Both the position numbers and the translations under genes were made by a program. Below, in pieces: positions 1-34,989 of a DNA stretch of 34,989 bases. The stretch comes from Actinomycetota bacterium (lineage in GTDB: Bacteria > Actinomycetota > Thermoleophilia > Miltoncostaeales > Miltoncostaeaceae). How positions within the stretch are numbered: the first letter of the stretch is position 1; each line of letters opens with the position of its first letter. The notes beneath the pieces were generated by a model, which had not been told where the DNA came from, made no database searches, and was given only the letters and a program-made list of their open reading frames with translations. Where the stretch lies: the NCBI GenBank assembly GCA_005792725.1, contig SXQZ01000121.1, forward strand, positions 1-34,989. Reading direction: 5' to 3'.

Positions 1-219
1 CCGTGCCGCATGATCGCCCCGATCATCGACGAGATCGCCCGCGACCGCGAGGACCTGGTGGTGGGCAAGGTCAACGTGGACGACTCCCCGTCCATCGCCC
101 AGCAGTACGGCATCCAGGGCATCCCGTTCATCGGCCTGTTCCGGGACGGCCAGCTCGTGGGGAACGCCGTGGGCGCGATGCCGCGCGCGGGCATCGAACA
201 GGCCTTGGGCCTGTCCTGA
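1..219 (+). CDS. Thioredoxin, C-terminal part (5' truncated by window edge)
   Basis: Frame 1 reads PCRMIAPIIDEIARDREDLVVGKVNVDDSPSIAQQYGIQGIPFIGLFRDGQLVGNAVGAMPRAGIEQALGLS*. The tail of a CGPC-R motif and the 'GIQGIPFIGLF' cis-Pro region are typical of thioredoxin. Confidence 0.93.
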   Translation, partial: PCRMIAPIIDEIARDREDLVVGKVNVDDSPSIAQQYGIQGIPFIGLFRDGQLVGNAVGAMPRAGIEQALGLS

Positions 220-223
220 CGCC

Positions 224-457
224 GTGCCGACCTACGACATGCGCTGCGCTGCGTGCGCCGACGGGTTCGAGGTCTTCCGCCAGGGCTTCCTGCGCGACGA
301 GGACCGCATGTGCCCGGCGTGCGGGGGTGCCGCCAAGCAGGTGATCACCGGCTTCGTGGCGGGCCGGTCGAGCAGCCAGGTCGCCTCGGGGGCAGCGGCC
401 TCGGCGGTCGCGGCCGGCCACCGCCACACCGGCGGCTGCGGCTGCGGGGGGCACTAG
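224..457 (+). CDS. FmdB-family zinc ribbon protein
   Basis: GTG start; MPTYDMRCAACADGFEVFRQGF...CPACGG: N-terminal 'PTY.Y.C..C...FE' plus CxxC ribbon, with a Gly/His/Cys-rich tail. Confidence 0.85.
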   Translation: MPTYDMRCAACADGFEVFRQGFLRDEDRMCPACGGAAKQVITGFVAGRSSSQVASGAAASAVAAGHRHTGGCGCGGH

Positions 458-462
458 GCGCC

Positions 463-747
463 GTGGCCACCGCCGCATCCACCCCGCCCACGCGTGAGCA
501 GATCATGGTGCGCCTGCGTCGTGCCGAGGGGCAGTTGCGGGGGGTGCAACGCATGCTCGACGAAGGCGCTCCCTGTGACGAGGTGCTGGTGCAACTCGCC
601 GCCGTGACCGCCGCGCTCGACCAGGTGGGTCTGCACCTCATCGGCGAGCGCCTGCGCCAGTGCCAGCAGGCCGACGGCACCATGTGCGCCACCGAGCTCG
701 AGCAGGGGGTCGCGACCCTCCTGCGCCACACCCGCCTGTCCCGCTAG
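463..747 (+). CDS. CsoR/RcnR/CstR-family (DUF156) transcriptional repressor, His ligand absent
   Basis: GTG start at 463; RLRRAEGQLRGVQRMLDEGAPCDEVLVQLAAVTAALDQVGLHLIGERLRQC is the all-helical CsoR-family signature. The two Cys positions are conserved. Confidence 0.88.
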   Translation: MATAASTPPTREQIMVRLRRAEGQLRGVQRMLDEGAPCDEVLVQLAAVTAALDQVGLHLIGERLRQCQQADGTMCATELEQGVATLLRHTRLSR

Positions 748-1754
748 TACCGGCGGGCCGCCCCGGTGGACCCCGGTGCCGGCGTGCGGCCACGTGACCA
801 CCGCCACCCCAGTTCGATACCGATGATGGCCAGCACGGAGATCGTGCCCGTGGTGCCGATCACGCCGACGTGGCCCGCCAGCGGGCCCTCGAAGTGGAGC
901 ATGAACGCGCCGTAGAGCAGGCCCGCAGCGCCGAGCCACGCGGCGTTCGGGAGCCGGGCGGTCGTGGTGCCGCCGACGAAGGTGCCGCCGAAGAACGCGG
1001 TGGCCAGCACGACTCCCGTTCCGCCGAGGCCGCTCGCCACGATGACCCCGCAGACCGCCAGCGACGGCAGGCCGGATGCGAGGTTGAAGCCCCAGCCGAG
1101 GCGGTTCATGAGGACCCAGGTGATGAGCGCACCCGCTGCCCCGATGGGCACCACCGCCCAGTGCGCCATGCCGTCCGTCCCGGGGAGCAGCACGGCGTTC
1201 TGGTCGTGCCCCGTGAGATCGGCGATCCAGTAGACCGCCGCCGATGCCATGAAGCCCACCAGACCCATCCGCCCGCCCACACCCTGAATCACCGACCGGC
1301 CCACGAACGTCCACAGGAGGCCGGCCAGCACGCCGGCGACGGCGACCCAGTACCAGCCCAGGGTGATGTTGGGGGTGAGGAGGCCCACGAATGAGCCTGT
1401 GTAGCCCGCGCCCGCCGAAATGGCGTCCAGCGGCCCGCCCGGGAGGGCGCCGACGCCGCACGCCACGGCCACCAGCGCGGCGGCCACCAGCGGCGGGATC
1501 CCCATCTCCCGGGCCATGAGCAGCGACGCCATCGTGCCCGCAAGGGCGGTGATGACCTCGACGGGCCGCGGGCGCAGGAGGGGCAGCGACGTGCGGACGG
1601 CGTACCCGGCGCCGATGACTGTGGGGATCCCGATGATCACCACCAGAATCGTCGGCACGGGGTCCGCACCCAGGACGAATGACTGCACGTACATCCCCGC
1701 CAGCGCCACGAGCACGACCGCCCCGAGCACATAGGTTGCGGGAGTGGGTTTCAT
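744..1754 (-). CDS. Uncharacterised polytopic membrane protein, copy B of a tandem pair (336 aa), internal two-fold repeat
   Basis: MKPTPATYVLGAVVLVALAGMYVQSF...; multiple hydrophobic segments; closely similar in layout and motifs to the product of 1751..2764; ATG at 1754 overlaps the upstream stop. Confidence 0.85.
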   Translation of the reverse strand: MKPTPATYVLGAVVLVALAGMYVQSFVLGADPVPTILVVIIGIPTVIGAGYAVRTSLPLLRPRPVEVITALAGTMASLLMAREMGIPPLVAAALVAVACGVGALPGGPLDAISAGAGYTGSFVGLLTPNITLGWYWVAVAGVLAGLLWTFVGRSVIQGVGGRMGLVGFMASAAVYWIADLTGHDQNAVLLPGTDGMAHWAVVPIGAAGALITWVLMNRLGWGFNLASGLPSLAVCGVIVASGLGGTGVVLATAFFGGTFVGGTTTARLPNAAWLGAAGLLYGAFMLHFEGPLAGHVGVIGTTGTISVLAIIGIELGWRWSRGRTPAPGSTGAARRY

Positions 1755-2764
1755 ACCGGGGGGTGCCCCGGCACCGCGCGTGGCCGACGGGCACCTCGGG
1801 TGGCGATCCCGCCGGCGACGCGCAGGACCCCCATCACCACGAGCACCGCGATCACGGCGAGCACCCCGAGCACGCCCACGTGGCCCGCGATCGGATCCGG
1901 GAACGGGAGCAGGTGGGCCCCGTAGAGCATCCCCGCGAACCCGATCCATACCGCGCCGGGCAGTTGGGCCGGTGCCGAGATGCCCACCATCGTGCCCCCG
2001 AACCACGCGGCGGCGAACACGGGGGCCAGATCGCCCATGGACGAGAGGTAGACACCACCGCACACGAGGAGCGAGGTGAGCCCCGATGCCAGGGCGAAGT
2101 CCCACCCGCGCCGTTGGATGAGCACCCAGGTGACCGTGGCGGCCACGGCCCCGATCGGGACCACCGCCCCCTGGGCGAGCCCATGGAACTCCGGAAGGAG
2201 AACGACGTCGTGCACGCCGCCGAGCGCGGTGCCGAACCAGTACACCGACGATGACGCCATGAAGGCAACCAGGCCCAGGCGTCCGCCGACCCCGGGGAGG
2301 ACCGATGGACCGATGACCGAGGCCAGGAGGCCCGCCATGGCCCCGGCCCCGGCAACCCAGACGGATGGCACCACGATGCCGGGGGGGACCAGCCCCACGA
2401 ACGCCCCGGCGTACCCCGCGCACTCCGACCTCACGTCAAGGGGGCCCCACGGGGCCACCAGCATCCCGACGAGGACCACCACGATCGACATCGCCACCAG
2501 CGCCGGGATGTGCATCTCGCGGACGAGGAGCAGCGCGAGCGCCGCGGTGGCGGCCCCGGCCGCAATATCACCCACGCGCGGACGCGGCACGCGGGTCGAG
2601 GCGCGCACGGAGACGACCGCGCCGACCACGGCGAGAGCGCCCACGAGGGCCACCGCAACGAGGGTCAGCGGCGCCGTGCCCACCACGACCGCCATCGCGT
2701 ACACCGCCGCGAGCGATGCGAGGACCAGCGTGACCAGCCCGTACGTCCAGACGGTCGGCCTCAC
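1751..2764 (-). CDS. Uncharacterised polytopic membrane protein, copy A of a tandem pair, internal two-fold repeat
   Basis: GTG start (CAC at 2762-2764) overlapping the HAD stop (GTGA); MRPTVWTYGLVTLVLASLAAVYAMAVVVG...; shares AGYxGxFVGL, GVGGRxGLVxFMAS, LASGLxSLxVCG and FGGTxVG motifs with the downstream paralog. Confidence 0.83.
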   Translation of the reverse strand: MRPTVWTYGLVTLVLASLAAVYAMAVVVGTAPLTLVAVALVGALAVVGAVVSVRASTRVPRPRVGDIAAGAATAALALLLVREMHIPALVAMSIVVVLVGMLVAPWGPLDVRSECAGYAGAFVGLVPPGIVVPSVWVAGAGAMAGLLASVIGPSVLPGVGGRLGLVAFMASSSVYWFGTALGGVHDVVLLPEFHGLAQGAVVPIGAVAATVTWVLIQRRGWDFALASGLTSLLVCGGVYLSSMGDLAPVFAAAWFGGTMVGISAPAQLPGAVWIGFAGMLYGAHLLPFPDPIAGHVGVLGVLAVIAVLVVMGVLRVAGGIATRGARRPRAVPGHPPV

Positions 2765-3441
2765 GCGTGGATCCTCCCGGCCAGGTCGCGCAGCGTGGTG
2801 ATGGCGTCCGGGCCGGGTGCCTCCCCCGAGCGGTCCAGCAGCAGGGCCTGCAGGCCGGCCGCACGGGCGCCCCCATAGTCCTCCCGCGGATGATCGCCCA
2901 CATGCAGCGCCCGGGTGGGGGGCACCCCGGCGGCGCGCGTGGCGTGCAGGAAGATCGCGGGATCGGGTTTCGCCGCCCCGACCACGGCGCTCACGGCGAT
3001 CACCGTGAACCGCTGCGCCACACCCAGGTCGGCGAGGTGATCCGGCAACGCGCAGTCCCAGTTGCTCACGACCCCCATGCGCAATCCCAGGTCCTCCACG
3101 GCGTCCATCGCATCCGGCGCGTCCTCGTGAAGCCGGAACCTGAGTGACCGGACCAGCATCCCGGTGGCCATCGCCGGGGCCGGTGCGCCGGGGCCGAGGG
3201 CCCGCGCGAGCACCGCACCGCACTCGGCCCGCAGCGCCGCGAGGCCGCTGGTGTCACTCCCGATGTGCATGCGCGCCCGGTAGTGCGCGATCTCTTCCCG
3301 GAGGGCGGCCTCGACCACGTCCTCATCGTACGGGTAGCCCGCCGCCGCGAGGTGACTACGCAGGATCGGCCCGGGCGGCTCCATCCGGAGCAGCGTTCCG
3401 AAGGCGTCGAACAGGACGATGTCGGGGGGCCGGGTGCTCAT
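2761..3441 (-). CDS. HAD-superfamily hydrolase
   Basis: ATG at 3441; VLFDAFGTLL (motif I DxxxT), GVVSNWD (motif II), GAAKPDPAIF (motif III Lys), HVGDHPREDYGGARAAG (motif IV). Confidence 0.93.
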   Translation of the reverse strand: MSTRPPDIVLFDAFGTLLRMEPPGPILRSHLAAAGYPYDEDVVEAALREEIAHYRARMHIGSDTSGLAALRAECGAVLARALGPGAPAPAMATGMLVRSLRFRLHEDAPDAMDAVEDLGLRMGVVSNWDCALPDHLADLGVAQRFTVIAVSAVVGAAKPDPAIFLHATRAAGVPPTRALHVGDHPREDYGGARAAGLQALLLDRSGEAPGPDAITTLRDLAGRIHA

Positions 3442-3449
3442 CTCACGGC

Positions 3450-3455
3450 AGGGTA
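3450..3455 (-). promoter_or_regulatory. Putative -10 element TACCCT for the HAD/membrane-protein operon
   Basis: Reverse strand reads TACCCT-gccgtgag-ATG: 8 nt from hexamer to start codon. Confidence 0.5.
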
Positions 3456-3495
3456 TGCGGTGACCGGGGCGAGGGGGGGCGCTGGAGCGCGGTCC

Positions 3496-3501
3496 TATAC
3501 T
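3496..3501 (+). promoter_or_regulatory. Putative -10 element TATACT for the hypothetical-PBP operon
   Basis: TATACT-cggccacc-GTG: 8 nt from hexamer to the GTG start at 3510, implying a leaderless transcript. Confidence 0.55.
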
Positions 3502-3509
3502 CGGCCACC

Positions 3510-4019
3510 GTGCCCGTCGCCATGCCCACCGACGATGCCCGCGCACCACGCCGCCGTCCCGGCGCCGCCGCCGCCGCGTTGATCGCCGGGGGTGCCGTCG
3601 TGCTGATCTGGACCCCGTCGCTCGTCGCCACCGCATACGCGGAGGAGCCCGCCTCCACGTATCTGGCCAACCCCGCCGAGGGGTGGGCCTTCCTGTGGGA
3701 GGCCGTGACGGCATCGCGTAATCCGCGGCTGGGCACATCGGATGCGGCGATGCAGCAGGCATCCCAGGTCTGGGCCGGGCCGCCGGCGGTCGCCGGCGGG
3801 GTGTCACTCAAGATGATTCCCGTCGGCTGGGCGGTGCCCGTGCCCGCGGGCGGCGCCCGGCCGATACCCACCCGCCGTGAAGCGACGCCCGAGGCCGATC
3901 TCAACTGGGTGGTCACCGGCCGCGTGGGGACTGGCCCCGACCAGATCATCGGGCTGCTCGACTACCGCTCGGGTCGGGTTGAGTGGGACATCCGGCCGCT
4001 CGCGGGAGCCCGCCGGTGA
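3510..4019 (+). CDS. Hypothetical single-TM / signal-anchored protein coupled to a class A PBP
   Basis: GTG 3510 (alternative ATG 3522); RRRPGAAAAALIAGGAVVLIWTPSLVATAYA hydrophobic N-terminus followed by a soluble domain; stop overlaps the PBP start (GTGA). Confidence 0.72.
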   Translation: MPVAMPTDDARAPRRRPGAAAAALIAGGAVVLIWTPSLVATAYAEEPASTYLANPAEGWAFLWEAVTASRNPRLGTSDAAMQQASQVWAGPPAVAGGVSLKMIPVGWAVPVPAGGARPIPTRREATPEADLNWVVTGRVGTGPDQIIGLLDYRSGRVEWDIRPLAGARR

Positions 4020-6172
4020 GGATCCGCCGCCTGCGCCGGCGCCGCGAGGAGCGTGCGCACCATGGCCGTATCGGACTCGGCCGGGTCATCGTCCTTGCCA
4101 TCGTGGTGATGGGCACGGTGCTGGGGGTGGGATTCGCGACCACCTATCAGTCGGTGACCAGCGACCTGCCGGGGCTTGAGGACCTCAAGCCGGTCGGTCT
4201 GGGCCAGAACACCCGCATCTACGACCGCAATGGCAAGTTGCTCGGGTACATCCCGGGCGTCACCAACCGCACCGAGCTGCCGCTCGCGCGCATCCCCGTC
4301 CCGCTGCGCGAGGCCACGGTGGCAATCGAGGACAAGCGCTTCTACGAGCACGACGGCGTGGACTGGCTGCGCATCGTCGGCGCGGCGGTCCGCAATGCGA
4401 TGAGCAGCGGTGGCCTCCGGCAGGGCGGAAGCACGATCACGATGCAGTTGGTCAAGAACCTCTACGACCCCGACGCGCCGCGCGACTTCACGCAGAAGAT
4501 CAAGGAGGCCCATCTGGCGCAGGAGGTGGAGCGGCAGTACTCCAAGGATGAGATCCTGGCCAAGTACCTCAACGGGGTCTTCTACGGGCAGAACGCCGTG
4601 GGGGTACAGGCCGCCGCGCTCACGTACTTCGACAAGCCGGTGTGGGCCATCAACCTCGCGCAGGCGGCCCTGCTGGCCGGCCTGCCCCAGGCCCCGACCG
4701 CCTACAACCCCTTCATCAACCCCGTGGAGGCCACCACCCGGCGCAACATCGTTCTGCAGGAGATGGCCAACCAGGGGTACATCACCCCGGCGGAGGCCGA
4801 CGAGGCCCGGGCGTCGGACCTGCAGTTGAAGCGCGGACGCACATACGAGCGCAAGAAGGAGGGCTACTTCTTCGACTACGTGCGCCAGGAGCTCATCAAC
4901 CGCTACGGCGAGCAGCGCGTGCAGAAGGGCGGGATGGCGGTGCGCACCACCATCGACCCCACCCTGCAGCGCGCGGCGGAGCAGGCGATCGCACGCAATC
5001 TCGGATGGGCGGACGATCCCGCCGCGGCCGTCGTGCTCATTGATGCCCGGACCGGGTACATCCGTGCCATGGCCACCAGCCAGGCCTACGGCGAGGACAG
5101 CCAGTTCAACTACGCGGCCCAGGCCAAGCGGCAGCCGGGATCCACGTTCAAGACGTTCGTGCTCACCCGGGCGATCGCTGACGGCATCAACCCGTACTCG
5201 ACGATCTACGACAGCAGGCCCATTGACATCGATGACCCCACCTGGGGGCCCGTCGAGGTGTCGACGTACTCCAATTCCTACAAGGGCGCCACGGCCGTCG
5301 CACAGGCGACGCTCGCCTCGGACAACACCGTGTACATCCAGTTGACGCTGGACGTCGGGCCCGACCGGGTCGTGGACATGGCGAACCGCATGGGCGTGGA
5401 GAGCAGGCTGCCGGTGGTGCCGTCCATCGGGCTGGGCTCGGGAGAGGTGAGCCCGCTCGAGATGGCCGCGGCCTACGCGCCGTTGGCCAATGGCGGGTTC
5501 CGGGTGAAGCCCATCGCCATGACCGACCTCGGGCAGGGGATTCCCAAGGGTGATCTCGCCACCCCCAAGCGCACCCGCGTGTTCCCCGATGGCGTTGCCT
5601 ACGAGGTCACCCGGATCCTGCGCGACAACGTCACCGGCGGCACCGGCACGGCGGCGAACATCGGGCCGCCCATCGCCGGGAAGACCGGCACCACCGACGA
5701 CTACACCGACGCCTGGTTCGTCGGATACACGCCCCACTACGTCTGCGCCGTCTGGGTGGGCTACCCGAATGACGATGGCGTGCGGCGTGCCATGACCGGC
5801 GTGCACGGCATCACGGTGGCCGGCGGCTCTTTCCCGGCGCAGATCTGGGGCGACTTCATGCGCACCGTCACCGCGAAGGACGGTGACCCCGACTGGCCGC
5901 TGCCCAAGGACCCCGTCGAGTGGTCCGCGTTCTCGTCGGACTTCACCGAATCGGCCGGGACCTACGTGGTGAGCTCCGCCAAGAGCACCAGCACCGCGAA
6001 GACGACGACAGCGCCCAAGCCCGGCACGACCACGCGCGTGCCGAAGCCGGCCCCGACGACGGTGACCCCCACGCCGGCGCCGGCTCCCGCCCCGGCACCG
6101 GCCCCGGCCCCCGTACCGACGCCGACGCCGACGCCGACGACCCCCACTACGCCGGTGCCGACAACCCCTTAG
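4016..6172 (+). CDS. Class A penicillin-binding protein (bifunctional transglycosylase/transpeptidase, PBP1a-like)
   Basis: GT51 motifs EDKRFYEHDGVDW, RQGGSTITMQLVKNLY, KIKEAHLAQEVERQYSKDEILAKYLN; transpeptidase QPGSTFKTF (SxxK), SDN, KTGTT; C-terminal Pro/Thr/Ala-rich tail. Confidence 0.97.
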   Translation: MRIRRLRRRREERAHHGRIGLGRVIVLAIVVMGTVLGVGFATTYQSVTSDLPGLEDLKPVGLGQNTRIYDRNGKLLGYIPGVTNRTELPLARIPVPLREATVAIEDKRFYEHDGVDWLRIVGAAVRNAMSSGGLRQGGSTITMQLVKNLYDPDAPRDFTQKIKEAHLAQEVERQYSKDEILAKYLNGVFYGQNAVGVQAAALTYFDKPVWAINLAQAALLAGLPQAPTAYNPFINPVEATTRRNIVLQEMANQGYITPAEADEARASDLQLKRGRTYERKKEGYFFDYVRQELINRYGEQRVQKGGMAVRTTIDPTLQRAAEQAIARNLGWADDPAAAVVLIDARTGYIRAMATSQAYGEDSQFNYAAQAKRQPGSTFKTFVLTRAIADGINPYSTIYDSRPIDIDDPTWGPVEVSTYSNSYKGATAVAQATLASDNTVYIQLTLDVGPDRVVDMANRMGVESRLPVVPSIGLGSGEVSPLEMAAAYAPLANGGFRVKPIAMTDLGQGIPKGDLATPKRTRVFPDGVAYEVTRILRDNVTGGTGTAANIGPPIAGKTGTTDDYTDAWFVGYTPHYVCAVWVGYPNDDGVRRAMTGVHGITVAGGSFPAQIWGDFMRTVTAKDGDPDWPLPKDPVEWSAFSSDFTESAGTYVVSSAKSTSTAKTTTAPKPGTTTRVPKPAPTTVTPTPAPAPAPAPAPAPVPTPTPTPTTPTTPVPTTP
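6040..6169 (+). repeat. Low-complexity Pro/Ala/Thr-rich coding tail with short tandem units (e.g. ccgacg)
   Basis: Encodes PTPAPAPAPAPAPAPVPTPTPTPTTPTTPVPTTP at the end of the PBP; DNA shows repeated gccccggcacc / gccgacgccgacgccgacg. Confidence 0.8.
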
Positions 6173-6657
6173 GAGTCGGGGGCGTCCGGGGCCGTGACCC
6201 CCGGTCGTGGTGTCATCAGGAGGATGCCGGCCATGCCGGCGAGCGCCGCGGCGGCCAGACCCGCCCATGCCGGTGGCAGCACGGCGACGCTCCAGTCACC
6301 GGCGAGCGGCGAGTCGGGCAGCCCGGCCCGCACGGCCACGACCGTGACCCGGGGTGAGAGGGCCACGAGTGATCCCCACGCCACCCCGAGGACGGCCCAC
6401 AGGATCGTGGCGCCGCCCAGCACGCGCGCGCTGCGGGTGCCGGGGGGCGCCATCCACCACACCGCCAGCAGCCCGGTGACGACGAGGGCCGCGCCGATGA
6501 CCGGCAGGATCCATAAGGCGCCGCCGGCGCCGTACCCCGACAGGGACGCCGTGCCGGTGGGCAGGGACGTTCCGTACCAGGGCAGCGCGGGCAGGACGCC
6601 GAGCAGCACCCCGCACGCGACGATGATGACGCCCAGGGCGCGCGGGCGGGAACTCAT
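6169..6657 (-). CDS. Small polytopic membrane protein (possibly Trp-operon-associated hypothetical type)
   Basis: MSSRPRALGVIIVACGVLLGVLPALPWYGTSLP...; about 4 hydrophobic segments; start overlaps the stop of the upstream DUF2079 gene. Confidence 0.72.
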   Translation of the reverse strand: MSSRPRALGVIIVACGVLLGVLPALPWYGTSLPTGTASLSGYGAGGALWILPVIGAALVVTGLLAVWWMAPPGTRSARVLGGATILWAVLGVAWGSLVALSPRVTVVAVRAGLPDSPLAGDWSVAVLPPAWAGLAAAALAGMAGILLMTPRPGVTAPDAPDS

Positions 6658-8162
6658 CCGCCCACCGCCCCGGTGCGGCGGAACAGCATCACCCCATCGC
6701 GGTCATAGACCAGTGCGAACCCCCCGTCGGCCTCCAGACGCGCGAGCTCCCGTGAGAAGCCCAACGGGTCCAGGCGGTCGCTCAGATTGGGGCGGGTGCG
6801 GTCCACGAGCACCCAGTCCGCATCGCCGATCACCGGGAACACCAGCACACGGCGGCGCGCCGAGAGGTGCCCGCCGGCGTTGTTCCCCACCGACACGACC
6901 GCCTCGTCGGGGACCAGAGCCGCGGCATCGGCGAGGGCCTGTGCATGCTGCGGCATGGGTGCGTACTGCGCGAGCCGGGACTGCGTGGCGCGCGACAACG
7001 GCCCGAAGAAGGGCATGGGGCCGGTGGTGACAGTGCCGAGAGCCGCGACCGCGATGAGCACGACGGCCACGGCCCCGGCGGGCCGCAGCATGCGCACAAG
7101 CCATGAGGGCTGCGGCCTTCGGCGCAGTCCCGCGAGGCCTAGCATGGCGGCTGCGACCAGGAAGGGACTGGGAACCGCCGCGTAGTGGAACTCGATGGAG
7201 TAGTTGGGCCACCAGTCGGCCAGCATGCCGACCATGAGGTCGGGCACGGCGGCGGCGGCGAGGAGCGGGGCGAACAGGGGCAGCAGGAGGAGGGGCAGCA
7301 GCAGCGCGAGGAGGTACGACAGCCGGGACCAGCCACCCACGGTCGTGAGGACCTCCAGCGGATTCGACAGCGCGCCCACGAGCGCCTGCGACGGCGTGTC
7401 CCCGAAACGGCCGAACCGCTCGGTGAACGGAGTCGGCACCCCGGACCCGGCGACGGGCATGATGACCAGGACGCACAGGAGCGTCCATGCGAGCGCCACC
7501 ACCGACACCACGGCACCGACGATGCGGCGCCGGTGGCGCACGATGATCCAGATGCCGAGGATCGCCACCGCCAGGCCCACCTGCTCCTTGCCCAGCAGCG
7601 CGAGCGCCAGGGAGATCCCCAGCACCCAGTCCCTGCGGGCCTCGGCCGCCCAGATCGCCAGCATCAGGAGCGGGGCGGCCAGCGTGACCGCGTGCAGGTC
7701 GGTGACCACTGCCCACTGGATCGGCGCGTACAGGAGCCACATAAGCGCACCGGCCACCGCCAGCCGGTCGTCACCCAGCCAGCGCCGTCCCAGGAGGAAG
7801 GCCGGCACCGCACCGGCGGCCACGATCACCGCCTGGGCCACCAGCAGCGGCACCGCAGAGTCGGTGATCCACTGGAGCGGGACCAGCACCGCCAGCAGGG
7901 GGTCCACATGCGAGCCGAGGCGCGACATCTGGTCGCCCGCGGCGGTGGTTGCCAGCAGGAAGTCACCATGCGCGGTGTTCCAGATCGCCTGGGTCATGTT
8001 CCCGAGGTCGAACCGGCTGGTCCACCAGGCGTCGTGGCGGGCCACCGACAGCCAGGCGAACAGGGCCGCCCACACCCCGGACAGCAGCAGTACCAGCGCC
8101 AGTGGGAGGTCGTGCGTGATGCGCCACCCGCCCGCACGCGGGCGGGCCGTCGGCCGGGTCAT
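6654..8162 (-). CDS. DUF2079-family multi-pass membrane protein
   Basis: FAWLSVARHDAWWTSRFDLGNMTQAIWNTAHGDFLLATT...SRLGSHVDPLLAVLVPLQWI is the DUF2079 N-terminal signature; many TM segments. Confidence 0.85.
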   Translation of the reverse strand: MTRPTARPRAGGWRITHDLPLALVLLLSGVWAALFAWLSVARHDAWWTSRFDLGNMTQAIWNTAHGDFLLATTAAGDQMSRLGSHVDPLLAVLVPLQWITDSAVPLLVAQAVIVAAGAVPAFLLGRRWLGDDRLAVAGALMWLLYAPIQWAVVTDLHAVTLAAPLLMLAIWAAEARRDWVLGISLALALLGKEQVGLAVAILGIWIIVRHRRRIVGAVVSVVALAWTLLCVLVIMPVAGSGVPTPFTERFGRFGDTPSQALVGALSNPLEVLTTVGGWSRLSYLLALLLPLLLLPLFAPLLAAAAVPDLMVGMLADWWPNYSIEFHYAAVPSPFLVAAAMLGLAGLRRRPQPSWLVRMLRPAGAVAVVLIAVAALGTVTTGPMPFFGPLSRATQSRLAQYAPMPQHAQALADAAALVPDEAVVSVGNNAGGHLSARRRVLVFPVIGDADWVLVDRTRPNLSDRLDPLGFSRELARLEADGGFALVYDRDGVMLFRRTGAVGG

Positions 8163-8449
8163 CGGGCGCCCCGTCCGCGCCCGGCCAGCGTGGCCATCCC
8201 GACGAATGCCAACTCGGTCGCGATGAGGAACCGCCGCGAGCCCACACTCAGCGCCACCGCCACGCCGCCCGGGATCTGGCGTGAGAGCACCAGAGCCAGC
8301 ACGACCGCCAGCGCCAGCCATCCCACGGATGGCTGCCAGTCGAACGCCGCCACCACGGCCCCGGCATCGGCGACGGTCCCGACCAGCACCCCGAGGATCG
8401 CCAGGCCCGCGGCGGGGCCGGCCCACCGCACCCAGGGCCGACCACTCAC
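8159..8449 (-). CDS. 96-aa membrane protein, weakly like the N-terminus of lysylphosphatidylglycerol-synthase-TM/flippase-like proteins
   Basis: GTG start at 8449; WVRWAGPAAGLAILGVLVGTVADAGAVVAAFDWQPSVGWLALAVVLALVLSRQIPGG; overlaps both neighbours by 4 nt. Confidence 0.6.
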   Translation of the reverse strand: MSGRPWVRWAGPAAGLAILGVLVGTVADAGAVVAAFDWQPSVGWLALAVVLALVLSRQIPGGVAVALSVGSRRFLIATELAFVGMATLAGRGRGAR

Positions 8450-9567
8450 GGGCGCAGCCGCCGGATCGCGTCAACCACCGGCCCGGTGACGGCCGCCGGC
8501 GTGCCCACCTGCTCATACCGGGTGCGCGCCGCTGCCCCCAGGCGGGCGCGGGCCGGGGCATCACCGGCCAGGGTGATGAGGGCCGCCGCCAGGGCGGCGG
8601 GATCACCGGGCGGCACCAGGACGGCGTCCACCCCGTCCGTGAGCACCTCGCGGATTCCCGGCGTATCGGCCGTGATGATGGGCCGTCCGGCCGCCATCGC
8701 CTGAAACACCTTGTTGGGGACCACGCGCGCGGCCTTGTCGCTCACGCCGAAGATCCCGAGCACGATGCCGCACGCGGTCACCTCGTCGCGCAGGCGCTCG
8801 TAGGGAACCCATGGCACATGCGTGAGCCGCGCCGGCGGGTCGCGCTGCAACTCGTCCGCGAGCCATCCGTCCATCTGGCCACCGCCCACGAGGCGGATCG
8901 GCGGCGTTCCGGGGATCCGGGCCGCACCGAGGATCACGTCGAGCCCGTGCATCGGTGAGAGCTTCCCGTACCACAGCGCATGACCGGCGCCGCCCGGCAC
9001 GGGGGTGGACGGGAACGCATCGGGCTCGGCCCCGACCGGCGCCACGACGATGCGCCCGCGCACGGCCCCGAACCGCGACACGAGGAAGTTGGCGTTCGCG
9101 GCGGTGTCGGCCAGCACCAGGTCGGCCGCGGCCAGGGCCATTCGGTCGGCAGCGGCCAGCACGTGGCGCATCGGCCCGCGCACCCGGGCCCGGTCGCTGG
9201 CCAGCGTGTCGGCCAGCGAGATCATCATGTCCACCACCAACGGGGCGTGGTGCGCCCGGGCCACGACCCACGCCGGAACGGCGTCGGGCTGGGCCGGGTA
9301 CCCCGCGACCACGGCGTCCACGGGTCCGCGTGAGCGCGCCTCGGCGGCGGCGATGGACGCCCAGGCCGCGAGGTACGACCCCCCGGCACGGGCGAGGTGG
9401 CCCGGGCGCAGGAAGGCACCCGCCTTGTGCCGGGTGCGCTCCCATACCGGGCGGTGCTGCTCGCGCACCGTCACGCCGTGGGTGCGCAAGCCCTCCACGA
9501 GCACCCGTGTACGCGGGTATCCGCGCTCATAGGTCCCCACCCACTCGACGTGCAGCGGTCGCGTCAC
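8446..9567 (-). CDS. Glycosyltransferase family 4 (GT-B)
   Basis: C-terminal VVPNKVFQAMAAGRPIITADTPGIREVLTDGVDAVLVPPGDPAALAAAL is the GT4 nucleotide-sugar binding region. Confidence 0.92.
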   Translation of the reverse strand: MTRPLHVEWVGTYERGYPRTRVLVEGLRTHGVTVREQHRPVWERTRHKAGAFLRPGHLARAGGSYLAAWASIAAAEARSRGPVDAVVAGYPAQPDAVPAWVVARAHHAPLVVDMMISLADTLASDRARVRGPMRHVLAAADRMALAAADLVLADTAANANFLVSRFGAVRGRIVVAPVGAEPDAFPSTPVPGGAGHALWYGKLSPMHGLDVILGAARIPGTPPIRLVGGGQMDGWLADELQRDPPARLTHVPWVPYERLRDEVTACGIVLGIFGVSDKAARVVPNKVFQAMAAGRPIITADTPGIREVLTDGVDAVLVPPGDPAALAAALITLAGDAPARARLGAAARTRYEQVGTPAAVTGPVVDAIRRLRP

Positions 9568-10514
9568 CCGCCGATCACACGCTCGATGCGCGACGCCGCC
9601 TCGTCATCCTCCGACCGCAGGCGACCGCGCTGTATCAACTCGCTCACCAGCCCGATGGTGAACAACTGGATCCCCACCACGATCAGCAGGACGCCGAGGA
9701 TCAGCAGGGGCCGGCCGCCGATCGCCTCGCCCAGCATCTTCACGATCGTCAGGTAGACCGAGATGGCGACCCCGGCGAGGAACAGCAGCAGCCCGATCCC
9801 CCCGAAGAAGTGCATGGGCCGGTGGCGGTAGCGGCCGACGAACGAAATGGTGACGAGGTCGAGCAGCCCGCGCACGTAGCGCTCAAACCCGTACTTCGAC
9901 GCGCCGTGGCGCCGGGCGCGGTGGTTCACCGGCACCTCGGCCACGCGGAAACCCTCGGAGGCCGCAATGACGGGGATGAAGCGGTACATCTCACCGGGGA
10001 TCGCTAGCGCGCGCACCACATCGGCCCGGTACGCCTTGAACCCGCAGTTGAGGTCGTGGAGCGCGACGCCGGACGCCCGCCGGGCGACACCGTTGAAGAT
10101 GCGCGAGGGCACCGTCTTGGTCCATGGATCCCGGCGCTGCTGCTTCCAACCCGACACGAGATCGGCGCCCTCATCAAGGGCCGCGACCAGGCGCGGGATC
10201 TCCGCCGGGTCGTCCTGCAGGTCCGCATCAATGGTGATGACCACGTCGCCGCGCGCCTCGCGGAAGCCGGCGGTCAGCGCGGCGCCCTTCCCGAAGTTGC
10301 TGCGCAGGCAGACGACACGGACGTGCTCGTGGGCGCGTGCGAGGTCGGCCAGCACCGCAGCGCCGCCGTCGCGTGAGCCATCGTCCACGAAGATGACCTC
10401 GTACGGCGGGCCCAGCGACTCCATCACCGGCAGCAGTTCGCCCGCGAGTTCCGCCAGCGAGTCACGCTCGTCGAACACCGGGACCACCACCGAGATGAGG
10501 CGGTGCGACCCCAT
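9564..10514 (-). CDS. Glycosyltransferase family 2, polyprenyl-phosphate sugar transferase type (DPM1/ArnC-like) with two C-terminal TM helices
   Basis: ISVVVPVFDERDSLAELA...YEVIFVDDGSRDGG...VITIDADLQDDPAEIP...VSGWKQQRRDPWTKTVPSRIFN; two hydrophobic segments near the C-terminus. Confidence 0.95.
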   Translation of the reverse strand: MGSHRLISVVVPVFDERDSLAELAGELLPVMESLGPPYEVIFVDDGSRDGGAAVLADLARAHEHVRVVCLRSNFGKGAALTAGFREARGDVVITIDADLQDDPAEIPRLVAALDEGADLVSGWKQQRRDPWTKTVPSRIFNGVARRASGVALHDLNCGFKAYRADVVRALAIPGEMYRFIPVIAASEGFRVAEVPVNHRARRHGASKYGFERYVRGLLDLVTISFVGRYRHRPMHFFGGIGLLLFLAGVAISVYLTIVKMLGEAIGGRPLLILGVLLIVVGIQLFTIGLVSELIQRGRLRSEDDEAASRIERVIGG

Positions 10515-12280
10515 CAGGCCCGGTCCCGGCGCGTGAACGAGGGCCGCGGGAGCGGACGGCGGCCGCGGCGCGCCATGCGCTCATCCTCCGTGGGCACCGG
10601 CCGGTAGGGGCCGGCGGCCACCAGCCCACGCCGAACGCGCGACATCACCAGCGATCCCAGGCTCCACACCACCACGAGGATTGCGGCCGCGAGGACGGGC
10701 CCGAGGATGCCGCGCGCGCCGGCCACGGTGGTCTCGATGAGGTACCAGGCCGCGTACGGGAGGTCGCCATCAATGCGGCCCGCGGCCCACCCCGCCAATA
10801 GCACGGCGGGGGCAGCGGCCACCAGCCCGAGCGCGACGACCTGCCACGGCCGGCGCGCACGGGTGACCACCAGAGCGGCGTGGGCCGCCGGAAGGGCAAT
10901 GAGCAGGGCGAACGGACTCGCGAGCCACAGGAGCAGGCAGATGGCGCCGAGCGCGATGACCCCGGTGGCCGCGCGTGACGCCACCTCGGCGTCACGGCGC
11001 ATGGCGCGGTGGCGCACCACGCGCCACGCGAGGACCCCGGCCCCCCCCGACAGCAGCACGGCGACCACGGCCGGCAGGTCGCGCGGCACCTGGGCTGCGG
11101 GCGGCGGCCACCCGCCCGAGGCGCCGGCCATCATGCCCGCCGTCACCAGCAGGTGCGCCACGAGGATCGCCGTGACGACGGGCAGCAGCCGCCAGAGCAG
11201 CGCCGCGATGAAGGGCAGCAGGCGTACCCCGGCCCGGCGCAGGCGCACGGTGAGGTCGAGCGCGGCCACCAGGATCGGCAACGCCAGCAGGAGGATGACG
11301 ATGCGACTCATCACCGGTCGCAGTTCGCGCTCGCTGATCACCAGCCCCAGCGCCGGCGCGGCCAGCGCATCACCCTGATCCAGCGACGCAATGAGTGTCT
11401 CGGCAGTCCGCCCCGCGTCGCCGAGGGCATGCTCGGTGGCCAGGTTGCCACCGGACAGGGGACCCTCGGGCCGTGAGGCCAGCGTCACCGACGGGATGCC
11501 CAGGGCGATGTAGGCGGCCTGGTCGCCCGATGTCTGCGGTACGGCCATGGACCCGATCTGGGCGAACGGGCCGGGGCCGGGCACCACCGGGGCGTCGGCG
11601 CGCATGGCCGCCTCCACGGCGGCGGCGGCGGCCGGGATGGAGCGGCGCCCGTCATGGCCGTCGTCCCACACATGCAGGCCGTCGGGGGTTCCCGCCGGGT
11701 CATCAAGCGATACGGCGGCACTCATCGGCACCCCGAAGAAGCGACTGATGAACCAGCGGGCCCCGGCATTGCCCGCGGTGGATGCCCCGGTCGAGACGAC
11801 GAGAACGGGGCGATTGCGCGCCACGGTGCCGAGCGAACGCGCCAGCTGCACGAGCACCGCGGACCCACTCTCGCCGCCGTGGACCCCGGGAGGAGTGTCC
11901 CGGGGCGCCGAGATCAGCAATGCACCAAGGGCCGTGGAGCCCGACTGCGCCGGCAGGGCCGCGTACACGTTCTCGGTCACCACCCGCCCCGCCGGGGTCA
12001 TCACCGAGAAGCGCTGCCGGCGCACCGCGGTGGCGCCGGGCACGGCCCCCAACTGCGCTGCCATCCACGTGGCCGACGCCGCATCCCCGGCCGTGCCGGG
12101 CACGCGCTCCGGTGCCACGGTGGCGAGGTCGGCCGCGATCGCGCGCGCTGCCATCGCGTCGAAGGCGGGGGGGAGCGGCGGTTCCGGCGCTCCGGCAGGA
12201 GATTCCAGCGTCAGCAGGGCTACGAGGAGCGCGAGCGCCGCCACGAGCCATGAGAGCCGGTAGAGGCGCCCGTTGAGCAT
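10514..12280 (-). CDS. M28-peptidase-fold membrane protein (GAA1-like layout), predicted non-catalytic
   Basis: N-terminal TM, M28-like lumenal domain (RVPGTAGDAASATWMAAQL...ISAPRDTPPGVHGGESGSAVLVQLARSL...TSGDQAAYIALGIPSVTLAS), then multiple C-terminal TM segments. Confidence 0.75.
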   Translation of the reverse strand: MLNGRLYRLSWLVAALALLVALLTLESPAGAPEPPLPPAFDAMAARAIAADLATVAPERVPGTAGDAASATWMAAQLGAVPGATAVRRQRFSVMTPAGRVVTENVYAALPAQSGSTALGALLISAPRDTPPGVHGGESGSAVLVQLARSLGTVARNRPVLVVSTGASTAGNAGARWFISRFFGVPMSAAVSLDDPAGTPDGLHVWDDGHDGRRSIPAAAAAVEAAMRADAPVVPGPGPFAQIGSMAVPQTSGDQAAYIALGIPSVTLASRPEGPLSGGNLATEHALGDAGRTAETLIASLDQGDALAAPALGLVISERELRPVMSRIVILLLALPILVAALDLTVRLRRAGVRLLPFIAALLWRLLPVVTAILVAHLLVTAGMMAGASGGWPPPAAQVPRDLPAVVAVLLSGGAGVLAWRVVRHRAMRRDAEVASRAATGVIALGAICLLLWLASPFALLIALPAAHAALVVTRARRPWQVVALGLVAAAPAVLLAGWAAGRIDGDLPYAAWYLIETTVAGARGILGPVLAAAILVVVWSLGSLVMSRVRRGLVAAGPYRPVPTEDERMARRGRRPLPRPSFTRRDRA

Positions 12281-12289
12281 GTGGTCCCA

Positions 12290-12295
12290 AGTATC
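12290..12295 (-). promoter_or_regulatory. Putative -10 element GATACT for the M28-like/GT operon
   Basis: Reverse strand GATACT-tgggaccac-ATG: 9 nt from hexamer to start codon. Confidence 0.4.
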
Positions 12296-12329
12296 GCACC
12301 GGGGCCGGAATCGGCGTGAAATCGGGGAT

Positions 12330-12335
12330 TACAGT
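12330..12335 (+). promoter_or_regulatory. Putative -10 element TACAGT for the trehalose-phosphate synthase/mogA operon
   Basis: TACAGT-gtgtcc-ATG: 6 nt from hexamer to the ATG at 12342. Confidence 0.5.
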
Positions 12336-12341
12336 GTGTCC

Positions 12342-13823
12342 ATGGACGGCCGTCCGCTCATCCTCGTCTCCAACCGCGGGCCGGTGGGGTTCATCGATGA
12401 CGGCGCGGGCGGGCTCGAGGTGACGCGATCCGGGGGCGGACTCGCCACGGCGCTCACCGGGCTCACCGACCTCGTCCCCGCCATCTGGATCTCCGCGGCC
12501 ATCGAGGCCGGCGACTTCCGGGTGGCCGCCGGCCCGGGCGGCGCCTTCCCCCTCCCCGGCGCCGGCATGGCGACCACCGGTCGGTTCGTGGTCATCGAGC
12601 CCGAGGTCTATGAGCGCTACTACAACGTGGTCGCCAACCCCATGCTGTGGTTCATCCAGCACTACCTCTGGGACCTCTCGACCGTCCCGGACATCCGCGC
12701 CGAGGAGCTCGGGGCCTGGGACGACGGCTACCTGGTGGCCAACGAGCTGTTCGCCGATGCCGTGGTGGAGTCACTGGCCACGAACCCGGACGCCGTGGTG
12801 ATGCTGCACGACTACCACCTGTACACGGCGCCGGGCAGCATCCGCGCACGGGTACCCGATGCCTTCCTGCACTTCTTCGTGCACATCCCGTGGCCGCAAC
12901 CCGACTACTGGCGGGTGCTGCCCCCCCACATCCGCGAAGCCGTACTCGAGGGGCTGCTCGCGAACGACATCGTCGCCTTCCACACGCACCGCTACGCCCG
13001 GAACTTCCTGCTCACCTGCGAGGACCTGCTGGGCGCCGAGGTCGACGACGACGCAATGGCCGTGTCGTACCGGGGCCGCACGACCGCCGTGCGCCACCAC
13101 CCCATCTCCATCGACGCGCATCGCTTCGCGGCGTCGGCCGCCGACGACGCGGTGCGCGCCGAGGAGGCCCTCTTCCTGCGGCGCCGACGCAGGCACCTGG
13201 TGGTCCGCGTCGACCGCACCGACCTGTCGAAGAACATCCTGCGCGGCTTCACGGCGTTCGACACCTTCCTCGACCGCCACCCGGAGTTCCGCGAGGACAT
13301 CACGTTCTTCGCGCTGCTCCAGCCATCGCGCATGGACGTGCCGGAGTACGTCGAGTACGTCGAGCGGATCACGGCGCTCGTGAGCCACATCAACACGAAG
13401 CATGGCAACACCGACTGGATGCCGATCGACCTGCGCTTCGAGAGCAACCTGCCGCTGGCGATCGCCGCGTACAAACACTTCGACGTCATGATGGTGAACG
13501 CGATCTTCGACGGCATGAACCTGGTGGCGAAGGAGTCCATGCTGGTCAACGAGCGCGACGGGGTGCTGATCCTCTCGGAGAACGTGGGCGCGTTCGAGGA
13601 GATCGGTGCGTTCTCCCTGGCGGTCAACCCCTTCGACATCGAGGCGCAGGCCGATGCCCTGCACCAGGCGCTCACCATGCCGCACGCCGAGCGGCGCGCG
13701 CGCGCCGATGCAACGCGCGACGTCATCCGCGAGAACGATGTCGCCAAGTGGCTGCAGGCCCAGATGGACGACATCGGGGATATGCGAGGGCGTGCCGTCA
13801 TCGCCCCGGACGGGTCCGCGTGA
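12342..13823 (+). CDS. GT20 alpha,alpha-trehalose-phosphate synthase (OtsA-like, actinobacterial subtype)
   Basis: ILVSNRGPVGF, GGGLATALTGL, HDYHLYTAPGSIR, FFVHIPWPQPDYWRVLP, VRVDRTDLSKNILRGF, VNAIFDGMNLVAKESMLVNERDGVLILSENVGA. Confidence 0.9.
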   Translation: MDGRPLILVSNRGPVGFIDDGAGGLEVTRSGGGLATALTGLTDLVPAIWISAAIEAGDFRVAAGPGGAFPLPGAGMATTGRFVVIEPEVYERYYNVVANPMLWFIQHYLWDLSTVPDIRAEELGAWDDGYLVANELFADAVVESLATNPDAVVMLHDYHLYTAPGSIRARVPDAFLHFFVHIPWPQPDYWRVLPPHIREAVLEGLLANDIVAFHTHRYARNFLLTCEDLLGAEVDDDAMAVSYRGRTTAVRHHPISIDAHRFAASAADDAVRAEEALFLRRRRRHLVVRVDRTDLSKNILRGFTAFDTFLDRHPEFREDITFFALLQPSRMDVPEYVEYVERITALVSHINTKHGNTDWMPIDLRFESNLPLAIAAYKHFDVMMVNAIFDGMNLVAKESMLVNERDGVLILSENVGAFEEIGAFSLAVNPFDIEAQADALHQALTMPHAERRARADATRDVIRENDVAKWLQAQMDDIGDMRGRAVIAPDGSA

Positions 13824-14299
13824 CGGCGCGCGTGGCGGTGGTGACGGTGTCCGACCGCGCCGCCTGCGGCCTGCGCGACGATGCAACCGGACCCGCGCTC
13901 ACCCGTGCCGTGCGCGCCGCCGGGCTCGATGCCGACGACCCCCGGGTGGTGCCCGACGACGAGGGCGCCCTCGCGGAGATGATCACTGCGCTGGCGGGGT
14001 CATACGACCTGCTGCTGCTGGCGGGTGGCACCGGGATCGCACCGCGCGACCGCACCCCCGAGGGCGTGGAGCATGCCTGCGACCGCATGATCCCCGGCAT
14101 CGGGGAGGCCATCCGGGCGGCGTCGCGCGACGAGATCCCGGCGGCATCCCTGTCGCGCGCCTGCGGCGGGGTACGGGGGCAGACCATCGTGGTGGCCCTG
14201 CCGGGGTCGCCGTCGGGTGCCACCGATGCCTGGGCTGCCATCGCCCCGTTCATCACGCACGCGGTCGACCAGTTGCGCGGCGGTGACCACGCCGGGTAG
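13820..14299 (+). CDS. mogA: Molybdenum cofactor biosynthesis protein, MogA/MoaB family
   Basis: RVAVVTVSDRAACGLRDDATGPAL..., LLLLAGGTGIAPRDRTPEGVEHACDRMIPGIGEAIR, GQTIVVALPGSPSGATDAW; GTGA overlap with the upstream gene. Confidence 0.92.
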   Translation: MTARVAVVTVSDRAACGLRDDATGPALTRAVRAAGLDADDPRVVPDDEGALAEMITALAGSYDLLLLAGGTGIAPRDRTPEGVEHACDRMIPGIGEAIRAASRDEIPAASLSRACGGVRGQTIVVALPGSPSGATDAWAAIAPFITHAVDQLRGGDHAG

Positions 14300-14327
14300 G
14301 GCCCGGGTGGGCCTACCGCATGAGCCG

Positions 14328-14412
14328 CGTCGGAGTCCGGGCGGGGTGACCCCCCCCGGGGGGGCCGGAGCGGTCGGGATCACCCACGTCGGAGTCCGTA
14401 CGGCGGTGACCC
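14328..14412 (+). repeat. Imperfect direct repeat cGTCGGAGTCCG..CGG.GGTGACCC (two copies, starts 59 bp apart), each containing the palindrome CGGAGTCCG
   Basis: Copy 1 14328-14352 CGTCGGAGTCCGGGCGGGGTGACCC; copy 2 14387-14412 CGTCGGAGTCCGTACGGCGGTGACCC; CGGAGTCCG at 14331-14339 and 14390-14398. Confidence 0.8.
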
Positions 14413-14462
14413 GCGCGCGTAGGGGACGAACCGGCCCCGATGCCCCGGGGGCGGGCCTTCGC

Positions 14463-14468
14463 TAGCCT
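14463..14468 (+). promoter_or_regulatory. Putative -10 element TAGCCT at the head of the glycan operon
   Basis: TAGCCT-cggcgccgcc-ATG: 10 nt from hexamer to the ATG at 14479. Confidence 0.4.
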
Positions 14469-14478
14469 CGGCGCCGCC

Positions 14479-15627
14479 ATGGGGCGTCCGCTTGAGATCT
14501 CTGCCATGGGCGCCGTGCGCCCGCCCGTCGGGGCCGCGGTTGCGGCGGCAGCGGCGCGCGAGGCCGACGGCTTCGACGCCGTGTGGTGGGCCGACCACCT
14601 GCTGCACTGGTTCCCACTCGGCATCTGGACCCCCGACCTCGTACCCCAGGCCGCCACCTCGTCCAACCCGCACATGTGGATGGACCCCGTGCCGGTCATC
14701 GCGGCGGCCGCGGCGCATACCGAGCGCGTGCGTCTGGGCATCGGGGTCACCGACCTGGTGCGACGCAACCCCGCGAGCCTGGCCCAGACCGCGCTCACAC
14801 TGGACCACGTGACGGGCGGGCGATTCGTGCTGGGAGTCGGCACCGGAGAGGACCTCAACCTCGAGCCGTACGGCATGTCGAACCCCCGGCCCATGCAGCG
14901 GCTGGAGGAGGGCCTGGAGGTGATGCGCCTGCTCATGGCGGACGCCGGGCCGGTGGACTACCAGGGCGAGGTCTTCCGCCTCGACGGCGCCTTCATGGGC
15001 GTGCGCCCCGCGGGGGACGTACCGCCACCCATCTGGGTCGCCGCCCACCGCCCGCGCGGCATGGCCATCGCGGGGCGCCTAGGCGACGGATGGCTTCCAC
15101 TGGCCACCGATGCCGTCACCTACGCGACCATGCTCGCGCAGGTGCGCGCGGCCCAGCGCGCCGCGGGCCGGCCGCACGGCGCCGTCACGGCGGGCGCCTA
15201 CTGCCGTGTGGTCGTCGCCGACAGCGCCGACGCGGCCCGCGAGGTCGTGCGGGCGTCCCTGCTCATGCGCTTCATTGCGCTTACCCGGGCGTCGGAGGCG
15301 TACGAGGCGGTGGGCGCCCGGCACCCCCTCGGTGCCGGTGCCTTCGGGCTCACGTCGTTCATGCCCACGCGCATCGGGCGTGACGACGCACTGGCGCTGG
15401 CGTCCGCCGTTCCCGACGAGGTACTGCTGGGCACCGTCATTCACGGAACGCCCGACGACATCGCAGACCAGGTCCTCTCCATCCATGCCGCCGGCGCAGA
15501 GCACGTGCAACTCACCAACATGACGCCGCTCGCCGACCCATCCCGGGCGGGTGCCAGCGAGGCGCTGCTCCGTGACGCCGTGGCGACGATCCGGCGGGGT
15601 GCATCCCGCACAGGGGGCCCGAAGTGA
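14479..15627 (+). CDS. LLM-class flavin/F420-dependent oxidoreductase
   Basis: EADGFDAVWWADHLLHWFP, TERVRLGIGVTDLVRRNPASLAQTALTLDHVTGGRFVLGVGTGEDLN, PPIWVAAHRPRGMAIAGRLGDGWLP. Longer in-frame start at 14440 is possible. Confidence 0.92.
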   Translation: MGRPLEISAMGAVRPPVGAAVAAAAAREADGFDAVWWADHLLHWFPLGIWTPDLVPQAATSSNPHMWMDPVPVIAAAAAHTERVRLGIGVTDLVRRNPASLAQTALTLDHVTGGRFVLGVGTGEDLNLEPYGMSNPRPMQRLEEGLEVMRLLMADAGPVDYQGEVFRLDGAFMGVRPAGDVPPPIWVAAHRPRGMAIAGRLGDGWLPLATDAVTYATMLAQVRAAQRAAGRPHGAVTAGAYCRVVVADSADAAREVVRASLLMRFIALTRASEAYEAVGARHPLGAGAFGLTSFMPTRIGRDDALALASAVPDEVLLGTVIHGTPDDIADQVLSIHAAGAEHVQLTNMTPLADPSRAGASEALLRDAVATIRRGASRTGGPK

Positions 15628-16652
15628 GGCCCGGGCGGGCAATGGTGGTGGTGGTGGTGGCGCTGACCGGCGCGGTGCCCGCGGGTGCCGTTGTGAGCAT
15701 CGGCGGCTGGGGCACGATCAGCGCGGACATGGCCGGGGGCTCGCTCGTCTGGGCCGACTCGCAGCCCGCGACGACCACGACGTTCACCTACTGGCGCACC
15801 GATGCATCCGCGGCGCGCGTGTCCGGGAACCGCATCACCGAGGTCATCAAGCCCGTAACCGTGCGCACCAGCGCCGGTCCGATTACGGGGGCGCAGATCC
15901 GCGCAACCGGGGTGGGCCGTGGCTTCACGCTCACGGCGTCGGGCGCGTCCTTCGCGGGTCCCGTCACGTGGTGCTGCACCCCGGAGACGCTCGAGGTCGT
16001 TGTGTCGAGCGATGGGGACCATGACGCACCGCACCCCTACGCAGCCGGGCTCGATGGCCCCCGGGTGCGCTGGATCGGTACCGGGCCATCGGGTGCCGTG
16101 CTGGGTGCCGGTGACCCGGTCGAGTACGCCGAGCGCGAGGCATCCGCGCCCATCCCAGGCCACCCGGGACCGGGGCTGGCGTCCGTGGCCCCGGGGATTG
16201 CCGCCTGGGCTGACCGCGGTGGCTCCTCCATCCGCTTCGGAGTGCCCGCCGATACGGGGGTCGCAGGCCTCCGTGACGCCGCCCAGGGTGGCACGGTGCT
16301 GGAGGTATGGGCCGTGCCGGCCGTCATCGCGGCCGTGGTACGCGGGGGTGGCTACCGGGTCACGCGCACCGACGTCGCCACGGGCGGAGTGACGGTGGTG
16401 TGGCGCGGCACGGTGCGGCCGCGGATCGCGGTCGGAGGGTCGACCATCGCCATCGGCGCCGGACGCGCCGTACTCACGAGCCGCCACGGCACCGCGCGCA
16501 GGGTGGGCGGCACCCGTGGTGCCATCGCGGCCGTCGCCACCGATGGCTCTCGGGTCGCCGTGTTCGAGCGCACCTCGCGGCGTGCCCGGACCCGGACGGG
16601 CGCGCGGACCGTGCGCATTACCTCCGTGCGCATCATCGGGCAGGTGCGGTGA
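15624..16652 (+). CDS. Secreted hypothetical protein, possibly beta-propeller-like
   Basis: GTG start overlapping LLM stop; signal peptide MRPGRAMVVVVVALTGAVPAGAV; repeated beta-blade-like segments (GIAAWADRGGSSIRFG, IAVGGSTIAIGAGRAVLTS, IAAVATDGSRVAVFER). Confidence 0.75.
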   Translation: MRPGRAMVVVVVALTGAVPAGAVVSIGGWGTISADMAGGSLVWADSQPATTTTFTYWRTDASAARVSGNRITEVIKPVTVRTSAGPITGAQIRATGVGRGFTLTASGASFAGPVTWCCTPETLEVVVSSDGDHDAPHPYAAGLDGPRVRWIGTGPSGAVLGAGDPVEYAEREASAPIPGHPGPGLASVAPGIAAWADRGGSSIRFGVPADTGVAGLRDAAQGGTVLEVWAVPAVIAAVVRGGGYRVTRTDVATGGVTVVWRGTVRPRIAVGGSTIAIGAGRAVLTSRHGTARRVGGTRGAIAAVATDGSRVAVFERTSRRARTRTGARTVRITSVRIIGQVR

Positions 16653-17770
16653 GGGCCCGGCGGCTGATGATGGGCGCCGCCGCGGCCGTGGCCGGGGTCG
16701 CGCTGGCCGCACCGGGTCAGGCGGCGATCATGGCCCTGCAGGATGACCAGTTGCCGAACCTCAGCGGTAGCGCCCTTGAGCACCGGATGGACCTGCTCAA
16801 GAGCAGCGGAACCACGGTGACCCGCGTGGACATCCTGTGGCGCAACGTGGCGGCCACGCGGCCCGCCATCGGCAGCGACCCCGCCGACCCCGCATACGAC
16901 TGGAGCCGCTACGACCAGATCATCCGCGGTCTGGTGGTGCGCGACATCACGCCCATGCTCACCTACTACTGGACCCCCGCGTGGGCGTCGGGTACGGGCG
17001 AGCGCAACGCCGCCCCGCGCGTGGCCGACGCCGCGGCATTCGCCGCGGCCATCGCCCGGCGCTACAACGGCACCTGGCCCGATGGCATCGGGGGCACGCT
17101 GCCGCTGGTCCGGCGGCTTGAGATCTGGAATGAGCCGAACATCGCGACGTTCTGGTATCCGCAGTGCCGTCGGCAGGGCGGGCGCTACGTCATGGAGTCG
17201 GCGCGGCACTACTCGGCGCTGGTCGCGGCGGCCTATCCGCAGGTGAAGGCCGTGAGCCCCACGTCGATCGTGACCGGTGGCGTCACCGGGCCGGTGGGCG
17301 GATCGGTGTGCGACAAGGCCGATTCGTCGGTGGGCACCATCACGTTCGCGAAGGAGATGGTGCGGCAGCGCGTGCCCATCGATGCCTGGAGCACGCACCT
17401 GTATCCGATCGGTTCGCCCCGGCAGGCCTACTTCGTGCCGTCGTGGAAGACGCTGCCGCAAATCACGGGGCTGGTGGATAGGCTGCGGCCCGGTGCGCCC
17501 ATCTACGTCACGGAGACCGGCTATCACACGTCGTACAACCGCTACCACCGCTACTTCGTGAGCGAGGCCCAGCAGGCAGCGTGGCTCGACCAGACCGCGC
17601 AGGTGGCGAAGACGTACCCCCGCGTCGAGGTGGCCGTCTGGTTCAACCTCCAGGACAACCCGTTCTGGACCGGGGGCCTCGTGCGACGCGATGGATCGCG
17701 GAAGCCCGCGTGGGCCCGCTTCGTGGCCCGGGCAACCGCCATCGCGCGTCCCGCGACGTGGGCGCCGTGA
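16649..17770 (+). CDS. Secreted clan-A-type glycoside hydrolase (GH39/PslG-like or GH5-like)
   Basis: Signal peptide RRLMMGAAAAVAGVALAAPGQAA; TRVDILWRNVAATRP; acid/base motif RRLEIWNEPNIATFW; nucleophile motif IYVTETGYHTS; DAWSTHLYP. Confidence 0.85.
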   Translation: MRARRLMMGAAAAVAGVALAAPGQAAIMALQDDQLPNLSGSALEHRMDLLKSSGTTVTRVDILWRNVAATRPAIGSDPADPAYDWSRYDQIIRGLVVRDITPMLTYYWTPAWASGTGERNAAPRVADAAAFAAAIARRYNGTWPDGIGGTLPLVRRLEIWNEPNIATFWYPQCRRQGGRYVMESARHYSALVAAAYPQVKAVSPTSIVTGGVTGPVGGSVCDKADSSVGTITFAKEMVRQRVPIDAWSTHLYPIGSPRQAYFVPSWKTLPQITGLVDRLRPGAPIYVTETGYHTSYNRYHRYFVSEAQQAAWLDQTAQVAKTYPRVEVAVWFNLQDNPFWTGGLVRRDGSRKPAWARFVARATAIARPATWAP

Positions 17771-18543
17771 CCGGCGACGGCGAGCGCGGTGACGAGCGGC
17801 TCGACGACGTCCGCGCCTACTACGACCGCATCGCGCCGCATCTGCGCGCCGTGGAACCGCAGAACTGGCACCTGCAGAGCCGCATGTCGTGCGTCCTCGC
17901 GACCATTGACGCCTACGGGCCGGGTGCCGGCGGGCGGGTGCTCGACGTCGGCTGCGGGGGCGGGTTCCTCCTCGAGGAACTCGCGCGCCGGGGTCACTCC
18001 GGGGTGGGGATTGACCTGTCGCCCGAGTCCGTGGAGATCGCCCGGGCCCGCCTTGCCGACATCGGGGCGGGCGGGCGACTCGACGCCCAGGTCGGAAGCG
18101 CCTATGAGCCGCCCCGGGGGCCCTTCGACCTCGTGTGCCTCACCGATGTGCTGGAGCACCTCGAGGACCCCCGGGCATGCCTGCGGGCCCTGCGCGGCCA
18201 GATGGCACCCGGGGGCCTGCTGGTCATCTCCACCCCCAATCGCCGCAGCCTGCCCGGCGCACGGCGGTGGCTGGCCGAGAAGGGCGTGCCGGGCATCCAC
18301 CTGAGCCTCGCGCCCATTGACAACTGGCAGACCTGGGTGGACCTCCAGTCGCACGCCGCCGCCGCGGGCATGGTCCCCGTGAGCAAGCGGGGCATCTTCT
18401 TCCGTCCCGGCGGCAAGGTGGGATCGCAGATCGGACGCGTCTACCGGTACGGACAGGTACGCACCCTCGAGCGCCGCGCGTCGGCCACACCGCTCGGCCG
18501 GTTCGGTTTCTACATCGTCCTGGGCTTCAGGCCCCTCCCCTGA
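17767..18543 (+). CDS. Class I SAM-dependent methyltransferase
   Basis: GRVLDVGCGGGFLLEELARRGHSGVGIDLSPESVEIARARL; FDLVCLTDVLEHLEDPRACLRALRGQMAPGGLLVISTPNR (UbiG-like). Confidence 0.95.
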   Translation: MTGDGERGDERLDDVRAYYDRIAPHLRAVEPQNWHLQSRMSCVLATIDAYGPGAGGRVLDVGCGGGFLLEELARRGHSGVGIDLSPESVEIARARLADIGAGGRLDAQVGSAYEPPRGPFDLVCLTDVLEHLEDPRACLRALRGQMAPGGLLVISTPNRRSLPGARRWLAEKGVPGIHLSLAPIDNWQTWVDLQSHAAAAGMVPVSKRGIFFRPGGKVGSQIGRVYRYGQVRTLERRASATPLGRFGFYIVLGFRPLP

Positions 18544-19535
18544 TGCCCGCGGGGCGGCGGCGGGGCATGATCGCCGGGGGCATGATCGCCTTGGCGCTCG
18601 TGGCCTTCGGGGTCTTCGTCCTGCCCTTCGCGTTCACCACCCCGCCCCCGATCATCACCCGCTTCGTTGCCACCCGCGGCTTCAGCCCGGGCAGCGACGA
18701 GGGCCGGGCCCGGGCCACCGTGGCAATCCGCCTGAGCGAGCCCGCCAACGTATCGCTCACCATCAAGAACCCGGCCACCGGCACGGTCGTGGCGCGACTG
18801 GCCGATGGTCACGACGTGGTGCGCGCCCGCACGCTCGCGGTCACCTGGGACGGGCGTCGCCCCGACGGACAGCAGGTCGCGGACGGCGCCTACGCCATCG
18901 ACCTCGAGGCGCGCGCCGGGGAGAAGAAGTTCTCCAAGAGCCGGCGGATCGTGGTGGACACCGTGGCGCCGGGGCCACGCGTGACCGTGACCTCCACGCC
19001 GACCGGGTGTCAGGTCGGGGTCCGGGCCCCGGATGAGCCGGCCACGGTGATCTTCGCCGTCCCGGCGGCGGGGATCGAGTCGGCACCCCGTCCGATCGGG
19101 GCAAAGGGGTCGGCGGGGTGGGCCTGGAACGGCCGTGACGAGCGCGGGCGACCGGTACTGCCGGGAATCCAGGTCGTGGACATCACCGTGCGCGATGAGC
19201 GCGGCAACACGGCGTCACAGGGGCGCACGTGCTGGGTGGGACATCTCGCGGCCCGCGCGGTGCCCGGGCGGCCGTCCAACGGCGACGCGGTGGGGGTGGC
19301 GCTCACGGGGGGCGGGGACCCACGGGTGACCCTGTCGCTGCGTCAGCGCCTGGGCAGCCCCGGAGGGCGCGCGGATGCACCGGTCCTCGGTGACTGGATC
19401 ACCACGGACGTCACCGGGCCGGCCTCGACCACGCGGATCACGATCCCCTCCGGCACGCGACCCGCCGACGTGTGGCTGCTGGCATCCACGGGGCCGGACG
19501 CCCAAGCCCTCATCGGGTTCGGGGCGGGCGGATGA
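18543..19535 (+). CDS. Membrane-anchored protein with FlgD-Ig-like domains
   Basis: N-terminal TM; LAVTWDGRRPDGQQVADGAYAIDLEARAG and AGWAWNGRDERGRPVLPGIQVVDITVRDERGN are two FlgD-Ig-like units. Confidence 0.78.
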   Translation: MPAGRRRGMIAGGMIALALVAFGVFVLPFAFTTPPPIITRFVATRGFSPGSDEGRARATVAIRLSEPANVSLTIKNPATGTVVARLADGHDVVRARTLAVTWDGRRPDGQQVADGAYAIDLEARAGEKKFSKSRRIVVDTVAPGPRVTVTSTPTGCQVGVRAPDEPATVIFAVPAAGIESAPRPIGAKGSAGWAWNGRDERGRPVLPGIQVVDITVRDERGNTASQGRTCWVGHLAARAVPGRPSNGDAVGVALTGGGDPRVTLSLRQRLGSPGGRADAPVLGDWITTDVTGPASTTRITIPSGTRPADVWLLASTGPDAQALIGFGAGG

Positions 19536-21118
19536 GCACCGAGGCCGTGCGCGTCGCGGCCGCCATCGTGGCGATGGTGGGCCTGGTGCTCATGCTCTCC
19601 CCGTCGGTGCTCACCGACCGGGTCGGGCTGCCCGACTGGGGCCGGCGCCTCGGAGGGCTGGCCGTACTGCTGATCGGCTGGGTGCTGATGGCAGGAACGC
19701 TCGTGCCCCAGGGTCTGGCCGATCGCCTGTCCACGCCGGCGGGCCTCGGTGCCGGCGTGGTCGGCGTGGTGGTCGGCCTGGCCGTGCTCGTGGGTCTCGG
19801 GTGGCTCGTCGCGAAACGGCCGTGGGTCTGGTTCGTGCTGCTCGGCCTTGCGCTGCCCGTACGGATCCCCATCTCGGTGGGCGGCGAGGATGCCAACCTG
19901 CTGCTGCCGCTCTACGGCGTCATCGTCCTCGGGCTCGCCGTGCTGTGGTGGATGGAACGCGCGGGCACGAGGCCCCGCATCTGGCCCGCGACCCCGCTCG
20001 ACCTGCCCCTCATGCTGTTCGTCGGCTTCACGCTGGTGTCGCTGCTGTGGTCATCCGACATGCCCGAGGGTGCGGTCAAGGCCACGTTCTTCTGGATCCC
20101 CTTCGTACTCCTCTACCTCGCCGTGGTGGCGATCTGGCGCGAGGGACGGGCCCTGCGCACCCTGGCGATCACGACCATGGCGATGTCGGTGCCGGTGGCG
20201 CTGCTGGCGCTGGGCGAGTTCGCCGCGCACGGTGTGCTGTGGAACCACCGCCTCATGCAGGCCAACGTCTACAGCCGGTTCTTCCGGGTCAACTCGATCT
20301 TCTACGACCCGAACATCCTCGGCCGCTACCTCGTGATCGCCCTGCTCATCACCGTGGCGGTGGCCTGGCTGTGGCGTGCCCGCACCCGCGTGCTCGCCAT
20401 CTGCGGCCTGGTCGCGGCCATTGACGCGGCTGCGCTGGTGGTCACATTCTCCCGGTCGAGCGCGCTCATGCTGATGGCCGGGCTCGTCGTCATGGCCCTG
20501 CGCATGTTCGGGTGGCGCCGGGCGATCCTCACGGCGATCATCATGGCGGTGCTCGGGGGTGGCGTGGCCATCGCGTCGTCGGGCCAGGTGCGCTCGGCCC
20601 TCACATCCACCGAGCGCCTCGAGAAGATCAGCGAGGGACGCTTCGACCTGGTCGGCGGGGGGGTGGACATCTTCCAGCAGCACCCCGTTGCCGGCGGCGG
20701 CCTGGGATCGTTCGCCACTGACTACTCACGCCTGCTCTCCGAGAAGGAGCGGACGAGGACGCGCGTGGTCATCTCCCACAACGCGCCGGTCACCATCCTC
20801 AGCGAGGGTGGCCTCATCGGGCTCGCCCTGTTCGCATGGCTGTGCGTCATCGCTGCCATCGTCGGGATCCGGGTCGCCCGCGAGGGGGACGACGATGTGG
20901 GCGTGCCGGGCGCCGCGATGCTGGGCGCGCTGGTCGGCATCTTCATCCATGCGCTCCTCTACGCGGCCCTGTTCGAGGACCCGTACACATGGGTGCTGGC
21001 CGCCGCCCTGATCGCCGCAACCCTCCCCGGGACCCCTGCACCCGGCGCAGGTACCCCCGGGACGGGTGCCGGGCGCCGGGATTCGGACCACCCGCGCCCG
21101 GAGGCCGGCCCGGCATGA
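19532..21118 (+). CDS. O-antigen ligase/Wzy-family polymerase (copy 1)
   Basis: Many TM segments; VNSIFYDPNILGRYLVIALLI, VVTFSRSSALMLMAGL, GVDIFQQHPVAGGGLGSFATDY, SHNAPVTILSEGGLIGLALF are Wzy_C/O-antigen ligase hallmarks. Confidence 0.88.
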   Translation: MSTEAVRVAAAIVAMVGLVLMLSPSVLTDRVGLPDWGRRLGGLAVLLIGWVLMAGTLVPQGLADRLSTPAGLGAGVVGVVVGLAVLVGLGWLVAKRPWVWFVLLGLALPVRIPISVGGEDANLLLPLYGVIVLGLAVLWWMERAGTRPRIWPATPLDLPLMLFVGFTLVSLLWSSDMPEGAVKATFFWIPFVLLYLAVVAIWREGRALRTLAITTMAMSVPVALLALGEFAAHGVLWNHRLMQANVYSRFFRVNSIFYDPNILGRYLVIALLITVAVAWLWRARTRVLAICGLVAAIDAAALVVTFSRSSALMLMAGLVVMALRMFGWRRAILTAIIMAVLGGGVAIASSGQVRSALTSTERLEKISEGRFDLVGGGVDIFQQHPVAGGGLGSFATDYSRLLSEKERTRTRVVISHNAPVTILSEGGLIGLALFAWLCVIAAIVGIRVAREGDDDVGVPGAAMLGALVGIFIHALLYAALFEDPYTWVLAAALIAATLPGTPAPGAGTPGTGAGRRDSDHPRPEAGPA

Positions 21119-22191
21119 CCCCGCTCCGCGTCATGTGCCTCTCCAACATGTACCCCGGGCCCGGGGCGCCGGACTACGGGGCATTCGTCGAGCGCATGTG
21201 CGGCGCCCTCGGGGCACGGGGGGCCGAGGTCGATCGCGTGGTCATCCGCACGCGCGCATCGGGGCGGCTGCGCACGCCCGCCAAGTACATCGGGCTCTCC
21301 GCCCGGGCGCTCAACGCCGCGCGCGGCACCGATGTGATCTGGGCCCACTACCTGTTCCCGACCGGTCTCATCGCGGCCCTTACGGGCCGCGCCACCCGGA
21401 CGCCGTGGGTGGTTACCGCCCACGGCGGTGATGTCGCGAACCTGGCGCACCCCATGGTGCGGCGGCTGTCGGCACCCGGCGTGCGCGGGGCCCGGGCGGT
21501 CATCTGCGTCAGCGAGTGGCTGGCCGGGCGCATGCGTGACGAGGGGCTGCCGCCCCGGCACCTGCACGTGGTCAGCATGGGCGTGGACGAGCACCGCTTC
21601 GTCATCGGCGACCGCGGCGCGGCGCGGGCGCGCATCGGCGTGCCCGAGGGCGTGCCCCTGGTCCTCGCGGTGGGGGGCCTCACCGACCGGAAGAACCCAC
21701 TCGGGCTCCTGCGCGCGTTCGCCCGGTTGCGTGGCGCTGACCACCCCGACGCCCGGCTGGCCTTCGTGGGTGACGGGCCCCTCGCCGACGCCATCGCGTC
21801 CGGGGCGCAGCGGCTGGGCCTGGGCGCGGCGGTCATCCGCACGGGCGTCGTACCGAATGCGGGCGTGACCGACTGGATGACCGCCGCCGACGTGGTGGCA
21901 CAGGTGAGCCTGGTCGAGCCCCTGGGGGTCGCCGCGCTGGAGGCCATGGCAAGCGGCCGGCCGGTGGTGGGCACATCCATCGGCGGACTGCGTGAGGTGG
22001 TGCCCGACGGCGTGGCGGGGGCGATCGTCGACCCGCGGGACGAGGCCGCCATCGCCGCCGCACTCGCGCGCATGATCGTCGCGCCGCCCCTGCCCGCTGC
22101 CTGCCGGCGCGCCGCCATGGAGCACTCCCTGGGGCATGAGGCCGACGTGGTGCTCGACGTACTGCGCGTTGCCGCGGGAGGCCCTGCGTAA
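21115..22191 (+). CDS. Glycosyltransferase family 4
   Basis: VMCLSNMYPGPGAPDYGAFVERMCGAL; VVTAHGGDVANL; VSEPLGVAALEAMASGRPVVGTSIGGLREVV-type C-terminal GT-B motif. Confidence 0.93.
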   Translation: MTPLRVMCLSNMYPGPGAPDYGAFVERMCGALGARGAEVDRVVIRTRASGRLRTPAKYIGLSARALNAARGTDVIWAHYLFPTGLIAALTGRATRTPWVVTAHGGDVANLAHPMVRRLSAPGVRGARAVICVSEWLAGRMRDEGLPPRHLHVVSMGVDEHRFVIGDRGAARARIGVPEGVPLVLAVGGLTDRKNPLGLLRAFARLRGADHPDARLAFVGDGPLADAIASGAQRLGLGAAVIRTGVVPNAGVTDWMTAADVVAQVSLVEPLGVAALEAMASGRPVVGTSIGGLREVVPDGVAGAIVDPRDEAAIAAALARMIVAPPLPAACRRAAMEHSLGHEADVVLDVLRVAAGGPA

Positions 22192-22214
22192 CGCGGATTT
22201 CGGGGGGCGGCTGC

Positions 22215-22220
22215 TACCGT
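22215..22220 (+). promoter_or_regulatory. Putative internal -10 element TACCGT
   Basis: TACCGT-gcctccccg-ATG (22230): 9 nt, in one of the few real intergenic gaps of the glycan operon. Confidence 0.45.
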
Positions 22221-22229
22221 GCCTCCCCG

Positions 22230-23687
22230 ATGTCGGCACCCGCCTCGATGCGGTCCTCCGGCGCGTCCGGGGGGCCCGGCATCCGCGCCGCGACCCTCGC
22301 CCTCGCCGTCGCCGTGTGCGCCGGCGTGCTCGCCGTGTTCGCGCCCGTTACCGGGCTCGTCCTGGCCGTCGTGCTCCTGGGCGCTGCCGTCCTGTGGCGC
22401 ACCACGCTCCCCCGCCTCGGCCGCGTCGCCGTGCTCGTGGCCATGGTCGCGGCCATCATCGGACCCAACCTCGCCGTGCCCGGTGCCCAGGAGGCCTTCG
22501 CATTCCGGTTCGTCGCGGGACTCATCGTCCTCGGGCTCGGCACATGGCTGGTGATGGGGCGCGGGCTGCCGGTGCCCGACGGCCTCGGCTGGCCCGCCGC
22601 CTTCGCCGCGGGCTGGGTGGGCTGGGCGCTGGTCTCCACGCTGTGGGCCGAATCCACGGCCGACGCCCTGCGGTGGACGGTCTTCCTGTTCATGATGGCC
22701 GGGCTGATGCTGGCGATCCCCGTGGCGGCCTCGTCACGGCGGCGCCTCACATGGTTCCTGGGCGCTCTGGGCGTGACGTTTGCGGCAGCGGTGCTGGTGG
22801 CGATCGCAGAGATCGCCACGGGCATCCGGCTGCCCACGAGCGCGCTGGCGGACCGCGTGGGGGCGTTCGCCGCCACCTCGTTCTTCGGCAACCAGAACAA
22901 CTTCGCCACCTACCTCGCGCTGTCGCTGCCGTACCTGCTGGTGCTCCCGGTCATCGTGCGGGACGTGCGCCTGCGCCTGCTGGGATTCGCAGGGTCCGCG
23001 GTATCTATCGCGCTGATCCTGTTCTCGGGATCCAAGGCCAGCCTCGTCGCCACCGGCATCATCCTCATCGGGATGCTCGTGGTGCTCGCCACCGATCCCG
23101 CCATGCGCCGGGCGTTCATCGCGGCCGTGGTGGTGGTGGCCGCCGCGCTCATCCTCATCATCCCGTCCCTGTTCGGGGCGGGAATCGTGCCCCTGCCCGA
23201 CGAGGCGGTGGCCAAGCTCGACTTCGGCACCCTCCAGGCCCAGGTGGAGAGCGGGTCGGGCTCGGGCGCGGTGCGGACGTCCCTGCTGGGCACGGGCCTC
23301 GATATCGCCACCGGGACGGGCGGTGTGGGCGTCGGCGCGGGCAATGCCGAAACCGCCGTGCGCGCCACGCAGGGATACGAGGGCGTGGCCAACCTGCACA
23401 ACTGGGCCCTCGAGGTCCTGGTGGACACCGGTGTGATCGGCCTGGTGCTCTACGGCGCGCTCTACCTGCTCATGCTCGTCGGCAACCTGCGCGTGGCACG
23501 CCGTACCCACGACCCCTGGCTGCGCTACATGGGGCTGGCCGGCTCGCTTGCCCTGCTGGGCTTCCTCATCGGGAGCCTTGGCCCATCCACCGCCATCCAC
23601 TTCGCGCCCATGTGGATCACGTTCGGGCTCTGCCTCACCACCATCGTGCTCGCCCGGCGGGTGGGCTCCAATGGGCGGGTGCCATGA
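22230..23687 (+). CDS. O-antigen ligase/Wzy-family polymerase (copy 2)
   Basis: Many TM segments; ATSFFGNQNNFATYLALSLPYLL, ILFSGSKASLVATG, LLGTGLDIATGTGGVGVGAGN, NLHNWALEVLVDTGVIGLVLYGALYL. Confidence 0.87.
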   Translation: MSAPASMRSSGASGGPGIRAATLALAVAVCAGVLAVFAPVTGLVLAVVLLGAAVLWRTTLPRLGRVAVLVAMVAAIIGPNLAVPGAQEAFAFRFVAGLIVLGLGTWLVMGRGLPVPDGLGWPAAFAAGWVGWALVSTLWAESTADALRWTVFLFMMAGLMLAIPVAASSRRRLTWFLGALGVTFAAAVLVAIAEIATGIRLPTSALADRVGAFAATSFFGNQNNFATYLALSLPYLLVLPVIVRDVRLRLLGFAGSAVSIALILFSGSKASLVATGIILIGMLVVLATDPAMRRAFIAAVVVVAAALILIIPSLFGAGIVPLPDEAVAKLDFGTLQAQVESGSGSGAVRTSLLGTGLDIATGTGGVGVGAGNAETAVRATQGYEGVANLHNWALEVLVDTGVIGLVLYGALYLLMLVGNLRVARRTHDPWLRYMGLAGSLALLGFLIGSLGPSTAIHFAPMWITFGLCLTTIVLARRVGSNGRVP

Positions 23688-24880
23688 GGATCCTCATGAT
23701 CAGTCACATGTACCCGAGCCCGGTCAACCCCACCGCCGGGATCTTCGTGCACGAGCAGGTGAAGGCACTGCGGGCGCGCGGCCACGAGGTGCGCGTGGTG
23801 TCACCCAAGGGCTGGGCCCCGCCCGGCCCCGGACGGTGGTCGTCGTACCGCGACGTGGTACCGGTGGACACCGTGGACGACGTCACGGTGCACTACCCGC
23901 GCAAGCTCACCCTGCCCGGCGGGCGCCTGGGCCACCGGAATGCCGACGCCTTCCTGCTGGGCATCCGGCGCACCGTGCGACGGATCCATGCCAACTGGCC
24001 CTTCGACGTCATCCACGCGCACATGCTTGTGCCGGACGGCTGGGCCGCCGCGCGCATCGGACACACGCTGGGGGTCCCGGCCGTGGGGACCGCCCACCGG
24101 GCCGACGTACTGGACATCCCGACTCAGGGGCGGCAGTCCCGGATGCGCGTAGCCGAGGCCATCCAGACGCTCGACGCCGTCGTGACGGTGAGCCGCGCCA
24201 TCGGTGACGCCGCCGACTCCATCGCACGCCCGCGACGCCCTATCGTCGTGGTGCCCAATGGCGCCGACGCCGAGGTGTTCCTGCCCCGCGATCCCGCGGA
24301 GGCACGCCGGCGTATCGGTATCCCGGGCGACGGCCCCGTCGTCGCGTACGTCGGCAAGCTGGTGCCCCGCAAGGGAGTGGACACCCTCATCGAGGCCATG
24401 GGCATCCTCGCCGCCCGTGACGGCGGTGCGCCGCGCCTGGTGATGGCGGGCATCGGCGGGCTGCGCGAGCCCCTGGAGCAGCGGGCGGTCCAACTCGGGG
24501 TCGCCGACCGCATCACCTGGCTCGGCAAGGTCGCGCATGACGAGGTGGGCTGGGTGATGGCCACCGGCGATGTCTTCGTGCTCCCGTCGCTGTCGGAGGG
24601 TCTCCCCACCGTCGTCTGCGAGGCCATGGCCTGCGGCCTGCCCGTCGTGGCCACGGCCGTGGACGGCACCCCCGAGATCGTGGATGACCTCGCCACCGGC
24701 CTGCTCATCCCACCGCACGATGCCGATGCCCTCGCCGCCGCGCTCGCCCGCGTGCTCGATGACCCGGCCCTGCGGGCCCGGATGGGCGCCGAGGCCCTGC
24801 GGCGGTCGGAGGCCGACTACACGTGGGCGGCCAACGCACGCCGCATGGAGGACGTCTACACAGCGGTCATGCGCGGGTGA
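23684..24880 (+). CDS. Glycosyltransferase family 4
   Basis: MRILMISHMYPSPVNPTAGIFVHEQVKALRARGHEVRVVSPKG; PNGADAEVF; VFVLPSLSEGLPTVVCEAMACGLPVVATAVDGTPEIV. Confidence 0.96.
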   Translation: MRILMISHMYPSPVNPTAGIFVHEQVKALRARGHEVRVVSPKGWAPPGPGRWSSYRDVVPVDTVDDVTVHYPRKLTLPGGRLGHRNADAFLLGIRRTVRRIHANWPFDVIHAHMLVPDGWAAARIGHTLGVPAVGTAHRADVLDIPTQGRQSRMRVAEAIQTLDAVVTVSRAIGDAADSIARPRRPIVVVPNGADAEVFLPRDPAEARRRIGIPGDGPVVAYVGKLVPRKGVDTLIEAMGILAARDGGAPRLVMAGIGGLREPLEQRAVQLGVADRITWLGKVAHDEVGWVMATGDVFVLPSLSEGLPTVVCEAMACGLPVVATAVDGTPEIVDDLATGLLIPPHDADALAAALARVLDDPALRARMGAEALRRSEADYTWAANARRMEDVYTAVMRG

Positions 24881-26046
24881 GTACGTCCGGTGCACCGATC
24901 GCCGTGGTGCTTCAGGCATCGGGCCCCAATGCCCTTGGCATCATCCGCTCGCTGGCCCGTGGCGGGGTGCCGGTCATCGCCACCGATCACGACCACCGCG
25001 CGCTGGGCCTGCGTTCACGGCACGCACGCGCGGCCGTACTCCCCGACCCGGTGGCCGACCCCGGCGGCTTCGTGGATGCGCTCGCGGGGCTGGGACCGGG
25101 GCTGGGCGGCCGGGGGGTCCTATTCCCCACCCACGATGAGGCGATCGAGGCGCTCGGCCCCCATGAGGAGCGCCTCGCACCGTGGTTCGACCTGCCGTGG
25201 AGCCCGTGGGCGCACCTGCGGCCCTACCTCGACAAGTCGGCCCAGCACGCGGCGGCCCGGCGCATCGGATTCCCCGTGCCGGCCACCGTCGAGCCCGACG
25301 CCGAGGCGGACGTGCGGGCGGCGGCAACGCACCTGCGCTTTCCGGTCATCCTCAAGCCCCGAGTGGACCCCGCCGGCTTCAAGCGCACCTTCGGGCGCCA
25401 GGTGCTGGAGGCCGCGGACGCCGACGCCCTCATGGCGCAGTGGCAGCGCGCCGCCGCCCACCGCCCCCAGATCTGCGAAGTGATCCCCGGCGGGGACGAC
25501 GCCCTGTGGACCCTGGGCTCGTACCGTGACGCGCAAGGGCAGCCGCTCGCGTCGTTCACCGGCCGCAAGTTGCGCCAGTGGCCGCCCGGCTTCGGTACGG
25601 CCCGCGCCGCCGAGGCCTGGTGGGATCCGGGCCTCGCACGCCGCTGCCACGCGCTCCTCGACGAGATGGGGTTCCACGGCATCTCGCAGGTCGAGGTGAA
25701 GCGTGATCCGCGCGACGGGCGCGACTACCTCATCGAGGTCAACCCCCGCTCGTGGCTGTGGATCTCGCTGGCCACGGAGGTCGGGGTGAACATTCCCCTT
25801 GCCGCCTGGCGCGATGCGATCGGCGAGCCGCAGGTCTGGCCGGAGGGGCACCGCAGCGACGTGCGCTGGGTGATCTCCGCGCGGCACCTGCCCGCCACCG
25901 CCGGCGAGTTGCGCCGCGGCCGCTGGGGACGTCATGCGGCCCTCAGCAGCCTGCGGCCGCCCGTCGTGGACGGAGTGCTCTCACTCTCGGACCCCCTGCC
26001 GGGCCTCGGCCAGGTGGGGCGCATCGTGCGGCGGAAGACCGCGTGA
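24877..26046 (+). CDS. ATP-grasp carboxylate-amine ligase-like protein
   Basis: GTG start; DKSAQHAAARRIGFPVPATV, RFPVILKPRVDPAGFKRTFGRQV, SQVEVKRDPRDGRDYLIEVNPRSWLWISLATEVGVNIPL (ATP-grasp E..N metal site). Confidence 0.88.
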   Translation: MSTSGAPIAVVLQASGPNALGIIRSLARGGVPVIATDHDHRALGLRSRHARAAVLPDPVADPGGFVDALAGLGPGLGGRGVLFPTHDEAIEALGPHEERLAPWFDLPWSPWAHLRPYLDKSAQHAAARRIGFPVPATVEPDAEADVRAAATHLRFPVILKPRVDPAGFKRTFGRQVLEAADADALMAQWQRAAAHRPQICEVIPGGDDALWTLGSYRDAQGQPLASFTGRKLRQWPPGFGTARAAEAWWDPGLARRCHALLDEMGFHGISQVEVKRDPRDGRDYLIEVNPRSWLWISLATEVGVNIPLAAWRDAIGEPQVWPEGHRSDVRWVISARHLPATAGELRRGRWGRHAALSSLRPPVVDGVLSLSDPLPGLGQVGRIVRRKTA

Positions 26047-28385
26047 GCGCGCTCCGCGTGCGCATCCAGGACTGCCGCCCGGCATTCCGTCCCCGTGCGG
26101 AGTGGGTGCTGCGCACCCTCGCCGAGGGACTCGGGTGCGACGCCGTGTTCACCGACGGCGATGCCGACATCACCTACGCCCCGGGGCCCCCGGGGTCGGG
26201 CGTCTGGATTCCCCTCCAGGATGACGCACAGGCGTTCTTCGAGGGGCCCGAGGCCTTCCCGGGGCCCGCCGTGCACCGGGCAGGGGGCCTCACCCTCCTG
26301 TTCCCGCCCTGCGCCCCGCAGCACACGATCCCCGGCGACATCGTCGCCGGGGCCTTCTACCTCCTGGCCCGTTGGGATGAGTACCGCGTTGCCGACCGCG
26401 AGCGGTTCGGGCGCCTGCCATTCGCCCGCAGCGCGTTCGCGGCCATCGACGGCCTCGACCTCGAGGACCCGGCCGTGGAGGGTTACCTCGCCGCCGTGCG
26501 CGCACTCCTCGGGCGTCCCACCCCCGACCGGTGGACGGTGTTCCTCACGCACGACATCGACCGCATCCGACGGCGCACGCTGCGCGGCATCGCGCGATCG
26601 GTCAAGCACCGCGGGGGCCGGGCCGTGGGCGACCTGATCGGGCATGACCCGTGGGACAACGTGCCCGACCTGCTCGAGACCACCTGGCGCCGGGGCCTGC
26701 GCGCCACGGTGTTCCTGATCGCCCGCAACCGCCACCGTCTGGATGGCACCCCGCAGCGCACCTACGAACGCGAGCGGCGCAACCTGGCCGCGGCCGTGCT
26801 CGCCGCCGGGTCGGAGGTGGCGCTGCACGGCGCGTTCGCGTCGTCGGAATCCGCGGATGCCCTGCGTGAGGAGGTCGCAGTACTGCGGGCCGAGGCCGGG
26901 AGCATCCGCGGGGTCCGCTTCCACTACCTGCGCTTCCGGTACCACGACACCCCCGTGCGCGTCGAGCGTGCCGGGCTCGAATACGACGCCAGCCTCGGAT
27001 TCAGCGAGCGGCCGGGTTTCGCGGCGGGGTATGCCCGGCCGTTCCGGCCGTGGATCGTCGGGGAGGAGCGTGAGTCGCGGGTCACCCTCGTGCCACTCGC
27101 GGTCATGGACACCACGCTGCACTCGCACCTCGGCCTGGCCGCGCCCGAGGCCCGCGAGCGCGCCCTCCGGGTCCTCGAGGTGGTGCGCCGCCACGGGGGC
27201 GCCGTGGCACTGCTGTGGCACAACACCTATCTGGCCGATGAACGCGCGCCCGGCTACGGGCGCCTGTGGGAGGACCTGCTCGACGACCTGCAGGAGCGCG
27301 GCGCCATCATGGGTCCCATCTCACCCGGCCCGCACCCGGGCGGGGCCCGGCTCGACGGCCGGCGCATCGTGCACCTGACCAGCGTGCACCGCCCGCGTGA
27401 CGTCCGCATCTTCCACAAGGAGGTCCGGGCGCTCTCGCAGGCCGGGGCGCAGGCGTCCGTGGTGGGCCTGGAGCAGCCGGTCCGCCGCTCGGGGCGCGTG
27501 GCGGCCGGGTGGAGCCTGGCGCGCCGCGCACGGGCGCTGGACGCCGACGCCTACCACGTGCACGATCCCGAACTGCTGCCGCAGGCGCTGTGGCTGCAAC
27601 GCGTGACCGGGCGGCCGGTCATCTACGACGCCCACGAATACCTCGGCGAGACGGTGCGCACCAAGCGGTGGATCCCGGGCCCGCTCCGGCGGCCGGTGGC
27701 CGCCATCGCCGCCGGGGCGGAGCGTTCGGCCGGGCGCCGCCTCGCCGGCGTGGTCACGGCCAACGAGGACCTGGCCGCGCGCTTCGCCACCGCGGGTTGC
27801 CACGCCGTCAGCGTGGCCAACAGCCCATTCGCATCGGAGTTCGCCACGGCCGGCGATCCGGAGGGCGCCGTCGTGCTCTACGTCGGGGGTCTGGGACCGC
27901 TGCGCGGCCTCCCCCTCATGCTGGAGGCGTTCCCGCAGGTCGGCGTTCCCGGAGCCCGGCTGCTGCTCGCGGGCCCCGGGGAGGTGGGCGACCTGCCCCC
28001 GGGGGTCGAGTACCTGGGCGTCGTGGACCACACCGAGGTGCCGGGGCTGCTCGCGCGCGCATCGGTGGCGTGGATCCCGCTGCGCCGCCATGGGAACTAT
28101 GACCGGGCCGTGCCCACCAAGCTCGTGGAGGCCATGGCCATGGGACGCCCCGTGGTGGCGAGCGACCTCCCTCGCATGGCCGCAATCGTGCGCGCCGCCG
28201 GTTGCGGGATCGTGGTGCCGGACGACGACCCGGGGGCCCATGCCGCCGCCATCCGGCGGCTGCTCGACGATCCGGATCTGGCCCGCGAGATGGGTGCGGC
28301 CGGGCGGCGGGCGTTCCTCGCGGGCCTCACCTTCGAGCGCGAGGCCGACTCGCTCACGTCGTTCTACGCCGGGGTCCTCCTCTGA
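26043..28385 (+). CDS. Fusion protein: N-terminal polysaccharide-deacetylase-like (CE4-type) domain + C-terminal GT4 glycosyltransferase
   Basis: One uninterrupted 780-aa ORF. N-terminal FLTHDIDRIRRRTLRG, ATVFLIARNRHRLDG, VALHGAFASS (NodB-like); C-terminal RRIVHLTSVHRPRDVRIFHKEVRALSQAGAQ...YHVHDPELLPQALWL...YDAHEYLGE...VPTKLVEAMAMGRPVVASDLPRMAAIV (GT4). Confidence 0.87.
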   Translation: MSALRVRIQDCRPAFRPRAEWVLRTLAEGLGCDAVFTDGDADITYAPGPPGSGVWIPLQDDAQAFFEGPEAFPGPAVHRAGGLTLLFPPCAPQHTIPGDIVAGAFYLLARWDEYRVADRERFGRLPFARSAFAAIDGLDLEDPAVEGYLAAVRALLGRPTPDRWTVFLTHDIDRIRRRTLRGIARSVKHRGGRAVGDLIGHDPWDNVPDLLETTWRRGLRATVFLIARNRHRLDGTPQRTYERERRNLAAAVLAAGSEVALHGAFASSESADALREEVAVLRAEAGSIRGVRFHYLRFRYHDTPVRVERAGLEYDASLGFSERPGFAAGYARPFRPWIVGEERESRVTLVPLAVMDTTLHSHLGLAAPEARERALRVLEVVRRHGGAVALLWHNTYLADERAPGYGRLWEDLLDDLQERGAIMGPISPGPHPGGARLDGRRIVHLTSVHRPRDVRIFHKEVRALSQAGAQASVVGLEQPVRRSGRVAAGWSLARRARALDADAYHVHDPELLPQALWLQRVTGRPVIYDAHEYLGETVRTKRWIPGPLRRPVAAIAAGAERSAGRRLAGVVTANEDLAARFATAGCHAVSVANSPFASEFATAGDPEGAVVLYVGGLGPLRGLPLMLEAFPQVGVPGARLLLAGPGEVGDLPPGVEYLGVVDHTEVPGLLARASVAWIPLRRHGNYDRAVPTKLVEAMAMGRPVVASDLPRMAAIVRAAGCGIVVPDDDPGAHAAAIRRLLDDPDLAREMGAAGRRAFLAGLTFEREADSLTSFYAGVLL

Positions 28386-29614
28386 TGGCGCGCGTGCTGT
28401 ACGTGTCGCAGTACTTCGTCAGTGGCGACCAGCCCGGCGGCGTGCGCCACTGGCAGCACTGCCGTGCCCTCGCCCGCGCCGGGCATCAGGTGACCGTGGT
28501 GACCTCGTACGTGCAGCACAAAGAGCGCACGATCCCCGGTGAGTACCGCGGGCGACGCATCGTGCGGTCCACGGAGGACGGCCTGGATGTGGTGCGCACC
28601 TACTCGACCCCCGGATACGGCAGCGACCTGCGCTCCCGCCTCGCGAACTACGGAACGTTCGCCCTGTGGTCACTCATCGCCGAACTGCGCCTGCCGCGCC
28701 CCGACGTGGTGGTGGCGTCCTCGCCCTCGCTGCCGGCGGCCGCGATCGCCGCGGGCATGGCCCGGGCCCGGCGGGCCCGGTTCCTGCTCGAGGTGCGCGA
28801 CCTCTGGCCGGACTCCGCGGTGGAGATGGGGCTGGTCACCAACCGGCGGGTCATCGGGGCCGCGCGCCGCATGGAGCACTACTGCTATCGCCGCGCCGAC
28901 CACATCGTCGCGCTCACCGAGGGCATCCGCGACGGCATCGTGGGGTCGGGCGTGGTCCCCGCCGGCCGTGTGACCCTCATCACCAACGGTGTCGACCTCG
29001 ACGTGGTGCCGGATCCCACTGCCCCCGCCTCGCTGCCCGTGGCCGACGACGCCTTCGTGGCGATGTTCGTCGGCGCTCACGGCACCTACTCGTCGCTCGA
29101 GACGGTGCTGGGTGCGGCCGACCGGCTGCGGGACGACCCGCACATCCACCTCGTGCTCGTGGGCGGCGGTGATCGAAAGCCGGCGCTCATGCAGCGCGCG
29201 CGCGCGATGGACCTGCCCAACGTCACGTTCATCGACCCCGTGCCCAAGCGCCAGGTACCCGCGTACCTCGCGCGGGCAGATGTCTGCCTGCTGCCCTATC
29301 AGGACCGCCCGCTCTTCGCGGGTGCGCTCCCCAACAAGGTGTTCGACTATCTGGCCGCGGCCCGGCCCGTCCTCGCGTCGGCCCCGGCGGGAGAACTCAC
29401 CCGGCTCGTGGACACGGCCGGGTGCGGATGGAACGTGCCCCCGGAGGACCCGGTGGCCATGGCGGATGCCATCCGGCGGGCGGCGGGCGACCCCGCGGAC
29501 GCCCGGGCCCGGGGTGCGGCCGGACGCGGCTATGCGCTCGCGCACTATGACCGTGCGGCCCTCGCGCAGCGCTTCGTGTCGCTGGTGGACGCCCTCGCCG
29601 CGGCCGGCCGGTGA
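28385..29614 (+). CDS. Glycosyltransferase family 4 (WbuB-like)
   Basis: RVLYVSQYFVSGDQPGGVRHWQHCRALARAGHQVTVVTSYVQHKE; FLLEVRDLWPDSAVEMGLV; LPNKVFDYLAAARPVLASAPAGELTRLVDTAGCGWNVPPEDP. Confidence 0.95.
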   Translation: MARVLYVSQYFVSGDQPGGVRHWQHCRALARAGHQVTVVTSYVQHKERTIPGEYRGRRIVRSTEDGLDVVRTYSTPGYGSDLRSRLANYGTFALWSLIAELRLPRPDVVVASSPSLPAAAIAAGMARARRARFLLEVRDLWPDSAVEMGLVTNRRVIGAARRMEHYCYRRADHIVALTEGIRDGIVGSGVVPAGRVTLITNGVDLDVVPDPTAPASLPVADDAFVAMFVGAHGTYSSLETVLGAADRLRDDPHIHLVLVGGGDRKPALMQRARAMDLPNVTFIDPVPKRQVPAYLARADVCLLPYQDRPLFAGALPNKVFDYLAAARPVLASAPAGELTRLVDTAGCGWNVPPEDPVAMADAIRRAAGDPADARARGAAGRGYALAHYDRAALAQRFVSLVDALAAAGR

Positions 29615-30294
29615 TGCCCGGCCGCGCACGGCTCCGCTACCGTGAGGCCGACGTGCAGCACACCGTGCCCGAAACCGAGGTCGGCGGCACCGCCAAGCGC
29701 GCATTCGACCTCGCCGTCGCGATCCCCGCGACCATCCTGCTGGCGCCCGTAATGGCGGGTCTCGCCGCGTGGGTGCGCCTCGACTCGAGCGGCCCGGCGC
29801 TCTTCCGCCAGCGGCGTGCCGGCGCCTTCGGACGGCCCTTCACCTGCGTGAAGTTCCGCTCGATGGTGGACGGCGCCGAGACCAAGGGCGCCGGGCTCGC
29901 CGTGACCGCGGGCGACGCCCGCATCACGCGGGCGGGACGCGTGCTGCGGCGGCTGTCCCTCGATGAGCTGCCCCAGCTGATCAACGTGATCCGCGGCGAG
30001 ATGAGCATCGTCGGGCCCCGCCCCACGGTGCCGTCACAGGTCGCCCACTACGACGCCGGGCAGCGACGGCGTCTGCTCGCACGGCCCGGTCTCACCGGGC
30101 TCGCCCAGGTGCGCGGGCGTGCATCCATCCCATGGTCCGAGCGCATCGCGCTGGACGTCCAGTACGTGGACACCTGGTCCATGGGCCTGGACCTGCGGAT
30201 CATCGGCGAGACCGTGCGCGTGGTGCTCCGCGGCGAGGGGCAGTACCGCGGCGAGGACGGCGGCTTCGACCTGGCGGGGCGGGCCGATGGCTGA
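29611..30294 (+). CDS. WcaJ/WbaP-type polyprenyl-phosphate sugar-1-phosphate transferase (initiating transferase); start ambiguous (29611, 29614 or 29653)
   Basis: AKRAFDLAVAIPATILLAPVMAGLAAWVRLDSSGPALFRQRRAGAFGRPFTCVKFRSM; RRLSLDELPQLINVIRGEMSIVGPRPTVPSQVAHY; RPGLTGLAQVRGR. Confidence 0.96.
   Translation: MMPGRARLRYREADVQHTVPETEVGGTAKRAFDLAVAIPATILLAPVMAGLAAWVRLDSSGPALFRQRRAGAFGRPFTCVKFRSMVDGAETKGAGLAVTAGDARITRAGRVLRRLSLDELPQLINVIRGEMSIVGPRPTVPSQVAHYDAGQRRRLLARPGLTGLAQVRGRASIPWSERIALDVQYVDTWSMGLDLRIIGETVRVVLRGEGQYRGEDGGFDLAGRADG
29638..29643 (+). promoter_or_regulatory. Possible internal -10 element TACCGT just before an alternative GTG start (29653)
   Basis: TACCGT-gaggccgac-GTG (9 nt), same pattern as at 22215; lies inside the longer version of the ORF. 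Confidence 0.35.
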
Positions 30295-31321
30295 GCACCC
30301 GTCAGTCCTCCTGACGTGCGCTGGCCAGCGCGAGGACATCGTGCGGGCGTTCCGCGAGGCCCTGGCCAGACGCGATGATGGGGGGCGCGTAGTGGTGAGC
30401 GATCGGGACCCCCTCTCGCCCACCCTCTTCTCGGCGGACCGGGTGGTGGACCTGCCCGCGGTTGACGACCCCGGGTACGGAGCGGCCGTCGCCGAGGTCG
30501 TGGCGCGCGAGGGGATCGGCGCCGTGCTGCCGCTCACCGACCTGGATCCCGTGGTGCTCGCCGAGGCCGGTCCCCGTATCGCCGAGGCAGGCGGGCAGGT
30601 GTTCCTGCCCGCGCCGCAGGTGGCGGCGGCCTGCCAGGACAAGTGGCTGTGCCACACCGCGCTCGAGGCGGCCGGGCTGCCATCCCCGCCCACATGGCCC
30701 GTCGCGGGCACCGACCGTGCCGCGCTGCCCTACCCGATGATGATCAAGCCCCGCATCGGGTTCGCCGGGCGCTGGATCCACCGCTGCCAGGACTCCGAGG
30801 AGCTCGACTTCTTCCTCTCGCGCACGCCGGTGGCCAGCGTGCTGCAGCAGGCCCTGCCGGGCGAGGAGTTCAGCATCGACTGCCTCGCCGCGCCCGGGGC
30901 GCGGGCCATCGCGGCGATCCCGCGGGCGATGTACCAGAGCAAGGGCGGAGAGCAGATCAAGGGCGAGACCCTCGACGACCCCGCGCTGGTCGCGCTCGGG
31001 GCGGCCGTCATCGAGGGGCTCGGGCTGGTGGGCCCCTGCACGATCCAGTGCTTCCGGCACGAGGGGCGCATCCTGGGCATCACCGACATCAACACCCGAT
31101 TCGGGGGCGGGTTCCCGCTGCCCCTGGCCGCGGGCGGTGACTACCCCTTCCTCATCCTCGCGCTCGCCGCCGGGGAGGACGTCGCGCCCCGACTCGGAAC
31201 ACACAAGGCGGGCGTGGTGATGACACGCTTCCTGTCTGAGCACATCCTGGTGCGCGACGGCGACGGACTGCGGGCCATGGATGGCCGGGGGAGGGCGGTG
31301 AACAGTGCCATCGGATCGTGA
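30287..31321 (+). CDS. ATP-grasp enzyme (carbamoyl-phosphate-synthase-large-subunit-like/PylC-like)
   Basis: VLLTCAGQREDIVRAFREAL, IGAVLPLTDLDPVVLAEAG, CQDKWLCHTALEAAGLPSPPTWPV, PYPMMIKPRIGFAGRWIH, ITDINTRFGGGFPLPLAAGGDYP. Confidence 0.9.
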   Translation: MAEHPSVLLTCAGQREDIVRAFREALARRDDGGRVVVSDRDPLSPTLFSADRVVDLPAVDDPGYGAAVAEVVAREGIGAVLPLTDLDPVVLAEAGPRIAEAGGQVFLPAPQVAAACQDKWLCHTALEAAGLPSPPTWPVAGTDRAALPYPMMIKPRIGFAGRWIHRCQDSEELDFFLSRTPVASVLQQALPGEEFSIDCLAAPGARAIAAIPRAMYQSKGGEQIKGETLDDPALVALGAAVIEGLGLVGPCTIQCFRHEGRILGITDINTRFGGGFPLPLAAGGDYPFLILALAAGEDVAPRLGTHKAGVVMTRFLSEHILVRDGDGLRAMDGRGRAVNSAIGS

Positions 31322-32096
31322 GATCACCGTCGGTGACCTATGGCGCGCGATCTGGCGTGGCAAGTGGATCGTCGTCGCCACCACCATCGTGGCCGCCCTG
31401 GTGGCACTGGGGATCACCTTCACCGCCGACACCACCTACACCGCCACCACCAAGGTCTATCTGGGTCAGGCCACCACGATGATGGGCAACCTCGCCTCGA
31501 CCCCGGGGACCAACCCGCTTACCGCCGCCACCATGCTGCAGGGCGACACCGTCGTTGACGCCGTGGCGAAGGCCACCGGGCTGACTCCGGGCACCGTGCG
31601 CGCGAAGACCGACGTCGCGGTGCCCCGGGCACCGGGCACCGTCACCACCAACCAGCCAGCGATCGCCACCATCAGCGCGGCAATGGCCAACCCCGATGAT
31701 GCCGTGCGGCTGGCCAATGCCTATGCCGACGCCGCGCTGATCAGCGCGAGCACGGGCTACGAGGCGGTCACCGGGACCCTGCGCCAGCAGGTCACCCGCC
31801 TGCGTGCCGAGCAGGTGCGCCTGCAGGCCGCCATCGCGCGGCAGCCCACGCCCGAGAACCTGAACCAGCTCACTGACCTGCGCGAAGTGCTGGCGACGGC
31901 GGAACTGCAGATGGCACGTGTTCAGCAGATCGAGGCACCGGGCATCGTCACCGTGGCCAAGGCCGCGTCGTCATCGGCGAGCACCTCCAACCGCATTCGC
32001 ACCACCGTCATCGGCGGCGTCATCGGATTCCTCGTCGGCATCGTCATCGCGCTGGCCACCCGCGGGGGCATCCGGCGCGGGCCCGAACCCGCCTAG
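31305..32096 (+). CDS. Wzz-type chain length determinant / polysaccharide co-polymerase
   Basis: GTG start; EITVGDLWRAIWRGKWIVVATTIVAALVALGITFTADTTYTATTKVYLG; coiled-coil-like middle; C-terminal TM TTVIGGVIGFLVGIVIALA. No attached tyrosine kinase domain. Confidence 0.88.
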   Translation: MPSDREITVGDLWRAIWRGKWIVVATTIVAALVALGITFTADTTYTATTKVYLGQATTMMGNLASTPGTNPLTAATMLQGDTVVDAVAKATGLTPGTVRAKTDVAVPRAPGTVTTNQPAIATISAAMANPDDAVRLANAYADAALISASTGYEAVTGTLRQQVTRLRAEQVRLQAAIARQPTPENLNQLTDLREVLATAELQMARVQQIEAPGIVTVAKAASSSASTSNRIRTTVIGGVIGFLVGIVIALATRGGIRRGPEPA

Positions 32097-32109
32097 CCGC
32101 GGTCGGGCC

Positions 32110-33351
32110 GTGAGGCTGATCCCGCGCTCCGAGAAGGCGCTCGCCGGGGCCGTCTCGGTCGTCTTTTTGGTCATCGCCCTCGCCCTCGTCGGGCTGCTGC
32201 TGGTCAGCGGCGGGCTGGACGACGGCGACCAACTGGGCACGTCCGCGGGGTTCGAGGCCGCCGCCGGTCCATCGGTGGACGTGGGCGCCGCAGAGTGGCC
32301 CCAGTACGGGTACAACGCCGAACGCACCCGCGCAAACCCGGCGCTGGACCTCGCACCCCCGTACGACCGCCTGTGGACGCGAGACCTCGGCTCGCTGCTG
32401 GAGTTCCCACCGGTCATCGCCGGCGACCGCATCTTCGTCGGCACGAACAAGCGCAAGGCCTTCGCGCTCGACGCCGCGACCGGACGGGTCATCTGGCGGC
32501 GGAGGCTCACGGGGCGGTCCGCGGCGTCCCCGGCCATCGCCGGCGATCTGGTGCTGTTCACCACCATCAACGGCTACGTCGAGGCCATGCATCAGGATGA
32601 CTCCCAGATCGCCTGGCGCCGTGACGTGGGTGCCTCCACCGAGTCATCACCGCTCATCATCGGCGACCGGGCCTATGTGGGCACGCTCGGGGGACTGATC
32701 CTCTGCATGGACGTGAAGACCGGCCGGCTCATCTGGACGGCCCGGGCCACGGGTGAGGTCAAGTCGAGCCTCACCCGGTACGGCGATCATGTGATCGCGG
32801 GGGACTACAGCGGCCGCCTCACGTCGTTCTCGGCAAAGACGGGCCGAATCAAGTGGCGCACCACCAGCCCCGGCCGCTTCATCGGCGGCGCCGGTGCCTT
32901 CTACGGCAACCCCGCGGTCGCCTATGGACGCATCTACGCCAGCAACGTCAACCGGCGGATCCTCTCCATCAACGCCCGCGACGGCTCCGTCGCCTGGGTG
33001 CGCGTGGTCGGCGACTGGGCCTACTCAAGCCCCGCCGTCAGCGATGAGACCGTCTACGTGGGCTCCTACGACCAGCGCCTCTACGCACTGGATGCCGTCA
33101 CGGGTGGCGTGCGCTGGACCTTCCCGGCGGGCGAACGCATCGCGGGCTCGGCCACGGTCATCGGTGGGCTCGTGTGGTTCTCCACCATCGCGCGCACCCC
33201 GCGCGATGGCCGCACCTTCGCCCTCGACGCCGCGACCGGCGAGAAGGTCTTCGCCTTCCCCGACGGCCGCTACACCCCCGCCGTCGGCATCAACGGCCTG
33301 CTGGTGCTCACGGGCGTGCGCACCCTGTACGGGCTGAAGCCGGCGCGATGA
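32110..33351 (+). CDS. Membrane-anchored PQQ-like/BamB-like beta-propeller protein
   Basis: N-terminal TM; repeated blades such as RIFVGTNKRKAFALDAATGRVIWRRRLTG, RAYVGTLGGLILCMDVKTGRLIWTARATG, TVYVGSYDQRLYALDAVTGGVRWTFPAG. Confidence 0.92.
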   Translation: MRLIPRSEKALAGAVSVVFLVIALALVGLLLVSGGLDDGDQLGTSAGFEAAAGPSVDVGAAEWPQYGYNAERTRANPALDLAPPYDRLWTRDLGSLLEFPPVIAGDRIFVGTNKRKAFALDAATGRVIWRRRLTGRSAASPAIAGDLVLFTTINGYVEAMHQDDSQIAWRRDVGASTESSPLIIGDRAYVGTLGGLILCMDVKTGRLIWTARATGEVKSSLTRYGDHVIAGDYSGRLTSFSAKTGRIKWRTTSPGRFIGGAGAFYGNPAVAYGRIYASNVNRRILSINARDGSVAWVRVVGDWAYSSPAVSDETVYVGSYDQRLYALDAVTGGVRWTFPAGERIAGSATVIGGLVWFSTIARTPRDGRTFALDAATGEKVFAFPDGRYTPAVGINGLLVLTGVRTLYGLKPAR

Positions 33352-34898
33352 GCATCCGGCAGGTCGCACGCGCGGCCGCCGTCGTCGCGCTGTTCGGGAT
33401 CCTCTCGCGGATCCTCGGCTTCGTCCGCGAGATCGTCCTCGCCGGCGTCTTCGGGGCCACCGCCGACACCGACGCCCTCGTCAACGCGCTGTTCGTCGTG
33501 AACACGGTGGCCGCCGTGCTGCTGTACGTGCTCACAACGCTGATGATCCCGGTCTTCCAGCAGGAGCGCGAGCGCGAGGGGCCCCAGAGCGCCTGGGGCC
33601 TCATCCGCGCCATCGCCGGATGGGCCGGGATGGTGCTCATCGTGCTCACGGGCATCGTGGCGATCGTCCCGGAGTTCCCCATCTGGTTCTTCGACATGGG
33701 GCCCGCGCGGGAGGCCGTCGCATCGGACCTGCTGCGCATCATGGCTCCCGCCCTCATGCTGCAGGGGTTCTCCGCCCTCTTCACGGCGATCCTCCAGGTG
33801 CACGGGCGCTTCGCGGGGCCGGCCGCGGTGGGCGTGGCCTTCAACGCGGGCATCCTCACGGGCGTCATCCTCGGCGCCGGCACGCTGGGGATCACGGCCG
33901 CCGCGTGGGGCGTCGCCCTCGGTGCGCTGCTGCAGGTTCTGCTGCAGGTGCCCCAGTTCATCCGCGAGTCGCGGGGCGGGGGCGGGTTCCGGCCCGCGCT
34001 GACCCATCCGCGGCTCGGGTCGGTGGCCGTCCTCGCCATCCCGGTCGCTGCGGCTTCGATCCTCCAGCAGGTCAACTCGTTCACCGACAAGCTCTTCGCC
34101 TCGTCGCTGGAGGCCGGTCGCAACGCGGCCCTGTCCTTCGCCAACGCCCTGGGGTCGGCACCCCGGACCGTGTTGCTGTTCCCCCTCCTCACGCCCCTGT
34201 TCCCGCTGATCGCCCGCTTCTTCGCCGAGAGCCGCAGGAGCGAGGGCGTGGACGCCTTCCGGCGCTCGGCGGGGATCCTCGCCCTCGTCTCGATCCCGCT
34301 CTCAATCCTCATGGCCATCGGCGCCACCGAGATCGCCCAGGTGGCATTCGGGCGCGGGAAGTGCGACGCGGGCTGCGTGGCCGAGATCTCGGCGCCGCTG
34401 GTGTTCTACGGGATCGCGGTGTGGGGGACCTTCATCGGGTACCTGCTGAACCGCACGCTCTCCGCGGGCAACCACGCCCGGGAGATCATGGTGGCCACCA
34501 TCATCACGGTGGTGATCACCATCGGGCTCGACCTCCTGTTCCTCGGCCCGCTCGAGCAGGCCGGGCTGGCCCTGGCCAGCGCGATCGCCGTGTACGTGAA
34601 CACCGCGATCACACTGTGGTTCCTCCGTCGCCGTACCCCGGAGCTGTCCCTCCGGGCGCTCGGGGCGCAGCAGGGTCGCATCCTCGTCGGTGGAGTCGTC
34701 GCCGGCGCGATCGCCCTGGTGCCGGCCTTTCTCATGCCCACCGACACGGGGACGTTCTCGGGTGCGGCCGCGTGGCTGGCGGTGGTGTCCGCCGTCGGCG
34801 GCGTCGCCTTCATCATCGTCTCCCGCGCAGTCGCACCCCGGGAGTTCGCCGACGCCCGCGCGGCGCTGCGCAATCTGTCGTTCGCACGACGCCGTTGA
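33348..34898 (+). CDS. MurJ/MviN-like lipid-linked oligosaccharide flippase (MOP superfamily; Wzx role likely)
   Basis: RAAAVVALFGILSRILGFVREIVLAGVFGATADTDALVNALFVVN (MurJ N-terminus); ILQQVNSFTDKLFASSLEAGRNAALSFANAL; about 14 hydrophobic segments. Confidence 0.93.
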   Translation: MSIRQVARAAAVVALFGILSRILGFVREIVLAGVFGATADTDALVNALFVVNTVAAVLLYVLTTLMIPVFQQEREREGPQSAWGLIRAIAGWAGMVLIVLTGIVAIVPEFPIWFFDMGPAREAVASDLLRIMAPALMLQGFSALFTAILQVHGRFAGPAAVGVAFNAGILTGVILGAGTLGITAAAWGVALGALLQVLLQVPQFIRESRGGGGFRPALTHPRLGSVAVLAIPVAAASILQQVNSFTDKLFASSLEAGRNAALSFANALGSAPRTVLLFPLLTPLFPLIARFFAESRRSEGVDAFRRSAGILALVSIPLSILMAIGATEIAQVAFGRGKCDAGCVAEISAPLVFYGIAVWGTFIGYLLNRTLSAGNHAREIMVATIITVVITIGLDLLFLGPLEQAGLALASAIAVYVNTAITLWFLRRRTPELSLRALGAQQGRILVGGVVAGAIALVPAFLMPTDTGTFSGAAAWLAVVSAVGGVAFIIVSRAVAPREFADARAALRNLSFARRR

Positions 34899-34989
34899 GC
34901 ACCCGCAGGCCCGACCCGCTCGCCCGCCCGGAGCCGCGCCTCCGGCGGCGGGCGACGGGCACGACCCGGCGTGCCGGGCCGCGGCGGGC
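34895..34989 (+). CDS. Possible 5' end of the next coupled gene (truncated by window end)
   Basis: TTG at 34895 overlaps the flippase stop (TTGA); frame open to the window end, (M)STRRPDPLARPEPRLRRRATGTTRRAGPRRG. Confidence 0.3.
   Translation, partial: MSTRRPDPLARPEPRLRRRATGTTRRAGPRR

Follow-up and report, generated by a model that had tools for sequence, protein, structure and literature searches.

Copies A and B, two adjacent genes in the window (the whole 34,989-nucleotide stretch of Miltoncostaeaceae DNA that was analyzed), are members of a new, uncatalogued family of ~330-residue membrane proteins, narrow and patchily distributed, with a familiar architecture and a real internal duplication. 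Our preferred reading, a tentative one, is that they act as channels or facilitators through which a small uncharged solute passes passively, with two inverted five-helix units arranged much as in urea transporters (UTs).

Both genes lie on the minus strand, in the order HAD-family hydrolase (3441-2761), copy A (2764-1751; 337 aa, GTG start), the first membrane gene downstream of HAD, and copy B (1754-744; 336 aa, ATG start), whose end meets that of a convergent CsoR/DUF156-family repressor gene on the plus strand (463-747). Four-base overlaps join HAD to A (GTGA, the HAD stop plus the A start) and A to B (ATGA), which suggests a single transcript, and HAD and copy A are probably cotranscribed. 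The copies are paralogs, as the initial annotation had claimed, with 47-48% identity across nearly their full length. Their codon-position GC resembles that of the adjacent HAD and CsoR genes, and dN/dS among orthologue pairs (about 0.13-0.36) indicates purifying selection, so A and B are real, constrained genes.

The family had been called unrecognized, and scans of A and B against Pfam, NCBIfam and PHROGs returned zero matches at E ≤ 1, while 33 family members gave one isolated sub-threshold match each in Pfam and NCBIfam. Sequence searches of the PDB with a single protein and with a profile yielded chance matches only; no relative was found on the viral contigs searched, nothing was retrieved by Foldseek against viral models, and a plasmid search with copy B and a Thermoleophilia relative as queries found none. 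Members were present in 17 of 20 genomes of the window's genus and, within one family of the same class, in 4 of 16. Beyond the genus they are rare, occurring in genomes G020, G060 and G494, in the low-GC genome G341 and on one haloarchaeal plasmid. The plasmid protein, from Natrinema zhouii (WP_226777817.1; L104:11752-12729) and annotated 'hypothetical protein', is a distant member of the same family, with CGSFVGM/CASFVGM and GFGGKYG/GTGGKLG blocks in its halves; it is single copy and its neighborhood is unrelated to the A/B locus. Two very weak matches within the phylum (G220, G229) and one in G555 were discarded, being short and located in unrelated frames. Eight residues, seven of them glycine, were invariant in 33 members (G120, G124, G145, G160, G164, L215, G297 and G300), and Arg82, Arg218 and Thr212-Trp213 were conserved in the genus. 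Public records with this locus were labeled Miltoncostaeales, Thermoleophilia or, loosely, Actinobacteria MAGs, with some other names; two MAG records titled Bifidobacterium breve (L058, L063) have genes matching the Thermoleophilia locus and are likely mislabeled.

The internal two-fold repeat of the helix bundle is secure at the level of the family profile. Aligning its halves (residues 62-176 vs. ~197-312; 33 sequences) gave a probability of 97.7%, E = 1.4e-12 and a score of 80.5, compared with a best score of 19.5 from 100 column shuffles, and N-half against C-half profiles of 26 sequences gave E-values of 6.8e-9 to 9.1e-8. For comparison, the halves of UTs show a stronger internal repeat (E = 2.3e-36). 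Single sequences ranged widely by Smith-Waterman, from z = 2.7 in copy B, exceeded by the best of 200 shuffles, and a moderate z = 4.4 in copy A, to z = 17.3 in the G341 member and z = 18.5 in the Natrinema zhouii protein, which has the clearest internal duplication. In that protein, AYCGSFVGM...GGFGGKYG of half 1 aligns with AFCASFVGM...GTGGKLG of half 2. The symmetry is unusually legible in this family, the archaeal halves aligning directly. In copy B, repeat 1 (residues 62-180; 1215-1571, minus strand) contains five helices with GYTGSFVG (117-124) and GVGGRMG (158-164), and repeat 2 (residues 197-320; 795-1166, minus strand) contains five helices with FFGGTFVG (254-261) and the GHVGVIG segment (294-300). 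Helices that correspond between the two units of the model are 64-83/201-217, 88-102/223-241, 111-123/245-260, 134-154/271-286 and 162-180/298-320. The ~136-residue offset reported from the sequence fits both these pairs and the profile alignment, and the half-half profiles together with the single-sequence repeats indicate that the four-copy motif described in A and B is genuine.

The copy B structure was modeled with AlphaFold2 from a 32-sequence alignment (pLDDT 89.4, pTM 0.89). The model has 12 helices in a 2+5+5 pattern, two of them short: 5-28 and 35-54, which lie outside the repeat (residues 1-54; 1593-1754, minus strand); 64-83, 88-102, 111-123, 134-154 and 162-180; and 201-217, 223-241, 245-260, 271-286 and 298-320. 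The G341 member, which shares 24% identity with B, was also modeled (pLDDT 79); the two models draw on mostly shared alignment rows and are not fully independent. Across the family, basic charge marks the C-terminus and the loop at 53-66 (more narrowly 55-63), and acidic charge the linker at 179-203 (more narrowly 181-200), so by the positive-inside rule we infer that the two five-helix units begin on opposite membrane faces, that is, are inverted.

Fold searches of both models pointed to UTs. Searching the PDB with copy B, Foldseek ranked Desulfovibrio UT entries first to third (probability 0.77-0.80), followed by a fourth match at 0.13. With the G341 model, the top match was human UT-A3 (probability 1.00), the scores for five chains of bacterial UTs were 0.77-0.94, and the best non-UT among the proteins listed reached 0.21. 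UTs were thus the sole credible fold match for models of two divergent members, at E-values of 0.02-0.16, TM-scores of 0.30-0.37 and rmsd of 9.5-16.6, which lie under the usual same-fold level. Together with the internal repeat and the predicted helix pattern, these matches support the channel- or transporter-type architecture proposed in the initial annotation. The likeness to UTs had been suspected from the motif ahead of the fold search result.

The resemblance extends to general organization. Proteins of the UT family (PF03253; SLC14; dvUT 3K3F, human UT-A3 8XDE) are also ~330 aa long with two homologous halves that repeat detectably by profile, and they too have 12 helices including two short ones, a count that for A and B comes from the predicted model; the UT fold consists of two inverted halves with 10 transmembrane and two pore helices, and UTs conduct urea as homotrimers. 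G-x-F-V-G and GxGGKxG of the A/B family follow an order comparable to that of the UT signature blocks. The UT repeat is longer than that of A and B, however, whose family has two N-terminal helices outside the repeat, and neither a Pfam match nor similarity in any of three types of profile comparison connects the two families. By hhalign, the family against 13 UTs gave a probability of 0.7%, with no sequence homology overall or repeat-wise, and merged-repeat profiles against UT gave 1.2% (reversed control 0.6%). The PF03253 profile, which recovers four genuine UTs from other genomes of the phylum, matched neither A nor B nor any of 33 members, and the UT signature blocks NNPxTG, GLxGxNxxL and LPxxTxPF, taken from the UT alignment, are absent from the family alignment. 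Given these E-values, TM-scores and the lack of sequence homology, the best reading of the models is that A and B may work like a UT; we do not claim that they are UTs.

The main alternative, possible but in our view somewhat less likely, is that the proteins have an inverted 5+5 fold of their own, unrelated to UTs, and act as a secondary active transporter or an ion channel; the UT match would then reflect a coincidence between compact inverted-repeat bundles. An undetectable sequence relation to UTs and TM-scores of about 0.35 are consistent with this, and the genus-conserved Arg82, Arg218 and Thr212-Trp213 could form an ion or anion site. Yet all matches above 0.21 in the two fold searches were UTs, and the CLC, FNT, aquaporin and other transporter entries listed scored at most 0.21. 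FNT channels, aquaporins and Rh/AmtB proteins are small-solute channels, several with inverted repeats; against copy B, these and other small-solute channels had Foldseek probabilities of at most 0.10 among the entries listed, and no sequence match.

We also assessed whether A and B act as two subunits of one heteromeric pore working with the HAD phosphatase, as first proposed, which now appears improbable. The overlaps between HAD, A and B would suit such a complex, and most genomes having the locus carry two copies of the membrane gene. Copy number nevertheless varied within the genus, where the locus runs penicillin-binding protein, small gene, HAD, membrane gene(s), CsoR and thioredoxin: G001, G006, G007 and G011 have one copy at intact loci, indicating that one gene can suffice, G016 has three, and G008 and G012 have none, with intact flanks and no detectable remnant of the membrane gene in the ~505 and ~169 bases, respectively, between HAD and CsoR. 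In G010 the contig ends beside CsoR. G014 has a frame-broken gene at the syntenic locus (L033:6276-7283), with a TAG stop and frame shifts, explained by either pseudogenization or misassembly. In the tree, A and B fall in separate clades; the A clade is partnered by B here and by another clade in G013, G015 and G018; G001 and G006 have a B-clade protein and no partner. Zero to three copies and a changing partner of A argue against an obligate A-B heterodimer; facultative mixing may occur. With absent, single, double, triple and broken copies in one genus, the locus is well suited to comparative tests.

The proposed coupling to the HAD phosphatase fared no better. In three genomes of related genera (G020, G024, G033), HAD and CsoR lie tail-to-tail, 18-61 bases apart, with no membrane genes there, so the link of HAD to the membrane genes looks positional, and the simplest history is that a membrane gene was inserted between two old neighbors, then duplicated and lost. 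The arrangement with HAD and CsoR is kept in the genus, and the surroundings of distant members showed neither a HAD nor a CsoR homologue; the neighbors of those members include citrate synthase, an O-antigen-ligase-like gene and an epimerase-type gene. At two loci (L096:3928-5382 and L099:5672-7039) the family gene is divergent from an adjacent O-antigen ligase-like (Wzy_C) gene, which may point to an envelope context. That the proteins are structural or enzymatic, perhaps serving lipid or envelope biogenesis, and transport nothing is very improbable. In favor of it, the conserved residues are mostly Gly and Ala with few candidate polar pore residues, at least two relatives adjoin an O-antigen-ligase-like gene and neighbors give no substrate clue. 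Against it, duplicated helix bundles whose halves are opposed typify transporters and channels, the fold matches are channels, and the family has no conserved catalytic-looking residue set.

Under the preferred reading, a UT-like channel or facilitator, two N-terminal helices would precede a pair of homologous five-helix units that enter the membrane in opposite orientations, and in each unit the third helix, a short one, bears the G-x-F-V-G motif. Every subunit would contain a separate pore, placed as in UT on the pseudo-two-fold axis between the facing units, and a small uncharged solute could flow through it passively. The tandem copies would be lineage-specific duplicates, which may differ in substrate or co-assemble. 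The urease alpha subunit was absent from all 20 genomes of the genus in a search that was positive in control genomes, and the PF03253 profile detected no urea transporter in the window's genome, which makes urea doubtful as the substrate; it is unlikely to supply nitrogen by way of urease. Ammonia, water and other small neutral solutes are speculative candidates.

A more specific proposal, in our view somewhat doubtful, is a prokaryotic channel family reaching from Thermoleophilia to haloarchaea that is a compact relative of the UT fold and conducts a small solute other than urea. If true, UTs would no longer be the one family representing this fold, and the new, second family would retain legible traces of its internal duplication. 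Should the UT likeness hold, it would offer a second, sequence-unrelated-looking case for the origin of this channel fold by duplication, from organisms without detected urease.

The neighboring CsoR/DUF156 repressor has Cys38-Arg63-Cys67 where Cys-His-Cys is expected. The position of His in the copper HXXXC motif (PMC4528141) is occupied by Arg in the window and in all 19 congeneric loci read, so the protein, judged by its sequence, is probably not a copper sensor. It may be a persulfide (CstR-like) sensor, and a thioredoxin gene is adjacent.
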